DNA of 64,000 nucleotides from the NCBI RefSeq assembly GCF_000091325.1, contig NC_014012.1, positions 3,232,500 through 3,296,499 of the forward strand, given 5' to 3'. Position numbers and translations under genes: made by a program. The stretch comes from Shewanella violacea DSS12 (lineage in GTDB: Bacteria > Pseudomonadota > Gammaproteobacteria > Enterobacterales > Shewanellaceae). Below, piece after piece: positions 1 through 64,000 of the stretch. Under the pieces are notes generated by a model. It was not told the DNA's origin, did not search any database, and saw nothing but the letters and a program-made list of their open reading frames with translations. Numbering within the stretch: the first letter of the stretch is position 1; every line of letters begins with the position of its first letter.

Positions 1-921
1 GCTCTAGGCGTCTTTGCGTGGAATGATTAATTTGCTGCAAACTTGTGTTACTCTCAATCACGATACAAAAAGATATTTTTCATGTTCGCTACTCCTTCTA
101 GTTCACTCTATATTACTGAAGAACTATTAGGGTTATCAGATGTAAAAGTGCTCGATGTAGTTTTACGTTTGAAGCTTTGAAAATCAGTCACTTAAAACCA
201 ACCCAACGTAGAGTGACGCGCATATAATAACGAGGAAAATGGAGTGGAGACTGGTCATTTAGGCAGGTTTTATTCTGATCAAGCACAGCCGAACATCTGA
301 AGGGCTACGTTACCTGTGTTGTGATAAGCCATGATCCATAAATACAAAATGCATTATCTGGATGTTGAATCACAGCGGCATCAATCTATTTGTTGGAAGC
401 ACATTCCCCTTTAATGGCCCTTTCTGGGGGGATTGGTATATGTTGATCATCTATAATGTCACTATCACCGGACCCACGGAAAGTCAGTGCTACTCTCAGG
501 TGAAAGGCGCTGTGTATTTCAACTTCTAAGTCGTCTCATACATTGGCCTACTCCTCGAATGAAATGTTTTAATTCATCATTCCAGCTTTTTTTCGCTTCG
601 TTAAGCAAAGTCCGTCAAGCCTTTCCTCGACGAGTCTGACGATTGCCGCCATGCCCACTCCACGGCTGAAGGGTGTATTTCAGGGTGGCTACCATGACAT
701 TAAATGGATTTGATGTGCTAATGATAGTGCGTGTTATTTTCCTTGATCCACCATCGAGAGGGCTATACACAAAATGAAAGGACAGATGCAATAACATACC
801 GTGTTTACCGACAGATATATGGCCTATAAAACCCTTATTACTGAACAACCTCCAGACTCATGACATACTTACAAACCTGTTATGTAAGAGAATTAAGCGA
901 CTAATAAGGTTAATGGTAATC
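1..921. other. Gene-poor region with no recognisable intact gene
   Basis: I find no convincing complete gene here. A short open stretch at 362..529 on the plus strand encodes 55 residues ending in GAVYFNF and containing NGPFWGDWY; it looks like the C-terminal remnant of a larger protein but I cannot name the family. A 77-codon minus-strand open frame at 615..848 has no recognisable motif and no good ribosome binding site. Given the decayed IS3 element immediately downstream, this is probably degraded accessory DNA. Confidence 0.4.
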
Positions 922-2060
922 TGGTCTGATGGCTCCGGACACCTTGATTGTGGATAATCAATCGAGGTGAACATGAATACGAACGTCAATATCGAACTTA
1001 TACCAAACAATTCAAAGAAGAAGCCATCGGCTTAATCACTGAGCAGGGCTACACAGTCCCACAAGCCGCAGATGACGAGTGTCGTCAAACCTGCTTTATA
1101 CCTGGAAACAGAAGACTGAAGAGCTAGAGACCTCAACCGTGAGTTCAGATGAAAAAGCAGAGTTATTAGCACTTCGAAAAGAGGTCAAGCAACCGCGGGT
1201 GGAGAAAAAAATTTAAAAAGGCCAGTGTCTTCTTTGCGAGATAAATGAAGTGACATTCCGGTTTATTCGAGAGCACTGTCCTCGATTCCCGATAAAAATG
1301 CTTTGTAATGTTCTGCAAGTGAGTCGCTGTGCATTTTATGATTTCTTAGCCTGGCCCGCTAAAATTATTAGTGAACGAGAGCTTGATTTATGCCGAACCG
1401 CAAAACGTCTTTTAAGCGTAGCCGAAGCAGTTTAGGTTCTCGTCAGCTTGTCTAGAAACTCCGCCTAAAAGGCTTAAGTATCGGTCGTTACCGTACTCGT
1501 AGCATCATGCGAAAGCTCGGCCTAGAGGTCCCCATCGTCAAGTTTACAAGGTAACGACGAAGCGTAAACACAGTGATGGCGTTGTAGATAACCTACTGAA
1601 TCAGAAACTTAATCCTACGCAGGCTAATCAGGTTTGGGCTGGTGATGGACTTACATTCCAGACGCATAGTGGGTTGGCCAATATCAAAATCCATAACCGT
1701 CAGCTTAGTTAAGCGGGCATTACAAATGGCACTAACGCTACGAAGCTAGTAAGAGGAGTCATGCTTTATAGTGACGTAGGCTCACAATACACCAGTAAGC
1801 AGTATCAAAAGCTGTTGAGTAAGCATGGAATCGTAGCTTCGATGAGCAGTGTCGGAGCCTGTTTAGACAAGGCTGTTGTTAAACGTTTCTTTGGAAGCTT
1901 GAAGCATGGATGGCGAGCATATTCTTGATAGGCTGATAGCACTTAATAGAGGTGAACAGTTACGCTAAGCGTTACAGCCTTGCTAGTTTCAACAAGCGTT
2001 AAATGAGGATTCATTGAGCAGTATTGGTACTTGGTTAGATTGCTAAGTACCAAAGACTCT
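922..2060 (+). mobile_element. Decayed IS3-family insertion sequence
   Basis: The left end begins near 922 with TGGTCTGATGGCTCCGGAC, which resembles the terminal repeat of Shewanella-type IS3 elements. It is followed by broken orfA-like and orfB-like coding sequence. I could not find the matching inverted repeat on the right, so that boundary, after the last transposase-like codons, is approximate. The element is almost certainly inactive: the transposase is interrupted many times by stops and frameshifts. Confidence 0.75.
973..1935 (+). pseudogene. IS3-family transposase OrfA/OrfB remnant
   Basis: Fragments of an IS3-family transposase lie in shifting frames. An OrfA-like piece near 1000-1070 reads YTKQFKEEAIGLITEQGY. 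An OrfB N-terminal piece at 1250-1435 reads IREHCPRFPIKMLCNVLQVS. Catalytic-core pieces include NQVWAGD near 1627, SRRIVGWP near 1665, SDVGSQYTSKQYQK near 1768 and VKRFFGSLKHGW near 1878. These follow the usual order of an IS3 integrase-type DDE core, but no frame stays open for the whole length, so no functional enzyme can be made. The orfA-orfB junction and programmed frameshift site cannot be placed confidently. Confidence 0.8.
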
Positions 2061-2101
2061 TTGGATAAAAAAGGGATCTGAGTCTGAGGGGGGCATTAAG
2101 T

Positions 2102-2506
2102 TTAAATTCGGCATCTTAATTCCACGCCGTTACCTTCTGGATCTTGGATATAAATAGAGTTCCCTAGACCTTGTGCACCATATCGACTTGCAAACTCACC
2201 CACTTCGATTCCATTTTTAGTAAGGTGATTAATAATCTCTTGTTCTGGCATGGGCTTAATTTGCAGACAAAAATGATCGACATTTCTTGCTGTTTTCCTT
2301 GGTGCACCGCCTCCAATAGCACCAAGCTTGCTATTAACAACCACTAAATCAATCAGTGCATTTCCCGCTCTAAGTTGAGTAAGACCCGTTTCTTTCAACG
2401 TCTCTCGCTCAATTGTGCAGCTTAATACCTTAGTATAAAACTCAAGCATTTCATCCAACTTGCTTGTTCTTAAAACGATGTGATCTATTGCTAGCACTTC
2501 CAACAT
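2102..2506 (-). CDS. VOC family protein (glyoxalase/bleomycin-resistance fold)
   Basis: This 134-residue protein has the vicinal-oxygen-chelate layout: an opening strand with a metal-ligand-like His (AIDHIVLRT), a middle His in DHFCLQI, and a closing IQDPEGNGVELR, where the Glu is the usual last ligand. VOC proteins include glyoxalases, dioxygenases and fosfomycin/bleomycin resistance proteins; the substrate cannot be deduced. The start was placed at 2506 rather than at an upstream in-frame ATG because AAGGAG lies seven bases before it. The next minus-strand gene upstream, the NTF2-like gene, is about 200 bp away, so these are probably separate small genes. Confidence 0.8.
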   Translation of the reverse strand: MLEVLAIDHIVLRTSKLDEMLEFYTKVLSCTIERETLKETGLTQLRAGNALIDLVVVNSKLGAIGGGAPRKTARNVDHFCLQIKPMPEQEIINHLTKNGIEVGEFASRYGAQGLGNSIYIQDPEGNGVELRCRI

Positions 2507-2720
2507 TGATAGACTCCTTCTAAACATTTAGTGCCCAAGTTCAAGCAAGATATGCCGCCGCCAACCGTGAACTAGTTGATGCGACAAACTCTTGCCTTCT
2601 TCCCGTTTTAGGCAAAAAGAATGCTGTCTCCACAAACAGTACACTATTGAAGATACGGGGCAAGATAAATGGGTAACTCTGGGATACAAGAAATGCAATC
2701 AAGCTTCATCCTAAGCTAGC

Positions 2721-3080
2721 TCAAAAAGCGCTTTTCCATTGTTCTGTGTCGATGAACCATCGTTCTTCAACGATCTTGTTGGCTTCAAACTTGAACAAGA
2801 CTGAAAGCTGAGAGCTGGCGACTTTATTGGACTTCCACTCAAGAATGGAGACGACTTCACTCTCTCCCTCTATTTGACGCAAGTCGGTAATTTCAAAACC
2901 TGGTGGGAGAATATCCCCAAGACCATCCAAAGCCGAACGAAATGCATCACGCCCTTCTAAGACATCGGCTTGCCCCGGCATAATGAATCTCATACCTGGT
3001 GCATAGTCAGCGACTAAGGTATCGAAGTCTCCAGCGTCTACGGCTTCCCACCCAGCTTTCACTATTTGCGCTAAACTCAT
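2721..3080 (-). CDS. NTF2-like / SnoaL-type small protein
   Basis: The 119-residue product has the cone-shaped NTF2-like pattern: an N-terminal helix (IVKAGWEAVDAGDFDTLVADYA), then GRDAFRSAL, and alternating strands ending in FKFEANKIVEERWFIDTE. Such proteins act as polyketide cyclases, isomerases, or simple binding domains; no catalytic residue pattern lets me choose. The start was set at 3080 (MSLAQIV), preceded by AGGAAG, and not at the ATG ten codons upstream. It lies next to a VOC gene on the same strand, a common pairing of small stress or detoxification proteins, but functional linkage is only inferred. Confidence 0.65.
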   Translation of the reverse strand: MSLAQIVKAGWEAVDAGDFDTLVADYAPGMRFIMPGQADVLEGRDAFRSALDGLGDILPPGFEITDLRQIEGESEVVSILEWKSNKVASSQLSVLFKFEANKIVEERWFIDTEQWKSAF

Positions 3081-3261
3081 TAGTTTGCTTCCTATAGTAT
3101 TTGGTATCACCTAACTATAGAAGTTATCGACTAATCTTGTGCAGCCACTCTCCTTAGGCCTATTCACTTACTAGCAGTCACTTACTAGCAGTCACTTTAT
3201 CGCTGCCAATAATACCTAGCTAATAATACCGGGCTAATAAGCCAACATCCCATATAAAACA

Positions 3262-3375
3262 TCATTTAGCATCATTGGGGTTTGCGTTCTTAAGCTCAGA
3301 CACCTTAATCACATCAGTAAGCTCGGCTTCCAAGTCTTCAATGCGCTTACGACGGTTAAAGCCTGTGGCCACCTT
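3262..3375 (-). pseudogene. C-terminal fragment of an unidentified coiled-coil protein
   Basis: Reading the minus strand gives an open segment containing VATGFNRRKRIEDLEAELTD, followed by DVIKVSELKNANPNDAK and a stop at 3262..3264. The charged heptad-like pattern suggests a coiled-coil tail. No start codon, ribosome site or upstream coding continuation is visible, so it looks like a leftover 3' end of a truncated gene. The 14-mer TTCAAGCAAGATAT just beyond its broken end (3374) recurs at 2539, which may mark a rearrangement junction. Confidence 0.3.
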
Positions 3376-3770
3376 CAAGCAAGATATTTGACGATTCCTT
3401 AAAAAACAAAGTGAAAGCGCTAACACCACCAGCATCAATCTAATGGTGGTGAACTCAAGGAGTGATAAGCAGTAAACCTGTAAATCTTGATAATTTACAT
3501 TCCTATTCCCTAAAAAACTTAAACCATATACACGAGCATAGAAATTAACATTAAAACGGCTAAATATTACTTATCACACTGATTAACATAAGTATTAACT
3601 GATACATTTAACTAACAGATGTTTCAGAGATTAAACTCATTTGAAAACTTGGGTTTGTTGTATTGTTGAGTCAATTATACTGGCTAATTTACCCCTTGCT
3701 TATGTTAATAAACGAAGATATATTCGCCGAATATAATAACGTAAACCAATTATAATTAAGGGGAATGATT
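3376..3770. other. Intergenic, AT-rich, no gene seen
   Basis: No open frame with coding character is visible between the fragment ending near 3375 and the small gene at 3771. The stretch is AT-rich and presumably contains the promoter for the DUF5993-dsb pair. On the other side of the fragment, at 3166..3196, the sequence CACTTACTAGCAGT is repeated in tandem. Confidence 0.4.
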
Positions 3771-3926
3771 ATGATGGCATTAATATTTTGTCTGTACTTG
3801 ATCACTATGGTCTTGGCAATAAAAGGCAAACGAAACTTGGCATTCTATGGCTTTGGTGTATCTCTTGTAGTGAGTCTCTTCTGGTTCTCACACCATGCAA
3901 CCGACACTCTTTCAATTTTACTATAG
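3771..3926 (+). CDS. DUF5993 family small membrane protein
   Basis: A 51-residue, very hydrophobic protein with two likely membrane helices (around residues 3-16 and 24-40) separated by KGKRN, and two His near the end (SHHATD). AAGGGG lies seven bases before the ATG. It resembles the DUF5993 family, whose members are typically encoded directly upstream of a DsbB/DsbI-type disulfide bond protein, exactly as here, with a 9-bp gap to the next start. It has no cysteine pair of its own apart from one Cys in helix 1, so a role as a small partner or assembly subunit of the adjacent DsbB-like protein is inferred from neighbourhood alone. Confidence 0.75.
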   Translation: MMALIFCLYLITMVLAIKGKRNLAFYGFGVSLVVSLFWFSHHATDTLSILL

Positions 3927-3935
3927 GACGCTCAG

Positions 3936-4484
3936 ATGAATAAATCATTATCGCGACAACTCAATGCGCTTGGTGCTATAGCCGTATCTTTGGTGCTAGC
4001 ATTTGCTTTCTATTCTCAATTTGTTGCAGGTGAACTACCTTGTCCCTTGTGCCTACTTCAAAGGGTTGGTTTTGTTGCAGTCATGTTTGGCCTGCTATGT
4101 AACGTTGTTTATGGTCCAAGAACCTCACATTACGGCATAATGCTATTCGGTGCATTATTCGGCGCTGCGGTAGCCCTCAGACAAGTTTCACTGCATGTCA
4201 TCCCGGGAACACCTTTCTATGGTGATCCATTCCTCTCTTTCCACTTCTATACTTGGGCATTTATCACTTTCGCAGTGATCATATTAGGCACAGCAGTTAT
4301 GCTGTCGTTTTCCTCTCAGTATAAAGAAGTGAAGCACCAGACACTGGGTGAAATGCCTTTGCTGAGTAAACTTGCTGTCGGCATAGTACTCTTAGTGACT
4401 CTGATGAACGTATTAAGTACCTTCGCAGAATGTGGTCCATTTGAATGTCCTGCTGATCCAGTGCAGTACTGGCTATTTAGCTAA
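3936..4484 (+). CDS. Disulfide bond formation protein, DsbB/DsbI type
   Basis: This 182-residue inner-membrane protein carries the DsbB-family periplasmic CxxC (residues around 35-38, PCPLC) after the first helix, four to five hydrophobic segments, and a second Cys pair in AECGPFECPADP near the C-terminus. DsbB-type proteins reoxidise a periplasmic thiol oxidase and pass electrons to quinone. Pairing with the DUF5993 gene points to the DsbI-like branch, which often serves a dedicated partner rather than general DsbA. The product is close to the usual family length. A strong hairpin terminator follows within 20 bases of the stop, so the two genes form a bicistronic unit. No DsbA/DsbL-like thioredoxin-fold gene is present in the window. 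Confidence 0.85.
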   Translation: MNKSLSRQLNALGAIAVSLVLAFAFYSQFVAGELPCPLCLLQRVGFVAVMFGLLCNVVYGPRTSHYGIMLFGALFGAAVALRQVSLHVIPGTPFYGDPFLSFHFYTWAFITFAVIILGTAVMLSFSSQYKEVKHQTLGEMPLLSKLAVGIVLLVTLMNVLSTFAECGPFECPADPVQYWLFS

Positions 4485-4501
4485 ATCGACTCAAATAAAA
4501 A

Positions 4502-4529
4502 AACGGACATGGCCTTGGCCCTGTCCGTT
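4502..4529 (+). terminator. Rho-independent terminator after the dsb gene
   Basis: ACGGACA-t-GGCC loops on TT back to GGCC-c-TGTCCGT, followed by seven T residues. An A-run on the 5' side makes it potentially bidirectional, which would also serve the convergent transporter gene ending at 4624. Confidence 0.9.
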
Positions 4530-4623
4530 TTTTTATGCCCTCAATCGACTCATACCAGCTACTAAAAGCGAATGCTTTTGAATCCAGTGAAGCTAGTTAG
4601 CTGCGTAATTATCACTCACATCC

Positions 4624-5565
4624 TTATTTATCTGCCACATAATCCTGCTCAATATTGTTCTGCTTTTCCCTCGACCAATATCCAGCTAACAAGGCACCAG
4701 ACAAGTTATGCCAGATAGAAAATATCGCTGCTGGTAGCGCCACTGCGGGGCTGAAAAACTTGATGCATAACGCGGTGGCTAATCCGGAGTTTTGCAGGCC
4801 GACTTCGATAGATATGGTCTTACAGATCTTATGATTGAACCCTAATAAGCGGCAACAGGTATAACCCAATATGAGTCCTAAGCTGTTATGTAACACTACT
4901 GCGACTAATATGATTGGACCTATTTTATCGAACTGCTCCGCATTTAACGCCACGATAATAGTGATGGCCATCACTATGGCCAGTATCGACACCAGTGGCA
5001 ATATCGGCGTAATTTTACTGATATGAGAACGGAATAAGTGATTAACTAGCACACCTACGGCAACAGGTATTAGCACAATTTTGACCAAGCTTATTAGCAT
5101 TGCCCCCAGTGGAATATCTATCATCTGCCCCAGAAGTAAATTAATAATCAATGGTGTGAGTAACACACCTGCCAGGGTGGAAAGTGCGGTCATGGTGATC
5201 GACAATGCCACATCGCCTTTTGCCAGATAACAGACCACGTTTGAAGCTGTGCCACCGGCGACGCTGCCCACCAGCACCATACCGATAACCATGTCACGAT
5301 CTAACCCCAAGGCTAAACTGATAAGCAGTGCACTCATGGGCATGATGCTAAATTGCAGCATTAGACCAAGCAACACGGCGCGCTTCTGCTTAAGCGCCCT
5401 AGAAAAGTCATCCAAGCTAAGGGTTAACCCCATCGAAAGCATGATAATGATCAGCAAGGGCACAATTAAGAATTTAAGATCGGTAAACCACTGGGGCATT
5501 ACATAGGCTGTTACTGCGCCGACAAGGGCCAAAACAGGGAAAAAACGGTTTATATTTTCTAGCAT
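4624..5565 (-). CDS. Bile acid:sodium symporter (BASS) family transporter
   Basis: A 313-residue integral membrane protein with eight to ten hydrophobic segments. Family-typical pieces include MLSMGLTLSLDDF near residue 45, the GSVAGGTASNVVCYLAKGD crossover region near 100-118, and ISIEVGLQNSGLATAL near 250, whose ExGxQN pattern is the second Na+/substrate crossover of the BASS fold. Substrates range from bile acids to pantoate, 2-keto acids and sulfated compounds, and cannot be told here. AGAGGTG precedes the ATG closely. It is transcribed away from the efflux operon starting at 5943, and the two promoters must share the 377-bp gap. Confidence 0.85.
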   Translation of the reverse strand: MLENINRFFPVLALVGAVTAYVMPQWFTDLKFLIVPLLIIIMLSMGLTLSLDDFSRALKQKRAVLLGLMLQFSIMPMSALLISLALGLDRDMVIGMVLVGSVAGGTASNVVCYLAKGDVALSITMTALSTLAGVLLTPLIINLLLGQMIDIPLGAMLISLVKIVLIPVAVGVLVNHLFRSHISKITPILPLVSILAIVMAITIIVALNAEQFDKIGPIILVAVVLHNSLGLILGYTCCRLLGFNHKICKTISIEVGLQNSGLATALCIKFFSPAVALPAAIFSIWHNLSGALLAGYWSREKQNNIEQDYVADK

Positions 5566-5803
5566 AACACCTCTTTAAAACTTGCTTTGATGATCGGCTA
5601 CCGGGTTCAAGCCATAAGTAGTGACAGCGAGTCACTCTAGAAACAATCTCACATTATTCGCCACAAACCTAGAACTTAGCTTAAGGACTATCTAATGTAA
5701 GTCACAGCTGCTTCGAGTAACGACACCAGCGCCTAAGGCTATTAGTTAAATTCGAATGTTAACTTCCCATAGAAATAACCCAATACTGTATCAAGATTTA
5801 ATT

Positions 5804-5858
5804 TTGTTGCACACACAACATAAGTGGAGTAACCTTAACTTTGTTGCATGAGCAACAA
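5804..5858 (+). promoter_or_regulatory. Two palindromic operators, probable MarR-family sites
   Basis: TTGTTGC-ATGA-GCAACAA at 5841..5858 is a perfect 7-bp inverted repeat. A related, less perfect site, TTGTTGCACACACAACA, lies at 5804..5820. Both are upstream of the efflux operon, which ends with a MarR-type gene. MarR/SlyA-family operators typically have TTGC...GCAA arms, so autoregulation by the operon's own regulator is the simplest reading. No gene is seen in the rest of the 5566..5942 gap. Confidence 0.65.
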
Positions 5859-5942
5859 AAAAATATAGAGTTTGCTAATAGGCCAACAAATATTCGCTAA
5901 ACTCGTGATGAAACTAAATGAACCATTGGGTGATAAACGAAT

Positions 5943-6992
5943 ATGAAAGATAAGATTTACAAATACATTAGTTATTTAATATTGACTGTCACTGTGTTTT
6001 TTTCAGTATTTTTAATTGTTTCTGACAATATAGCGCCATTCACGACGCAAGCGAGTGTACACAAAAATGTCGCTATTATTGCTGCCGAAGTGTCGGGGTT
6101 AGTGACTCATATAAGCGTTGATAACGGTCAAAGGGTGAATAAAGGACAACTCCTCTTTAGCATAGATCAGACTAGTTATCGTATTGCAGTCAACGAGGCT
6201 GAAGCCGAGCTGCATCAAGCTGAAGAAAATGACTCAGCAAGATGGCAAGAGTTGGCGATAACCAAGCAGTCACGACTCCAACGCCAAGCTGAGAAAGATA
6301 ATTTTCTTCATAAATTAACACGTTACCAATCCTTGTTAAAAAGTGGATTAATCACCCAAGAAGAACTTGATGATATCCAGCTGTCTTATTCGATTTCACT
6401 GAGCGCAGTTGTCGCTGCCGATGCTGAAGTCTTAAGGGTTTCAGCTGAACTTGCCCAAGAAAAAGACAGCGCAGCTATTGAGCTTGCAAGAGCCAAGCTA
6501 GATCAGAAAAAGCGCGATCTTGTTCATACCAATATAGTGTCCCAAGTGGATGGTTCTGTGAGTAACTTGCAGCTTGAAGTTGGCACTTACCTTAGTGCAG
6601 GTGATATTGGTTTATTTTTGGTTAACGAAAGTCATGCTTGGATTAACGCTGATTTTAACGAGAAAGGGGTGAATTATTTACACACAGATGCTGAAGTCCT
6701 ACTGGTGTTTGATGCATTACCTGGCGAAATTTTTCGCGGTAACATCATCAATCAAGATCGCGCTATTTATGACGCATCAAGTGTCGGGAGTAAGTTGTCG
6801 GACGTCACCAACAGTGATCGCTGGATCCGTGAGCAACAAAAAATTCGTACGCGCATTTATATTAAAGAGCTAGATCCAAAGTTGATTTCAGGTTCCAGAG
6901 CCACAGTTATGGTGTTAAATGGCAATGGTATTATTGATTCCTTTGCCATGAGTTGGATGAAGCTCATCAGTTATTTTCGCTATATCTATTAA
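5943..6992 (+). CDS. HlyD/EmrA-type membrane fusion (periplasmic adaptor) protein
   Basis: The 349-residue protein has one N-terminal membrane helix (about residues 8-27). A biotinyl-lipoyl-like half follows (VAIIAAEVSGLVTHISVDNG, QRVNKGQLLFSID), then a long alpha-helical hairpin rich in Glu, Ala and Gln (about 70-190), and the second lipoyl half (DLVHTNIVSQVDGSVSNLQL). A beta-barrel region contains INADFNEKGVNYL. This is the adaptor of tripartite efflux or secretion pumps. It is the first gene of an operon with a DUF2955 membrane protein 11 bp downstream and a MarR regulator. No outer-membrane TolC gene is nearby, so it presumably uses a shared one. Confidence 0.85.
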   Translation: MKDKIYKYISYLILTVTVFFSVFLIVSDNIAPFTTQASVHKNVAIIAAEVSGLVTHISVDNGQRVNKGQLLFSIDQTSYRIAVNEAEAELHQAEENDSARWQELAITKQSRLQRQAEKDNFLHKLTRYQSLLKSGLITQEELDDIQLSYSISLSAVVAADAEVLRVSAELAQEKDSAAIELARAKLDQKKRDLVHTNIVSQVDGSVSNLQLEVGTYLSAGDIGLFLVNESHAWINADFNEKGVNYLHTDAEVLLVFDALPGEIFRGNIINQDRAIYDASSVGSKLSDVTNSDRWIREQQKIRTRIYIKELDPKLISGSRATVMVLNGNGIIDSFAMSWMKLISYFRYIY

Positions 6993-7003
6993 GCAGGTGA
7001 CCT

Positions 7004-8014
7004 ATGTTTAAGACACCATCTCAGCGAAACGAGGCCATCAGGATCACCCTAGCCATTACATTATGTATGTTAATGGGACAGGTCCTTAATTTTGATTCCA
7101 GCATATATCTGGCTCTGTATCCTACAATAGCTATGACTAAGGTAAAGGACTACTCTTGGTCAGGGTTATTTAAAACCTTTTCCCCAACATTTATATCGGC
7201 TTGTGTGGCTTTGTGGGTTGCCGAAGTTTTTCAATCCCATCCATTTATTATTTGGACTGTCAGCCTGCTGTTTATCAATTATATGCGTAAAAGAGCCGAT
7301 ACTCCGGCTAAAGTGGGCGCATCGATCATGCCTATTTTCAACTGGGTGCTGATTGTTATTTTCTCACAATTTAGTACACAAGGTATGCCGGACCGTATTG
7401 GGGAGATTCTACTGTCGATGGTCATCACCTCCTGCATCGCTAAAGGCTTGGTGACACTTTTCCCTGTGCAGGAGAAAGGTCAAGCACCCATTTTAAAAAG
7501 GGTCAAAGTGACTCATAAACAAGGTGTGGTCGCTATGGTCTTAATTGGAGGCGGCATTGCTGTATTGATGAACATAGATTTACTTTCAGCCACATTTTGT
7601 ATGGTGCCTGTGATTGCTGCGGCAACTCAAGTCAATCGTCAGCGCTATTTGGAGGTTATCTCTCAACGCTTTGTCACCCAAATAGGTGGCTGTATGATCG
7701 CCGTGCTGATAAGCATAGTACTCGCAGGTAACCAAACTATTTTAAGCTATTATGCCTTGATCTTGGGATCGACCATTTTTGCGATCGCAACAGCCATGGT
7801 GAAGTCATCAAAGGTAGACAGAGATATTCACAGTGATGCTATGTTAGCCACTGTTTTACCAATACAACTCTATTTAGGGACATCTAGCTTTGGATTAGAG
7901 AGTATCTTACTTAGAGCATGGGAACTTGCAGTGACTTTAGGTATATTGTTCCTAGTTTTTCAGTTAACTAGATTTAGAGAGAATCATGTCCAAAGGAGCC
8001 AACTTGATACCTGA
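7004..8014 (+). CDS. DUF2955 domain inner-membrane protein (FUSC-like)
   Basis: The 336-residue protein has several hydrophobic segments and the opening RNEAIRITLAITLCMLMGQ, with SSIYLALYPTIAMTK, which fits the DUF2955 family, related to the aromatic-acid exporter (AaeB/FUSC) group. These proteins pair with an HlyD-type adaptor to form a pump for small organic acids or drugs; here the adaptor lies directly upstream. AGGTGACCT precedes the ATG. The stop overlaps the start of the MarR gene, indicating translational coupling. The transported substrate is unknown. Confidence 0.8.
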   Translation: MFKTPSQRNEAIRITLAITLCMLMGQVLNFDSSIYLALYPTIAMTKVKDYSWSGLFKTFSPTFISACVALWVAEVFQSHPFIIWTVSLLFINYMRKRADTPAKVGASIMPIFNWVLIVIFSQFSTQGMPDRIGEILLSMVITSCIAKGLVTLFPVQEKGQAPILKRVKVTHKQGVVAMVLIGGGIAVLMNIDLLSATFCMVPVIAAATQVNRQRYLEVISQRFVTQIGGCMIAVLISIVLAGNQTILSYYALILGSTIFAIATAMVKSSKVDRDIHSDAMLATVLPIQLYLGTSSFGLESILLRAWELAVTLGILFLVFQLTRFRENHVQRSQLDT

Positions 8015-8447
8015 GTTCGACACCAGTGCTTCATTTATGATGGGCTTAGCTTATAAGCAATTTAGAACCATATCTAATCAAGCTTTATCATCAAAACTGG
8101 ATATTAGCATCGAGATGTTGGGCGCGCTCAGAGTGTTAGCTCATCATGGTGAATTGCCGCAACAGGGGCTTGCCGAAGGGCTGCAGCGTGAACGAAGTGC
8201 CACCAAACGCTTAGTTGATAACTGCATTAAACGGGGCTTGATTGAGGCTCACAGAAGTGAAACGAATAAAAAAGCTAAGTATTTAGTGATCACAGAAAAA
8301 GGGCTTAAGATAAAAAATGAAGCCGATGAGATAGTAACCGAAATTATCGAGCAATTTTTTGCCCCACTCACACTCGAAGAGCGCAGTTCTCTATTAAATT
8401 TGTGCCGAAAATTAATTAAAGACGATGTATATCTCGGTGGATATTAA
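8004..8447 (+). CDS. MarR-family transcriptional regulator
   Basis: This regulator of about 147 residues has a winged helix: LDISIEMLGALRVLAHHGEL, LAEGLQRERSATKRLVDNCI as recognition helix, then the wing IEAHRSETNKKAKYLVITEKG and a C-terminal dimerisation helix. I favour a TTG start at 8004 because AAGGAG lies five bases before it; the in-frame ATG at 7986 has a poorer ribosome site but would add six residues. Either start overlaps the upstream DUF2955 gene, so the genes are coupled. It probably represses the pump operon through the two TTGTTGC palindromes at 5804..5858, with ligand-induced release. That is inference from family and position. Confidence 0.85.
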   Translation: MIPEFDTSASFMMGLAYKQFRTISNQALSSKLDISIEMLGALRVLAHHGELPQQGLAEGLQRERSATKRLVDNCIKRGLIEAHRSETNKKAKYLVITEKGLKIKNEADEIVTEIIEQFFAPLTLEERSSLLNLCRKLIKDDVYLGGY

Positions 8448-8559
8448 CTGGATAATTACTTGTTGAGTTTTATATTCTAAACCTCTCCCTCGTCAGCTAA
8501 AACAATTAGGCATGTCTTAGCATTTGTCTTAGCTGTTGTTAGTTGTGTATGACATCAAT

Positions 8560-9165
8560 TTAGGCCAGCACGACTGAAAAGGCGCTCAGCCATACTAGCT
8601 GCGCGCCATAGGAGACGCGCTGATACACACCCGCATTGTCTCTATTTTTAAAAGCTTTAGCTAAAGCAACCAGATAGTAAGTCGCCACTATCATTGAAAC
8701 CAAAGAAAACACTCTAAACTCTGTTGAGATAAGCGCTGTTGTTGGGCTAATAGCTACCAGAATAGGGGCAATGAGCAATGACAACAAGATGATAAACCCC
8801 GCCCATGAGTGGACTTTACAAGCAAATGTCGGCTGTTTGTTATATGGATCGGCATCCATGGGAAAGTAACCCGCGACCCAAGTGCCTATACCATGAGCGA
8901 TAATCAGTAAACCTGAAAGATTAATCAAAATAGATACGTCATCTAGCTGGACTAGATACCAGCCAAAGAAACAAAACAAGAAGCCCAATGGATAATTATT
9001 AATTAACGGTGACAGTTTCTGGGTTGGGCTACCACTGGCGCCTAACTCACTGCAAAACTGTTTCGAATGAGAGTAATTTGGATAACACCTTGCCGCAATC
9101 AACACCCCAAAGAAAATCCAAACCGTGGCGATTAAACCTGAATATACCGCAATAACGTCAAACAA
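8560..9165 (-). CDS. DUF998 domain membrane protein
   Basis: A 201-residue protein with about six membrane helices. It has the family-typical YFPMDADPY motif after the third helix, an N-terminal helix followed by YPNYSHSKQFCSELGASGSP, and HSWAG in the following helix. DUF998 proteins are widespread in bacteria and have no firm function; a hydrolase or lipid-related role has been suggested for relatives, but nothing here tests it. It stands alone on the minus strand between the efflux operon and the broken GNAT gene. Confidence 0.75.
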   Translation of the reverse strand: MFDVIAVYSGLIATVWIFFGVLIAARCYPNYSHSKQFCSELGASGSPTQKLSPLINNYPLGFLFCFFGWYLVQLDDVSILINLSGLLIIAHGIGTWVAGYFPMDADPYNKQPTFACKVHSWAGFIILLSLLIAPILVAISPTTALISTEFRVFSLVSMIVATYYLVALAKAFKNRDNAGVYQRVSYGAQLVWLSAFSVVLA

Positions 9166-9198
9166 ATTTCAACTCCTTTTGCGCTGTTATGCCCTACT

Positions 9199-9290
9199 TG
9201 GCTATATGCTCATTAGCTATATGCTCATAAGCTATGCCCAGCTTAGTTGTACCCAGCTTAATTGGACTCAGCTTAATTGAGCTTAGCTAT
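9199..9290. repeat. Short degenerate tandem repeats
   Basis: AGCTATATGCTCAT-type units occur twice, followed by three 15-bp units of the form CCCAGCTTAATTGGA with small differences. They run right up to, and slightly into, the 3' end of the broken GNAT gene. The origin is probably replication slippage. Confidence 0.7.
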
Positions 9291-9707
9291 TCACTTGCAT
9301 ATGATACTCAAACTCATCTTCACCGGTAATGATAAAGCCAAGCCTTTGATATAATTTAAGTGCAGGATTATCTTTTAACACGGTCAGCTCAACAGCCTTA
9401 TTCTTAGCCTTAGTTAGCACTTGCTGCATCACTTTTTTTCCTAGCCCTTGGCCTTGAAAATCAGGGTGAATTTGTATCTGCATGATCTCAACGATGCCGT
9501 CATCCTCTAGGTACTTTACGTGCCAATGGTTTCGCTGTTGAAAATGATTAAATGTGAACAGGCATAGGCATCATCTAAACGACTCTCATGCTCTGCATCA
9601 GACAAAAATTGACCTGAGTTTTCGAGATGTTCAAGCATAGTCAATTTACGTAAACTCAATAAATATGCTCTATCGTCTTGTGTGGCAGGAATAAACTCAA
9701 AACTCAT
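9283..9707 (-). pseudogene. GNAT acetyltransferase with an internal frameshift
   Basis: The N-terminal half (MSFEFIPATQDDRAYLLSLR to IIFNSETIG) and the C-terminal half (HVKYLEDDGIVEIMQIQIHP, then GQGLGKKVMQQ, the acetyl-CoA loop) are each good GNAT sequence but lie in different frames. They join at about 9517..9521, where one base seems to be missing. Repaired, the protein would be about 140 residues, the normal size. Start at 9707 was preferred over an upstream GTG/ATG since MSFEF begins the conserved strand. Either a real null allele or a sequencing error; short tandem repeats on both sides suggest a slippage-prone locus. Confidence 0.7.
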
Positions 9708-9719
9708 TAATGACCTCAT

Positions 9720-9782
9720 TAAACTGGCATATAGAACTTATATATAAGAACTGGCATATAAGACACTGGCATATAAGATAGG
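9720..9782. repeat. Tandem repeats of ACTGGCATATAAGA type
   Basis: Three or four imperfect copies of a 14-16 bp unit (ACTGGCATATA...) lie just upstream of the broken GNAT gene and could overlap its promoter. Confidence 0.65.
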
Positions 9783-9897
9783 GATGCAGTTAGCACCACA
9801 GCTAGGTGACTACAATCAGTACATCGGCTTCAAAATTTCACACTAGCATGCTAGTGGCATAAAAATCGCAGCAAAAGCGTTTAATTTCTGTCAAGGA

Positions 9898-10797
9898 TTA
9901 AGACAGGGAGAAATGTTCCAATACATCAATTAATCTTGCCCTCTCTTCCTCTTTAATCCACTCTTGTGAAAATAGAAAAACGACAGATTCTGACAAGGTA
10001 ATTTGATGCAAGTTGCTCACTCTATTTAGTAATAATTTTCTACAAGATGCTTCAAGCACCTCACTAGACGCCGCTCCGACAAAACCAACATGGATACAAG
10101 GTTTATCTGTCTCATCTTCATGTAGCCAATGGCATTGAAGCTGTACGTTAGAGATTAACTGATTAAATACAGCGCCGGATAACTCATGCTGCTTCTTCAA
10201 AATCCAGCTAAGTGAAATAAGATTATGCCCCCAAAAACCAGGATTGCTGAGGCAGTCTTTTAATATCTTATATTTATCTGGAGTGTCATCCTCAACAAAG
10301 CCTTGCTCGACAGGATAGTCCATTGAGTTGTTGCCGTAGAAGGTCGATGTGACGAACTCACAGAACCTCTCGATAAACCTCAGTCCTTGCACCTCATTTT
10401 CTACCAGCTCCCAGGACTCTTTAAAGGCAAATAAAATAGTGATGTTGTGGCCAAGATATTGGTTACTCTCTAGGCACTGCTCTAGATAATAATCAAAAAT
10501 ATCAGCAGCCTGAGCACTCTGAAACCACTCCTGCATAGTAAAGTAGGAATGTGGATATATGCCGTGAGATAAAATCCAATGACGCCGTTGAGTATTAGTG
10601 TCAAAAGGAATGACATTCGAGGTCAATATCCCACAGCTGAACTCAGGTTCCTGAAGACAGACTAAATTGTCGATTTTAGCCCACTCTTCACTTGTCCAAT
10701 CGAATCTTTGTTTCAATGCTCGGCTAGCAAGAAAACATTTAATCGCGTGCTGCTGATGAATCGCCGCAATCCTTGTTAAGGCATCGTCAAATAACAT
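9898..10797 (-). CDS. Hypothetical protein, 299 residues, soluble
   Basis: I do not recognise the family. The protein is acidic, rich in aromatic residues and Cys, and has no signal peptide or membrane helix. It appears mostly helical, with distinctive pieces such as DWTSEEWAKID, QRRHWILSHGIYPHSYFTMQ, NPGFWGHNLISLSWILKKQH and VGFVGAASSEVLEASCRK. The GH-N pattern recurs (YLGHNITIL, FWGHNLISL), hinting at two related halves of a helical-repeat protein. AGGAT precedes the ATG. It is a standalone gene with over 700 bp of mostly empty sequence on its upstream side. Confidence 0.6.
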   Translation of the reverse strand: MLFDDALTRIAAIHQQHAIKCFLASRALKQRFDWTSEEWAKIDNLVCLQEPEFSCGILTSNVIPFDTNTQRRHWILSHGIYPHSYFTMQEWFQSAQAADIFDYYLEQCLESNQYLGHNITILFAFKESWELVENEVQGLRFIERFCEFVTSTFYGNNSMDYPVEQGFVEDDTPDKYKILKDCLSNPGFWGHNLISLSWILKKQHELSGAVFNQLISNVQLQCHWLHEDETDKPCIHVGFVGAASSEVLEASCRKLLLNRVSNLHQITLSESVVFLFSQEWIKEEERARLIDVLEHFSLS

Positions 10798-11516
10798 CGA
10801 ATCCTCAGTAAAATATTTGTTTGATTTATATCCAGATTACACATACTAACCATATGATTCAATTATTTATTAATCACTGATTTTTCGATGTATTGCCAGC
10901 ATGCCTTAAATTATTTTATAAGTTAACGGCTAAGTTCAGGGCCCTTTTAGGCTAAGGACAATCATGTTCCAAAACTGCTTGAGTTATACCAATTGGTATT
11001 AGAATCTGATCGGAGAGACTTCTTACATTTAGGAGGTTTATTGCGGCAATAACCAAGCGGTTCCATATGATGAGACAGTTCATTTTTTCGGCATGTGGAT
11101 TGTGAGCGACAACACAGGAGAGAGCTTACAAATTGCTAAGGACTGGCATGGTAATATTCTTATGCCATTAAAGGGTGCTTCTCAGCCAAAAGGACCAGTA
11201 ATGGCTGAGAAGCATATCCACCTATTGGAGCAGTTAAATCAATAGACAGATGTTGGTGCATACCAAAGCAAATCGTGTCACTTTGATATTTTAGAATTTA
11301 AACTAAAAACCAGTGCAAAGTAACTCACCTTACGGACAGGTAGACAAACTAAAAATGTAAATACACTCCAATGGAGCTCGGTAAATATAAGACTACCAAG
11401 CCTTATACGGTCACTCTCCATCTTGGAAATGCTTTTCTACACTGTGAATGGCAAGCCAGGCTTAACTAGGCTAAACCTAAAGAGTAACAGCTGACAAACT
11501 AACAGCAGGAAGAGTG
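10798..11516. other. Long intergenic region with one gene remnant
   Basis: Most of this stretch shows no gene. At about 11035..11245 on the plus strand, an open segment encodes YCGNNQAVPYDETVHFFGMW and then IVSDNTGESLQIAKDW... to EQLNQ-stop, about 69 residues. It is blocked upstream by a stop, has no clear start, and no family is recognisable. I read it as the 3' remnant of a lost gene. The rest, 11246..11516, has no open frame of note. Confidence 0.4.
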
Positions 11517-11711
11517 ATGGATTACCATTTAGCAGATTTGAGTTGTGATATCTTAATCGGCATAGTCAATGAGCACTTGCGCCTCACCTGTGTAGACCAA
11601 CAGGCACTGTTTTATGATCTGGATATCTCCCCTGAGCAGCTTGAAAAGAAGCTGAGTGATGGGGGCTTTATTTACGACTCCGTCAGCAATCAATACCGAG
11701 AGATTAAATAA
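11517..11711 (+). CDS. DUF4250 domain protein
   Basis: A 64-residue acidic protein with the DUF4250 features: an N-terminal MDYHLADLSCDILIGIVNEH, where the usual N-x-x-I-L-L-S-x-V-N pattern is recognisable, followed by a helix-turn-helix-like segment (DQQALFYDLDISPEQLEKKL) and a C-terminal FIYDSVSNQYRE. Function unknown. AGGAAG lies four bases before the ATG at 11517; the GTG one codon earlier would leave no spacing. It is convergent with topB. Confidence 0.75.
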   Translation: MDYHLADLSCDILIGIVNEHLRLTCVDQQALFYDLDISPEQLEKKLSDGGFIYDSVSNQYREIK

Positions 11712-11807
11712 AACCTTTAGATGTAACACTGAACCCTAGGCATACTTATTTAATTCACTCTGTTTAGTTTACTCTGAGCTGCTCAACAAGCCCTTTCCAG
11801 CTCATGA

Positions 11808-13757
11808 TCAGCTCTTGGATTTTTTCTTAGTGAAACGTCGCTTCTTAAAGCTACTTTTCGGCGCCTTTACGCCTTGTAAAGCTGTCGGTAGCTGTGAACC
11901 AGCCTGAGTTATCAAGTGGCTCAGAGAGTCGATGAGTGGGGTCATAAAACTTTGATACTTAGCTTCTTTGCGACTGATGGCATCGAGATTACTTTCCCAC
12001 AATGCGGTCATATCAGGCGTAGTGGCACTCAAAGGCAGGCTGTTAATCAGCCCCCTACCTACCTCGGTGGCTATAATAGTTTTGCCCTGTCTACTGAGGA
12101 AGGTGCGCTTAAACAGCAATTCTATGATCCCAGCTCGAGTCGCTTCGGTGCCCAGCCCATCGGTATCTTTCAATATTTTTCGGATCTCAGGATCCGTCAC
12201 ATAACGATTAATTCCAGTCATAGCACCAAGTAGAGTGGCATCGGTAAAATGTTTAGCTGGCTGGGTCTGTTTCTCGATTAACTCGCCAGCACCAGAATGC
12301 AAAGACTGACCCTTCTTCAGCGCTGGCAATTTCTGCTGTGACTCATCATCGTCTTCCTTGCCAGTGCTCGCGCTATTTGTATTAGCAGTATTATTTCGCG
12401 TAAATAGCTGCTTCCACCCCTGCGCCCTTTCCTGCTTCGCCTTAGTCTTGAAGTGACCGCCCTCGATCAACACATGAACCTCAGTTTCGCTATAGAGATA
12501 AGGCGGATAGAACTGGGCAAGATATTGACGAGCCACTTGCAGGTAGATTTGCCTCTCCCAAGCACTCAGACTGGAGAGATTGACTCGTTTTTCTGTGGGT
12601 ATGATGGCATGGTGAGCATCGACCTTGCTGTCGTTCCAGGCCTTAGATTTTATCTTAGGATCTGGTTTATCGCTGTTCTCGACTAACTCGCCAGCCCCTG
12701 ATAGCACCGCACCTATGACTTGAGGGGCTTGGGAAAACTGTTCCGCTGGCAGGTAACGACTGTCAGATCTGGGATAAGTGATCAACTTATGTCGCTCATA
12801 AAGCGTCTGACAGGTGTCGAGCACCTCTTTGGCGCTCATACCATATCGCTTGGCTGCATCTATCTGCAGCGAAGACAGGCTATAAGGGAGAGGCGCATTT
12901 TGCTGCTTATCTTTAGCAATAACCTGAGTAACCTGTGCCGGTTTATCACTAATGCGATCCACGACATTTTGTGCCAGACCTTTAGATAAGACTCTGCCTT
13001 CTTCATCCATATAAGGTTGGCAGGCTTCACTGGGCTGCCACTTGGCTCTGAACGCCTCATTTTTCTCTGTATTGAGATTGGCCTGAACCTCATAGAAAGA
13101 CTTAGAAACAAAGTTAGCTATCTCTTCATCCCGGCGAACCACTAAGCCTAACAAGGGAGTCTGTACTCGCCCTACAGATAACACGCCCTGATATCCCACC
13201 TTACGACCTTGCAGGGTATAGGCTCTGGTCATATTCAGACCATAGAGCCAATCGGCACGAGAACGGGCTAAGGCAGAAGTAGACAGGGGAATGAATTCTC
13301 GATTACTGCGCATCTGCCCCAATGCACGTTTCACCGCCTGAGGATTGAGATCGCTGATCAGCAGGCGCTGTGTATTATTGAGTTTTTCGCCCTTGACGCC
13401 CAAATGAGAGATCACTTCATCGACTAATAGCTGCCCCTCCCTGTCGGGATCGCCAGCATTAACCAGTTGAGTGGCTTTTTTGACTAAGCCCCTAAGTACG
13501 GTTAATTGACTACGGGTCTTAGGTTTAGCCTTCATCTTCCACTTTTCAGGGATAATGGGCAGATGCTCAAACTTCCACGACTTATATGCCGCATCGTAGC
13601 TATCGGGCTCTGCCTGCTCCAACAGATGACCGATACACCAGGAAACACAATCACCATTAGCCGCCATGATATGACCGTCACCCTTTTTATGGGGCTTAGG
13701 TAGCACATCAGCTATGGCTCGACCAAGGGAAGGTTTTTCTGCGATATAAAGAATCAT
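11808..13757 (-). CDS. topB: DNA topoisomerase III
   Basis: A 649-residue type IA topoisomerase, close to the E. coli length of about 650. The N-terminal Toprim domain starts MILYIAEKPSLGRAIADVLP and has the acidic NAGDPDREGQLLVDEV motif. The active-site Tyr lies in LITYPRSDSRYLP (about residues 330-342), and VGRVQTPLLGLVV is the conserved gate motif. A basic tail (KSSFKKRRFTKKKSKS) replaces a zinc ribbon. It cuts and passes single strands to decatenate replication intermediates, probably with RecQ. A near-consensus Shine-Dalgarno is lacking before the ATG. Confidence 0.95.
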   Translation of the reverse strand: MILYIAEKPSLGRAIADVLPKPHKKGDGHIMAANGDCVSWCIGHLLEQAEPDSYDAAYKSWKFEHLPIIPEKWKMKAKPKTRSQLTVLRGLVKKATQLVNAGDPDREGQLLVDEVISHLGVKGEKLNNTQRLLISDLNPQAVKRALGQMRSNREFIPLSTSALARSRADWLYGLNMTRAYTLQGRKVGYQGVLSVGRVQTPLLGLVVRRDEEIANFVSKSFYEVQANLNTEKNEAFRAKWQPSEACQPYMDEEGRVLSKGLAQNVVDRISDKPAQVTQVIAKDKQQNAPLPYSLSSLQIDAAKRYGMSAKEVLDTCQTLYERHKLITYPRSDSRYLPAEQFSQAPQVIGAVLSGAGELVENSDKPDPKIKSKAWNDSKVDAHHAIIPTEKRVNLSSLSAWERQIYLQVARQYLAQFYPPYLYSETEVHVLIEGGHFKTKAKQERAQGWKQLFTRNNTANTNSASTGKEDDDESQQKLPALKKGQSLHSGAGELIEKQTQPAKHFTDATLLGAMTGINRYVTDPEIRKILKDTDGLGTEATRAGIIELLFKRTFLSRQGKTIIATEVGRGLINSLPLSATTPDMTALWESNLDAISRKEAKYQSFMTPLIDSLSHLITQAGSQLPTALQGVKAPKSSFKKRRFTKKKSKS

Positions 13758-13873
13758 ATGTGGAACTCGGACTACTGTATAAATTACCAGTAACTTTAGC
13801 CTAAAGTGACACTAGCTGCAATAATTGCTTGCAATAGCACACAGTTAAAGCAGATTAGTTTGCAAAATCAGTT

Positions 13874-13892
13874 GAGAATGATTATCATTTGA
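13874..13892 (+). promoter_or_regulatory. Fur box upstream of a small membrane protein
   Basis: GAGAATGATTATCATTTGA matches the 19-bp Fur consensus GATAATGATAATCATTATC at about 14 of 19 positions, including the whole central core apart from one base. It lies about 40 bp before the start at 13934 and about 120 bp from the divergent topB start, so the downstream small gene is the likely target. Fe2+-Fur would repress it in iron-replete cells. Confidence 0.75.
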
Positions 13893-13933
13893 CTATAGTC
13901 TAGGTAATAACAAGCTTATAAAGGAGGTTCATC

Positions 13934-14200
13934 ATGATTGCATCGACCACGGAAACTGGCAACAGCCTAGATAGACTACTCCTGTATAATTTCCTTATGG
14001 TGACCGCGGTAGCCCTATTGATCACACCATTGCTAACCGACAATAAGCTCTTCGAGTTGATGCTATTGATAACCATGCAAATAGCCTTAACCTGCATCAG
14101 CACTCTCATTGGATTGAGCATGGGACATACTGTAACTAAACGTGGGGCTAGTCTACTCTTCGCCATCTGGATGCTAGTCTGGTGTGTTCATTTAGCATAA
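13934..14200 (+). CDS. Small iron-regulated membrane protein (predicted)
   Basis: An 88-residue protein with two to three hydrophobic segments (about residues 18-35, 43-62 and 72-87) and a short polar N-terminus. I do not recognise a named family. An AAGGAGG ribosome site precedes the ATG, one of the strongest in the window, and a Fur box lies about 40 bp upstream, so the gene should be expressed strongly under iron starvation. No siderophore or TonB gene is adjacent. A role in iron uptake or in membrane adaptation to low iron is only inferred from the operator. Confidence 0.7.
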   Translation: MIASTTETGNSLDRLLLYNFLMVTAVALLITPLLTDNKLFELMLLITMQIALTCISTLIGLSMGHTVTKRGASLLFAIWMLVWCVHLA

Positions 14201-14244
14201 ATCACAGTTTGCTCTTGAAACATAACTTAGAAAACAGATAAAAA

Positions 14245-14273
14245 AGCGTTAACTCTGTCAGTGAGTTAACGCT
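14245..14273 (-). terminator. Rho-independent terminator of the M14 peptidase gene
   Basis: An 11-bp perfect stem AGCGTTAACTC / GAGTTAACGCT with a 7-base loop. On the minus strand it is followed by TTTTTT, fitting termination of the gene ending at 14303. On the plus strand it also lies 45 bp beyond the small membrane protein gene. Confidence 0.85.
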
Positions 14274-14302
14274 AATGATTTGATCATTTACTTAATAAAG
14301 TG

Positions 14303-15223
14303 TTAAGTCAGAGGCAAGATATAATCCAATCCACCTGTGATTGCCGCTACTTGTGCCAGAATACAATTTTCATCGTCGACCTTAGGGCTATCCGGGTATA
14401 CCTCAGTGGTGGTGGCATAGATGCTATCACTAAAACCAACGCACAGTCCCAAAGCCTTAGTGGCATAGTTGATTACGCCAAACTGAGACAAGGAGACACC
14501 GATAAGCTTACCGGCATCATCGGCTGGAGCTATGTGGGTCACCTTCTCTACCGACCCTATGATGGCGGTTTGAAACGCCTCAGCCGGCAGCTCAGTATTA
14601 CCCACCAGATAAAAACCATCTGGGATATTCCAATTGGTATGCTCCACCGCATCTCTGGCCGCTAAGGCCGGTCTGAACGCTGAGTTATCTGTATCTGTGG
14701 TTTCATGTAGATCGATATGCACTGTGATATCAATGCCTAAATCTGCAATATACGCCATCAGGGCCGCCGACTCTTCAGCCGGGCTATCTTGGTAGAATGA
14801 ACGATTAGGATCGACTGCGTTAGGGTTCCAACGGTTAATGGTTTCATATCCCCAAGGGCTGACACATGGAGCAACCAGAATATTAAACCTGTCCATATAC
14901 TCCCTAGCCTTGGTTTCCAAGAAACGTATCGCTCCATGTACACCACTGGTTTCATAGCCGTGAACCCCGCCCGTGACTAACACAGTCGGCTTATCTTCAC
15001 TCCACTGCTTAGACTTAACAACAAACAGGGGATATTGACTAGGGTTATAAGACAAGGCGCCATACTGGTCGACTTGAAAGTGCTCAGCAAGTGGCGCAAT
15101 TCTCGCGGCCACCTCTTCTTGATAGGAGCGCTTAATCGTTTGCTTGGTTAACCAGAGTGCCTTCTCAGCTGCGCCCCATTTCTGACCCGCTACGCCGATT
15201 GGATAAGTGTTTTCCTGTACCAT
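14303..15223 (-). CDS. M14-family zinc metallocarboxypeptidase-like protein
   Basis: About 306 residues. Zinc-ligand signatures of the M14/succinylglutamate-desuccinylase group are visible: GGVHGYET gives the HxxE pair and DITVHIDLHETTD gives the later His, with NPNAVDPNRSFYQD as the substrate Asn-Arg region. No signal peptide is present, so it is probably cytoplasmic, acting on a peptide or cell-wall-derived fragment. The start at 15223 (MVQENTYPIG) is preferred because GGGGA lies seven bases ahead; other in-frame starts overlap that site. It is downstream of the purF terminator, hence separately expressed. Confidence 0.75.
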   Translation of the reverse strand: MVQENTYPIGVAGQKWGAAEKALWLTKQTIKRSYQEEVAARIAPLAEHFQVDQYGALSYNPSQYPLFVVKSKQWSEDKPTVLVTGGVHGYETSGVHGAIRFLETKAREYMDRFNILVAPCVSPWGYETINRWNPNAVDPNRSFYQDSPAEESAALMAYIADLGIDITVHIDLHETTDTDNSAFRPALAARDAVEHTNWNIPDGFYLVGNTELPAEAFQTAIIGSVEKVTHIAPADDAGKLIGVSLSQFGVINYATKALGLCVGFSDSIYATTTEVYPDSPKVDDENCILAQVAAITGGLDYILPLT

Positions 15224-15252
15224 CTTCATTTCCCCCAAATTTTAACCATAAA

Positions 15253-15285
15253 AAAGCCGACACTCAAACTTGATATGTCGGCTTT
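15253..15285 (-). terminator. Rho-independent terminator after purF
   Basis: Perfect 10-bp stem AAAGCCGACA / TGTCGGCTTT with a 13-base loop; on the minus strand it runs into a T tract. It is 50 bp past the purF stop and separates purF from the M14 gene. Confidence 0.88.
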
Positions 15286-15336
15286 CTAAACGTTAACTTG
15301 TCTTCACTAAAAAGACACTAACCATTAGGCTAGCGT

Positions 15337-16851
15337 TTATGGATGACAAACGTTATGCAGCTCTAGATTAGTGCCGATATCCTTGCTGCGATTAGCCTTA
15401 GCATCATCATTACGTAACTTAGTGATGTGATCCAAATAAGCCTGATCCACATCGTTAGTAATGTAGTTGCCATCGAATACTGAGGTCTCGAAACGCTTAA
15501 TCTCAGGATTTTCCATGCGAACCGCTTCTACCAAGTCTTTAAGGTCCTGGAAGATCATGCCGTCGGCACCAATTATCTTACTGATCTCATCAACATCACG
15601 ACCGTGAGCTATCAGCTCACTTGTCGTTGGCATATCGATGCCATAGACGTTAGGGAAACGAATTTCCGGTGCCGCCGAGGCAAAATACACCTTGTTAGCG
15701 CCAGCTTCACGAGCCATCTCAATAATCTGCTCTGAAGTCGTACCACGTACCACTGAATCATCAACCAGCAAGACATTCTTGCCTTTAAACTCGACACCAA
15801 TGGCATTGAGTTTACGGCGTACCGACTTCTTACGTTCCTGTTGACCAGGCATGATAAAAGTACGGCCAATATAGCGGTTTTTAACGAAACCTTGGCGATA
15901 AGGAAGATTCAAGTGACGCGCTATCTCTAACGCTGTGTCACATGAGGTTTCTGGGATTGGAATAATCACATCAATATCATGATCTTCCCATTCACGTTTG
16001 ATCTTCTCACCTAACATAGCGCCCATGTTTACTCGGCTACCGTAAACAGACACTTTATCGATAGTCGAGTCAGGACGTGCGAAGTAAACGAATTCGAATA
16101 GACAAGGTGCATAGACAGGATCTTTAGCACACTGACGAGTATATAGTTCACCATCTTGGCTGATATATACGGCTTCGCCCGGTGCAATATCGCGCATCAG
16201 CTCGAAACCAACTGCATCGAGAGCCACACTCTCTGAGGCAATCATATATTCGATGCCGTTTTCGGTCTCTTGCTTACCCAGTACCAGAGGACGAATACCG
16301 AATGGGTCACGAAACGCAACCATTCCCTGGCCTATTATCAAGGCAACGACAGCATAGGCACCACGGATCAGTGTATGCACATTAGCAACCGCATCGAACA
16401 CTTCATCGGCACTTAAGTTCTCGTTCTTGCACTGCTGAATTTCATCGGCAAGCAGGTTTAACAAGACTTCAGAGTCAGATGTTGTATTCACATGACGGCG
16501 CTGCTTGAGCAGACGCTCATGTAACTCTACGGTATTGGTCAAGTTGCCGTTATGGGCTAATGAAATACCAAATGGAGAGTTAACATAGAAAGGTTGAGCC
16601 TCAGATGCACTCGAGCTGCCTGCGGTTGGGTAACGAACATGACCGATACCTATGTTGCCTTGCAGACGTTGCATATGTTTAACTTCAAATACGTCTTTTA
16701 CCAGACCATTGGCCTTGCGTAATCTAAACGCACTACCATCAACAGTCACGATACCAGCAGCATCTTGTCCACGATGCTGAAGTACGGTTAGAGCATCATA
16801 TATAGGCTGATTAACCGATGACCGGCCAACTATTCCGACGATACCACACAT
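15337..16851 (-). CDS. purF: Amidophosphoribosyltransferase
   Basis: A 504-residue enzyme that converts PRPP and glutamine to phosphoribosylamine, the first committed step of purine synthesis. The N-terminal nucleophile Cys follows Met directly (MCGIVGIVG), then come HRGQDAAG and the class II glutaminase HNGNLTN. The C-terminal phosphoribosyltransferase domain has the PRPP loop [14 protein letters not shown]. Length is standard. AGGAA precedes the ATG by about ten bases. The gene ends a colinear minus-strand run folC-SPOR-cvpA-purF, an arrangement classical in enterics and relatives, where PurR usually controls cvpA-purF; I did not see a clear PurR operator. Confidence 0.97.
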
Positions 16852-16949
16852 GGGTGAGATTCCTCATTGTAAGATGTTCTGATAATTATAGTTTTTAGTC
16901 GCAAAAGCTAGAATCGACTTAAGCTAAACTTATTAATGCTTAATGCATT

Positions 16950-17438
16950 TTATATTTTGGGTACAAAGCTTGACGTGTTTTCTATGTAGTCAAAAAACCA
17001 CTGGATAACAACGCCGAATTCGGGCACGAGTTTTGAATCCTGCCACCAATCCATATGGGATACGCCCGTGAACGCATCCATGAAAAATAATATTGCACTG
17101 ACGATTAAGGCGCCCCTTAAGGCACCGAAACACAAGCCCAGGACTCGGTCTGTCCCAGATAACCCCGTCTTGTCGATCAGCTGGCCGATAAGATAATTAA
17201 TTAATGCGCCGAGGATAAGTGTCGCCACAAAAATAATAGCAATTGCGACACCGTTACGAAGAAATTCATCTTGCATTTGGGTGAGATGAACAGCCAGGGC
17301 TTGATAAAAATGACTCGCGACAAAGAAGGCACCAAACCAGACGACTAAAGACATCGCCTCTTTAGCGAAACCACGAAGCAGACTGATTAGAGTCGAGACT
17401 CCGATAACTGCGAGAATAGCGTAATCGATCCAAACCAT
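16950..17438 (-). CDS. cvpA: CvpA family inner-membrane protein
   Basis: A 162-residue protein with four membrane helices. The family signature starts at the N-terminus (WIDYAILAVIGVSTLISLLRG) with GFAKEAMSLVVWFGAF, followed by GLSGTDRVLGLCFGALRGAL. CvpA is needed for colicin V production and for tolerance of bile or deoxycholate in enterics; the molecular role is unclear. It is directly upstream of purF with a 98-bp gap, the usual arrangement. Confidence 0.92.
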   Translation of the reverse strand: MVWIDYAILAVIGVSTLISLLRGFAKEAMSLVVWFGAFFVASHFYQALAVHLTQMQDEFLRNGVAIAIIFVATLILGALINYLIGQLIDKTGLSGTDRVLGLCFGALRGALIVSAILFFMDAFTGVSHMDWWQDSKLVPEFGVVIQWFFDYIENTSSFVPKI

Positions 17439-17551
17439 TTAATGATAATCCGATATGAGAGTTAAGACGGCGGGATATTAACAGAGACCGAGTATATTCT
17501 CACCCCAAAAAGGGGTAATTTATTGTTTCGATCTCTGACCACAGTTTTCGC

Positions 17552-18238
17552 TTAAGAGGCTGTAGGACGATAAGAGACGATTCGTCCTTTAAGCTTGGTT
17601 AACTTCTCTACACCCGGTTGCAGTGACTGCAGCTTAGATTTAGAGATTTCAGGCCCAACAAACACCTTAGTCAACTTGCCATCGACGGGATGGGTCGGCA
17701 AGGTATAAGCGCTAAAGCCTCCGCTTCTCAGTTTACTGATAAGACCCTTAACATTAGCGGCATTCTTGAAGCTGCCTAGCTGTAATGTATAAGCTGAACT
17801 CGTCGGTGTAACAGGCTTAACAACGGGTTTCTTAATCGGCTTAGCCACAGGTTTAACGACGGGCTTAGGTGTAGGTTTTATTTCAGGCTTGCTATGTGGC
17901 TTCACATGCGTGCTCGCCGTAGGCTTATGGGGTTTTGGTTTAGGCTCTGCCTCTACCACTTCCCATTTTCCTGAGTCAGCGGTCTGCTCTTCAGACTTAA
18001 ATGCTTGCTCCTTATCACTCAGATCAACCGCTTGTATAGCCTCATCGGGCAGGGTTATCTCAGCCACTTGTGGACGCAGGGGAATTTCAGAAAATTGCTC
18101 TTCTTGTTGCACCTTCTTGCCATCAAGAACATCGGGAAGGAAAATGACCCCTAATGCAACAAAGACGATAACGCCAACGAGACGGTTCTGAAAATGACCA
18201 GACAACTTGCTATCTTGCTCTTTATCCTTTGTATCCAT
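17552..18238 (-). CDS. SPOR-domain protein (DedD-like)
   Basis: A 228-residue protein. A short cytoplasmic N-terminus and one membrane helix (LVGVIVFVALGVIFLPDVLD, residues about 20-40) are followed by a Pro/Lys-rich linker with many KP pairs (about 105-145). The C-terminal SPOR domain (YTLQLGSFKNAANVKGLISK onward, to KLKGRIVSYRP) ends the protein. SPOR domains bind glycan strands without stem peptides at the division septum; DedD aids constriction. It starts one codon after the folC stop region, so it is likely translated by coupling. The linker is a low-complexity repeat. Confidence 0.88.
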   Translation of the reverse strand: MDTKDKEQDSKLSGHFQNRLVGVIVFVALGVIFLPDVLDGKKVQQEEQFSEIPLRPQVAEITLPDEAIQAVDLSDKEQAFKSEEQTADSGKWEVVEAEPKPKPHKPTASTHVKPHSKPEIKPTPKPVVKPVAKPIKKPVVKPVTPTSSAYTLQLGSFKNAANVKGLISKLRSGGFSAYTLPTHPVDGKLTKVFVGPEISKSKLQSLQPGVEKLTKLKGRIVSYRPTAS

Positions 18239-18240
18239 GA

Positions 18241-19524
18241 TTAATCACGACCATCCAATTCAATATTTTTAAACTCTGCCACAGTGTAAAAGGAGCCAAA
18301 TACAATTACTACGTCTCCTTGGCATATTTCTGCTGAAATTGTGCGCCAAGCCGACTCTACAGAATCGAAGTGCTTAGCATAGGCCAATGGGTGAGATATT
18401 TGTTGGACTTGTTCCACAAATATCTTTTTGAGTCCCTCACCCGAGGCACTACGATCCGTTTGCAAACTGGTAAATGACCACACATCCACCAGTGGTGCCA
18501 AAACCTCGATAACTTGACGGCAATCCTTATCTTTTAACATGCCACATATGGCGAATAAGCGCTTAGCTGGATGTTTTTCAAGCTGTTTAGCCAGATAACG
18601 TGCGGCATGAGGATTATGAGCCACATCGAGTAAGACCAGAGGTTGCTCGCTGACCACTTCGAGCCTGCCAGTGAGTCTTGCCTCTTGTATGCCTTGGCGA
18701 ATGATGTCACCACTGAGTTGAGGCCAGCCAAGCTCAAGCAAGGCCAGTGCAGTCGCTGCATTTGGCAATGGCAGTGAAGGCATGGGAATATCATTCATGG
18801 TTTGCAGACCAGTGAACTGCCAGAAAACAGCCTCACAAGTATAGCTAAACTCCTTGCCGACGCGATGCAATACTGCGCCGAGTTCATTAGCATACTCAAG
18901 CACACAAGTCGGTAAATTCGGCTCACCGATTATCGCGGGTTTATTGGCCCGTAAGATACCCGCCTTCTCCATACCAACAGACTCCCGAGTATCACCAAGG
19001 TACTCTTGGTGATCGAGATCGATTGAGGTAATAACCGCAATATCTGCATCGATAATATTGATGGCATCTAATCTTCCCCCAAGCCCGACTTCCAGTAATA
19101 CGGTATCTAACTTAGCCGCTTTGAAAATATATAGGCCTGCCAATGTGGCGAATTCAAAGTAGCTCAGGGAGATATCACCACGAGCCAGGTTGATAGCATC
19201 GAAGGCTTGAATAAAAGACCTATCATCGACATCTTGGCCATCGATACGAACCCGCTCATTGTATTTAAGCATATGAGGCGAGCTATAGACGCCAACTCTT
19301 TCCCCGGACAAGAGTAATACCTGCTCAACCATGGCGCAGGTGGTTCCCTTACCGTTGGTGCCGGCAACCGTGATCACTTTTGTGGTGCCAAGATCCTTAA
19401 GCCCGAGTCGTTCGGCTACTTGTGCCACTCGCCCAAGCCCCATCTCTATCTCAGTTGGGTGTATGGCAAGCAAGTAGTCTAACCAGGTATCTAAACTGGA
19501 ATCTTGAGTGGGAACTGTCGGCAT
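18241..19524 (-). CDS. folC: Bifunctional folylpolyglutamate/dihydrofolate synthase
   Basis: A 427-residue Mur-ligase-family enzyme adding glutamates to folates and joining dihydropteroate to glutamate. The ATP loop VAGTNGKGTTCAMVEQ is at about residues 52-67, the second signature is LLEVGLGGRLDAINIIDAD, and the C-terminal domain has LLDVAHNPHAARYLAKQL. Length matches E. coli FolC. In E. coli and many relatives accD lies directly upstream; here truA is upstream with only 67 bp between. Confidence 0.95.
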   Translation of the reverse strand: MPTVPTQDSSLDTWLDYLLAIHPTEIEMGLGRVAQVAERLGLKDLGTTKVITVAGTNGKGTTCAMVEQVLLLSGERVGVYSSPHMLKYNERVRIDGQDVDDRSFIQAFDAINLARGDISLSYFEFATLAGLYIFKAAKLDTVLLEVGLGGRLDAINIIDADIAVITSIDLDHQEYLGDTRESVGMEKAGILRANKPAIIGEPNLPTCVLEYANELGAVLHRVGKEFSYTCEAVFWQFTGLQTMNDIPMPSLPLPNAATALALLELGWPQLSGDIIRQGIQEARLTGRLEVVSEQPLVLLDVAHNPHAARYLAKQLEKHPAKRLFAICGMLKDKDCRQVIEVLAPLVDVWSFTSLQTDRSASGEGLKKIFVEQVQQISHPLAYAKHFDSVESAWRTISAEICQGDVVIVFGSFYTVAEFKNIELDGRD

Positions 19525-19591
19525 CCGTTGATTTCTCTTATTTAATGACGCAAAAATAACACAGGTATAAATAGCCTTGTCAGCAGCGCTA

Positions 19592-20377
19592 TCAATCCAA
19601 CATAAATAACGGGCCGAGTGCTAATTTCGGCAGTTCATACTTATCCGGATAAGTGACATCTACCATGTATAGCCCATTCGGCTTAGCGGTAGGCGCCGCC
19701 TTACTTCTGTCCTTGAGTGCCAATAACTCAACAATCCAGTCGCCTTGCTGATGACCTTGACCAATTTCAATTAGTGAACCCACTATGTTTCGTACCATAT
19801 GGTGCAAGAAGGCATTCGCCTTGATATCCACACATAAGTACATGCCCTGGCGGGTCACATTGACCTCATGGACATGTCGAAAAGGGCTTTTAGACTGACA
19901 GTGCAGCGCTCTAAAACTGGTAAAGTCATGCTCACCGACAAAATGCTGGGCCGCTTGATGCATTTTATTCTCGTCGAGTTGACCTCGGTAATGACTCACA
20001 CCCGAACGTAAGATCCCGGGTCTTAAATGATAGTTATAGATCAAATAACGATAACGTCTGGCCGTCGCCGAGAAGCGAGCATGAAAATCGTCATCGACCA
20101 GCTTAACCCACTTGACCGCGATATCATCGGGTAAGTTGACATTAACGCCTAAGGTCCAGGCACTCTCTTTACGAATAGCCGTAGTCTCGAAGTGAACCAC
20201 CTGCCCTGTACCATGGACACCAGCATCTGTTCTACCGGCACAATGAACGGTAATGGGCTGATTGGCTACTTTTGACAGTGCTCGCTCTAATTGAGCCTGA
20301 ACCGTATCGACTTCGAGCTGACGCTGCCAGCCATAATACTTGCTGCCGTCATATTCAATACCTAACGCTACTCGCAT
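19592..20377 (-). CDS. truA: tRNA pseudouridine(38-40) synthase
   Basis: A 261-residue synthase that makes pseudouridine at positions 38-40 of the tRNA anticodon arm. The opening [20 protein letters not shown], the catalytic Asp in [18 protein letters not shown], and RYLIYN and [17 protein letters not shown] are family-typical. The start at 20377 was chosen by family N-terminus, with GAGGG just upstream; earlier in-frame codons add an implausible basic leader. It lies between fimV and folC on the same strand. Confidence 0.95.
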
Positions 20378-20515
20378 ACACCCTCTTTGAACCTGTCTCT
20401 GTGACCACGCTTTTATCAATCATGGGGGTTAGCTTGTTATTAAAGAAAACCCAGAGAAGTTGTTTGACCTATTTGGGCGCGGATCTTAGCACACACTTGA
20501 ATTACAGATAAGAAA

Positions 20516-20536
20516 AACGGCGCATGATGCGCCGTT
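20516..20536 (-). terminator. Rho-independent terminator after fimV
   Basis: AACGGCGCA / TGCGCCGTT, a 9-bp perfect stem with a 3-base loop, followed on the minus strand by TTTTTC. It is about 20 bp past the fimV stop. Confidence 0.88.
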
Positions 20537-20557
20537 ATTTTTAGAAATTAAACAAAT

Positions 20558-23500
20558 TTAATCTAAGGAATTGACTAAACCGTCAGCTTCGTCCTTCTGC
20601 CTGTCATTACCATCAAGCTGCACTTCTTTAAGCAAGACTTTAGCACTGTCGTTATCGTCTATCTCAATATAGGCTCTAGCAAGATCTAACTTGGCATTGA
20701 TAGAATTCTCTTCATCATCAACATCCACCATGGCAGGGTTACCCATGAGTTTATCTATTTCGCCCATATCGACATCGAGCTCTTTATATTGATCTATGTC
20801 CGTTACATCTTCCTCGGCCTCATTGAGTAGGCGATCGATATCGATGAAACCATTGTCCTTCTGGAAGCTAGTTAGATCGTGCTCAGCAACAGCTACCGCA
20901 GGAGACTTAGACAAGTCTTCAGCATCCAGAGCGGCTAGTGCCTCATCGACGGTCAGATTGCCTTCACCTTCCAGGCTCAAAGACATTTCGCTATGGCCAG
21001 ATTGCTCCTTAACATCCAATAATGAGCTTAGCAGCTCTTCATTATTCGCGGGGGCGATAACAGGCTCTTCGACATTGGCACTCGGTTCCCAATCTAGACT
21101 AGTATCATCGATCTTCTTAGCGCCTTTGAGATCGGCAAACATGCCACCGCCAGGTTTACTTGCCACAGGGTCTTTGGCAGATTTAGGATCGACAGCTTCT
21201 AGATCGGCTAACAATGAGTCCAGAGCATCATCACTACTAGGCTCACGTTCAGGACTAGGCTCTGTAGCCGGAGCTAGCAGGCTATCGTCCAGAACTTCTG
21301 GTTTATCAAGCTGGTCGGCAATATCAAATTCGGCGAGTAATGAATCGAGATCATCTTCACTATCACCAATGTTAGTGTCGATGTCAGCCTCAAGTTCGGC
21401 TGATATTTCATCGGTCAAATCAGCATCAGGCTCGGCAGCGATTGCAGCACTATTTTCATCGAAGCCCGCTAACAGCGCATCGAGATCTGCTTCATCGGCA
21501 TCCGCAGTCGTGTCAACGTCTCCTTCGAGTTCGGCCGAAATTTCATCGATCAAATCAGCATCAGACTCGGCAGCGGTTCCAGCAGGATCTTCCTCTACTG
21601 GCTTATCTTCTCGCTCAGTATCTTCTAGCTCAATAGCTGCTACTTCGGTGTTTTCTAGGGAATAGTCTTCAGCAGGTGCAGCACTGTTTTCATCGAAGCC
21701 CGCTAACAGCGCATCGAGATCTGCTTCATCGGCATCCGCACTAGTGTCTACTTCTCCTTCGAGCTCGGCCGAAATGGCATCAGTCAAATCAGTATCAAAC
21801 TCGGCAGCTGGTGCAGCACTGTTTTCATCGAAGCCTGCTAACAGCGCATCGAGATCTGCTTCATCGGCATCCGCACTTGTGTCGACTTCTCCTTCGAGCT
21901 CAGCTGAAATAGCATCAGTCAAATCAGTATCAAGCTCGGCAGCAGTTTCAGCAGGAGCTTCTTCTACTGGCGTTGCTTCTACCTCAGTAACTTCTAGCTC
22001 AGTAACTTCTAGCTCAGTGTCATCTTCCGCTGTGGCTGACACATCAGGCTTTTCATCAAATTCTGCGAGTAAAGCATCGAGATCTGCTGCATCGGCATCC
22101 GCACTTGTGTCTACTTCTCCTTCGAGCTCGGCTGAAATAGCCTCGCTAAGGTCCGCATCTTCAACAGGCGTCTCGGTGCTGGTATCTTCTTCTGAATGTT
22201 CAAACCCCGCCAGCAAAGCATCTACATCTTCTTCGCTGTCTTTTTCTACACCGAGTTTTTCAATATTGGCTGCATCGAGTGCATCGTCCTCGGCCGTCGG
22301 TGTAATATCTTGCTCTAATTCTGCCGCTATTTCTTCAGAAAGACTCCCTGAGACATCATCTTCGGAAGCTAGGTCTGTTTGGGCTTCACTTTCGCTTTCT
22401 ATTTCAGTGTCAGCCTGAATGCTTGATGTATCGGCAGGCTCGTCAAAACCTGCTAATAGCGAATCTAGGTCATCTTCTGCGACACCGTCACTTTCAGTCT
22501 CAGACTCTGCCTGAGTGCTTGATGTATCGGCTGGCTCATCAAAACCCGCTAATAGCGAATCTAGGTCATCTTCTGCGACACCGTCACTTTCGCTTTCGAT
22601 TTCACTTGCAGTCTCTGTCTCTGCCTGAGTGCTTGATGCATCGGCTGGCTCATCAAAACCCTCTAATAGCGAATCTAGATCATCTTCTGACACTATTTCG
22701 CTGCTTGGATCAGCAGCACTACTCGCTTCAATACTCGCTTCAATACTCTCTGCTACTAAAGCCTCTTCAACAGGGCTTAGTTCGATAGAGGCCTCTTCAG
22801 CAGGCGCTTCATCCTTGGCGGGCTCCTCATCGAAACCAGCTAACAGAGAATCTAAATCGTCTTCACCCGCTTTAGCTTCCTCTTCATCTTGCTCTCCCAT
22901 CGCCTCGGCCCAAAGGTCATCCAAAGACTGGCCTTCCTCTTCGGCAGGCTCCTCAGTCGCTGTTTCACCCGGGTCAACAAACATATCCCCAGCCAGATCT
23001 TGTTCATCACTACTCATATCCACTTCCGGCTGTAATTCAGCCGTATCTATGTTCATGAGTGAGTCGATGGAATCATCATCCTCAGTGTCTAGATGCACTG
23101 CCATGGCTTCAAGATCATGACTTTCCGAACCCAGTGCTTCAGCACCTGTATCTGCATCGGTTTCTGCAGTTATTGGCGATTCAGTTTCCTTCGTCGTTTT
23201 CTCTTCAGTACTTGCTGCGCCTTCATCCCTGCGACGTCTCAAGAATAACCACAAGATGAGCAATAGCAGTAATGCAGGTATCGAGATAGCCGCTATTAGC
23301 ATCAGAGGGTTGCTCATCAGGTTACGCCACTGTTCAGGATCGGCTTCAGGCTCTACGATTTGCAGGGCATTGATCTGCTCCTGCAAGGAGTTTACTTCTT
23401 CGCCGAGTCCGGCACCTTGCAGCTTACTGGCTAGAAGCTGTTCTTCTAAAATTGCAACCTGCTCCTTGAGCTCGTCAATCTTATTCTTCAATGTGCCTGT

Positions 23501-24133
23501 GTCTGAATCGCTTAATTCCAACCGATCCTGAGCCCTGCCTAGCTCATCTGTGAGCTGTAGGCTCTTAGCTTCCTCCTCTTCGAGCTTAGCCGTCAGCTCC
23601 TTGATCTCTTCATTTACTGTGGGTTTCTGAGCCACACTGGTATCGGCAGGCGTTATGGGTAAGGTGACGGGTCTTGCTGGAGTACTCGGAGTTGCTTGCT
23701 TTACTTGGGCTACTTGTACGGCTTTAGGCTGAGTCGTTTTCTTCCAGCCTTTATCATCTCTCTCTGCCCGCGATTTTGCCATGCTCCTAGGGATGGCTAG
23801 CATCAAATCCTTCGACGGAATGAGCAGTATCATGCCTTTTTCTAAACTATTATAATTGGCATTAGTAAAGGCATGTGGATTGGCATCATAGATAGCTGCC
23901 ATGACTTGATAGATACTGACACTATTATCTGGACGTACCTTTTGAGCTATGCTCCAAAAAGTATCGGAAGACAGAGTCGGGCCATACTGACGATTAGTTT
24001 GCCTTACCTCACCATCTGGGCCAGTGATCTTCAGCGGCTCCGCAGCAAAAGCCGTTTGGATTAGAGGACTTACAGTAAAAACAAGTAAAGTAGAGGCCAT
24101 CAGACCAACAAGATACGAGGTGCGAAAGTTCAT
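20558..24133 (-). CDS. fimV: FimV/HubP-like polar landmark protein
   Basis: A 1191-residue protein with the FimV/HubP architecture. Order: signal peptide (to about residue 31), periplasmic LysM-like domain (SDTFWSIAQKVRPDNSVSIY to MILLIPSKD), Pro-rich linker, coiled coil (about 180-255), one membrane helix (LIAAISIPALLLLLILWLFL) and a very acidic cytoplasmic region. That region has about eleven copies of a DDLDSLLAGFDE-type motif, several near-identical. The C-terminal FimV domain follows (KLDLARAYIEIDDNDSAKVL). It organises the cell pole (type IV pili, chemoreceptors, chromosome origin) in Vibrio, Shewanella and Pseudomonas. Start at 24133 with AAGGGAAG five bases ahead. Confidence 0.93.
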   Translation of the reverse strand: MNFRTSYLVGLMASTLLVFTVSPLIQTAFAAEPLKITGPDGEVRQTNRQYGPTLSSDTFWSIAQKVRPDNSVSIYQVMAAIYDANPHAFTNANYNSLEKGMILLIPSKDLMLAIPRSMAKSRAERDDKGWKKTTQPKAVQVAQVKQATPSTPARPVTLPITPADTSVAQKPTVNEEIKELTAKLEEEEAKSLQLTDELGRAQDRLELSDSDTGTLKNKIDELKEQVAILEEQLLASKLQGAGLGEEVNSLQEQINALQIVEPEADPEQWRNLMSNPLMLIAAISIPALLLLLILWLFLRRRRDEGAASTEEKTTKETESPITAETDADTGAEALGSESHDLEAMAVHLDTEDDDSIDSLMNIDTAELQPEVDMSSDEQDLAGDMFVDPGETATEEPAEEEGQSLDDLWAEAMGEQDEEEAKAGEDDLDSLLAGFDEEPAKDEAPAEEASIELSPVEEALVAESIEASIEASSAADPSSEIVSEDDLDSLLEGFDEPADASSTQAETETASEIESESDGVAEDDLDSLLAGFDEPADTSSTQAESETESDGVAEDDLDSLLAGFDEPADTSSIQADTEIESESEAQTDLASEDDVSGSLSEEIAAELEQDITPTAEDDALDAANIEKLGVEKDSEEDVDALLAGFEHSEEDTSTETPVEDADLSEAISAELEGEVDTSADADAADLDALLAEFDEKPDVSATAEDDTELEVTELEVTEVEATPVEEAPAETAAELDTDLTDAISAELEGEVDTSADADEADLDALLAGFDENSAAPAAEFDTDLTDAISAELEGEVDTSADADEADLDALLAGFDENSAAPAEDYSLENTEVAAIELEDTEREDKPVEEDPAGTAAESDADLIDEISAELEGDVDTTADADEADLDALLAGFDENSAAIAAEPDADLTDEISAELEADIDTNIGDSEDDLDSLLAEFDIADQLDKPEVLDDSLLAPATEPSPEREPSSDDALDSLLADLEAVDPKSAKDPVASKPGGGMFADLKGAKKIDDTSLDWEPSANVEEPVIAPANNEELLSSLLDVKEQSGHSEMSLSLEGEGNLTVDEALAALDAEDLSKSPAVAVAEHDLTSFQKDNGFIDIDRLLNEAEEDVTDIDQYKELDVDMGEIDKLMGNPAMVDVDDEENSINAKLDLARAYIEIDDNDSAKVLLKEVQLDGNDRQKDEADGLVNSLD

Positions 24134-24271
24134 CAATTCTTCCCTTTCAAGCGCAGTGATGCTGCTGTACTGGCAGCGTAGCTTTAGGTAATTGTATTTA
24201 TTGAGATTACTATAAACCAGAAATCACAGGTCTGCTACTGTTCACAATTCAAAAACATCTACTAAAAACAA

Positions 24272-24298
24272 AAAAAGCCTGCATATTGCAGGCTTTTT
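24272..24298 (-). terminator. Rho-independent terminator after asd
   Basis: AAAAAGCCTGCA / TGCAGGCTTTTT with a 3-base TAT loop, a strong stem flanked by A and T tracts. It is 40 bp past the asd stop and separates asd from fimV. Confidence 0.92.
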
Positions 24299-24337
24299 AA
24301 TCAGATCAAGCTTTAAACCGATTAAAGTCGTTATAAA

Positions 24338-25354
24338 TTAATAATAATCTCTAATCAAAACTTCGGCTATCTGAACACTATTGAGTGCCGCACCTTTTCT
24401 AATGTTATCAGAGACAACCCAAAGGTTTATACCATGTGAATGAGAGATATCTTTGCGTACACGTCCCACATAAACAGGATCCGTGCCCGCTGATTCTGTC
24501 ACAGCCGTAGGATACTCTTCATTGGACTCAAATAATTCAATTCCCGGAGCTTCACGCAACACAGCTTTAACATCTTCAGCTTCGGCGGGTTGAATAGTCT
24601 CAAGATGTATTGCTTCCGAGTGACCATAAAATACCGGCACTCGAACCGCAGTTGGATTGACGACAATATTGTCATCACCGAAGATCTTCTGGGTTTCCCA
24701 AACCATCTTCATCTCTTCCTTGGTGTAACCGTTTTCCATAAACTTATCAATTTGCGGCAACACGTTGAAGGCGATCTGTTTTGGATAAACCTTAGACTCA
24801 GCAGGAAGGCCTTGAAGTAATTTAGAACATTGGCCAGCAAGCTCTGTAATAGCCTCTTTACCTGAACCCGATACCGACTGGTATGTGGCGACATTGATAC
24901 GTGAAATACCAAATGCATCATAAATAGGTTTAAGGGCAACCAACATCTGAATTGTCGAACAGTTTGGATTCGCTATGATATTACGATTACGGAAATCAGC
25001 AATGGCTTCCGGATTAACCTCTGGAATAACCAAAGGTACATCGTTATCGTATCTGAATTGAGAGGTGTTATCGATGACAACACAACCATTCTCAGCGGCG
25101 ATTGGCGCCCACTTTTCAGAGACATCACCACCGGCAGAGAAGAAGCCAATCTGCGCCTGAGACCAATCGAAGTCGTCTACGTCAAGAATTTCTACCTGTT
25201 TACCGTTGAAACTAACCGTACCACCAGCACTGCGGCTGCTGGCTAGAGGAAATAATTTCGCGACGGGGAAATTGCGCTCTTCGAGGATCTCTATCATGGT
25301 TTGACCCACTGCGCCCGATGCACCTAATACGACAACATTGAATTCTTGAGACAT
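24338..25354 (-). CDS. asd: Aspartate-semialdehyde dehydrogenase
   Basis: A 338-residue enzyme reducing aspartyl phosphate to aspartate semialdehyde for lysine, threonine, methionine and diaminopimelate. The NADP-binding VVVLGASGAVGQTMIEIL is at the N-terminus. The catalytic Cys is in NPNCSTIQM, and the substrate-binding His-containing region is VPVFYGHSEAI. It belongs to the shorter, non-enteric type (the usB/Asd2-like form seen beside pdxB in Shewanella and Vibrio). ATG at 25354 lies two bases past the pdxB stop, so it is likely co-transcribed and coupled; AGGAGT is 12 bases ahead. Confidence 0.93.
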   Translation of the reverse strand: MSQEFNVVVLGASGAVGQTMIEILEERNFPVAKLFPLASSRSAGGTVSFNGKQVEILDVDDFDWSQAQIGFFSAGGDVSEKWAPIAAENGCVVIDNTSQFRYDNDVPLVIPEVNPEAIADFRNRNIIANPNCSTIQMLVALKPIYDAFGISRINVATYQSVSGSGKEAITELAGQCSKLLQGLPAESKVYPKQIAFNVLPQIDKFMENGYTKEEMKMVWETQKIFGDDNIVVNPTAVRVPVFYGHSEAIHLETIQPAEAEDVKAVLREAPGIELFESNEEYPTAVTESAGTDPVYVGRVRKDISHSHGINLWVVSDNIRKGAALNSVQIAEVLIRDYY

Positions 25355-25356
25355 AA

Positions 25357-26520
25357 TTACTGTCCGACTCCTGAAAAACCTAAATTGGTCAACCAATTTA
25401 CATCAGAATGCCCAGTGTTTACTAGCCTTAAGGCACGAAATTCACGTCTATGCTGGTGATTTTTTCTCATAAGATCAAATCCATTGTTATTAACACAATT
25501 AACTTGGTCATTTTTTGATGAATCATCGAGGATTGTTTTTCTAAATAATTCATCGTCATCACGAAGGTCGTAGATAAAACGAGCCAGTTTCAACAAGGAC
25601 TTCTCATTGGGTATCGACTCGATATCCAATTGCACGCTCCATAGCGACGGTAATAGTGTAGTCATGGACTTATCGGCATCTCTGCCCAGTACCTGCATTA
25701 GCTTCTGATACAGCATATAAGTGCCACGAGCCTTACCTTCTAGGCTGTAACCTGCGATATGAGGCGTCGCCAATTCGACCAAAGGAATAAGCTCATGCAT
25801 AGGATTAGGCTCCCCTTCCCACACATCGAGTACCAGCTTGATATCCGGCCTTTGCTGCTTAACCTTAATAAGTGCGCGATTATCTATCACCTCACCACGA
25901 CAACAGTTAAGTAGCCAGGTCCCAGGCTTTAAGCTATTGAGTCTGGTCTCATCGAACAGATACCAGGTCTTATGCTCGCCAGTCTTAATGATTGGCACAT
26001 GAAGACTTATCACATCACAGCGAGCTATCAATTCATCTAATGAGATAAAGTCGCGGGGGTCGCTATCTTGAATAACCGGATCGTGTAGCAGCACAGTCAC
26101 GCCATAGGCCTGAAGACACTTAGCCACCGCCGAGCCAGTGTTACCCGCCCCTACGATACCCACAGTCTTGTCTTTAAGCTTACCGCCGAAACGGTTGGCA
26201 AGTTCCAGCATGGCGATAAAGGCAAACTCCCCCACCGCAGTGGCATTACAACCTGGCGCGTTGCTAAAAGGAATGTCGCGGGAAGCAAGATAATCGGTAT
26301 CGATATGATCTGTGCCAATAGTGGCACTGCCGACAAACTTAAGCTTGTTGTTAAGCGACAACAAGGACCCATTGACCTGAGTCACAGAGCGCACCAAGAG
26401 CACATCGGCATCTTTCACCTGCTCAGGTGTCAGCTCCCTGCCATTAACGGTTTCAATCGTCCCCAAGTCCCCAAATAACTCTTGTACATAAGGCATGTTT
26501 TCATCGGCAAGGATCTTCAT
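25357..26520 (-). CDS. pdxB: Erythronate-4-phosphate dehydrogenase
   Basis: A 387-residue D-2-hydroxyacid dehydrogenase acting second in DXP-dependent vitamin B6 synthesis. The N-terminus [20 protein letters not shown] is characteristic. The NAD fold [21 protein letters not shown] is at about 120-140, the catalytic Arg in [12 protein letters not shown], Glu in VWEGEP and His in [18 protein letters not shown]-terminal dimerisation domain follows. Start at 26520 with GGAAG six bases ahead. First gene of a pdxB-asd pair. A copy of the R repeat lies about 55-155 bp upstream of the start and may affect its promoter. Confidence 0.95.
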
Positions 26521-26574
26521 TATGGCTTCCAAAAAGTGAGGTGAATGCGTTGGATGACACATTCTAACACCCTT

Positions 26575-26674
26575 TTTATGAGCCCAAACTCGAAGCTAGA
26601 CATATTCCAAGTTACGAGGGTTTAAGCTCAGCATATTTTCTGCACAATAAGCTTAAATGAGAGCCTAGTGACTT
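26575..26674 (+). repeat. R repeat, copy R0, in the pdxB upstream region
   Basis: About 100 bp from TTTTATGAGCC to GAGAGCCTAGTGACT is closely related to the R1-R3 repeats at 28.4-29.1 kb that flank the RAYT transposase. Shared blocks include GACATATTCCAAGTTACGAG and CACAATAAGCTTAAATGAG. Its short hairpin (TATTGT/ACAATA in R1-R3) is mutated here. Orientation is the same as the other copies. Confidence 0.8.
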
Positions 26675-26758
26675 TGCTCTTTATTTTGTCGTAGCGTCTA
26701 GCTGCATTTGAAACTACTTAGCTCAATTGCCACCTATACCCTTGTTGTGACTTATCTC

Positions 26759-26812
26759 CCTGAGTGAACATTGCACTTTATGCAATGATGGAGGTTCTTT
26801 GTTTCACTCAGG
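26759..26812. repeat. Nested inverted repeats between pdxB and a plus-strand gene
   Basis: An outer near-perfect 10-11 bp arm pair, CCTGAGTGAA (26759..26768) and TTTCACTCAGG (26802..26812), encloses an inner perfect 7-bp hairpin CATTGCA-cttta-TGCAATG (26769..26787). No T tract follows on either strand, so it is not a typical terminator. It could be a structured leader of the gene at 26978, a double operator, or a mobile-element end. The rest of the 26521..26977 gap, apart from repeat R0, has no gene. Confidence 0.6.
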
Positions 26813-26977
26813 CAGAGAAACTGGGATTGAGTTCTTTCTATGCTATAACTCATTGTTGAGACATTGGTTTACTGTTAATATTGAGTGATTAATGTACTAC
26901 CGACCTGTTCTTATAAGACCGTTCTTATTCGGAATTCAGCCTAATATACTATTAGCTTACTTAATCATGGATGATTT

Positions 26978-27331
26978 ATGAACATCAAAAAGTGGATGTG
27001 GGAGATAACAACAATATCGGTTGTCTGTGTATTGCTACTTAACCCAGAGTTAGTGTCTTTAGCTTTGTTTGTTGACGCTGTTGGGCTTGATATATTCTTA
27101 TTACTTATTGAAGTACAGTTAGTGGCTGTAAGTGGGTATTACTTTCATACTTGGTTTAAGCCCATATTGATGCCTTTCTATAGATGTTTACTTAAAGTTG
27201 ACCCCTATTTTTTCATCCCAACGAAGGATTCTGTTGGCAAGTATCCGATGATTTTGTGCCATGTAGTCCCTTTTTTGATGTTACTAATTATCGGTGTCAC
27301 TGTCGCTAAACCTGTGATAGATATAGCGTGA
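26978..27331 (+). CDS. Hypothetical membrane protein, probable integron cassette gene
   Basis: A 117-residue protein with about three hydrophobic segments (residues 8-25, 30-52, 93-113) and the polar loop FHTWFKPILMPFYRCLLKVD. No known family recognised. Directly after its stop lies an attC-like site (27337..27434), the expected place of the recombination site of an integron gene cassette, so the gene plus attC can be read as one cassette. The ribosome site is weak (GGATGATTT), as often with cassette genes. Confidence 0.6.
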   Translation: MNIKKWMWEITTISVVCVLLLNPELVSLALFVDAVGLDIFLLLIEVQLVAVSGYYFHTWFKPILMPFYRCLLKVDPYFFIPTKDSVGKYPMILCHVVPFLMLLIIGVTVAKPVIDIA

Positions 27332-27336
27332 CGTAA

Positions 27337-27434
27337 GTTAACAAGCCTCTGAATTAATATTTTCCAAGGCTGTCACGCCATTTTCTGAGCAAATCGCCCG
27401 CCAGCACATGGTTCACTTATTAGAGGGGCGTTAT
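27337..27434 (+). other. attC-like (59-base element) recombination site
   Basis: The left arm TTAACAAGCCTCTGAAT is complementary to the right arm ATTAGAGGGGCGTTATA. TAAC pairs with GTTA, then CCTCT with AGAGG, and there is one unpaired G in the left arm, the hallmark of attC folding. The length of about 97 bp suits a Vibrio/Shewanella-type site. The right end AGGGGCGTTAT resembles the CGGGCGTTAT end of Vibrio cholerae repeats. It lies between two genes in the same orientation, as cassettes require. No integron integrase is in the window. Confidence 0.6.
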
Positions 27435-27466
27435 AAAGCAATTTTACTCAGGAGTATTTTTCTCAC

Positions 27467-28258
27467 ATGGAATTAACGATAAATGTAATCGATGCATTTA
27501 CTGATGCTACTTTTAAAGGCAACCCTGCGGCTGTAATTATTACCGAAAACTGGCTCTCAGTTGATCTTATGCAATCTATTGCTGTTGAAAATAACCTTTC
27601 AGAAACTGCATTTGTTAAAAAAATAGATAATCAACATTATGAAATACGGTGGTTTTCACCAATAACAGAAATTGATTTTTGCGGGCATGCAACACTAGCG
27701 GCCTCATTCGTTATTTTTTCTAAAAGTAATGGTCTAAAAACTATTAATTTTTTCGCTAAAGCAGTTGGGGATTTATCAGTTACAAAAATGGATAATGGCT
27801 ATATTCAAATGAGTTTCCCTAATAGGAAACCTAAAGTAATTGACGACATACCTTTAGCTTTATTAAACGGATTATCAATTAAACCTGCGGAAGTTTTGTT
27901 AAATGACCAAGGGTATTTTGTTGTCTATGAACAAGAAGCTGATGTGCTTAATGTAATACCGAATAATGAATTACTAAAGCAGCTTGCACCTTTTGATGTT
28001 GTAGTAACTTCTAAATCAAGTGAGTATGATTTTATTTCTCGTTATTTTTGGCCTGCAAATGGCGGAGATGAAGATCCTGTGACGGGATCTATTCATAGTG
28101 GCTTAGCTCCATATTGGGCTAGTAAATTAAATAAATCCAAACTCATTGCATATCAAGCCTCTAAACGAGGCGGTAAATTAATATGTAGTATTGAAGGTAG
28201 TAAGGTTTATATTTCAGGTAAAGCTGTTCAATATCTAGAAGGTAAAATTACAGTCTAG
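27467..28258 (+). CDS. PhzF family isomerase/epimerase-like protein
   Basis: A 263-residue protein of the PhzF/diaminopimelate-epimerase fold. Family marks: the opening INVIDAFTDATFKGNPAAV, the catalytic Glu in NNLSETAFV (about residue 45), the first-domain end FCGHATLAAS, and the second-domain DEDPVTGSIHSGLAPYW. True PhzF acts in phenazine synthesis; most stand-alone relatives have unknown substrates. AGGAG lies 12 bases before the ATG. It is noticeably AT-richer than the housekeeping genes and follows an attC-like site, so it was probably carried in as a gene cassette; PhzF-like genes do occur as cassettes. Confidence 0.85.
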   Translation: MELTINVIDAFTDATFKGNPAAVIITENWLSVDLMQSIAVENNLSETAFVKKIDNQHYEIRWFSPITEIDFCGHATLAASFVIFSKSNGLKTINFFAKAVGDLSVTKMDNGYIQMSFPNRKPKVIDDIPLALLNGLSIKPAEVLLNDQGYFVVYEQEADVLNVIPNNELLKQLAPFDVVVTSKSSEYDFISRYFWPANGGDEDPVTGSIHSGLAPYWASKLNKSKLIAYQASKRGGKLICSIEGSKVYISGKAVQYLEGKITV

Positions 28259-28271
28259 TGGTTCTTGCTTT

Positions 28272-28346
28272 ATAATCGGGTAGCCGGAAGTATCTAGCCT
28301 CCAACCCCTAGACCACCCTGCATGCGGCTCCGCACAGGGCGGTTCA
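28272..28346 (-). mobile_element. Group II intron relic: domain V and domain VI
   Basis: On the minus strand, 28345 down to 28311 forms a hairpin GAACCGCCCTG-TGCG-GAGC-CGCA-TG-CAGGGTGGTC with a two-base bulge on the 3' side, the shape of group II domain V. A second, weaker stem follows and ends in CTACCCGATTAT, the typical 3' terminus of bacterial group II introns. The maturase and domains I-IV are gone. It lies just after the PhzF cassette gene, opposite in orientation, where attC-invading group IIC introns are found. Confidence 0.7.
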
Positions 28347-28370
28347 TTTAGAACGCCTAACCTAGACTTT

Positions 28371-28406
28371 CTGGTTAGCACAACATTGCTGGTTAGCACA
28401 ACATTG
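28371..28406 (+). repeat. Two tandem 18-bp units at the left edge of the RAYT array
   Basis: CTGGTTAGCACAACATTG occurs twice back to back (28371..28388, 28389..28406). The second leads directly into the GCCACCCAT end of R1. The AACATTG before each R copy looks like element end or target sequence left by repeated insertions. Confidence 0.8.
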
Positions 28407-28553
28407 CCACCCATTTTTATGAGCCAAAACTCCAAGCTAGACATATTCCAAGTTACGAGGGTTTAAGCACAGCATATTGTCTGCACAATAAGCATAAATG
28501 AGAGCTAAGTGACTATAAAAATCTAAAGTATCTTCTTTTATCTACTTTTAAAC
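28404..28553 (+). repeat. R repeat, copy R1
   Basis: About 150 bp starting TTGCCACCCATTTTTATGAG and ending ATCTACTTTTAAACC. It contains an internal hairpin TATTGT-CTGC-ACAATA. It is highly similar to R2 and R3 and matches the region downstream of the RAYT gene; it is therefore a solo element end without the transposase tail. Confidence 0.88.
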
Positions 28554-28564
28554 CTAACACAACA

Positions 28565-28715
28565 TTGCCACCCATTTTTATGAGCCAAAACTCGAAGCTA
28601 GACATATTCCAAGTTACTAGGGTTTAAGCACAGCATATTGTCCGCACAATAAGCTTAAATGAGAGCTAAGTGACTATAAAAACCTAAAGTATCTTCTTTT
28701 ATCTACTTTTAAACC
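28565..28715 (+). repeat. R repeat, copy R2
   Basis: Near-identical to R1, with GTTACTAGGG for GTTACGAGGG and TGTCCGC for TGTCTGC (one base of the internal hairpin loop). Unlike R1, it continues into a copy of the RAYT gene 3' end (28714..28878). Confidence 0.88.
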
Positions 28716-28878
28716 AACAAAAACGCCGAACATAAGTTCGGTTAAGTATTTTATTTTGAAGCCTGTACTCTTCTTAGGCGAAATGGTTCTCGACTAGGCA
28801 GTATCTAGCCATCGATGGCAATTAGCAGCGCCTTGCCTGCGTTTACGCTCTAGATGTTCACAGTAAGCATCTAACTCC
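28714..28878 (-). pseudogene. Partial duplicate of the RAYT gene 3' end
   Basis: These 165 bp duplicate 29060..29224: a hairpin CCGAAC-ATAA-GTTCGG and the last 28 codons of the transposase (ending RRQGAANCHRWLDTA). The copy breaks off at CTAACTCC, where the next R copy begins. It is the stump of an element whose 5' part was replaced by the insertion of the intact element. Confidence 0.88.
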
Positions 28879-28890
28879 CTAAGCACAACA

Positions 28891-30201
28891 TTGCCACCCA
28901 TTTTTATGAGCCAAAACTCGGAGCTAGACATATTCCAAGTTACGAGGGTTTAAGCACAGCATATTGTCTGCACAATAAGCTTAAATGAGAGCTAAGTGAC
29001 TATAAAAATCTAAAGTATCTTCTTTTATCTTCTTTTATCTTCTTTTATCTACTTTTAAACCAACAAAAACGCCGAACATAAGTTCGGTTAAGTATTTTAT
29101 TTTGAAGCCTGTACTCTTCTTAGGCGAAATGGTTCTCGACTAGGCAGTATCTAGCCATCGATGGCAATTAGCAGCGCCTTGCCTGCGTTTACGCTCTAGA
29201 TGTTCACAGTAAGCATCTAACTCCTGGAGCGTTCCTACTGGACCTTTAAACAGCCGAGTGAACTCTGTTGTGAGCTTTATCCAATTATCTTGTGGAATAT
29301 TGAGACTATTCAGTATCTTCATCGATTCTTGGCTGATAGCACCACGCTTATCGTCCCTAATGATACGCCCGGTTTCATCTACCAGCTGCAAGTAATCTTT
29401 GGCTCTGAACATCAGTCCTTTAGGCATCTCTTTTCGTTCATTACCAATAAAAGGCAACAAATCTTGCGGTTGTTCACCATTGATTGCAGCTTTGATTCGT
29501 TTTTGAATGCTGGTGAACTCTGAGGCTTCTGGTGCCTCCGATATCTTGGCTCGAATGGGATTAAGGTCTACATACGCCATACAGGCCAAAACAGCGGTCT
29601 CATCTAACAGGGCTTGAGATTTGAAACGCCCCTCCCAGAAGCGGCCAGTACAGTGATCCTCTTTATTAGCCATTCTAGCAATAGGCTCATTCAATGCCCT
29701 CATAAACCAGCTGATATCACTTAATCGACTTCGAAATAAAGCTATAGCGTGTTTTAAGCTACTCACTTCGTAACTTTCGATAAGTTCACCTTTAGTGAAC
29801 TTTTGAGTGATTTCAGTTCCTTTGAAAAGTTGGTGCCAATGCTCAACCACCTCCCTATCGGACCAAGCATTAGCTTCATAGATATCGACTCTTAAAACTA
29901 CATGGAAATGATTACTCATCACAGCATAAGCACTTACATCTATTGCAAATATACTCGCAATCTCGAGTATCCTGGATTCAACCCATTCGCGACGGTGTTC
30001 ATAGGATTTACCAGTATCTCTATCTACTCCCATCAAGTAGTTCTTACGAACACATCTGGATACGCAGTGATAGAATGGAGTGTCTTCTAAACTGATTAAC
30101 CTACTTCTTGGTCTGGCCATAACAACCTCAATCCAATGGTGAAAATTTAAGTTTAGTCACAGACCTAAACACCATCAATAATTATGGGTGGCTTTGTTTG
30201 G
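28891..30201 (-). mobile_element. Complete RAYT element with inverted GCCACCCAT ends
   Basis: The element runs from TTGCCACCCAT (28891) through R3, the hairpin CCGAAC/GTTCGG and the transposase gene to ATGGGTGGC (30184..30192) TTTGTTTGGA. The 9-bp ends are exact inverted copies. About 1.3 kb in length. On both sides it is flanked by truncated, almost identical copies of itself, indicating insertion into or next to an older copy, or tandem duplication. R3 has three TCTTTTATCT units (near 29019..29051) where R1 and R2 have one. Confidence 0.8.
29140..30120 (-). CDS. REP-associated tyrosine transposase (RAYT, Y1 HUH family)
   Basis: A 326-residue Y1 transposase of the IS200-like RAYT group. The N-terminal fold begins MARPRSRLISLEDTPFYHCV. 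The HUH motif is in SNHFHVVLRVD (about residues 69-79), and the probable nucleophile Tyr in MAYVDLNPIRAKI (about 183), after HCTGRFWEGRFKSQALLDE. RAYTs nick and move single-stranded DNA around REP-like hairpins and are often domesticated. Here the gene is intact and flanked by hairpin-containing R repeats, some of them solo, so it may still be or recently have been active. ATG at 30120 follows AGGTTGTT. Confidence 0.9.
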   Translation of the reverse strand: MARPRSRLISLEDTPFYHCVSRCVRKNYLMGVDRDTGKSYEHRREWVESRILEIASIFAIDVSAYAVMSNHFHVVLRVDIYEANAWSDREVVEHWHQLFKGTEITQKFTKGELIESYEVSSLKHAIALFRSRLSDISWFMRALNEPIARMANKEDHCTGRFWEGRFKSQALLDETAVLACMAYVDLNPIRAKISEAPEASEFTSIQKRIKAAINGEQPQDLLPFIGNERKEMPKGLMFRAKDYLQLVDETGRIIRDDKRGAISQESMKILNSLNIPQDNWIKLTTEFTRLFKGPVGTLQELDAYCEHLERKRRQGAANCHRWLDTA

Positions 30202-30679
30202 AGCTTGTACAGTGATCCTCTTTATTAGCCATTCTAGCAATAGGCTCATTCAATGCCCTCATAAACCAGCTGATATCACTTAATCGACTTCGAAATAAAG
30301 CTATAGCGTGTTTTAAGCTACTCACTTCGTAACTTTCGATAAGTTCACCTTTAGTGAACTTTTGAGTGATTTCAGTTCCTTTGAAAAGTTGGTGCCAATG
30401 TTCAACCACCTCCCTATCGGACCAAGCATTAGCTTCATAGATATCGACTCTTAAAACTACATGGAAATGATTACTCATCACAGCATAAGCACTTACATCT
30501 ATTGCAAATATACTCGCAATCTCGAGTATCCTGGATTCAACCCATTCGCGGCGGTGTTCATAGGATTTACCAGTATCTCTATCTACTCCCATCAAGAAGT
30601 TCTTACGAACACATCTGGATACGCAGTGATAGAATGGAGTGTCTTCTAAACTGATTAACCTACTTCTTGGTCTGGCCAT
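30182..30679 (-). pseudogene. Truncated second copy of the RAYT transposase
   Basis: The first 158 residues or so are almost identical to the intact copy (one visible change, KNFLMG for KNYLMG), including the HUH motif. After EDHCT the reading frame runs into the end of the neighbouring element and stops after SSKQSHP. The catalytic Tyr helix is missing, so it cannot transpose; it could bind DNA at most. The near-identity shows the duplication is recent. Confidence 0.92.
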
Positions 30680-30746
30680 AACAACCTCAATCCAATAGTG
30701 ACAATTTAAGTTTAGTCACAGACCTAAACACCATCAATAATTATGG

Positions 30747-30827
30747 GTGGCTTTGTTTGGAATTCGGCTTTGTTTGGAATTCAGCTTTGTTTGGAATTCA
30801 TGGGTGGCTTTGTTTGGAATTCGGCTG
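30747..30827 (+). repeat. Four stacked RAYT-element right ends
   Basis: GCTTTGTTTGGAATTC occurs four times in about 80 bp, two of them with the longer ATGGGTGGC prefix. Each repeat ends in GAATTC. This is what serial insertion or abortive transposition into the same target next to an existing element end would leave. Confidence 0.82.
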
Positions 30828-30863
30828 AATCCTTAGACGTGCTAATTTTACTAAATCTGATGA

Positions 30864-32477
30864 TTATGAGAATGTTGGCGATTTATCCAAAAGAAATTTG
30901 AAATTATCAGCCGTTAGAGGGTGACTAAAATAATACCCTTGGGCGGCATTACAACTTGTTGATTTAACATACTTGTATTGTTCCTCTGTTTCAATACCTT
31001 CTGCGGTAACTTGCAGGTTTAAGTTATTCGCTAATGAAATGATTGCATGAGTTGTTATTCTATCATCTTCACTATGGGGAATGTTGTCGATAAAACTTTT
31101 ATCAATTTTAAGTCTATCTATTTTTAACTTAACTAAATAACTCATGGACGAGTATCCAGTTCCAAAATCATCTAAGGCAATACATACTCCCATTTTTTTC
31201 AATCTATATATCTGTTCAATTGCTATTTCCAAATTCCCTAGTAAGGCTGTTTCTGTCAATTCTAACTCAAGATAACTCCCCTCAAGCTGTGACTTTACTA
31301 GAGCATTGTTAACTACATTGATAAAATCATCATTAACTAATTGTTTTGATGACATATTAACTGACATCATCAAATATGAGTATCCGGCTAAATGCCACTG
31401 CTTATTTTGCCAACAAGCCTGTCGAAGGACCCAGTTACCAATTTCATTAATCAAGCCAATTTCTTCAGCAATAGGAATAAAAATATCAGGGCCAACACAG
31501 CCCAATTCCTTATTGTTCCAACGCAGCAGTGCCTCTGCACCTTTTACTTCTTGTGTTTCAATGTCAATAATAGGTTGATAATTAAGTGTAAACTCTTCTA
31601 GCTCTATTGCTCTGCGTAACTTGTTACTTATTTTCAATTTAAGTTTTGCTTGTTTATCAAGGTCTATTGAGTAATATCGGTAGTGTCCCTTCCCTTCATG
31701 CTTTGCACTATACATGGCAGTATCCGCACATTTAAGTAAGCCTTTCGCTGTTTGAGCATCTGTTGGGAACACTGCCACGCCAACACTCATACTGGTATAC
31801 ACTTCTTCACGGTCTAAAATAAAGGGAGCCTTTAAACTTTCTATTAATTTTTCAGCTAAGGTACTTATACCGTGTATGTTAATAGGTGATCCTATTATTA
31901 CCGTAAATTCATCTCCTGAAATACGAAACAAGGTGTCATATGTCCTCAATTGAATTTGTAACCGTTCAGAAAACTTTTTTAAAAGCTCGTCGCCCCAAGC
32001 ATGACCCATACTGTCATTAATATTTTTAAAATCATCTAAGTCTATATAAAGTACGGCTCCCAACTGCATACTTTCTTTGTCACGACTTACAAATTGTTCT
32101 AATTTATTTTTAAATAGCGCTCTATTTGGTAAACCTGTTAAAGGATCAAAAAATGCCAGTTTATTAAGTTTGTTTTCACTCTTAATCCGTAATTTGATTT
32201 CAACGTTAAGATGTTTAACATTCCTAATTATTATGACCATAAAAGAAATAGATGAGATGAGCACAAGCATGACTATCTCATCAAGTTCGTAATATTCATA
32301 ATATTCAACAAAATCAACAAGCTTCTCGAACGCATCAATATTGACACAGATAATCAACAAAATTACGGAAAGAATAAATATAAAGGAAATTTCTCTTGAA
32401 AAAGCAGAATCAAACATTTTATAAAAAAGTTTACGATGTAAAGGGATCGGTTTTTTATTGGTCATATTAAAACTCAT
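30864..32477 (-). CDS. GGDEF-EAL cyclic-di-GMP enzyme with two membrane helices
   Basis: 537 residues. Two N-terminal membrane helices (about 29-47 and 66-84) without a recognisable sensor domain. GGDEF domain (about 110-270): signature FRISGDEF, a conservative SGDEF variant, preceded by an intact RxxD inhibitory site (RTYD). EAL domain (about 285-530): AEALLRW, NMSSKQL, ELTETALL, ALDDFGTGYSS and AEGIET, i.e. all main catalytic residues. It most likely degrades c-di-GMP, with a possibly weak cyclase or GTP-sensing half. Fairly AT-rich. It sits just right of the RAYT array and has no operon partner. Confidence 0.9.
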   Translation of the reverse strand: MSFNMTNKKPIPLHRKLFYKMFDSAFSREISFIFILSVILLIICVNIDAFEKLVDFVEYYEYYELDEIVMLVLISSISFMVIIIRNVKHLNVEIKLRIKSENKLNKLAFFDPLTGLPNRALFKNKLEQFVSRDKESMQLGAVLYIDLDDFKNINDSMGHAWGDELLKKFSERLQIQLRTYDTLFRISGDEFTVIIGSPINIHGISTLAEKLIESLKAPFILDREEVYTSMSVGVAVFPTDAQTAKGLLKCADTAMYSAKHEGKGHYRYYSIDLDKQAKLKLKISNKLRRAIELEEFTLNYQPIIDIETQEVKGAEALLRWNNKELGCVGPDIFIPIAEEIGLINEIGNWVLRQACWQNKQWHLAGYSYLMMSVNMSSKQLVNDDFINVVNNALVKSQLEGSYLELELTETALLGNLEIAIEQIYRLKKMGVCIALDDFGTGYSSMSYLVKLKIDRLKIDKSFIDNIPHSEDDRITTHAIISLANNLNLQVTAEGIETEEQYKYVKSTSCNAAQGYYFSHPLTADNFKFLLDKSPTFS

Positions 32478-33130
32478 ATTACATGTTTAATTAAGCCCAT
32501 TGCCTTTTATTGTGTCATCATTACTTTTTAATTATCTATTCCTACTATAAATCATTATTGATTTTGGTAACCCATTCTAGATAGAATGAAGGGAGGAACC
32601 AAAGATTATTCTATGAAGTTAGAAGAGGTAATTTACTACGTTATTTAAATAACTTTGGTTAAATCACCTTTATGCTAATGGCATCACCACAGTTATAGGA
32701 ATACCTTGCACGTAGTCTTTCCCTGCCTTGCAACCCAATTAGGTCTCGCTTAAATTCTTGCCACAAAACACATTGCCCAAACAACCACAGAACCATCTAA
32801 TTTAACTACCGAAAATGCCTGCAATGTCGTGGCTATTACAAATGTTTCAGCAGGAGGATAAAGGTAACCAAGTGTTCATCCCATGCTGCAATGTTTTCTT
32901 TAAATCAGAAGAGTTTCCCCGCTAGGAAACAGCTGAAACAACAACCACCGATTACATCGCTGCTACGAAAAACCAACAAATCACAAACAAATAGTAATGG
33001 GTTAATCATACTTATTATGTGAGCTTAATCATACTTTTAGAAAATAATTAACATAAAGTTAATATTTGGTCAGTAGTTAATCAATAACTGGTCAACAAAG
33101 GGCCATAGCGAATAGAAGAACGTAAGAACC
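32478..33130. other. AT-rich intergenic region, no gene seen
   Basis: No open frame with coding character or known motif on either strand. The sequence is AT-rich and contains the upstream region of the GGDEF-EAL gene in its left part. The remainder looks like decayed DNA between mobile-element remnants. Confidence 0.45.
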
Positions 33131-33234
33131 TTGCCACTCATTTTTATGAACCAAAACTCACAGCGCACTTCTACTTTGAACAAAGGTCAACCTAAGCACC
33201 ATCAAAAGTTATGGGTGGCTTTACTTTGTTTGGG
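33131..33234 (+). mobile_element. Internally deleted RAYT-type miniature element (MITE-like)
   Basis: 104 bp with both ends of the RAYT element and almost nothing between. The left end TTGCCACTCATTTTTATGAA-CCAAAACTC matches the R start. The right end AGCACCATCAAAAGTTATGG-GTGGCTTT matches the sequence 5' of the transposase gene. It could be mobilised in trans by the intact RAYT at 29140. Divergence of about one base in six from the active ends suggests age. Confidence 0.72.
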
Positions 33235-33356
33235 ACTTTTTTGGGGAGCTGCAGTAAGAGGGCTCTTAAGGTCGTTAATTCACATCAGACCCATAAGGCC
33301 TGCGATATTCCAGATGTCACTCAGACATTTCCCACGTCCGTGTGGGTCAGATGGGA

Positions 33357-33383
33357 AACAATAATTATGGGTAGCTTTGTTTG
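33357..33383 (+). repeat. Solo RAYT-element right end
   Basis: AACAATAATTATGGGTAGCT-TTGTTTG matches the right end of the RAYT element with one change in GGGTGGC. No transposase or left end is attached. An apparent open frame running through 33131..33411 derives from these remnants and is not a gene. Confidence 0.65.
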
Positions 33384-33428
33384 TTTTACTCTAGAATGTA
33401 AAAATGTGTAAATATAGATTTAATTGCA

Positions 33429-34328
33429 TTACGGTTTAAAAACAGCATTCCTATGATATTCCATATAGACCAACTGTTCTTTTAATAGTGGAGAAATGTT
33501 ATGAATTTCGTGTCGTTTAAGTTTAAGATGCACGAGTAATTCATCACTACATGCCGAACCTACAATGACGTCACCATCTTTAGTAAATGTAATATATCCT
33601 TTATCAAACAGTTGATCCATCTTCTTTTCTAGCCATAGTCCATTGTATTCATCATGAGCCTCTTCATAATTTTTACAATGTGAAAATGGTTTAATATGAG
33701 ATGATACACAATTTTTCTCCATGGCTTTTACACCAGTAATATTATGCTCCCTCTCAATATTCCTTATCAAACGCCGAAAGTCATTTTGTCGCCTAGGAAA
33801 CCTCTTGAAGTACTTCTTTGTGTCCTTGTTTAAGCGCTCAATCAATGATAAGTCCTCTGCTGGTACTGTATCCATCATTGTATTTATAAACTCTTCACCT
33901 ACATAGTCACCTTCAAAATCAAAGTTTTTTAGTTTGTTCTCTTTAATTGAATTAATAAGTGATTTTATTCCACTATGAAAAGATATGAAATGATGATGAT
34001 GTTCTTTAAAAGATATCGCGACTTCAACATGAACAATATATTGATCCGTTAGTTTACTTGTGTTGTAACGAGGCTTGATCCAAATGGCATTCCCAAACTC
34101 AGAATTTGGGTTGTCTGCGACCTCTTGGTTTTTCGCGTTCAAATTAAAAAGTAAATGAGGCACCCTTTTGTTTTGTGAACGTATAAATCTATCATTTATT
34201 TTATCGTGGTCATATATATTACTTAATTGGTTAAAAATATGTTCAAATAGATGAATCATATGTGGTCGTTGTTTGAACCACAATTTGGCTCTTGGTTTAT
34301 TTAAAAACTCTATAAAAAGTTTGTTCAT
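33429..34328 (-). CDS. Orphan HNH endonuclease (HNH_2 type C-terminal domain)
   Basis: 299 residues. The N-terminal 185 or so are unfamiliar, basic and helical, with a His run (KEHHHHFISFHS). The C-terminal part has the restriction-type HNH_2 pattern: CVSSHIKPFSHCKNYEEAHD, then NGLWLEKKMDQLFDKGYITF, then GDVIVGSACS and MEYHRNAVFKP. In this family the N-terminal module recognises DNA and the HNH core cuts it. No methyltransferase or partner defence gene is adjacent. It is AT-rich and embedded among mobile remnants, so recent acquisition is likely. A defence or selfish role is inferred from family only. Confidence 0.72.
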   Translation of the reverse strand: MNKLFIEFLNKPRAKLWFKQRPHMIHLFEHIFNQLSNIYDHDKINDRFIRSQNKRVPHLLFNLNAKNQEVADNPNSEFGNAIWIKPRYNTSKLTDQYIVHVEVAISFKEHHHHFISFHSGIKSLINSIKENKLKNFDFEGDYVGEEFINTMMDTVPAEDLSLIERLNKDTKKYFKRFPRRQNDFRRLIRNIEREHNITGVKAMEKNCVSSHIKPFSHCKNYEEAHDEYNGLWLEKKMDQLFDKGYITFTKDGDVIVGSACSDELLVHLKLKRHEIHNISPLLKEQLVYMEYHRNAVFKP

Positions 34329-34377
34329 CTTTCTACCTAACAGTGATGCTTAGCTGTTAATCCACAAAATTATAAAC

Positions 34378-34511
34378 AAAAGAGAACTACAGCGTCCTCT
34401 CTCTTTGGGTAGTTTAGCGAAAAAACACCTCACACTTTGAGTAACTTCAGATTGAAGGTGACTTATATTTTCTCATGACCAAGTTAGCATGAGTATCACC
34501 GAAACTGTAGC
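34378..34511 (-). pseudogene. Decayed second copy of the fabB 3' end and its terminator
   Basis: 34441..34511 aligns with the last codons of fabB at 37638: the minus strand reads SFGDTHANLVMRKYK against [17 protein letters not shown] of the intact gene, with the stop codon mutated. Similarity continues further left over 34378..34440 to the fabB downstream region including a worn version of its AAAAGGGAGC/GCTCCCTTTT hairpin. Same orientation as the true fabB. Together they form diverged direct repeats of roughly 130 bp enclosing the U32 gene. Confidence 0.78.
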
Positions 34512-34591
34512 GATTTAAAAAGACAACCGCCGCTCTCGCTCAAAGCCTTATTAGGGAACTATGGGTGTTCAGCTTGTTAATTAACACCTAT

Positions 34592-34921
34592 GAAGTAACA
34601 CCATTAAAAAAGCCAATGAAACAACTCAGCCCAATGAAGCCCCAGCAGATATTCCTACCAACTTGTTCTACATGACTCGAAATCGAAGAGATACCTATCC
34701 CGAAACCAGAGCAGGTGCGAACGCGGTTGTGACCTTCCGTGACATGGACGTCATGGCCGAGGCTATAGGGATATATTCACGCCGTGTCACTGAAGTGTTT
34801 GCACTTAAGCCCACGGCAGGTGATGGATTTGATAGAAGTAACACCATTCAAAAAGCCAATGAAACAACAATAAAGCCCAATGAAACCACAGCTGATACTT
34901 CCAGCAACTTGTTATCCTACA
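34592..34921 (+). repeat. Pair of about 80-bp direct repeats (alpha, beta)
   Basis: Alpha (34592..34672) and beta (34835..34921) share AAGTAACACCATT, AAAAAGCCAATGAAACAAC, GCCCAATGAA and CAACTTGTT blocks. Beta ends in the hairpin AACTTGT-TATCCT-ACAAGTT, overlapping the stop of the U32 gene. The spacer (34673..34834) reads open as FRDMDVMAEAIGIYSRRV, a pattern I associate with spurious repeat-derived ORFs in Shewanella genomes, so I do not call it a gene. Confidence 0.7.
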
Positions 34922-34923
34922 AG

Positions 34924-37215
34924 TTACAAGCCATTGTGGTATTGCAATACCGTAGATTTCGGCACTATATTGCCTAAGCTTGTAGCCAGATTAGATTGGC
35001 CGCTGAGGAGTAGCTCAAACTGTTGGATTAGCAGCTCCTTGTCAGGAGATGGCTTATCTCCGGCACCTATGTTGGTTAAATCAATCATAAAGCCATCAAA
35101 AAGATGAGCCAGATCTTCAATGATCTCAGTATTTAAGAATTGATCTTGATTATAAATACTGGGATAGCCTGCTTTTTGCTTATCGATAGCAAACTCATCA
35201 CCTTTAAGGTTGGTGATGCTGGTCGATTTATCACAAGACAACATGCAGCCATTGTCGATACGTGGCTTTTCACAACCTACACTCTGCTGGAAGAAACACT
35301 GTCTGCTCGCCATAAGCAAAATAGGATGATAGATGCTGTATAGCATTTTGAAGTTTGCAGGTCGTGCAATATGTTTAATTTGATTCTGATTGATTTCGTT
35401 AGAAATAAAGGCACCATGACAATCAAACTGCTCTTGCATGGCCAATAATGCATAAGAGTTGGTGGTGTTTAAAAACGGACCCGCAATCCATTTAATCCCA
35501 AGCTCATAGGCGCGATTAGCGATACCTGTATTATTGGTCACAATAAGCTTAGGTCGAACTTGCTCTAAAATATTCAGCGCAGCATCAAAATCTTTACCTA
35601 TCAGCACTGATGAGAACCAAGGGATTAGACGCGGGTTTTGTTTGAAGAATTCGACATACTTAGTACAGCCGCGCTTATAGGCATCGGGTAACTTAAAGTA
35701 AATGTCGGCATCGGTGACATCGGCAAGCGCGATATCAGCCTCATCACAGATCAAGATAGACAGTTTAGGTCTGTGTGTTTCAGGCTTGGGATACCTAGCC
35801 AATTTAGGTAATTCAACGGCTGGTAACACTGGGGTTTCATGGTTAAGTAGCAATAGCACTTGCTTCTTTAAGCCTGTCAGTTCCTTAAAAGGAATGCTAA
35901 GGCCTGGGGCTAAATCATCAGTGACTAGCTGCAGCAAGTCGAACTCTGCATTATTTAAACTCTTAAATCGCTTCTCAATCGAACTGGCATCAATGCTGGC
36001 ATCATCACTGAGAGTCAGCAAGCTAGGAGACTGCACTGTAAAGGTTTTATCCTCTAACTGGGTTTGACCAATAATAAAGTCTTGAGTGCTGACGGTAATG
36101 GTTAACGGCTGGCCCAATTGACCTGAGAAAGACAATGTCAGGGGCAGTTTTTCTATGCTCAGATGTTTAATTTTATCGTTGACAGACGCTTGAATTTGGC
36201 TCTTTTCTGTCTGTAATTCTTGCTCCGCATCATGAATTTGCACTACCGAAATAGACTTCAAACCATTGTGAGTGAGCTTATCTTTAAGGTGATTTTTCGA
36301 GTTATCACGAGGATTATCGATAAACATCGACTGATTTAAGTCCCCCTTTAGAAAAGAGTTGGTTAGATCCCGATTAAATACCTTATAGAGGCGCTCACCA
36401 TCTTCAAGCAGCTCTCCAGTCGCTAGGAAGCCATCAATCTGCTTACGAAAGCTGTCTATTACTGTATGGACGTAACTTGCACCTTTGATGCGACCTTCCA
36501 CCTTAAACGAGTGAACACCGGCTTCAATCAATGCAGGTAGATCGAAAAATGCCGAGTTATCTTTGATATTGAGCGGAAAGTTATGACCTGACTCAGTGGT
36601 CTCATACTCTTCACGGCAAGCTTGACTACAACGTCCGCGGTTACCTGAGTTACCCACACTGGCAGATGTTGAATAACATAACCCTGAGAACGCTATGCAT
36701 AAGGATCCATGCACAAACACTTCAGTGGTGATATCGTTTTCACGACCAGTCTCAGTTAATGCGGCTATCTCCCGTAAATTAAGCTCTCTCGATAAATTAA
36801 CTCGCGAGGCGCCTAACTTCTTCAAGAAAGGGATTTGACCAATATTATGGGTGGTTAGCTGAGTCGATGCGTGAATGTCTAATGTAGGGAAATGCTTTGT
36901 GAGTAAATGGAACATGCCAATATCTTGCACGATCACACCGTCTAATGTGGTATTAACCAACTTACTTAGTAGCTTTGCCAGTGACTTAAACTCATTTTCT
37001 AAAATAACAATATTCAATGTAAGAAAAATCTGACACTGATACTGGTGTGCTAAACGTATGATCCCAACAAGTTCCTCAAAGGAAATATTAGCTGCACGGT
37101 TACGAGCATTAAAAGTATCTAAGCCACAATAAACGGCGTCGGCTCCGGCAATAATTGCCGCTTTAATCGCATCAACATCTCCGCCTGGTGCTAATAATTC
37201 AATCTTTGGATCCAT
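34924..37215 (-). CDS. U32 family peptidase-like rRNA/tRNA hydroxylation protein (RlhA-like)
   Basis: 763 residues. The N-terminal TIM-barrel-like U32 core starts KIELLAPGGDVDAIKAAIIA and has the iron-sulfur Cys cluster SGLCYSTSASVGNSGNRGRC followed by SQACREEYE, plus a fourth Cys further on (MLSCDKS). SFKVEGRIKGASYVHTVID is the U32 signature. A long C-terminal extension matches the DUF3656-containing RlhA type rather than the shorter TrhP (YegQ). E. coli RlhA hydroxylates C2501 of 23S rRNA using prephenate-linked chemistry. The gene appears inserted at the fabB 3' end: a fabB tail copy lies left, related hairpin repeats lie on both sides, and its stop codon is inside repeat beta. Confidence 0.88.
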   Translation of the reverse strand: MDPKIELLAPGGDVDAIKAAIIAGADAVYCGLDTFNARNRAANISFEELVGIIRLAHQYQCQIFLTLNIVILENEFKSLAKLLSKLVNTTLDGVIVQDIGMFHLLTKHFPTLDIHASTQLTTHNIGQIPFLKKLGASRVNLSRELNLREIAALTETGRENDITTEVFVHGSLCIAFSGLCYSTSASVGNSGNRGRCSQACREEYETTESGHNFPLNIKDNSAFFDLPALIEAGVHSFKVEGRIKGASYVHTVIDSFRKQIDGFLATGELLEDGERLYKVFNRDLTNSFLKGDLNQSMFIDNPRDNSKNHLKDKLTHNGLKSISVVQIHDAEQELQTEKSQIQASVNDKIKHLSIEKLPLTLSFSGQLGQPLTITVSTQDFIIGQTQLEDKTFTVQSPSLLTLSDDASIDASSIEKRFKSLNNAEFDLLQLVTDDLAPGLSIPFKELTGLKKQVLLLLNHETPVLPAVELPKLARYPKPETHRPKLSILICDEADIALADVTDADIYFKLPDAYKRGCTKYVEFFKQNPRLIPWFSSVLIGKDFDAALNILEQVRPKLIVTNNTGIANRAYELGIKWIAGPFLNTTNSYALLAMQEQFDCHGAFISNEINQNQIKHIARPANFKMLYSIYHPILLMASRQCFFQQSVGCEKPRIDNGCMLSCDKSTSITNLKGDEFAIDKQKAGYPSIYNQDQFLNTEIIEDLAHLFDGFMIDLTNIGAGDKPSPDKELLIQQFELLLSGQSNLATSLGNIVPKSTVLQYHNGL

Positions 37216-37375
37216 GGTTACAACTTGTTGTTAGACATTTAATGGGGGGGATGTTACCCATATATTTTGCTAATGAATATCGTTAAAGTAAATTATTCGC
37301 ACTTATTAGCGATAACTGAAGTAACAACTGAGGCGACAGTTGAGAAATCTAAGGTTTTCTACCTTGTAGTTAGAT

Positions 37376-37436
37376 GACAATAAAGCCCAATGAGCCAGTC
37401 AAAAAGATATTTGAAACTTGTCATCCCACAAGTCAT
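37376..37436 (+). repeat. Repeat gamma, related to beta, upstream of the U32 gene
   Basis: ACAATAAAGCCCAATGA is shared exactly with beta (34866..34882). Further right, ACTTGT-CATCCC-ACAAGT is a hairpin matching that of beta. Same orientation. It places related repeats on both sides of the U32 gene. The rest of the 37216..37637 gap contains only a tandem repeat and a terminator. Confidence 0.62.
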
Positions 37437-37499
37437 CTGAATGCCAAACACAGAGTCAATTTATAGCTATCCATGCTAAATTGACATAACTATCTCTAC

Positions 37500-37540
37500 G
37501 AACTATTCCAACGAACTATTCCAACGAACTATTCCAACGA
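37500..37540 (+). repeat. Three tandem 13-bp units
   Basis: GAACTATTCCAAC is repeated three times without change, between repeat gamma and the fabB terminator. A similar GAATGCCA(A/G)ACACAGA sequence occurs on both sides of it (about 37439 and 37541). Confidence 0.85.
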
Positions 37541-37555
37541 GAATGCCAGACACAG

Positions 37556-37581
37556 AAAAGGGAGCCTAAGCTCCCTTTTTT
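37556..37581 (-). terminator. Rho-independent terminator downstream of fabB
   Basis: AAAAGGGAGC / GCTCCCTTTT, a 10-bp perfect stem with a CTAA loop, flanked by A and T tracts so that it may work on both strands. It is about 60 bp past the fabB stop. Confidence 0.8.
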
Positions 37582-37637
37582 ATGTTTGGTACTTTAGATA
37601 AAGTACCAAACACTTATCGTAACATTCAAATTGAAGG

Positions 37638-38849
37638 TTACTTATATTTTTTCATGACCAAGGTCGCATTAGTGCCACCGAAACCAAAACTGTTACTCAT
37701 CACTGTGGTGAGCTCAGCTTCACGGTATTCAGTCACTACTGGCATACCTGCGGCTTTCTCGTCCAAGTTATCGATATTTATACTAGGCGCGATAAAACCA
37801 TGTTCCATCATGATCAAGCTGTAGATGGCTTCATGAGCACCTGCGGCGCCGAGTGCATGACCGGTCAGAGACTTGGTTGATGCGATTGGTGGCAAGCTAT
37901 CACCAAAGGTTTCACGTAAAGCTTCTAGCTCACGCATATCACCAACTGGAGTCGATGTGCCGTGAGTGTTGATATAATCGATAGGTGTATCGACATCTGC
38001 AAGCGCCATCTGCATACAACGAACGGCACCTTCTCCTGATGGAGCAACCATGTCATAACCATCTGATGATGCGCCATAACCGACTATTTCGGCGTAAATT
38101 TTCGCACCACGTGCTAACGCATGCTCAAGCTCTTCGACAACCACGATTCCGCCGCCACCAGAGATAACGAAACCATCACGGTCTGCATCATAGGTACGAG
38201 ACGCTTTTTGAGGCTCATCGTTATATTTAGTAGAAAGTGCGCCCATAGCATCGAAGCCCATAGTCAGGGTCCAATCTACCTCTTCAGAACCACCAGCAAA
38301 GACCATATCTTGCTTACCCATCTGGATAAGTTCAGCGGCATGGCCAATACAGTGAGCACTGGTTGCACAGGCTGAACTGATTGAATAGTTCATGCCTTTA
38401 ATCTTGAACGGTGTAGCTAAGCAAGCACTAGCTGTACTAGACATGATGCGCGGCACAATATACGGACCGACGCGCTTAACGCCCTTCTCCCGTAATATAT
38501 CGGCGGCTTGCACCTGGTTAGCCGATGAAGCTCCACCAGTACCAGCTATGATACCCACACGAGGGTCTGAATACTGCTCTTCAGTTAAACCAGCATCTTT
38601 AATGGCTTCAGCCATTGCAACATAGGCATAAGCTGCGGCTTTACCCATAAAGCGAAGTGCTTTACGGTCGATATGTTCTTTAGGGTCTAACGTGATTTCT
38701 CCCCAAACACGGCTGCGAAGTTTCATTTCTTCAAACTGTGCAGAGTGGGTAATACCACTGCGGCCAGCCTTCAGTGACTCAGTGACTTCTTGCTTATTGT
38801 TACCAATACTTGAAACTACGCCAAGTCCGGTGATCACGACTCTTTTCAT
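37638..38849 (-). CDS. fabB: 3-oxoacyl-ACP synthase I
   Basis: A 403-residue condensing enzyme elongating fatty acids and required for unsaturated ones. The opening [18 protein letters not shown], the active-site Cys in [15 protein letters not shown] (about residue 163), His in [12 protein letters not shown] and the second His in [18 protein letters not shown] complete the C-H-H triad. Start at 38849 because GGAAG lies six bases ahead. In related genomes it is next to mnmC, divergently transcribed, as here, with a 110-bp shared promoter region. The 3' end is duplicated as a remnant at 34441..34511. Confidence 0.96.
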
Positions 38850-38959
38850 TATTTCTTCCATTTAGTACATTTAGTACTTTCAGTACTAATTTTGCTTTAG
38901 CAATAATATCGCTTTTAGCACAATTAAGTGGTCAGCTTTCCATAAACACGGGTAAAATA

Positions 38960-41089
38960 ATGCCTAAAGTGAGACGCAGAGTAAATTCCTTGACCCAAGA
39001 ACGTGAAGAAAAGATGGTAAATAACCATAATTGTAGTCATTTCGACTCATTTCATGAGCAAATAGCGAAAATGTATCCAGATAAAAAAAAGTTATCTTTA
39101 GGACAAATTGGACTCTGTGATGCGCAGCAACTGCTATCTGTCATCTTATTGCAACAAAAGTCCCTTCCAGATACTCGCTTATATGTGAAAATTTTCGAAT
39201 CTGATTGCTCAGCGGTTGAGCGCATAAATCTGCAACTTGCCGCGCTGCAAACTCAGAACCAGGAGTGTGAAGAACTGGCCCATGCCGATTTAAGCTTTGG
39301 CTCTGGCTCATATTTAGATATGCAAGCTGCAATTAAGCAGCTCCTAGATACTAAGCTAGTGGCGATACCGGGCTGCCAGAGATTGATTTTAAATCAAGGC
39401 CGTTGCCTTATCGACCTGTATCTCGGTGATATACACTCAAGTTTAACTAATATCCTAGCACCTGCAGATCCGGCCTCTTATCTCCATGCCTGGTTCCATA
39501 CTTCAGATCAGCAATCCTTAGATGAGCAAGTATTATGGCAGATGGCAAAAGTCAGCAGTAACACCGCCTTACTATCCAGCTCGTACATAAGCCAGCAACA
39601 GGCTAACTTGGCCCAAATAGCGGGCTTTACACTGACGGACCTAACTTCTGCTGACTTTTTATCAACAGGCTCTTTATTAGAAGCTAGTGCGCCTGAAAAA
39701 ACTGACCTCCCTCCAGTATCGGCTAAGTTAAATAACGAGATATCCCAGCAAGAACGCCGGGCATTGAGGCAAGCTCAGGCCAATGAGTTTCAGCATTATC
39801 CTCAGCTACCAGCAAAAGAGGGCACGATTGCAGTGATAGGTGGCGGTATTGCCAGTACTCATCTTGCACTATCCCTTGCTGAGCGAAATAAGACAGTGCA
39901 GATTTTTTGCCAGGATGCAGGCTTTAGCCAACAAGCGTCAGGCAACAAGCAAGGCGCTATTTATCCCTTGCTGACACCGGATAATGGCACCCTAAGTCAG
40001 TATTTCCAGCAAGGTTTACTGTTTAGCCGCAGACGATTAACCAGCTTAGTCGATGAAGGCTTCAACATAGCCAATCAACTGTGTGGTGTCTTGCATACTG
40101 GCCACGATGAACGCAGCCGTGGCAGAATCAACCGAATAATCTCGGCTCAAGCCTGGCCAAAAGAGATAGCTCACCGGGTATCTGCACCAGAAGCTACCAG
40201 TCTTGCCAGCATAGATATAGACCAAGAAGGCGTATTTTATCCATTAGGTGGCTGGATAAGTCCACCGGAATTTACCCAAGCCGCTTTCGATAAGGCCGCA
40301 AAAATCGCCGATGTTAGTGCCTTATTTAACGCTAACATCACACGTATCGAGCAAAACGAAGGTCAGTGGTATCTGTATCAGGACTCATGTTCTGGTTCGG
40401 GTTCAGAGAATGACTCTGATAATGAAGTTAAGCATGGCCCTTTCAGTACTTTAGTGCTGGCTAATGGCCATGGATTAACTCAGTTCGAACAGAGTAAACT
40501 CCTGCCAGCAACTGGATTCAGGGGGCAAGTCAGTCATATTCCTGCCCGTAATGAGCTGGCAAAGCTCACTACGGTTCTTTGCTCCCACGGCTACCTGACC
40601 CCAAGTAATGACCAGCTTCATTGCACAGGTGCGAGTTATGTCAAGAATCCCCAAGACCTGGACTATTGCCCCAATGAGCAGCTTGATAACCTTAAAAAGA
40701 TGCAACATAGCTTCGAAGGCAAGACATGGGTCGACGATATAGATATCACAGGACACAGTGCCAGAGTCGGTGTGCGTATGGTCACTCGGGATCATGCGCC
40801 TATGCTGGGCTGCGCCCCGGATACTGATTTAATGCTAGAAAACTATAAGCAGCATCAACATACTAAGGCCAGTATCCAGTTTTGGAAGAATAATCCGGCC
40901 CCGATTCATCATGGCCTGTTTATTTTAGGTGGTTTGGGTTCGAGGGGGATAACCACGGGACCTCTGGCAGCCGAAGCGCTAGCCGCTCAGCTCTGTGGAG
41001 AGATCATACCACTGGACATGGCTACGTTAGCCTTACTTAACCCTAATCGGATGTGGATGCGTAAGCTAATTAAAGGCAAGGCACTTTAA
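38960..41089 (+). CDS. mnmC: MnmC-type tRNA modification enzyme with degenerate methyltransferase domain
   Basis: 709 residues. The C-terminal oxidoreductase half (MnmC2, from about 275) looks intact: FAD loop GTIAVIGGGIASTHLALSLA, ASGNKQGAIYPLL, PATGFRGQVSHIP, HCTGASYVK, GVRMVTRDHAPMLGCAPD and the ending LNPNRMWMRKLIKGKAL. The N-terminal half (MnmC1) aligns only weakly. Where E. coli has the SAM loop FGTGLNF there is IGLCDAQQLLSV, and DGFAPAKNPDMW is replaced by HTSDQQSLDEQVLW. So it probably removes the carboxymethyl group from cmnm5(s2)U34 but cannot methylate. The start is uncertain; the ATG at 39014 is an alternative. Confidence 0.88.
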   Translation: MPKVRRRVNSLTQEREEKMVNNHNCSHFDSFHEQIAKMYPDKKKLSLGQIGLCDAQQLLSVILLQQKSLPDTRLYVKIFESDCSAVERINLQLAALQTQNQECEELAHADLSFGSGSYLDMQAAIKQLLDTKLVAIPGCQRLILNQGRCLIDLYLGDIHSSLTNILAPADPASYLHAWFHTSDQQSLDEQVLWQMAKVSSNTALLSSSYISQQQANLAQIAGFTLTDLTSADFLSTGSLLEASAPEKTDLPPVSAKLNNEISQQERRALRQAQANEFQHYPQLPAKEGTIAVIGGGIASTHLALSLAERNKTVQIFCQDAGFSQQASGNKQGAIYPLLTPDNGTLSQYFQQGLLFSRRRLTSLVDEGFNIANQLCGVLHTGHDERSRGRINRIISAQAWPKEIAHRVSAPEATSLASIDIDQEGVFYPLGGWISPPEFTQAAFDKAAKIADVSALFNANITRIEQNEGQWYLYQDSCSGSGSENDSDNEVKHGPFSTLVLANGHGLTQFEQSKLLPATGFRGQVSHIPARNELAKLTTVLCSHGYLTPSNDQLHCTGASYVKNPQDLDYCPNEQLDNLKKMQHSFEGKTWVDDIDITGHSARVGVRMVTRDHAPMLGCAPDTDLMLENYKQHQHTKASIQFWKNNPAPIHHGLFILGGLGSRGITTGPLAAEALAAQLCGEIIPLDMATLALLNPNRMWMRKLIKGKAL

Positions 41090-41121
41090 TTAGCTTAATT
41101 GAAACCATGACTCACTAAATA

Positions 41122-41147
41122 AAAAAACCAGCTTTCGCTGGTTTTTT
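41122..41147. terminator. Bidirectional terminator between mnmC and the TrmH gene
   Basis: AAAAAACCAGC / GCTGGTTTTTT with a TTTC loop, with A and T tracts on either side. It serves the convergent genes ending at 41089 (+) and 41147 (-), overlapping the latter's stop codon. Confidence 0.93.
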
Positions 41148-41686
41148 TATTGCTTTACCTTGACCCGATTATTGTTATCACGGCTTTGCCTGATAAGCGC
41201 ATCATTGGCTATCTGCATATTGGTCTTGGCTAAACGGTCATAAAGTAAGACGTTTACCGACGACGCCAGATTCATACAACCTATGGTAGGTACATAAACC
41301 ACGGCATCGGCTTCATCGATGAGAGCTTGATCTATGGTGCCGTCTTCAGGACCAAACACATAGATGGCTTTGTCCGGATGAACAAATTCTGGTAAAGGAA
41401 TCGCGCCCACAACTAAATCGACGCACACCAGCTTCACGCCATCGGTACGAGCCAATAAAAGATCGTCTGTTGCCGTCAGGGGAATATGTTGCCCAACTCT
41501 CTTGGTATCAGTATTGTACTGCTCGCCTCTGTGTTTAGCTGCGAGGGCATAACGTTTACCCGTGTATAAGATCTCATTGGCCTGATAGCAACCAGCAGCT
41601 CTCATCACTCCGCCCACATTGGTCGGGCTTTTAGGATTCACTAAACCAATTTTTACCAAGCTGGTTCTATTGGCACAAGTTGTCAC
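41147..41686 (-). CDS. TrmH/SpoU-family RNA methyltransferase
   Basis: 179 residues with the SPOUT trefoil-knot motifs in order: motif 1 NPKSPTNVGGVMRAAGCYQA, motif 2 IYVFGPEDGTIDQALIDEAD and motif 3 VYVPTIGCMNLASSVNVLLYD. It transfers methyl from SAM to ribose 2'-OH of tRNA or rRNA, target unknown. It is the minimal length for the family, without an N-terminal substrate-binding domain. The ATG overlaps the yfcL stop (ATGA at 41683..41686), so the two are translationally coupled. Confidence 0.88.
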   Translation of the reverse strand: MTTCANRTSLVKIGLVNPKSPTNVGGVMRAAGCYQANEILYTGKRYALAAKHRGEQYNTDTKRVGQHIPLTATDDLLLARTDGVKLVCVDLVVGAIPLPEFVHPDKAIYVFGPEDGTIDQALIDEADAVVYVPTIGCMNLASSVNVLLYDRLAKTNMQIANDALIRQSRDNNNRVKVKQ

Positions 41687-41952
41687 GCGCTGAGCTTTTC
41701 ATTCAGCTGCTGCCATGCAGAGGCGACCAAAGCAAAATCGGCATCATCTAGCTCTTTCTTAGCCAGCTGCAGACATACATCCATCTTCTCACCAAGAGCT
41801 GCAATGCCTTGTACAGCTTCGACTTCTAGCTGAGAAATAGCCACCGCGAAATGCCCCTGAAGGTAACCACTGGCAAATAGGGCATCTTCATCCCCTTTGG
41901 CTACGATATCGTCGATCCACTCATATAATGATGTTTCATACTGCTCTAACAT
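41683..41952 (-). CDS. yfcL: YfcL family protein
   Basis: An 89-residue, acidic, all-helical protein fitting the YfcL family: opening MLEQYETSLYEWIDDIVA, middle DALFASGYLQGHFAVAISQL and a final helix with VASAWQQLNEKL. Function unknown; in E. coli, too, yfcL lies near mnmC, aroC and prmB. GGAG is close before the start (AGCGGAGTTACC). Upstream gene of a coupled pair with the RNA methyltransferase. Confidence 0.85.
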   Translation of the reverse strand: MLEQYETSLYEWIDDIVAKGDEDALFASGYLQGHFAVAISQLEVEAVQGIAALGEKMDVCLQLAKKELDDADFALVASAWQQLNEKLSA

Positions 41953-42029
41953 GGTAACTCCGCTCTTTCTTTATCAACACATGCCGCTCACTGGCAGCAA
42001 GAACTCAATATTTAGGTTTTTCCGCTCAA

Positions 42030-42203
42030 TTCAAGTCGGGATTAGCAACCTGATACATCACGTAATTATATTAACCTGTGATGGCTCAGCTATCTCAATG
42101 ATACATGACGCAATTATACTAACCTGTGATAGCTCTGCTATCTAGGTTCAAGTCGGGATTAGCAACCTGGTACATAACGTAATCGTGGTAACCTGTAATA
42201 ACC
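42030..42203. repeat. Degenerate tandem copies of the ATP-NAD kinase gene 3' end
   Basis: The coding sequence 42147..42203 (TTCAAGTCGGGATTAGCAAC, CTGGTACATAACGTAATC and on) recurs at 42030..42083. A 45-bp part of it (TGATACAT[C/G]ACG...AGCTATCT) is present at both 42051..42095 and 42099..42143. The gene's present stop codon lies inside the 42099 copy. Confidence 0.85.
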
Positions 42204-43267
42204 CGATAATAGCCACACAGATCTTTGTCTAATTCAGGGTCGCCACTATCCACAATTAAGGGCCGTCCTTCAAGTGCTTTTAACTTAGTTTTTGTCGCCA
42301 AGATGATGATATTGTCCTTGCCAACACGTTTTATCAGCTCACTGGACAACTGTTGATTACCTCGACCCAGAATATGCCCTTGTCCACCTATCAAGGTGAT
42401 CACTAACTTAACTGGCTGATCTCTAGTCATATCCAATAACTGTTTGGCACCTAAGTCGGCACCAATCACTCGACTGTCCTGCACCACATCGACACCCAGC
42501 AAGGTGTTTTCAAGCTGTAACTCAGACATCAAGGCGGCGACCGTACTGCCAGAGCCCATGATATAAAGCTCATCTTCCATATTCTCTATGACTTCGGCGG
42601 CGATATCACTAAGCACCAATTCATCGATTTCTATTCCGCCCATCTTTACCGCCTGAATATACCTTGGCTCCGCGGGCACTAACATTTCACCGTAACACTT
42701 GGCTCTTACTGTGCCTTTTCTAAAAGCCACCTCATCGATATCCATCACATCGGCGCTCATCAAGCTCACCAAGTCACCATCGAGAAGCATCTTGACCACC
42801 ATGCCTGAGGCATGTGGCGTGATGCCGTATACGCCTGAGTGAATTTTAACCCCAGCGGGTACACCCAGAACTGGCATATTCTCATCGGCCACACAATAGA
42901 TGTCACGCGCGGTTCCATCTCCACCGGCAAACAACAGCAAGTCTAACTCTTCATTTAAGAGGTGTTTAACCACAAGCTGAGTATCTCCAGCTTCACTCTT
43001 GCCGGAAACCTGATGCACCACACGAACATCAAAGCCCATCTCCTTAGCCAAGGTTTCACCCATGTCGCCGGAAGCGGTGATAACTTCAATCTTATCTTGA
43101 TAGGGTAAGATCACTTCGAGTGCCTGTTGCATACGTAATTGCGCCTTAGGCTCAGCCCCGCGCGCCAACGCTTCTTCAGCCACACCATCACTGCCCTTGA
43201 GTGCAACGCTGCCCCCAAGACCTGCGAAAGGGTTAATAATCAACCCCAGACGAAATCGAATTGCCAT
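42119..43267 (-). CDS. ATP-NAD kinase family protein
   Basis: 382 residues of the NAD-kinase/diacylglycerol-kinase-like family. N-terminal FRLGLIINPFAGLGGSVAL, the diagnostic LLFAGGDGTARDIY (about residues 115-128), VLGVPAGVKIHSGVYGITP and the C-terminal ITLIGGQGHILGRGNQQLS. The exact substrate of this long branch is unclear; it is distinct from housekeeping NadK. AAGGAC lies seven bases before the ATG. The last residues (SRAITG) are encoded by a tandem duplication of the gene's own 3' end, so the C-terminus is recent and may differ from relatives. Confidence 0.88.
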   Translation of the reverse strand: MAIRFRLGLIINPFAGLGGSVALKGSDGVAEEALARGAEPKAQLRMQQALEVILPYQDKIEVITASGDMGETLAKEMGFDVRVVHQVSGKSEAGDTQLVVKHLLNEELDLLLFAGGDGTARDIYCVADENMPVLGVPAGVKIHSGVYGITPHASGMVVKMLLDGDLVSLMSADVMDIDEVAFRKGTVRAKCYGEMLVPAEPRYIQAVKMGGIEIDELVLSDIAAEVIENMEDELYIMGSGSTVAALMSELQLENTLLGVDVVQDSRVIGADLGAKQLLDMTRDQPVKLVITLIGGQGHILGRGNQQLSSELIKRVGKDNIIILATKTKLKALEGRPLIVDSGDPELDKDLCGYYRVITGYHDYVMYQVANPDLNLDSRAITG

Positions 43268-43380
43268 TTACTGTCCTTTATTCTGTTTGATACAAGATGC
43301 AATCACGCTCACCCATCAGAGTGAAATAACTCGAGTGAAGCCTTAAAGTCCTGCTTCGACTCTTTCGAATCAAGTGCTGG

Positions 43381-44553
43381 TTAACCTGTTTGCTTAATGC
43401 TTTTGACCTGCTTAGGTATAAAGTAAACCGCCAACATGGCAAGAAAAGCACAAATAGCCGCGCCAATCCAGGCTAAGTAGGCCCCGGAACCATCTCCCCA
43501 GATCATGCCACATAACCAAGTGCCAAGAGCCCCGCCGACCCCGAAGCTAAGACTGGCATATAAGGCCTGACCTTTACTTCTGTGATTGGCATCGAAGCGG
43601 CTATGGACGAATTGAATAGAGGCCGCGTGGACTAAGCCAAAGGTAAAGGCATGTAAGAGTTGGCTCACACCAAGCCAGATAAAGCTATCAACCAAGTATG
43701 CCATTAATAGCCAGCGGATCCCGGTAAACCCTAAACTGGCCACTAACAGTCGTTTGACTCCAAATCGGCTCAATAGCTTAGGCGCTATCATAAACATCAA
43801 TATTTCGGCTAGAACACCCAGGGCGACATAGATGCCTGCCACAGCTTCTGTATATCCAGCTTGCTTAAGATAGAGCACGAAGAATCCATAAAATGGCCCC
43901 GCGCTCATCTGTAATAATATTGCCGAAATTAAAAACCAGATAATGCCTTTATCTAAGGTGAGCTTAGGCGTGTCACCTTTCGCCTTAACCAGGGCGCGTT
44001 TCGAGGGTAAAGGCAGTGTACTGAGCAGTAATCCAATAAATAACACCATGCCGACATAGGGTAAAATCTCTGTGCCCCAAACAGAAATACCGAAACCGAC
44101 TGCCACGACAAAGACCAAATATCCTAGACTGCCAAAACTGCGAATGGCGCCGTAGCGGGAGGTATTTTCTCCTAAGGTTTCTAAGGTGATCACCTCAAGC
44201 TGGGCCAAAATAGAATTCCAGAAGAAGGTATAGACACACAGACTCACTGCAAGATAGGTAAAGCTGCCATCATAAAAAAAGGTGAGATAGCTTACCGAGG
44301 CAGCTGCGGCTCCCCACTTGACGAGCTGGGCACGCATGCCCGTTCTGTCGGCTACCATGGCCCAAACATTGGGGGCTATAATCCGCGTGGCCATTAAAAT
44401 GGCCAACAGAAAGCCTATCTCCTGGGGATCAAAGCCGCGGTTTTCGAAGAAAACCCCCAGATAAGGCACCATGACGCCTAAGATGGCAAAGAAGAAGAAA
44501 TAACAGGCGCTGATCCAGCGGAGTTGGGTACTGACTTGAGATGTTTGGTCCAT
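43381..44553 (-). CDS. MFS transporter, phenylpropionate-transporter-like
   Basis: 390 residues with about twelve membrane helices, in the MFS_1_like group of E. coli HcaT. Family pieces: YFFFFAILGVMVPYLGVFFE, ATRIIAPNVWAMVADRTG, SRYGAIRSFGSLGYLV, AGIYVALGVLAEILMFMIAP and HAFTFGLVHAASIQFVHSRF. Substrate unknown. The start at 44553 (MDQTSQVS) follows AGAAG; an upstream extension of 23 codons lacks membrane or coding character. It is on the same strand between aroC and the ATP-NAD kinase. Confidence 0.87.
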   Translation of the reverse strand: MDQTSQVSTQLRWISACYFFFFAILGVMVPYLGVFFENRGFDPQEIGFLLAILMATRIIAPNVWAMVADRTGMRAQLVKWGAAAASVSYLTFFYDGSFTYLAVSLCVYTFFWNSILAQLEVITLETLGENTSRYGAIRSFGSLGYLVFVVAVGFGISVWGTEILPYVGMVLFIGLLLSTLPLPSKRALVKAKGDTPKLTLDKGIIWFLISAILLQMSAGPFYGFFVLYLKQAGYTEAVAGIYVALGVLAEILMFMIAPKLLSRFGVKRLLVASLGFTGIRWLLMAYLVDSFIWLGVSQLLHAFTFGLVHAASIQFVHSRFDANHRSKGQALYASLSFGVGGALGTWLCGMIWGDGSGAYLAWIGAAICAFLAMLAVYFIPKQVKSIKQTG

Positions 44554-44610
44554 GATGTCGCTTCTTATATAAAGCAGCTGCCAACGGGTTTCATCGCTGC
44601 AACAAGATAA

Positions 44611-44669
44611 GGGGCGCCCCAATTAGATTGGGATCTATATTCAAATTACAAAAACAAAAGAGGCGCCTC
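44611..44669. repeat. Two short GC-rich palindromes upstream of the MFS gene
   Basis: GGGGCGCCCC (44611..44620) and GAGGCGCCTC (44660..44669) are perfect 10-bp palindromes about 50 bp apart, followed by AAGCGCCCCC. They stand out in an otherwise AT-rich spacer between aroC and the MFS gene. They could be a dimer operator pair or part of a terminator-like fold; I see no T tract. Confidence 0.5.
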
Positions 44670-44718
44670 CTAATACAACAAAGCGCCCCCGAATTCATTT
44701 AGCACACATCAATCTTGA

Positions 44719-45812
44719 TTAACGCATACCTATCTGAGGTGTTGTGCTGTGCACATCCATATTTTGTGCCCTGTGTCTAAGCAGATGGTCCATCAAGACG
44801 ATGGCAAGCATGGCCTCGGCAATTGGAACGGCGCGAATACCAACACAAGGGTCATGGCGGCCTTTAGTCACAACTTCGGCAGTCTCACCTTGAGCATTCA
44901 TACTCTCACCCGGGATACTGATGCTCGACGTTGGCTTCATGGCGATATGAGCGATAATCGGTTGACCCGATGAGATACCACCTAAAATTCCACCGGCATG
45001 GTTTGAAGCAAAGCCTGCGGGTGACATTAAATCTCTATGCTCCGAGCCTTTCTGATTTACCACCTCGAAACCATCGCCTATCTCGACACCTTTGACCGCG
45101 TTGATCCCCATTAAGGCATGAGCAATCTCGGCATCGAGTCTATCGAATACTGGCTCGCCTAAACCAACAGGGACACCAGTGGCTACTACTGATACCTTGG
45201 CACCGATAGAATCGCCACTCTTCTTCAGGTCTCGCATGTACTCATCGAGCGCTTCAAGTTTTGACGCATCGGGGAAGAAGAAAGCATTTTGCTCGATTTG
45301 ACTAAAATCTATTGTTTCGGCCTTAATGGGACCAAGCTGAGACAAGTAACCACTGATCTCTATACCGTGAACCTTTTTGAGGTATTTTTTAGCCACGGCC
45401 CCAGCAGCCACACGCATGGCTGTTTCACGTGCAGATGCACGTCCACCGCCGCGATAATCACGTAAACCGTACTTCTGTTGATAAGTGTAATCGGCATGTC
45501 CTGGACGGAACAGGTCTTTTATATTGGAGTAATCTTTACTGCGCTGGTCGGTATTTTCAATCATTAGACCAATCGAGGTACCTGTGGTTTTACCCTCGAA
45601 GACACCTGATAAGATACGTACCTCATCGGCCTCACGTCTTGCTGTAGTATAGCGAGAAGTCCCAGGACGACGTCGGTCAAGGTCATGTTGCATATCCGCT
45701 TCATTGAGCTCGAGTCCTGGTGGGACGCCATCTATGATGCAACCTAATGCGACACCATGGCTTTCACCAAATGTTGTCACGACAAAATTTGTCCAATACT
45801 GTTTCCCGACAT
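44719..45812 (-). pseudogene. aroC: Chorismate synthase, frameshifted at codon 9
   Basis: From 45780 down the frame is a full chorismate synthase: [57 protein letters not shown], and [17 protein letters not shown] to the C-terminal GMR. The family N-terminus [11 protein letters not shown] is also there, starting ATG at 45812, but in another frame: ATG TCG GGA AAC AGT ATT GGA CAA is followed by ATTTTG where AATTTTG is expected, one A short, giving a stop two codons later. GTG at 45778..45780 would give a protein lacking 11 residues, without a ribosome site. A real null allele, a slippage-rescued gene or a sequencing error. Confidence 0.85.
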
Positions 45813-45969
45813 TCGCTCTATTAACCTCTGACTAGTTTAAAAATACTCTGAATTTGTACACAGGCCGAGATTAGCTTAAATGAGCGGCAAGTGACAAGTT
45901 TAAATAAAGACTAACTCATTCATTAGCCTTATTTATCACCAGCGCCCATTGAGACTTATTGAACCGAGA

Positions 45970-46914
45970 TTATTCGCTGTCTTTATAGATGGCGAATAGA
46001 GATTCATTTTCGACTAGCTGATCACGGGTCAAGACAAACACACCGTCGCCGCCATTTTCGAATGCCACCCAAGTGAACGGCACATCGGGGAATTGTTCCA
46101 TCAGGTGAACCATAGAGTTACCCACTTCGACAACCAGTAAACCATCTGTGGTCATGTAGTCGGCAGCATTGGCCAGAATGCGTTTAGTTAGGTCGAGTCC
46201 ATCACGTCCCGATGCCAAACCGATCTCAGGTTCGTGCTGGTATTCATCTGGCATATCACCGATATCTTCGGCGTCCACATATGGCGGGTTCGACACGATA
46301 AGATCGTAATGAGGACCTTTAGGTATCGCAGAGAAAATATCTGACTCGATAGGAAAGACCCTATCCATCACGCCTAGATTCTCTATATTGATTTGTGCAA
46401 CATCCAGGGCATCGGCACTGATGTCTAATGCATCTACTTCTGCCTCATCGAACTCATAGGCACATGCGATAGCGATACAAGCACTGCCTGTACATAAATC
46501 AAGTACGCGGTTAACTTGTTTATTATACAGCCAAGGGCTGAAACGATTGGCGATCATCTCGGCAATCGGAGAGCGCGGTACCAGCACACGTTCATCGACA
46601 AAAAATTCAAGCCCGGCAAACATGGCCTTATTGGTCAAGTAAGGAACCGGCAGGCGTTCTCTTACACGACGAATAATAAGCTCGACGATTTTATGCTTCT
46701 CACTGCTGGTGAGATTAGAGTGGATAACTTGCTGACCTATCTCTTCAGGTAGGTGAAGGGCATGAAAAACTAACGCTATAGCCTCATCCCAGGCATTATC
46801 GGTTCCATGACCATAATAAATATTGGCATCATTAAAACGGCTCACGCCCCAACGCAACATATCACCTATGGTACGTAGTTCAGTTACGGCTTCATCTACA
46901 AAAATCTTATCCAA
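45970..46914 (-). CDS. prmB: Ribosomal protein L3 N5-glutamine methyltransferase
   Basis: 314 residues of the HemK/PrmB family, methylating the glutamine of ribosomal protein L3. The SAM loop [16 protein letters not shown] is at about 137-152 and the glutamine-binding NPPY in [15 protein letters not shown] at about 207-221, followed by [10 protein letters not shown]. The gene appears to use a TTG start at 46914, with GGAGTGAG a few bases ahead; the next in-frame ATG would remove conserved N-terminal helix residues. Same strand as and upstream of aroC, as in E. coli (prmB-aroC). Confidence 0.94.
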
Positions 46915-47089
46915 AACTCACTCCAGCATAATTATTCCATTTCATTGTAACTGAACTCTATTCATAAGGCATCGGATTCAATAAAATAGCAGTATGAATA
47001 ACGCCGATCATCTATATGATTTAGCTTTTATGTTGGTTTATCGGCATAAATAGTGGCTTAAACGATTTTAAGGTTTATAAAATAGACAC

Positions 47090-47620
47090 ATGAAGAATAA
47101 AGACACCTCTGATGAGCAAGATCTATTTTCATCTATGACTAAAGGCATTAAACCCTTCAAGCAAGATAAGCGTCACTTCAGGGCTGAGCAGAAAGATAAG
47201 AAAGTGATCGAGGAGAAAACTCAACAGCTCCATGCCGACAGCTATTTCTCTGATACTTATCAACCTCACCTTCCCAGTGAAGGCGCGATGCGTTGGTCCA
47301 GGGACGATATTGATAGCTTCGAGCTGAAACGACTTCGCCGAGGAGATTACCAACCAGACCTACTTCTGGATCTCCACGGTATGCGTCAGTCAGAAGCAAA
47401 ACTTGAACTTGCGGCGTTAATTCAAGCCTGTGTTAAGCAGCAGAGCCATTGCTGCTGTGTTATGCACGGCCACGGCACTGGAGTCCTCAAACAGAATATC
47501 CCCATGTGGTTAGCCCAACATCCACATGTGAAGGCTTTCCATAAGGCGCCCAAAGAATGGGGAGGCGATGCAGCCCTACTCGTGCTTATCGATATTGGTG
47601 ATCAGCCCTATAGAAGGTAA
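47090..47620 (+). CDS. smrB: Smr-domain endonuclease SmrB
   Basis: 176 residues. A charged, flexible N-terminus (about 1-85) is followed by a C-terminal Smr domain with PDLLLDLHGMRQSEAKLEL (DLHG motif) and CCVMHGHGTGVLKQNIPMWL (HGxGxG motif). SmrB is recruited to collided ribosomes and cleaves the mRNA between them for rescue. Divergent from prmB, as in E. coli. The C-terminus ends at GDQPYRR and a heptamer repeat array starts directly at the stop codon. Confidence 0.93.
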   Translation: MKNKDTSDEQDLFSSMTKGIKPFKQDKRHFRAEQKDKKVIEEKTQQLHADSYFSDTYQPHLPSEGAMRWSRDDIDSFELKRLRRGDYQPDLLLDLHGMRQSEAKLELAALIQACVKQQSHCCCVMHGHGTGVLKQNIPMWLAQHPHVKAFHKAPKEWGGDAALLVLIDIGDQPYRR

Positions 47621-47621
47621 G

Positions 47622-47665
47622 AGGTAAGAGGTGCGAGGTGCGAGGTGCGAGGTGCGAGGTGCGAG
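47622..47665 (+). repeat. Tandem 7-bp repeat array (GAGGTGC) after smrB
   Basis: Five GAGGTGC units in a row, preceded by two GAGGTAA units, starting within a base or two of the smrB stop codon. It is a simple sequence tract likely to vary in length between strains. It is outside the coding region and so would not shift a frame. Confidence 0.9.
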
Positions 47666-47676
47666 ATATTCTAACC

Positions 47677-47708
47677 AAGAAAACAGTCATGTGAACCACT
47701 GTTTTCTT
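47677..47708. terminator. Hairpin between smrB and sixA
   Basis: AAGAAAACAGT / ACTGTTTTCTT, an 11-bp perfect stem with a 10-base loop, between the convergent smrB and sixA genes. The T run is inside the stem and no further U tract follows, so it may be a weak bidirectional terminator or an mRNA 3' end stabiliser. Confidence 0.6.
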
Positions 47709-47779
47709 GCAAGATAAACTGAATGTTTTAAATATAGCTAACTAATAGCATGTAACTAAGAGCAATGAACAAAGAGCAA

Positions 47780-48250
47780 TTAACTGATGGTGTGTGGGGC
47801 ATGTTGCCATACCAGAGTTGCGCACTCGCTATGCTTGTCTATCAATGCCACACCAGAGGTGGCAAAAAGTGGCGGTTCGATACCCGCAACCAACTCACTC
47901 ACCATATAGCCTAACAAGGGCATGTGAGCAATCACTAACACTTTGTCGGCTTTATATTGATCGGCATAGGCTAAGGTTAGATCCGCAGCAGTACTTGGGG
48001 TCCCCGATGGAACTAATTCGTCCAAGACTAACCACTTTCTAGGCTCGGGGAAGTGTTTACTGACTTCCTGCCAACTTTGTTGTGCCCTCAAATAGGGGCT
48101 AACAAGGACCAGATCAAACTCAAGCACAGATTTGGCCAGCCAATTACTCATCACAGAGGTGTGATATCGGCCTGTATCGGTCAGCGTTCGTTCTCTATCT
48201 AACTGAGCTTGGTAGCTCGCTTCACCATGACGCATTAAAAATAGCTGCAT
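47780..48250 (-). CDS. sixA: Phosphohistidine phosphatase SixA
   Basis: About 156 residues. The RHG motif is at the very N-terminus (MQLFLMRHGEASYQ), followed by LTDTGRYHTSVMSNWL, SPYLRAQQSW and the second catalytic His in VLVIAHMPLLGYMVSEL. SixA removes phosphate from histidine phosphotransfer domains (ArcB, or NPr of the nitrogen PTS). I chose the ATG at 48250 because the motif is N-terminal in the family; an ATG nine codons upstream is possible. It is divergent from the M16 peptidase gene and convergent with smrB. Confidence 0.9.
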   Translation of the reverse strand: MQLFLMRHGEASYQAQLDRERTLTDTGRYHTSVMSNWLAKSVLEFDLVLVSPYLRAQQSWQEVSKHFPEPRKWLVLDELVPSGTPSTAADLTLAYADQYKADKVLVIAHMPLLGYMVSELVAGIEPPLFATSGVALIDKHSECATLVWQHAPHTIS

Positions 48251-48546
48251 ACCACTCTCGCTACTCATTTTTCTCATTATATGCCAATTGTAGCCGCAAA
48301 AGTCTTAGGTACAAACCCTATTTAAGTTATTAATTAGTCGAATAGACTTAGGATCTGTATATCTTTCTGAACTGGGACTATAGATGGATAATATTTAGCC
48401 TCTATAGAGACTTGCTAAAGACAGATAAGCAGACCAAAATGTACTACTTTTTTGTTATTTACGATAAATAACTAGTATTTTTTTAATCATACTTCATAGT
48501 TAAATGTGTATATGAGCCTATTGGTAAATCAGACGGAGTCTTCTAC

Positions 48547-51336
48547 TTGTCAGAATCCTTGCAAATAATTAAAAGTCCAAATGATCTCCGTCGATATCAG
48601 CATCTAGTTCTCGACAATGGTCTTTCCGTACTCTTGGTTGAAGATATGGAAGCGAGTCAAGCCGCTGCATCTATGGTGGTCAATGTGGGTCACTTCGATG
48701 ATCCCGTTGAGCGACCAGGTATGGCGCATTTTCTCGAACATATGCTTTTCTTAGGTACAGAGAAATTCCCCGACTCAGGCGAGTATCACGCATTTATCAA
48801 TCAACACGGCGGTAACAATAACGCTTGGACAGGCACAGAGCACACGAATTACTTTTTCAGCATTGATGCCGATGTTTTCGAGGATTCGTTAGATCGATTC
48901 AGCCAATTTTTTATCGCGCCTTTATTTAATGAAGACCTCGTCGATCGTGAGCGACATGCCATCGAATCTGAATTTAGCTTAAAGCTTAAAGATGACATTC
49001 GTAGAACCTATCAAGTGCAAAAAGAGACAGTCAATCCAGAGCATCCGTTCTCGAAGTTTTCTGTGGGTAATTTAACCACACTTTGCGGCGAAGTCTCTCT
49101 CCTGAGAGAGGAGCTAGTCGAGTTTTATCGCAGCCATTACAGTGCGAATATTATGACTCTGTGCCTGGTTGGTCCCAGACCGCTCGATGAACTTGAATTA
49201 CTGGCAGAGCAATATTTCAGCAAAGTAAACAATCACCAACTTGAAAAGCACTATCCAGCCGTACCTATTTATCAGCAAGAGCAACTTAGATCCCAGCTGC
49301 ATATCATCCCGCTCAAAGAACAGAAGCGGGTGGCGATCACGTTCAGCTTACCGGCCATAGATCCTTTCTATAAACACAAGCCACTGACCTTTATCAGCCA
49401 TTTACTGGGTTACGAAGGTAATGGCAGCCTGCTTTCCTATCTGAAAGATCAAGGGTTGGCAGTCAATCTATCGGCTGGCGGAGGAGTAAACGGCTATAAT
49501 TTTAAAGATTACAACATCAGTATTCAGCTAACGGAGAAAGGACTCACTCACCTGGATACTGTCATTCGCTGCGCTTTTGAATATATCGAACTGATTAAAA
49601 CCCAAGGTTTAGAAGACTGGCGCTATCAAGAGCGGGCCAACCTGCTCCATCTGGCATTTAGGTATCAAGAGCAGATAAGAACATTAGATCTGGCCAGCCA
49701 CCTCAGCATCAATATGCATCACTATGATGTGGAAGATTTGGTTTATGGTGATTATAAGATGGACAGCCTTAACGTTAGCGAAACCTTAGGCTTGCTACAA
49801 CTGATGACGCCATCAAATATGCGCATCCAAGTCATAGCACCTGAATTAGATACCGAGCGCCAAGCCGCCTGGTACCACACGCCGTATCAGATACAGTCCA
49901 TTGCAGATGAGAGACTCAAGTCCTGGAGTCATGTTCAGATCCGTCCTGAGCTCAAGCTACCCATCACCAATCCATTTATCATTTCGGACTCAATACCCCG
50001 CCCTGAAAAGAGTAAGAATAAGACCCCAGTTATTGTTTCACAAGATGAAGGTTATCGGATCTGGCACCGTAAAGATGATGAGTTTAATGTCCCTAAGGGG
50101 CATATGTACCTCTCTCTTGATTCAGAACATGCCACATCCTCCCCCAGAAATGCCGCATTAACTCGGCTTTACGTTGAGATGTTACTCGACTATCTGGTTG
50201 AATATACTTATCAAGCCGAAGTCGCAGGGCTAAGCTATAATATCTATCCTCACCAAGGCGGTATCACCTTACATCTGACAGGTTTTACCGGTAAACAGGA
50301 AGTCCTGTTATCACTATTAATCGAGAAAGCCAGAGAACGAAATTTTACTCAAAAGCGATTTGATTCAATCAAACGTCAGATTTTAAGAAATTGGTATAAC
50401 CAAGCCAGATCTAAACCAATCTCACAGATCTTCACCAGTTTAACGGTGACACTTCAAAAACGCAGCTATGAACCATCACGCATGGCAGAGGAATTAGAGG
50501 AGATAACCTTAGAAGATCTACATGATCACGTCATAAAATTCTATGAGAAGATCCACCTTGAAGGCTTAGTTTATGGCGATTGGCTAGTCGAAGAAGTTAA
50601 GGCATTAGGTAATCGATTAAATCATATCCTCTCCTTGGTTTCATCACCCAGTGAAGAGTCGGCTCGTGAGCTAGTTAACCTTTCCGGTAAAGGCACTGTA
50701 CTGCGTGAAATAACCGCCTCTCACCAAGACAGCAGCATAATCATATACTACCAAGCATCTCAATCGAATCCTGAAACTATGGCCTTGTTCAGTTTATTGA
50801 ACCACACCATGTCTTCGACTTTCTTTCACGAACTCAGAACCAAGAGACAACTGGGCTATATGGTAGGCACGGGTTACTTACCACTGAATCGCTATCCTGG
50901 GATCATATTTTATGTGCAGTCACCAACATCCAGTCCTCTACAGCTCTTAGAAGCCATTGACGAGTTTATTGCCGACTTTAACTATGCTGTTATGCAGATC
51001 ACTAATCAGCAATGGGAGCTCACTAAGCAGGGGCTTATCAATCAAGTGATGGAACACGATGCCAATCTAAAAACACGAGGCCAACGTTATTGGTCTAGCA
51101 TTGGCAATAAGGATTATGATTTTAATCAGCGAGAGTTAGTCGTGAAAGAGATTGAGAAGCTGACTCGCGCCGATGTGATTAAGTTTATGATGCAGAGAAT
51201 GCGTAATAAGCTCTGTGACCGATTAGTGCTGTTCACCACAGGCGATAATCATAGGCATGAAGAGCGTCTAAGCTCAGACAATATGATCACTGATTTGCGC
51301 AGTTTTAAGCTACAAGCCAATAAATTCAGCTACTAA
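48547..51336 (+). CDS. Insulinase/pitrilysin-family (M16) zinc protease
   Basis: 929 residues, the length of a full two-halved M16A protease. The inverted zinc motif HFLEH is in RPGMAHFLEHMLFLGTEKFP (about residue 62) with the third ligand Glu in RHAIESEFSLKLKDDIRR. Further on are NNNAWTGTEHTNYFF and, in the C-terminal half, TFFHELRTKRQLGYMVGTGY. There is no signal peptide, unlike E. coli pitrilysin, so it is probably cytoplasmic, degrading peptides of a few kDa. The start is TTG at 48547 with GGAG eight bases ahead. Confidence 0.92.
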   Translation: MSESLQIIKSPNDLRRYQHLVLDNGLSVLLVEDMEASQAAASMVVNVGHFDDPVERPGMAHFLEHMLFLGTEKFPDSGEYHAFINQHGGNNNAWTGTEHTNYFFSIDADVFEDSLDRFSQFFIAPLFNEDLVDRERHAIESEFSLKLKDDIRRTYQVQKETVNPEHPFSKFSVGNLTTLCGEVSLLREELVEFYRSHYSANIMTLCLVGPRPLDELELLAEQYFSKVNNHQLEKHYPAVPIYQQEQLRSQLHIIPLKEQKRVAITFSLPAIDPFYKHKPLTFISHLLGYEGNGSLLSYLKDQGLAVNLSAGGGVNGYNFKDYNISIQLTEKGLTHLDTVIRCAFEYIELIKTQGLEDWRYQERANLLHLAFRYQEQIRTLDLASHLSINMHHYDVEDLVYGDYKMDSLNVSETLGLLQLMTPSNMRIQVIAPELDTERQAAWYHTPYQIQSIADERLKSWSHVQIRPELKLPITNPFIISDSIPRPEKSKNKTPVIVSQDEGYRIWHRKDDEFNVPKGHMYLSLDSEHATSSPRNAALTRLYVEMLLDYLVEYTYQAEVAGLSYNIYPHQGGITLHLTGFTGKQEVLLSLLIEKARERNFTQKRFDSIKRQILRNWYNQARSKPISQIFTSLTVTLQKRSYEPSRMAEELEEITLEDLHDHVIKFYEKIHLEGLVYGDWLVEEVKALGNRLNHILSLVSSPSEESARELVNLSGKGTVLREITASHQDSSIIIYYQASQSNPETMALFSLLNHTMSSTFFHELRTKRQLGYMVGTGYLPLNRYPGIIFYVQSPTSSPLQLLEAIDEFIADFNYAVMQITNQQWELTKQGLINQVMEHDANLKTRGQRYWSSIGNKDYDFNQRELVVKEIEKLTRADVIKFMMQRMRNKLCDRLVLFTTGDNHRHEERLSSDNMITDLRSFKLQANKFSY

Positions 51337-51828
51337 TCACTTGTGTATAGCAGTTAGCATTAAGCGTTTAAATTTCGGTTTGTAGATTTATCCCTTGGCT
51401 CTAACAACTTAGATTCAAGCTAGATCACAAACTGAAACAAGAGCGAAACCGATAGCTAAACTAAGTGCCTAAACTAAGCGCCTAAACCACTCGACTCGGC
51501 TTTGACATGTAATGGAAATAGATCCATGGCATTCAGAGCCGTAAACGAACCCCACCTACCCCCCCTCATGTCGCCAGCATTTTTTAACAAAGCAGATAAA
51601 CAACTAGAACCACAAAAACTCAGTCGAATAACCCAGCCTAATGGCTAAATCCTAGTTTTTCTGGTTGGTAATTGGTGGTTACCAGGTATAAAACAACGGC
51701 CGGCAACTTATCAATAATAATTATCCCTAAGGAATTCAGCTTAAAATTTTTGACAAAGCCTTCACTTTCTGAAAAAGTGAGGTTAAATCCCTGTTGCCTA
51801 AGTATTACTGGCTAATAATTAAACTAAA
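51337..51828. other. Intergenic region, no gene seen
   Basis: About 490 bp without a coding frame. It contains a short imperfect hairpin CACTTTCTGAAAAAGTG at 51764..51780 and small repeated phrases (CCTAAACTAAG...) near 51470. The promoter of the sensor gene at 51829 should lie here; no confident -10/-35 pair was chosen. Confidence 0.45.
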
Positions 51829-54800
51829 ATGATGCCTAACACGGTTATGAAAACAATCTCTACTCTCCTACTGGCCCTCTGTCTTTTCGGCCAGGCGCAA
51901 GCTGTTGAAGAAAAATCTGAACAATCTCCGACTAAGCAGCAGACTTCGTTTTTACTTAACTCCAGCACTTATAATGTCCCAGAAGGACTCTCACAGAGTA
52001 ATATTACTTCTATAGCTGAAGACAATGATAATTATGTTTGGATCGGCACAGTTAACGGCTTAAACAAATTTGATGGTAAAGTTTTCAAACACTACTATGC
52101 TAACAGTAATCAGGGGTTACCAAGCTCTTTTATACGCAGCATACTCTTTGATAAAACTAACAGGCTTCTTGTCGGTACAGATAACGGATTAGCTGTTTAT
52201 GATAAATTAAAAGATAAGTTTTTCTCAATAACCTCTAAAGAGCTTGGTCATTCAAAAAGGATTTGGTCACTTTCTGAGTTTAAAAGCGGTATTTTAATAG
52301 GTACTGAAAACGAAGTATACATCACTGACTTTGATCTAAATGTAAAGAGAAAATACCACGGAAAATTTAACGGAGTGAAACAAAGCGTTTACTTTAACGG
52401 TCACATTTATCTGAGGACATACTCAGGTAAAATATTTAAAATAACAAAAAATAATAAAATAACAAATATAATTGAAAATGCAAATGATTTGAAAATAATA
52501 AATGAAAGGTTACTTGTTTTAACTAAAGATGGAATTATTGATATATCTAAAGACAATAATAAAAATATCAATATAAACGACTTTAGTCACATAACAAAAA
52601 ACAATAGTGATATTTTCGCTGTAAAATCTAATTACATTTACAAAATAGATAAAGACATCAACAATATACTCATTGGCCATTTTAATAGTAACGGAATAAC
52701 TGCATCCCCTAATATAATTTACAGAGGAAAAAACTCAACTTATTTGACCGACCAATCTTTAGGGCTAATAGTTATAAATGACGACAATAATTTAATATCA
52801 TCCCTTGATATAACAAGAAATAATGTATGGTCTATTAGCCATGTAAACAGCAACGTCCTAATTGCGACTGATGAAAAAGATCTTTCTTTATATGGTGATG
52901 ATCTTAATCTAATTATGACATATGCAACTGAATTTTATGGTCCAAAATCTGCAGTAATGATTAATAATGATATATTTATAGCTACTACAGAGGGAGTAAT
53001 ATCTATAGATACAGAATCAGGAAAAACCATTACAATTGATAATGACTCATCATTTGTATTAATCAAAGACCTTAGATCAAATAGCATTATTTCAGGAACT
53101 TCTAGTGGTTACATTTTAGAATACAACTTTATAAATAAATCACTAACAAAAACCAAAATAGACGATGGGAATCCTATATTTGATATAAAAGTACATGAAG
53201 ATTCTATATTTATTGCTACTCAGGGTGGGTTATTCCAACTTAAAGACAATATAGTATCGACATTGTTTAATTCTAAATATGTCGTTAGCTTAGTAGGGTT
53301 AAATGATTATATTTATTTTGGAACAGGTGAAGGAATATTAAGGTATGATTTATCATCAAATGAAATATCATTAATATACAATAACAAAAAACCAATTTTC
53401 GCCTTGTCAGTTAACCGGAACAGCATAATCGCCACTTCGATTAAAGAGGTCATAATTGTCGACACCGAAACCGACGAAGTAACTGTTTTAACCGATGACT
53501 TTGGAAGTCAAGATGAGTACAACGCTCATTCAATATTAACTTTAAACGATAGAACTTTTTTAGGTGGGATAAATGGTATCAGTTATCTTTCCACTAGAAA
53601 AATTAAAGACCATATAAAAAACACCCCACTACCAATTGCTAATTTAGAAGCCCTGTTAATATTCAACATTACTGAAAATGTTGACGGAAAAATATTAACA
53701 AAACAGTTATCGCTAACTGATAACATAAAATTAAAGTATTCAGATTACCCCTTCACACTTAAATTTAATACACCAGGAAATACTTTTGATCAAATAAACT
53801 ATGTATATCAGATGGATGGGCTTTCAGATGCATGGGTTGAATCTAAGGGGTTAAACTCAGCAACATATACCAACTTATCTCCAGGAGAATATAACTTCAC
53901 AGTTTATGCAATTGACCCTCTAACTAAAAATCATGGTAAACATAGAATAATCACAATTGTAATAACTCCTCCTTGGTGGCTCTCTCCACAAGCTAAATTT
54001 ATCTATTTCATGCTTTCACTGATTATTTCGGGCCTGATCGTTAAAGCCATTCTTAGGCGCCGGGAAGTTCAAAACCAGATCGCAAAGTCCGAAGAGCGAC
54101 TCAAGTTGTCACTCTGGGGCAGTGGTGATGAGATGTGGGACTGGGATATTGAAACCGGACAGATATACCGCTCCAATATATGGGGATCTCTTGAATTCCC
54201 TCGGGACGGCCAAAGGTCTGGAGAAGCAGGGGAAAAGAGTAATATACATCCCATGGATCAGGAGCGTGTCAGTACTGCACTTAATGATCACTTCGACGGA
54301 AAATCAGATCACTTCGAAGCCGCCTATCGGGTGAAAGGAAAGTCCGGAGACTGGGTGTGGATTTTAGATAGAGCAAAAATTGTCGAACGAGATGAGAAAG
54401 ATAACCCACTTCGAATGACAGGCACCATCAAAAACATCAACAACTTTAAACATGCCGAAGAGCAGCTGAAATTATTTGAACGAGCTATCGCTAATATTTC
54501 TGAAGGCATGTTTATTCTAGACAGTGGATTTAAATTCGTAGAAGTAAATGAAGCCTGCTGTGAGCTGTGTTTAAAACCCAGAGATAAGTTTATTGGTGAG
54601 CAATTTAACTTCGACCTTTACCCCGACAGCTATTCTGCACAGATCCGTACCATATTGAATCAACAGGGTCGATGGAGTAACGATGTTGAATCTGCTAAGG
54701 GAGATGGTTCCAGCTTCTTGATGGAACTCACTGTCGATGCTATTTATGATGAGCTGGGACAACTCTCTCATTACGTAGGTGTATTCTCAGATATCTCCCG

Positions 54801-56145
54801 TCGTAAACAGCAAGAGGAAGAGCTTAGAAAGCTCACTAACAACGATCTGCTGACGAACCTACCCAACCGTTCAAGTTTAATGGTCACCTTAGGTAACCTG
54901 GTTAAACGTGACTCTCATCACACTCTCATGGTGCTAGATCTAGATAATTTTAAAAAAATTAATGACTCACTGGGACATCAAGTTGGTGATGAGTTACTCA
55001 TCAAAGTCGCTGGACGCATCGAAGCCGCCGTCCCTTACCATACGAGTATCTACCGCCTCGGCGGTGATGAATTCGCTATCTTAGTAGACGATAATCCGGA
55101 TATAGGATCCAGTGCTATTATCGCCAATAATGTTATCGAAGCTTTCGTCACACCATTCGAATTAACCTTAGATAAGGTAGTGGTTGGCATGAGTATCGGC
55201 ATAGTCCTGTACCCCGAAGATGACCAAAATGAACAAGCACTATTACGTAAAGCCGATATCGCCATGTACCATGCCAAATCTGCGGGTGGCAATCGCTATC
55301 AGTTCTACTCAGAGTCACTGAATCGTAACGCAATCAGACAACTTGAAGTCGAAAACTTAATCCGCCAAGGCATCAGGGAAGATCTGTTTGAAGTTTACTA
55401 TCAAGCTAAGATTAATCTTAAGAGTGGCAAGATGGCAGGTATGGAAGCTTTAGTTAGGCTAAATCATCCAGAACACGGCCTTATTCCACCGAACGATTTT
55501 ATTCCATTAGCCGAAGAGAATGGCCTGATCGTCGAGATTGGTGACATAGTCTTGAAGAAAGCCTGCTTCGCGACACAAAAATGGCGGAGTCAAGGGATCT
55601 TCAATGGACGCGTAGCCGTCAATTTGTCTTCATATCAGTTCGCCCTACCCGACTTGCAACAGCGCATCGAGTCAATTTTACGTCTAACTCAGCTGCCAGC
55701 AGCGAATTTAGAACTTGAAATAACCGAAGGCACCGTCATAAAAGAGCCAGAGAAAGCAATAAAGGTGATGCAGCAACTATCTAAGATGGGGGTTAGCCTG
55801 GCATTAGATGATTTTGGTACCGGTTACTCTTCACTTTCTTATTTGAAACGTTTTCCAATTCATACCTTGAAGATAGATAAAGCCTTCGTAGACGACATAG
55901 ATAAATCCGATCGTGATCTTAAGATGGTCGATTCAATTATTACTATCGCCCATAACATGGGACTCTCAGTTGTAGCTGAAGGTGTAGAAGACGCATCTCA
56001 ACTTAGCATTCTAAAAGCTCTAAACTGTGAAGATATTCAAGGGTTTATATTTAGCAAACCGGTCACGGAAGCTGAATTTACTAAGCTACTCAATAAGGAG
56101 TTCATCGAGCCTGCCTTAGTACAAAGCGACAGGAAAGCAATATGA
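51829..56145 (+). CDS. Periplasmic beta-propeller sensor with PAS, GGDEF and EAL domains
   Basis: 1438 residues. A signal peptide (core ISTLLLALCLFGQAQA) is followed by about 600 residues of two-component-regulator propeller repeats (ITSIAEDNDNYVWIGTVNGL is the first). Then a Y_Y_Y-like Ig domain (NYVYQMDGLSDAWVESKG), one membrane helix (about 725-742), two PAS domains (WDWDIETGQIY; ISEGMFILDSGFK), GGDEF (YRLGGDEFAIL, canonical, without the RxxD site) and EAL (MEALVRLNH, ELEITEGTV, DDFGTGYSS). A one-component sensor that makes or breaks c-di-GMP in response to a periplasmic ligand. The propeller DNA is strikingly AT-rich against the rest of the gene. Followed by the repeat-peptide genes. Confidence 0.93.
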   Translation: MMPNTVMKTISTLLLALCLFGQAQAVEEKSEQSPTKQQTSFLLNSSTYNVPEGLSQSNITSIAEDNDNYVWIGTVNGLNKFDGKVFKHYYANSNQGLPSSFIRSILFDKTNRLLVGTDNGLAVYDKLKDKFFSITSKELGHSKRIWSLSEFKSGILIGTENEVYITDFDLNVKRKYHGKFNGVKQSVYFNGHIYLRTYSGKIFKITKNNKITNIIENANDLKIINERLLVLTKDGIIDISKDNNKNININDFSHITKNNSDIFAVKSNYIYKIDKDINNILIGHFNSNGITASPNIIYRGKNSTYLTDQSLGLIVINDDNNLISSLDITRNNVWSISHVNSNVLIATDEKDLSLYGDDLNLIMTYATEFYGPKSAVMINNDIFIATTEGVISIDTESGKTITIDNDSSFVLIKDLRSNSIISGTSSGYILEYNFINKSLTKTKIDDGNPIFDIKVHEDSIFIATQGGLFQLKDNIVSTLFNSKYVVSLVGLNDYIYFGTGEGILRYDLSSNEISLIYNNKKPIFALSVNRNSIIATSIKEVIIVDTETDEVTVLTDDFGSQDEYNAHSILTLNDRTFLGGINGISYLSTRKIKDHIKNTPLPIANLEALLIFNITENVDGKILTKQLSLTDNIKLKYSDYPFTLKFNTPGNTFDQINYVYQMDGLSDAWVESKGLNSATYTNLSPGEYNFTVYAIDPLTKNHGKHRIITIVITPPWWLSPQAKFIYFMLSLIISGLIVKAILRRREVQNQIAKSEERLKLSLWGSGDEMWDWDIETGQIYRSNIWGSLEFPRDGQRSGEAGEKSNIHPMDQERVSTALNDHFDGKSDHFEAAYRVKGKSGDWVWILDRAKIVERDEKDNPLRMTGTIKNINNFKHAEEQLKLFERAIANISEGMFILDSGFKFVEVNEACCELCLKPRDKFIGEQFNFDLYPDSYSAQIRTILNQQGRWSNDVESAKGDGSSFLMELTVDAIYDELGQLSHYVGVFSDISRRKQQEEELRKLTNNDLLTNLPNRSSLMVTLGNLVKRDSHHTLMVLDLDNFKKINDSLGHQVGDELLIKVAGRIEAAVPYHTSIYRLGGDEFAILVDDNPDIGSSAIIANNVIEAFVTPFELTLDKVVVGMSIGIVLYPEDDQNEQALLRKADIAMYHAKSAGGNRYQFYSESLNRNAIRQLEVENLIRQGIREDLFEVYYQAKINLKSGKMAGMEALVRLNHPEHGLIPPNDFIPLAEENGLIVEIGDIVLKKACFATQKWRSQGIFNGRVAVNLSSYQFALPDLQQRIESILRLTQLPAANLELEITEGTVIKEPEKAIKVMQQLSKMGVSLALDDFGTGYSSLSYLKRFPIHTLKIDKAFVDDIDKSDRDLKMVDSIITIAHNMGLSVVAEGVEDASQLSILKALNCEDIQGFIFSKPVTEAEFTKLLNKEFIEPALVQSDRKAI

Positions 56146-56296
56146 AATCAACAAAAAAATCGATTACATTTAAGGAAATGATAAAGATGGCATAACAAGT
56201 GCAATTATTCTCTCAAGTGTCAAAAAATAATAATTGGCATACCTACTGACCATGTACCTCACTAACTGATGTACAAAAACTTGAGAGAAGAAGAAT

Positions 56297-56905
56297 ATGA
56301 TTAAAGTATTAGCAACGAGCATTGCCCTAGTATTATCCACTTCAACAATGGCTTTTGAAACTCCTGCGATTGACTCTAATCAAATACTTCTTGCTACTAT
56401 TTCGAATGTTAGCTTAGAGCCTATTGAGCTCGTTGGTATCCAAAATATCAAGTTCAAGCCTATCGAACTCGCTGGTATCCCAAATATCAAGTTCAAGCCT
56501 ATCGAACTCGCTGGTATCCCAAATATCAAGTTCAAGCCTATCGAACTCGCAGGAATCCCAAATATCAAGTTCAAGCCTATCGAACTCGCTGGTATCCCAA
56601 ATATCAAGTTCAAGCCTATTGAACTCGCTGGCATCCCAAATATCAAGTTCAAGCCTATCGAACTCGTTGGTATCCCAAATATCAAGTTCAAGCATATCAA
56701 ACTCGCTGGCATCCCAAATATCAAGTTTAAGCCTATTGAACTCGCTGGCATCCCAAATATCAAGTTTAAGCCTATTGAACTCGCTGGCATCCCAAATATC
56801 AAGTTCAAGCCTATCGAACTCGCTGGTATTCCAAATATCAAGTTCAAGCCTATCGAACTCGCTGGTATCCCAAATATAAGATTCATCAACCAAGAAATGG
56901 CTTAA
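56297..56905 (+). CDS. Secreted protein of twelve 13-residue tandem repeats
   Basis: 202 residues. A typical signal peptide (to about residue 19, TSTMA) and a 20-residue spacer are followed by twelve back-to-back 13-residue units with consensus FKPIELAGIPNIK (residues 40-195) and a seven-residue tail FINQEMA. The first unit is LEPIELVGIQNIK; unit 8 is FKHIKLAGIPNIK; most others are identical. No known family. Each unit has a net charge of about +1 and alternating Ile/Leu, which would suit beta-strand stacking (solenoid or fibre) or processing to short peptides at the K-F-K joints. GAGAGAAGAAG precedes the ATG. It forms an operon with the 39-residue gene 18 bp downstream. Confidence 0.75.
   Translation: MIKVLATSIALVLSTSTMAFETPAIDSNQILLATISNVSLEPIELVGIQNIKFKPIELAGIPNIKFKPIELAGIPNIKFKPIELAGIPNIKFKPIELAGIPNIKFKPIELAGIPNIKFKPIELVGIPNIKFKHIKLAGIPNIKFKPIELAGIPNIKFKPIELAGIPNIKFKPIELAGIPNIKFKPIELAGIPNIRFINQEMA
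56414..56881 (+). repeat. Twelve tandem 39-bp repeats
   Basis: The unit TTCAAGCCTATCGAACTCGC-TGGTATCCCAAATATCAAG (39 bp) is repeated with very few base changes, mostly third-position T/C or GGT/GGC. The period keeps the reading frame. At least one other plus frame and two minus frames also stay open throughout, a by-product of the repetitive unit lacking stops. High identity suggests recent expansion or ongoing homogenisation. Confidence 0.95.
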
Positions 56906-56923
56906 GGTCAGAGGAGAATAATT

Positions 56924-57043
56924 ATGTTCGATTCAATTAAGAAAGCATTAGGCCTAACTCACAAGCCAGCACGTATCAAGGTACAGCTTCCAGAAGGACT
57001 GAACCATTTAGAAGTTATACCAGCCAAAGTGTGGTGGAAGTAG
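56924..57043 (+). CDS. Small basic protein (39 residues) downstream of the repeat protein
   Basis: A 39-residue protein beginning MFDSIKKALGLTHKPARIKV and ending LEVIPAKVWWK, too short for standard gene callers. AGAGGAG is seven bases before the ATG, a strong ribosome site, and a terminator follows 50 bp after the stop, so expression as the second gene of a bicistronic unit is well supported. The N-terminal MFDSIKKALGL is amphipathic; there is no signal peptide. I do not recognise the family. It might be a chaperone or inhibitor of the repeat protein, or itself an active peptide. This is speculation from position. Confidence 0.65.
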   Translation: MFDSIKKALGLTHKPARIKVQLPEGLNHLEVIPAKVWWK

Positions 57044-57093
57044 AATGACCTTGTCCTTGAGCTGATATTCGTTCACTCATGATACAAGTACAG

Positions 57094-57118
57094 AAAAGGA
57101 GCCTAGGGCTCCTTTTTT
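57094..57118 (+). terminator. Terminator of the repeat-protein operon
   Basis: AAAAGGAGCC / GGCTCCTTTT stem with a TAG loop, followed by further T residues. It is 50 bp after the stop of the 39-residue gene. Confidence 0.9.
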
Positions 57119-57229
57119 AGTTTCTTTATTTGAGGCTTTATAACTTCTAGCGACTTCTAACCGCTTATAACTTCTTATAACTACGGATGGCTCATCAGAA
57201 CTGAACCAGAGCAGAACTAGAACTGGAAG

Positions 57230-57454
57230 TTAGAACCTTAAGGAGCCTGAAGACTTACCCACTGAACGTCGCCAAGCATAATGTTTATGGGTATTAAATA
57301 GAGGATAGGCTACAGGACCAATAAGCAGGCCTAGCAAGGTCCAGCGCTTAATGCCAAGACCAGCACGAAAAGCCAAGTTACCCATAACGAGACCCGATAT
57401 CAAGAGCACACAGATAAGGGTTACCACACTTTCTACATTTGCGAATGCTAGCAC
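57230..57454 (-). CDS. Small conserved-looking membrane protein
   Basis: 74 residues with two hydrophobic segments (about 9-28 and 36-50) and a basic C-terminus (HKHYAWRRSVGKSSGSLRF). No family recognised. A GTG start at 57454 is supported by AGGTGG seven bases ahead. It may be a small inner-membrane protein with the basic tail in the cytoplasm. It is downstream of fadJ but separated from it by a strong terminator, so it is independently transcribed. Confidence 0.6.
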   Translation of the reverse strand: MLAFANVESVVTLICVLLISGLVMGNLAFRAGLGIKRWTLLGLLIGPVAYPLFNTHKHYAWRRSVGKSSGSLRF

Positions 57455-57703
57455 TAATCTACCACCTCATATCAAAACAGAGACACATTACATCTCTTGA
57501 TAACTACCGAGTTAAGACCCGAAATAACATTGAATCCCAAAGAATGAGTTATATATCCATCAGACCTAAAGCCTCTAGCTATATAAACTATACTTTGATT
57601 TTCAGCTAACTTGACCTTAATAATACCAATCTAAAGCAACTATATTGTACAAAAAACAACTCAATAAGTGAATGAAAAACATGCGCCGATTATGTTTAGC
57701 CAC

Positions 57704-57747
57704 AAAAAATGCGGCACTATAATACCATATTATAATGCCGCATTTTT
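57704..57747 (-). terminator. Rho-independent terminator after fadJ
   Basis: AAAAATGCGGCA / TGCCGCATTTTT, a 12-bp perfect stem with an AT-rich inner arm, followed on the minus strand by a T tract. It is about 80 bp past the fadJ stop. The rest of the 57455..57828 interval shows no gene. Confidence 0.88.
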
Positions 57748-57828
57748 GACCCTAAAGGGTCCTTCTAGATGAAAGCCGTTCGAAACTAACTTAAAGCGAG
57801 CTCGAAGCTAGCTGATTCAAACTTTAGG

Positions 57829-59955
57829 TTAGTCGAAGAAACGCTGATTGCTCTCAGCCATCTCTATCAACTTATTACAAGGTGTAAATCTGTCACCGTG
57901 CTTGGCTTGGTATTTTTCTAGTTTTGCAACTAAAACCCCGGCTCCTAACGTATCAATATAATGGAATGGTCCACCTAGGAATGGCGGGAAACCAATGCCG
58001 AAGATAGCACCTATATCACCATCACGTGGTGAGGCGATAATCCCCTCTTCCAAACAACGCACAGCTTCATTGAGCATCTGCACCACACAACGCTGGGCGA
58101 CTTCAGACACTTCTGCGTTCACGCCAGGTTTCAAGCCGAGAACTTGGTAGACACTCTCGTCGACTTGCTTAGCTTTCTTCTTGGCCTTGCCAGCGTACAG
58201 ATAGAAGCCTTTACCGTTCTTACGACCCTTTCTGCCATCGCTCAGCAACTTATCAAACGCAGCAGGCGCCTTAAATCGCTCGCCTAACTCAGCTTCCAAT
58301 ATAGGGGATATCTTAGCGCCGACATCGATTCCAACTTCATCGAGTAGTGTCATAGGACCAACTGGGAAGCCAAACTTAACCAGTGCCTTGTCAAGATGCT
58401 CAACACTCTGACCTTCAAGCAGCAATTGTGCAGCTTCATTCATGTAAAGCGCTAAAATTCGATTCACATAAAAGCCAGCACCATCTTGTACAACAATAGG
58501 CGTTTTACCTTGCTTGCGAGCAAAGGCTACCGTAGTCGCTATGGTCTCTGGCGACGTTTTCTTATGAGCGATAACTTCAACCAAGGGCATCTTCTCAACC
58601 GGAGAAAAGTAATGCAGACCGATAACATTTTCAGGACGAGCAGCAGCCTCAGCAATCTGCGAGATAGGCAGTGAAGAGGTATTTGATGCAAAAATGGTGT
58701 TCTCGCCACACTCGCGTTCGACATCTTTTACCATCTGATGCTTAAGGCTCAAGTCTTCAAAAACGGCCTCTACCACGATATCGGCATATTTAATGCCGAT
58801 ATACTCAGTGGTTGTGGTCATCAGCGACATGATATTGTCTCTGGCCGATGGCGTCATATGACGACGCTTTACACCTTTATCCAGCAGTTTATAAGCATAA
58901 GAAAGTGCGTTGCTAAGCCCCTGCTCACTGATATCTTTCACTCGCGCCGGGATCTTAGCCTTACTGGTCGTCACAGAGGCAATACCGCCGCCCATAAGGC
59001 CGCCACCGAGTATCATAGCCTTGTTAACCTTGCGAGGCTTAACATCACCGGCGCCGGTCTCTTTCTTCATCTCGGTCGTGGCAAAGAAGATGCTTCTTAA
59101 TGCGGCCGACTCTTTCGACATAACCAGCTCGGCGAAATGGCTGGCTTCCACTTCCAGTCCCTTGGTTTTCCCCTTCGCCATGCCTTGACGCACACAGTCA
59201 ATAATCTTGGCAGGTGCAGGGTAATTACCTTGAGTCTTCTTCTGAACTTGCTTACCCGCCTGATCGAAGATGATATTGCGGCCAACAGCTGTGCCTTCTA
59301 GTAACTTGTTAACCAGAGACTTATTCTCCTTCTTAGGCGCTACTTTACCTTTCAGCGCCATTTTAACTGCGGTAGCTAACAGTATCGACTCGGGGACAAC
59401 ATCGTCGACCAAGCCCATCTTCAACGCTTGCTTAGGACGGATCTGCTTGCCCGTGAGCATCATATCTAACGCCGTAGTGATACCCACGAGTCTAGGTAAC
59501 CTTTGGGTTCCACCGCCGCCAGGTAGCAGGCCTAGCTGAACCTCAGGCACGCCCATCATGGTCTTACCGTTTTGGCTACATACTCTTAGATGACAAGCCA
59601 ATGCCAGCTCCAGACCGCCGCCCAGACACACGCCATCTATCGCCGCCACAACTGGGATAGATAAGGCTTCGAGTTCGTTAAATACAATATGCCCTTGCTG
59701 TGACAGTGCCTTGGCATCTTCTACCGAGGTACATGCATCTAACATGGAAATATCTGCACCGGCAACGAAACAATCTTTCTTACCTGAAGCTAAAACTAGT
59801 CCCTTGATACTGGTATCGGCTTTAATTTCAGCCAAAACCTCAGTGATCTCGGCAGCAAACTCGGTGCGCAGAGTATTCATGGTTTCACCGGGTACATCTA
59901 TCGTCAGTACAGCGATGCCATCTTCACGACGAACTAAATTAAATGTCTTTTCCAT
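57829..59955 (-). CDS. fadJ: Fatty acid oxidation complex alpha subunit FadJ
   Basis: 708 residues, bifunctional enoyl-CoA hydratase and 3-hydroxyacyl-CoA dehydrogenase. The N-terminal crotonase part has GLVLASGKKDCFVAGADISM, IDGVCLGGGLELALACH and LGLLPGGGGTQRLPRLVG. The NAD fold is AMILGGGLMGGGIASVTTSK, the catalytic His is in VIGLHYFSPVEKMPLVEVI, and the C-terminal helical part has VGPMTLLDEVGIDVG. FadJ works with FadI, here directly upstream with 5 bp between the genes (GGAG before the ATG). Partner of anaerobic or general beta-oxidation. Confidence 0.96.
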   Translation of the reverse strand: MEKTFNLVRREDGIAVLTIDVPGETMNTLRTEFAAEITEVLAEIKADTSIKGLVLASGKKDCFVAGADISMLDACTSVEDAKALSQQGHIVFNELEALSIPVVAAIDGVCLGGGLELALACHLRVCSQNGKTMMGVPEVQLGLLPGGGGTQRLPRLVGITTALDMMLTGKQIRPKQALKMGLVDDVVPESILLATAVKMALKGKVAPKKENKSLVNKLLEGTAVGRNIIFDQAGKQVQKKTQGNYPAPAKIIDCVRQGMAKGKTKGLEVEASHFAELVMSKESAALRSIFFATTEMKKETGAGDVKPRKVNKAMILGGGLMGGGIASVTTSKAKIPARVKDISEQGLSNALSYAYKLLDKGVKRRHMTPSARDNIMSLMTTTTEYIGIKYADIVVEAVFEDLSLKHQMVKDVERECGENTIFASNTSSLPISQIAEAAARPENVIGLHYFSPVEKMPLVEVIAHKKTSPETIATTVAFARKQGKTPIVVQDGAGFYVNRILALYMNEAAQLLLEGQSVEHLDKALVKFGFPVGPMTLLDEVGIDVGAKISPILEAELGERFKAPAAFDKLLSDGRKGRKNGKGFYLYAGKAKKKAKQVDESVYQVLGLKPGVNAEVSEVAQRCVVQMLNEAVRCLEEGIIASPRDGDIGAIFGIGFPPFLGGPFHYIDTLGAGVLVAKLEKYQAKHGDRFTPCNKLIEMAESNQRFFD

Positions 59956-59960
59956 GATTG

Positions 59961-61271
59961 TTACTCCACTTCTACTATCATTGCTGCACCTAAGCCACCA
60001 GCCGCACAGGCCGTGGTCAATCCAGTACCACCACCTCGGCGTTTTAACTCACGACAGACTTGGGTAATTAATCGAGTCCCCGTAGCAGCAAAGGGATGAC
60101 CATAAGCGAGTGAGCCACCTAACACATTAAACTTACTCATATCTATCTCACCTATGGCTCGGTTTCTGCCGAGTTTCTCTGCAGCAAACTTTTTCGAGGC
60201 AAACATCTGCATATTGGCAAGGGTTTGTGCAGCAAAGGCTTCATGCATCTCGATAAGGGTCAGATCTTCGAGCTCCATACCCGCACGTTGCAGTGCCAGC
60301 GGCGTCGCATATGATGGGCCCATCAGCATGTCTTCCCACACATCGATGGCAGTAAATGCATAACTCTTGATGTAACCAATGGGGTCATAGCCAAGTGCTT
60401 TAGCGCGGCTCTCACTCATCATTAACACCGCCGAAGCACCATCGGTTAATGGCGTACTGGTTGCCGCGGTAACTGTGCCATGTTTGCGATCGAACGCAGG
60501 TCTTAGTTTGGCATAGGATTCTAGGGTAGAATTTTCTCTAATATTATTATCACGATCAATAAAGCTTTTATAAGGCGCAATATGGGCTGCCATGACCTCA
60601 TCTCTAAGATGGCCCGCATTCCAGGTCTCTGTCGCAAGCGTATGAGAACGGTGTGCTAAGGCATCTTGGTCGGCGCGGCTAATGTTATAAGTCTTAGCCA
60701 TCTGCTCTGCGGTTTGGCCCATGGAAATGCCGGTAGAGAACTCAGCGACTGCTGGCGGCACCGGCAACAAATCTTTTAAACCTAAGCGTCTGAAGATAGC
60801 CAGCTTCTGACTAAATGAGCGAGCCTTGTTAAGGTCGACTAACGCATGAGCCAATCTCTTGGAGACACCTATGGGGAGCACTGAAGAGGAATCTGCGCCA
60901 CCGGCGATACCGATATCGATATTACCCGTCATAATGGACTCGGCAACATTCACAGTAGACTGAAAACTAGTGGCACATGCACGGCTAACACTGTAGGCAT
61001 CGGTGCTCACGTTCATGCCTGTTCCCAAAACAATTTCTCGGGCAATATTGGGCGCTGCAGGCATCTGAACAACCTGACCATATACAAGCTGCTCTATCTC
61101 CTTAGGATCAATCTGTGAACGAGACAGCATCTCGTTAACGACCATTTTACCCATTTCCAGTGCCGAAACACCGTGAAACGCCGTAGCTTGTTTAGCAAAT
61201 GGAGTTCTTAAACCCATTACTATCGCAATACGATCGCCCTTGGCGTTCGTTACCTGTTGTCTGTGACTCAT
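59961..61271 (-). CDS. fadI: 3-ketoacyl-CoA thiolase FadI
   Basis: 436 residues. The nucleophile Cys is in [19 protein letters not shown] (about residue 99), the other active-site residues in [19 protein letters not shown] and the closing [16 protein letters not shown]. Cleaves 3-ketoacyl-CoA in beta-oxidation. The start at 61271 ([20 protein letters not shown]) matches the family N-terminus and follows GAGGG; an upstream extension of 36 codons is unlikely and overlaps the putative FadR site. First gene of the fadI-fadJ operon. Confidence 0.96.
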
Positions 61272-61364
61272 TTGCCGCCCTCTTCTTATTACGTTTAGCC
61301 GATATTTAGCTATTGACGCTATTATTCCGTGCTGCTTTTTAATCTGCCTGACTGTACTGCATTT

Positions 61365-61378
61365 AACAGGTCTGACCA
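61365..61378. promoter_or_regulatory. Putative FadR operator upstream of fadIJ
   Basis: AACAGGTCTGACCA (reverse TGGTCAGACCTGTT) matches the FadR consensus half TGGTC-N-GACC-TGTT closely. About 94 bp ahead of the fadI start, where FadR would repress in the absence of long-chain acyl-CoA. Position and match are good, but binding is inferred. Confidence 0.65.
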
Positions 61379-61419
61379 TTAAAGTGTGATCTGATTCTAA
61401 CTTCTTACACCAAAGTTTT

Positions 61420-61431
61420 AAACATCTGTTT
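61420..61431. promoter_or_regulatory. Putative PsrA-type palindrome upstream of fadIJ
   Basis: AAAC-ATCT-GTTT is a perfect AAAC/GTTT inverted repeat with the N4 spacing seen for PsrA sites, flanked as T-AAACATCTGTTT-G. PsrA is a TetR-type regulator of fatty-acid degradation in Pseudomonas and Shewanella. The rest of the 61272..61665 gap contains the divergent promoters and no gene. Confidence 0.45.
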
Positions 61432-61665
61432 GGTTTTTAGACTGACATATATTATAAAAACCTTTATTAACAATGCTTAATGAAATTTATTTTGATTTAT
61501 CTTGTCCTATTTATGCATATTATAAATATCTAAATCTAGCTAAAGCGGCAATGAAGCATATGACTAAGTCATACAAGTAATATGACTTTATGCGCAAAAA
61601 GAGAATTGGTACTAGCCAAACCCTATATGAATTTTCTACCATGTCGTTGGCCTATAACTTAACTA

Positions 61666-62646
61666 ATGAAAAACAAACTGAGTAGCATCATGCCTTTAAG
61701 TCGATTTCACGCATTACGCGAATACCTAAACCAGGTCATTTTGGGACAGCCGGTCCTAACAGAAAGCTTATTAATAGCCTTGATCGCAGATGGACATTTA
61801 CTCGTTGAGGGGCCTCCGGGACTTGCGAAAACACGAGCCGTAAAAGCCCTATGTGACGGCGTAGAAGGTGACTTCCACCGAATTCAGTTTACTCCAGATC
61901 TGTTACCTGCTGATCTAACCGGAACCGATATCTATCGTGCTCAAACGGCTACATTTGAATTTGAAGCCGGACCGATTTTTCACAATCTTATCTTAGCCGA
62001 TGAGATAAACCGTGCCCCCGCCAAGGTTCAATCGGCTCTGCTGGAAGCTATGGGAGAAGGTCAGGTTACCGTAGGTAAGAATAGCTATAAATTACCAGAG
62101 CTGTTTCTGGTCATGGCGACGCAAAACCCCCTAGAGAATGAAGGGACTTATCCATTACCCGAAGCACAGCTAGATCGCTTCCTTATGCATCTCAACCTAG
62201 ATTATCCCGATGCGGAAACTGAGTTCGAGATCATGCGTATGTCACGTAAAGAAGCCTTAAAGCAAGCCGCTCCTAGCGTAGAACCTATCATTCAAAAAGA
62301 TATTTTCGAAGCCCGTGAAGAGTCACTGGAACTCTATCTTGCCGAGCCTCTAGAAAAGTACATCGTCGATATAGTCATGGCGACCAGACAACCTCAGCGT
62401 TACAGCGATGAGCTAGCCAGTTGGCTTGAATATGGTGTCAGCCCGCGAGCCACACTCGCATTAGAGCGCTGTGCCCGAGCCAGAGCCTGGTTGCAGAAAC
62501 GCGATTTTGTCTCACCGGAAGATATTCAAGCCGTGGCACCCAACGTATTGAGACACAGGTTACTGCTAAGTTATCAGGCCCAAGCCGAAGGCGTGAGCAG
62601 CGACCAAGTCATCGATTATATTTTGTCTCAAGTCGCGGTGCCTTAA
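61666..62646 (+). CDS. MoxR family AAA+ ATPase
   Basis: 326 residues. Walker A GPPGLAKTRAVKALC (about 52-66), Walker B LILADEINRAPAKVQSALLE, sensor FLVMATQNPLENEGTYPLPE and the lid domain with SPRATLALERCARARAWLQ. MoxR ATPases act as chaperones assembling or activating VWA-domain protein complexes. The start is either here or the ATG at 61690; neither has a strong ribosome site. First gene of an operon with DUF58 and DUF4381 genes, a widely conserved set that usually continues with VWA (BatA/BatB) genes. Confidence 0.92.
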   Translation: MKNKLSSIMPLSRFHALREYLNQVILGQPVLTESLLIALIADGHLLVEGPPGLAKTRAVKALCDGVEGDFHRIQFTPDLLPADLTGTDIYRAQTATFEFEAGPIFHNLILADEINRAPAKVQSALLEAMGEGQVTVGKNSYKLPELFLVMATQNPLENEGTYPLPEAQLDRFLMHLNLDYPDAETEFEIMRMSRKEALKQAAPSVEPIIQKDIFEAREESLELYLAEPLEKYIVDIVMATRQPQRYSDELASWLEYGVSPRATLALERCARARAWLQKRDFVSPEDIQAVAPNVLRHRLLLSYQAQAEGVSSDQVIDYILSQVAVP

Positions 62647-63576
62647 GTGTCAGAAATAGTCCTCCCTCTTTTTGCCGACGGGGTAAACCTGAATCAAAAA
62701 GAGCTGTTAGCATGCCAAAATATCGCCAGAGCGCTTCCCGAGAGGCGCTCTAAAGCCCGTGCAAGTCTTTCGGGTCATAGGGCCAGCCTAATTAAAGGCC
62801 GGGGAATGGAATTTGCCGAAGTGCGGCAATACCAACCCGGTGATGATGTCAGGACCATAGACTGGCGCGTCACGGCCCGTACGGGTAAGGCTCATACTAA
62901 GCTCTTCGTTGAGGAGCGAGAGCGGCCGGTACTGATTTTACTCGATCTCAGCCACAGCCTCTATTTTGGTTCCAGCTTACTGCTGCAATCGGTACAGGCT
63001 GCGCATCTGGCTGCCACTTTGGGTTGGAGTGCTATTCTCCACAGCGACAGATTAGGTGCTTTGATTGCCACCGAAGATGAGCATCTTGAGCTCAAGCCCA
63101 GAAGCCGTCAAAAAGGCATCTTGCAGCTTATCTCTGCCATCGAATCTGTGCATAAGCAACAGCTGGCTAGGCTGACCACACATCAGGCTGAACCTGAGCA
63201 TATGTTTCGTGCATGTCAAAGGCTTAGACGCATAGCCAAGCCAGGCTCATTGATCTGGATAATCAGCGATGGCAGCAATTTTAACGAATCTTGTCTTGCA
63301 CCTCTGTCGGATCTAAAACGCCATTGCGATATGGGGGCCTTCTTAATCACAGATCCCCTGAGGCAAGGTAACTTAAAGCTGCCCAAACAGTTCCAACTGC
63401 CGGTTAAAGATGGCAACAAGGAACTGACCCTCAACCGGGCTGGCTATGATTCCTGGTTGCAACAACAACTTAAGACCCAAGCGCAGTTTACTCAAATGAT
63501 GCAAAAACTAAATGTTCACACACGCACATTAGATGCAGGCATGAGCCTTAACGATCAACTTGGAGCGTTAAGATAA
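62647..63576 (+). CDS. DUF58 domain protein (VWA-like)
   Basis: 309 residues. DUF58 core: ALPERRSKARASLSGHRASL, then GMEFAEVRQYQPGDDVRTID and WRVTARTGKAHTKLFVEERE, followed by a VWA-like strand with a MIDAS-type LLDLSHSLYFGSS, close to the DxSxS motif (DLSHS). No membrane helix. The start is GTG immediately after the MoxR stop; the 3' end overlaps the next ATG by one base (TAATG), so all three genes are translationally coupled. Partner of the MoxR ATPase, cytoplasmic. Confidence 0.88.
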   Translation: MSEIVLPLFADGVNLNQKELLACQNIARALPERRSKARASLSGHRASLIKGRGMEFAEVRQYQPGDDVRTIDWRVTARTGKAHTKLFVEERERPVLILLDLSHSLYFGSSLLLQSVQAAHLAATLGWSAILHSDRLGALIATEDEHLELKPRSRQKGILQLISAIESVHKQQLARLTTHQAEPEHMFRACQRLRRIAKPGSLIWIISDGSNFNESCLAPLSDLKRHCDMGAFLITDPLRQGNLKLPKQFQLPVKDGNKELTLNRAGYDSWLQQQLKTQAQFTQMMQKLNVHTRTLDAGMSLNDQLGALR

Positions 63577-64000
63577 TGCAGCCTACTGCCAATCCTGCCC
63601 TCACCGCATTGAAAGATATTCATACACCCGAGGTCATCAGTAACATGCCCATAGCCTTAGGTTACTGGCTGGTGCTTACACTGATATTAATCGGCCTCAC
63701 GGCGCTAATCTTCAAGCTCAAACAAGCAAGGCGCCACAGGGCACCAAAACGCGAAGTATTATCAGCCGTCGCTTCATTGGACACATCTAGTGATAAGAAT
63801 TCAGCCGATATTCCAGTCCAGATAAATGCCTTAATCAAACGCGCAGCCATGAGTTACCTCTCCAGAGAGCAGATTGCGGGTCTTGAGGGCGACAGTTGGC
63901 ACCAATGGATGGCGCGGCAAGTTAAGCGTTCTAATCCACGTCTAAAAGCCCTGCTGGACAGACGCTATCAAAGAGAGGGCCTGACTCAAAATGAAGCCGA
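63576..64000 (+). CDS. DUF4381 domain protein, truncated by the window end
   Basis: The visible 141 residues start MQPTANPALTALKDIHTPEV, followed by one membrane helix (YWLVLTLILIGLTALIFKL, about residues 30-48) and a cytoplasmic helical domain with INALIKRAAMSYLSREQIAG and GDSWHQWMARQ. This fits DUF4381, the third member of MoxR-DUF58-DUF4381-VWA operons. ATG overlaps the DUF58 stop by one base. The C-terminus is beyond 64000. Confidence 0.85.
   Translation, partial: MQPTANPALTALKDIHTPEVISNMPIALGYWLVLTLILIGLTALIFKLKQARRHRAPKREVLSAVASLDTSSDKNSADIPVQINALIKRAAMSYLSREQIAGLEGDSWHQWMARQVKRSNPRLKALLDRRYQREGLTQNEA

What the first reader, a model, noticed from the sequence alone, without database searches (positions are those of the whole stretch)
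56297..57043. Secreted 13-residue tandem-repeat protein plus a 39-residue basic protein: possible new peptide or fibre system
The sequence shows a signal peptide followed by twelve nearly identical 13-residue units (FKPIELAGIPNIK) and then, 18 bp on, a 39-residue basic ORF with a strong ribosome site and its own terminator. I know no family with this unit. Near-identity at DNA level implies recent expansion or homogenisation. Possible roles (inference): a multi-copy peptide precursor cut at K-F-K joints, or a secreted beta-solenoid or surface fibre whose length varies by repeat number; the small protein could be a chaperone, immunity factor or second peptide. It directly follows a large c-di-GMP sensor gene, so biofilm-linked control is conceivable.
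Basis: partly seen in the sequence, partly recalled or inferred. Interest (0 to 1): 0.78.

Follow-up and report, generated by a model that had tools for sequence, protein, structure and literature searches.

The report
Species-specific repeat peptide with matching receptor
A probably secreted protein built from many copies of a 13-residue unit sits beside the gene for its likely receptor, and the unit and the receptor's sensing domain tend to change together between otherwise near-identical Shewanella, the pattern of a private peptide language that would act on the bacterial messenger c-di-GMP.

Summary
In detail: an exported-looking 202-aa protein with twelve 39-bp units, then a 39-aa gene and a terminator-like hairpin. 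It is a genus-wide system. The repeat protein was found in 109 and the small protein in 118 of 129 Shewanella genomes, at one conserved locus after a Reg_prop/Y_Y_Y-PAS-GGDEF-EAL sensor. The unit differs between species and is homogenised within each. The sensor's periplasmic half is hypervariable (median 42% identity between loci whose cytoplasmic halves are 97% identical), also among strains named as one species (35-45% against 99-100% in four of seven species compared). Unit core and sensor domain tend to switch together, while the DNA between them diverges far less. Single-copy forms exist, ending ..RIPIVIF. Sensor, peptide and small gene are jointly missing from the locus in 4 genomes. 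A sigma54-like promoter element is conserved (91 of 93). Best explanation: the repeat protein is a multi-copy peptide ligand and the periplasmic domain its allele-matched receptor, gating c-di-GMP turnover in a pherotype-like system. Binding, processing and cell-to-cell signalling are inferred. The small protein's role is open. A fibre or solenoid is disfavoured. No known family matches the repeat or small protein.

The parts
51829..56145 (+). sensor gene, 1438 aa: periplasmic Reg_prop propellers + Y_Y_Y, TM helix, PAS-GGDEF-EAL (GGDEF and EAL motifs intact)
   Evidence: Pfam hits; GGDEF at residue 1078 and EALVR at 1206; upstream of the peptide gene in relatives
52096..53928 (+). hypervariable periplasmic segment of the sensor (about residues 90-700), proposed peptide receptor
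   Evidence: 25-50 residue windows; covariation with the unit; AF2 pLDDT 91.8, nearest PDB 4a2l BT4663
53986..54069 (+). predicted transmembrane helix (about residues 720-747), boundary between variable and conserved halves
   Evidence: helix 699-726 of the model = residues 720-747; identity is 90-100% after it; called transmembrane by position, no TM predictor run
56188..56202 (+). sigma54-like promoter element TGGCATAACAAGTGC (GG-N10-GC) before the peptide gene
   Evidence: pattern found in 91 of 93 loci against 0.07 expected per region; window site; the sigma54 consensus itself is recalled
56297..56905 (+). peptide precursor: exported-looking tandem-repeat protein, 202 aa
   Evidence: relatives in 109 of 129 genomes
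56297..56353 (+). probable Sec signal peptide (residues 1-19, by eye)
   Evidence: sequence; signal-like N-termini in relatives, single-copy forms included; no signal-peptide predictor was run
56418..56885 (+). array of twelve 39-bp units, consensus AGIPNIKFKPIEL
56924..57043 (+). 39-aa conserved basic protein (family consensus MFxSIKKALGLxKPxRKKVKLPEGLxHLEVIPAKGWWN)
   Evidence: 118 of 129 genomes; alignment of 30
57092..57118 (+). terminator-like hairpin with T run

Best explanation
The repeat gene encodes an exported, multi-copy peptide ligand. Each unit carries a short core (here A-G-I-P-N-I-K-F), present in 3 to 34 copies or, in some species, once at the C-terminus. The ligand, whole or cut into units, is sensed by the periplasmic propeller domain of the adjacent sensor. 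The signal crosses the membrane through the Y_Y_Y domain and TM helix and changes the balance of c-di-GMP synthesis and breakdown by the conserved PAS-GGDEF-EAL half. Ligand and receptor exist as matched alleles that diverge and are exchanged together within and between species, as in Gram-positive pherotype systems, so the likely role is self/kin-specific signalling into c-di-GMP-controlled behaviour. The peptide and small gene are probably transcribed together from a sigma54-type promoter. Shown: conservation, locus structure, hypervariability restricted to the periplasmic half, statistical co-switching, joint absence from the locus, single-copy forms, a conserved promoter element. Inferred: export itself, physical binding, processing, release outside the cell, sign of the c-di-GMP effect, the role of the small protein.
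For: Pair found genus-wide at one locus, and in nine genomes of two other families beside a gene of sensor size; five of those nine were tested and are Reg_prop-PAS-GGDEF-EAL, two of the five with Y_Y_Y. Sensor residues 151-550 are 15-36% identical between the window and three close relatives, against 90-100% over 751-1400. Control Reg_prop/Y_Y_Y paralogue in the same genomes: N 0.89, C 0.93, against N 0.36, C 0.99 for this sensor (14 pairs). Covariation: partial Mantel r 0.24-0.25, p 0.001, 78 loci. In 34 disjoint closest pairs, identical core went with N of 0.75 or more in 4 of 4 and differing core with N below 0.6 in 27 of 30 (Fisher p 0.0008 at the 0.6 cut); partial Spearman 0.52, p 0.0014; core against C half rho 0.19, p 0.28. 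In the 20 differing-core pairs whose two neighbour genes both have dS below 0.6, the sensor N part has dS above 1.5 in 20 of 20 and at least 2.5 times that of the C half; in the 5 identical-core pairs of that kind, in none of 5. In ten of eleven hand-picked differing-core pairs the EAL end, intergenic region, start of the repeat ORF and small gene are 86-99% identical in nucleotides. Within named species: S. insulae, marisflavi, woodyi, colwelliana N 0.35-0.45, C 0.99-1.00. Joint absence from the locus in four genomes. Single-copy forms. Promoter element 91 of 93. Catalytic motifs kept: GGDEF 89 of 89, EALVR 88 of 89.
Against: No binding, expression, processing or phenotype data. The relation is not strictly monotonic: L066/L069 differ at one core position yet N is 0.41, and L112/L154 differ at three yet N is 0.69; among fadJ >= 0.95 pairs, medians by core match 7/6/5/4/3/2 are 0.73/0.52/0.37/0.44/0.31/0.38. 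Only 4 of the 34 disjoint pairs have identical cores. In 9 of the 20 close differing-core pairs the C half too has a dS more than 1.5 times the larger neighbour value (up to 1.07), so exchange sometimes reached into it, which weakens the argument against plain linkage. Identical cores do not guarantee like sensors: 4 of 11 such pairs have N dS above 1.5. Three named species are less striking: S. fidelis N 0.59, S. mangrovisoli 0.86, S. halifaxensis 0.41 with C 0.91. Whether peptide alleles also differ between strains of one species could not be read. No exporter or processing protease was recognised as part of the locus, so release from the periplasm is unproven.
Confidence: 0.68

Rival explanations
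1. Periplasmic (non-social) partner: the repeat protein stays in the periplasm as a subunit or reporter protein of the sensor, whose amount or proteolysis reports envelope or growth state. Ligand and receptor co-evolve but no signal passes between cells.
For: Signal-like N-terminus plus periplasmic sensor; no exporter recognised in the locus; same co-switching evidence; sigma54-like promoter element.
Against: Does not by itself explain discrete, highly divergent sensor alleles among strains named as one species or saturated divergence between loci with near-identical neighbours, which points to selection for diversity.
Confidence: 0.25
2. Secreted fibre, amyloid or beta-solenoid matrix protein, with the sensor reading matrix assembly.
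For: Long arrays in some species (34 cores); homogenised units; c-di-GMP neighbour.
Against: Unit length 9 to 17; forms without an array at the same locus in three Shewanella and in five genomes of another family; AF2 pLDDT 40 with no residue at 50 or more (weak evidence for repeats); no convincing Pfam, NCBIfam or PDB match.
Confidence: 0.08
3. Linkage only: a recombination hotspot replaces the region, and unit and sensor vary together because they are neighbours, not because they touch.
For: They are adjacent genes; the sensor segment looks like an exchanged cassette; in 9 of 20 close differing-core pairs the C half between them is also raised in dS.
Against: In 11 of those 20 the C half is within 1.5 times the larger neighbour value and in all 20 its dS is at most 0.4 of the N part's; intergenic region and small gene stay alike in the pairs examined; a Reg_prop paralogue elsewhere is not hypervariable; joint absence of the three genes.
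Confidence: 0.13
4. Antimicrobial peptide (bacteriocin-like) with the sensor as inducer and the 39-aa protein as immunity.
For: Multi-copy, exported-looking, polymorphic peptide; basic small protein with a possibly amphipathic start (by eye).
Against: The small protein does not vary with the unit, was not found in the three single-copy Shewanella, and no exporter was recognised in the locus; PADLOC gives no hit.
Confidence: 0.07

Closest known systems
ComQXPA (ComX-ComP) pherotypes of Bacillus, and Agr specificity groups (the latter recalled)
   Same: Polymorphic peptide gene next to its receptor gene; receptor's sensing half variable and output half conserved (detail recalled for ComP/AgrC); alleles differ within a species. 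PMC4408185 describes distinct communication groups (start of abstract; passages).
   Different: No homology found; Gram-negative; no ComQ-like modifying enzyme recognised; ligand repeated up to 34 times in one precursor; receptor is a propeller domain fused to GGDEF-EAL, not a histidine kinase.
Reg_prop/Y_Y_Y hybrid two-component sensors of Bacteroides (BT4663, PDB 4a2l; BT3049, 3v9f)
   Same: Same periplasmic fold: AF2 model matches 4a2l with E 5.7e-38 and TM about 0.75; Pfam Reg_prop and Y_Y_Y. That this is a double propeller is recalled for BT4663.
   Different: Those are titled as heparin/heparan sulphate sensing or putative hybrid two-component systems; here the output is GGDEF-EAL, and the domain is hypervariable in step with a neighbouring peptide.
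Fungal alpha-factor type multi-copy pheromone precursors (recalled)
   Same: Exported precursor with tandem, nearly identical copies of a short species-specific peptide.
   Different: Bacterial; no evidence yet for processing sites; no sequence relation known.
Curli and other repeat-built secreted fibres (recalled)
   Same: Exported repeat protein near a c-di-GMP gene.
   Different: Different unit, variable unit length, single-copy forms, no confident fold, no sequence match.

Membership tests
Pherotype peptide quorum-sensing systems (ComX-ComP, Agr), as a mode of action | peptide and receptor genes adjacent and polymorphic, receptor sensing half variable, output half conserved | tested here: met
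   polymorphism within species seen for the receptor only
Pherotype peptide quorum-sensing systems (ComX-ComP, Agr), as a mode of action | ligand and receptor alleles matched | tested here: met
   statistically, not absolutely; exceptions listed in the full report
Pherotype peptide quorum-sensing systems (ComX-ComP, Agr), as a mode of action | ligand acts on other cells, only within its own group | not testable with these tools
   needs cross-feeding experiments
ComQXPA or Agr family membership | homologous precursor, processing enzyme and histidine kinase | tested here: not met
   no convincing Pfam or NCBIfam match for repeat and small protein, receptor output is GGDEF-EAL; neighbours are an M16 peptidase and fatty-acid oxidation genes
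Reg_prop/Y_Y_Y periplasmic sensors | Reg_prop repeats, Y_Y_Y domain, TM helix, cytoplasmic output; BT4663-like fold | tested here: met
Reg_prop/Y_Y_Y periplasmic sensors | glycan ligand, as in BT4663 | not tested
   ligand here unknown; covariation points to the peptide
Multi-core RiPP precursor | leader, repeated cores and a modifying enzyme in the locus | tested here: inconclusive
   no modifying enzyme among the conserved neighbours given to Pfam; an enzyme elsewhere in the genome was not looked for
Secreted fibre or beta-solenoid | regular unit length and confident repeat fold | tested here: not met
   unit length 9-17 and forms without an array; AF2 pLDDT 40
Anti-phage defence systems | match to a PADLOC model | tested here: not met
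   no hit for three proteins

The most novel reading that the evidence does not exclude
Shewanella, and some other families of the order, carry a polymorphic peptide pheromone system: a tandem-repeat precursor releases species- or strain-specific peptides that are read by a matched propeller receptor wired directly to c-di-GMP synthesis and breakdown, giving Gram-negative bacteria a kin-specific biofilm/motility language.
Probability: 0.5. Interest if true: 0.95.

Novelty: categorically new. Interest (0 to 1): 0.86.

Why it matters
If right, it is a non-homologous counterpart of Gram-positive pherotypes, in the genus of the model organism S. oneidensis, with output straight into c-di-GMP. It would show how Gram-negative bacteria can recognise kin by peptide, give a ligand for a widespread sensor architecture (Reg_prop/Y_Y_Y) whose ligands are, to my knowledge, mostly unknown, and offer many natural ligand-receptor pairs for studying how specificity evolves. 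It is directly testable with synthetic 13-residue peptides and domain swaps in a laboratory strain.

Tried and rejected
Fibre/solenoid: rejected as leading reading (forms without an array, variable unit length; AF2 pLDDT 40 is only weak support). RiPP: no modifying enzyme among the neighbours given to Pfam. Bacteriocin with immunity: small protein does not vary with the unit. General fast evolution of sensor domains: excluded as sole cause by one paralogue control. Family searches of the repeat and small protein in Pfam, NCBIfam, PHROGs, PADLOC and PDB gave nothing convincing (the best PHROG hit, E 0.0014, has unknown function and no stretch passing on its own). Protein search with the repeat alignment A5 returned only 2 partial proteins (only the 7998 candidates sharing most words were scored); no conclusion drawn. 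Paper searches for this locus, its peptides or MR-1 locus tags showed nothing on function in the listings I saw (one search showed 20 of 272 papers and 8 of 80). One search found one paper listing SO3084 among unexplained transposon insertions (one passage seen); that SO3084 is this sensor is only a guess from memory. (pherotype papers) was off target; served.

Full report
WHAT IS THERE. The ORF 56297-56905 encodes 202 aa: a signal-like N-terminus, a short spacer and twelve 13-residue units encoded by a 39-bp array (56418-56885, 93% matches). A 39-aa basic ORF follows 18 bp on (56924-57043), then a terminator-like hairpin (57092-57118). Upstream lies a 1438-aa Reg_prop/Y_Y_Y/PAS/GGDEF/EAL protein (51829-56145) with GGDEF and EAL motifs intact. 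Neither small ORF has a convincing family or PDB match.

GENUS-WIDE SYSTEM. In 129 genomes of the genus the repeat protein is found in 109 and the 39-aa protein in 118, once each in the window's own genome. I fetched regions of 100 of the 117 other genomes with a small-protein hit. With the window that makes 101 loci; 100 have the small gene as an ORF (L148 does not). 93 of those 100 have a repeat ORF with at least two P-x-[VI]-[KR] cores. Of the other seven, L153, L157 and L158 lie at contig ends, L077 has a run of N, L085 and L100 carry a P-G-L-K variant core, and L114 was cut in the display. Gene order is conserved: M16 peptidase, sensor, repeat gene, small gene, a 74-aa ORF on the other strand, two fatty-acid oxidation genes (fadJ, fadI), AAA/MoxR (order; families). 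Twelve of the 100 have two tandem small genes.

THE UNIT. The dominant unit length is 13 in 86 of 93 loci, 9 in three, 15 in two, 14 and 17 in one each; proteins carry 3 to 34 cores, median 11. The core reads A-[G/A/x]-x-P-x-[V/I]-[K/R]-[F/V/Y/L]; P-x-[VI]-[KR] was the search anchor, so its constancy in my counts is by construction, but alignment A5 of 46 proteins also keeps many A and P columns at 90% or more. 89 of 93 proteins end in A. Units are near-identical within a protein but differ between species: AGIPNIKF here, AGAPHVKF, AGHPYVKF, ARVPGVKV, AALPWVKV, AHNPYIKY elsewhere. The small protein is conserved instead (10 invariant columns over 30 sequences).

THE SENSOR IS HYPERVARIABLE ONLY OUTSIDE THE MEMBRANE. 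Between the window and three close relatives, sensor windows from 151 to 550 are 15-36% identical and windows from 751 to 1400 are 90-100%. Among 87 locus pairs with fadJ identity of at least 0.95, median identity is 0.42 for residues 90-650 and 0.97 for 751-1400; 49 of 87 are below 0.5 in the first and none below 0.9 in the second. Control: a Reg_prop/Y_Y_Y-PAS-histidine-kinase paralogue in the same genomes has medians N 0.89, C 0.93 where this sensor has N 0.36, C 0.99 (14 pairs). Database entries named as one species: three S. insulae sensors N 0.39-0.43, C 0.998-1.000; S. marisflavi 0.37 and 0.998; S. woodyi 0.43 and 1.000; S. colwelliana 0.35-0.45 and 0.991-0.997; S. fidelis milder (0.59), S. 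mangrovisoli nearly uniform (0.86), S. halifaxensis 0.41 with C 0.912. In most of the eight pairs drawn out the variable segment starts somewhere in the first 125 residues and ends at about 600-725, after which identity is mostly 92-100%. The fold is kept: AF2 model of residues 22-748, pLDDT 91.8, pTM 0.86, mostly beta with a terminal helix, nearest PDB 4a2l (BT4663; E 5.7e-38).

UNIT AND SENSOR SWITCH TOGETHER. Over 78 loci, unit similarity predicts sensor-N similarity after allowing for fadJ and the sensor's own C half (partial Mantel r 0.24 for the core, 0.25 for all 13 positions, p 0.001, 999 permutations). Relatedness inflates such tests, so I took 34 disjoint closest pairs: core identical, N at least 0.75 in 4 of 4; core different, N below 0.6 in 27 of 30 (Fisher p 0.0008 at the 0.6 cut); partial Spearman 0.52, p 0.0014; core against C half rho 0.19, p 0.28. 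The three exceptions: L102/L160 (N 0.97; both arrays mix the same kinds of unit), L112/L154 and L104/L113 (both 0.69). Against a simple code: L066/L069 differ at one core position yet N is 0.41. For fadJ >= 0.95, median N by core match is 0.73 (7/7, n 14), 0.52 (6, n 18), 0.37 (5, n 22), 0.44 (4, n 13), 0.31 (3, n 17), 0.38 (2, n 3). Units agreeing at position 3 (before P) go with median N 0.57, differing 0.36, the largest single-position effect (227 pairs).

NOT JUST LINKAGE, WITH A RESERVATION. Of 76 pairs with dS, 20 have different cores and both neighbour genes below dS 0.6: the sensor N part exceeds 1.5 in 20 of 20 and is at least 2.5 times the C half, whose dS is 0.16-1.07. The C half is within 1.5 times the larger neighbour value in 11 of 20 and above it in 9, so exchange sometimes reached into it. 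In the five identical-core pairs of that kind the N part never exceeds 1.5. Examples: L067/L068 (different cores) N saturated, C half 0.17, peptidase 0.30, fadJ 0.20; L074/L075 and L097/L106 (same core) N 0.14 and 0.29. But over all distances 4 of 11 identical-core pairs also have N dS above 1.5. In ten of eleven hand-picked differing-core pairs the EAL end, intergenic region, first 45 nt of the repeat ORF and small gene are 86-99% identical; in the eleventh, L095/L109, 73-92%. So two variable segments, separated by about 2.3 kb that diverges far less, changed together.

OTHER FORMS. Of the 11 genomes without a small-protein hit, four (G055, G096, G105, G110) have the peptidase next to fadJ with no trace of the sensor, repeat or small gene in the fetched region; searches also found no repeat or small protein elsewhere in them, while the sensor was not sought elsewhere. 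Three (G116, G119, G121) have the sensor and a 59-aa exported-looking peptide ending QFPIVVF, RIPIVIF and RFPIVIF, single-copy. G112 has a repeat protein and a divergent small-like ORF. In G092 and G098 the contig ends within 1 kb, and in G115 within 4 kb, where no relative was recognised. In 394 genomes of the order, 39 match the small protein: 30 of the window's genus and nine of two other families. All nine have a 1425-1511-aa gene upstream; the five tested are Reg_prop-PAS-GGDEF-EAL, with Y_Y_Y in two of five. Four carry repeats (period 12 in three) ending exactly in the core (RIPVRF, RVIIRY, HIPIRF, RIQIRI); five carry 40-48-aa peptides without an array, one with the motif IEDQVGL twice.

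PROMOTER. TGGC[AC]N8GC lies between sensor and repeat start (or up to 90 nt inside the listed ORF) in 91 of 93 loci, expectation 0.07 per region, and, with a slightly looser pattern, in 11 of 13 further loci. It fits the recalled sigma54 spacing GG-N10-GC; sigma54 dependence is untested.

MECHANISM. Shown: an exported-looking peptide, a periplasmic sensor, statistically matched alleles, joint absence from the locus, both c-di-GMP enzyme motifs. Inferred: the peptide binds the propeller domain, whole or as units; many copies raise dose or avidity; binding shifts c-di-GMP; allele diversity reflects kin-specific signalling, as in Bacillus pherotypes (PMC4408185, start of abstract and passages; PMC6461992, abstract, on what maintains such diversity). 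The non-social periplasmic version is the main rival. The small protein is constant, was not found in the single-copy Shewanella and may aid processing, export or signalling.

NOVELTY. Paper searches for the locus or its peptides showed no description in the listings seen; most subscription papers and preprints are not covered. The logic is that of pherotypes; I found no relation of the parts to any such system.

Noticed in passing
56188-56202: Sigma54-like element GG-N10-GC before the peptide gene, conserved in 91 of 93 loci: hints at RpoN control of the peptide.
   Followed up: partly
L189 (G000:C1:3672929-3676609): A Reg_prop/Y_Y_Y-PAS-histidine kinase paralogue elsewhere in the genome, not hypervariable; used as control.
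   Followed up: yes
48547-51336: M16-family peptidase (Pfam), TTG start, directly upstream of the sensor; it stays in genomes whose locus lacks the trio, so a dedicated processing role is unlikely.
   Followed up: partly
28397-28719: A 161-bp direct duplication, 96% matches.
   Followed up: no
21670-21953 and 22413-22591: 135-bp and 96-bp tandem duplications (92% and 95% matches) close together, possibly one repeat-rich gene.
   Followed up: no
L076, L081-L084, L087, L088, L094, L105, L112, L124, L154: Two tandem, diverged copies of the small gene after the array in 12 of 100 loci.
   Followed up: no
L109 (G065): Probably the S. oneidensis MR-1 copy (chromosome length 4,969,811, recalled); unit AGHPYVKFKPFEV, 11 cores.
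   Followed up: no
L064: Repeat ORF appears frame-broken inside the array; assembly error or decay, left as is.
   Followed up: no
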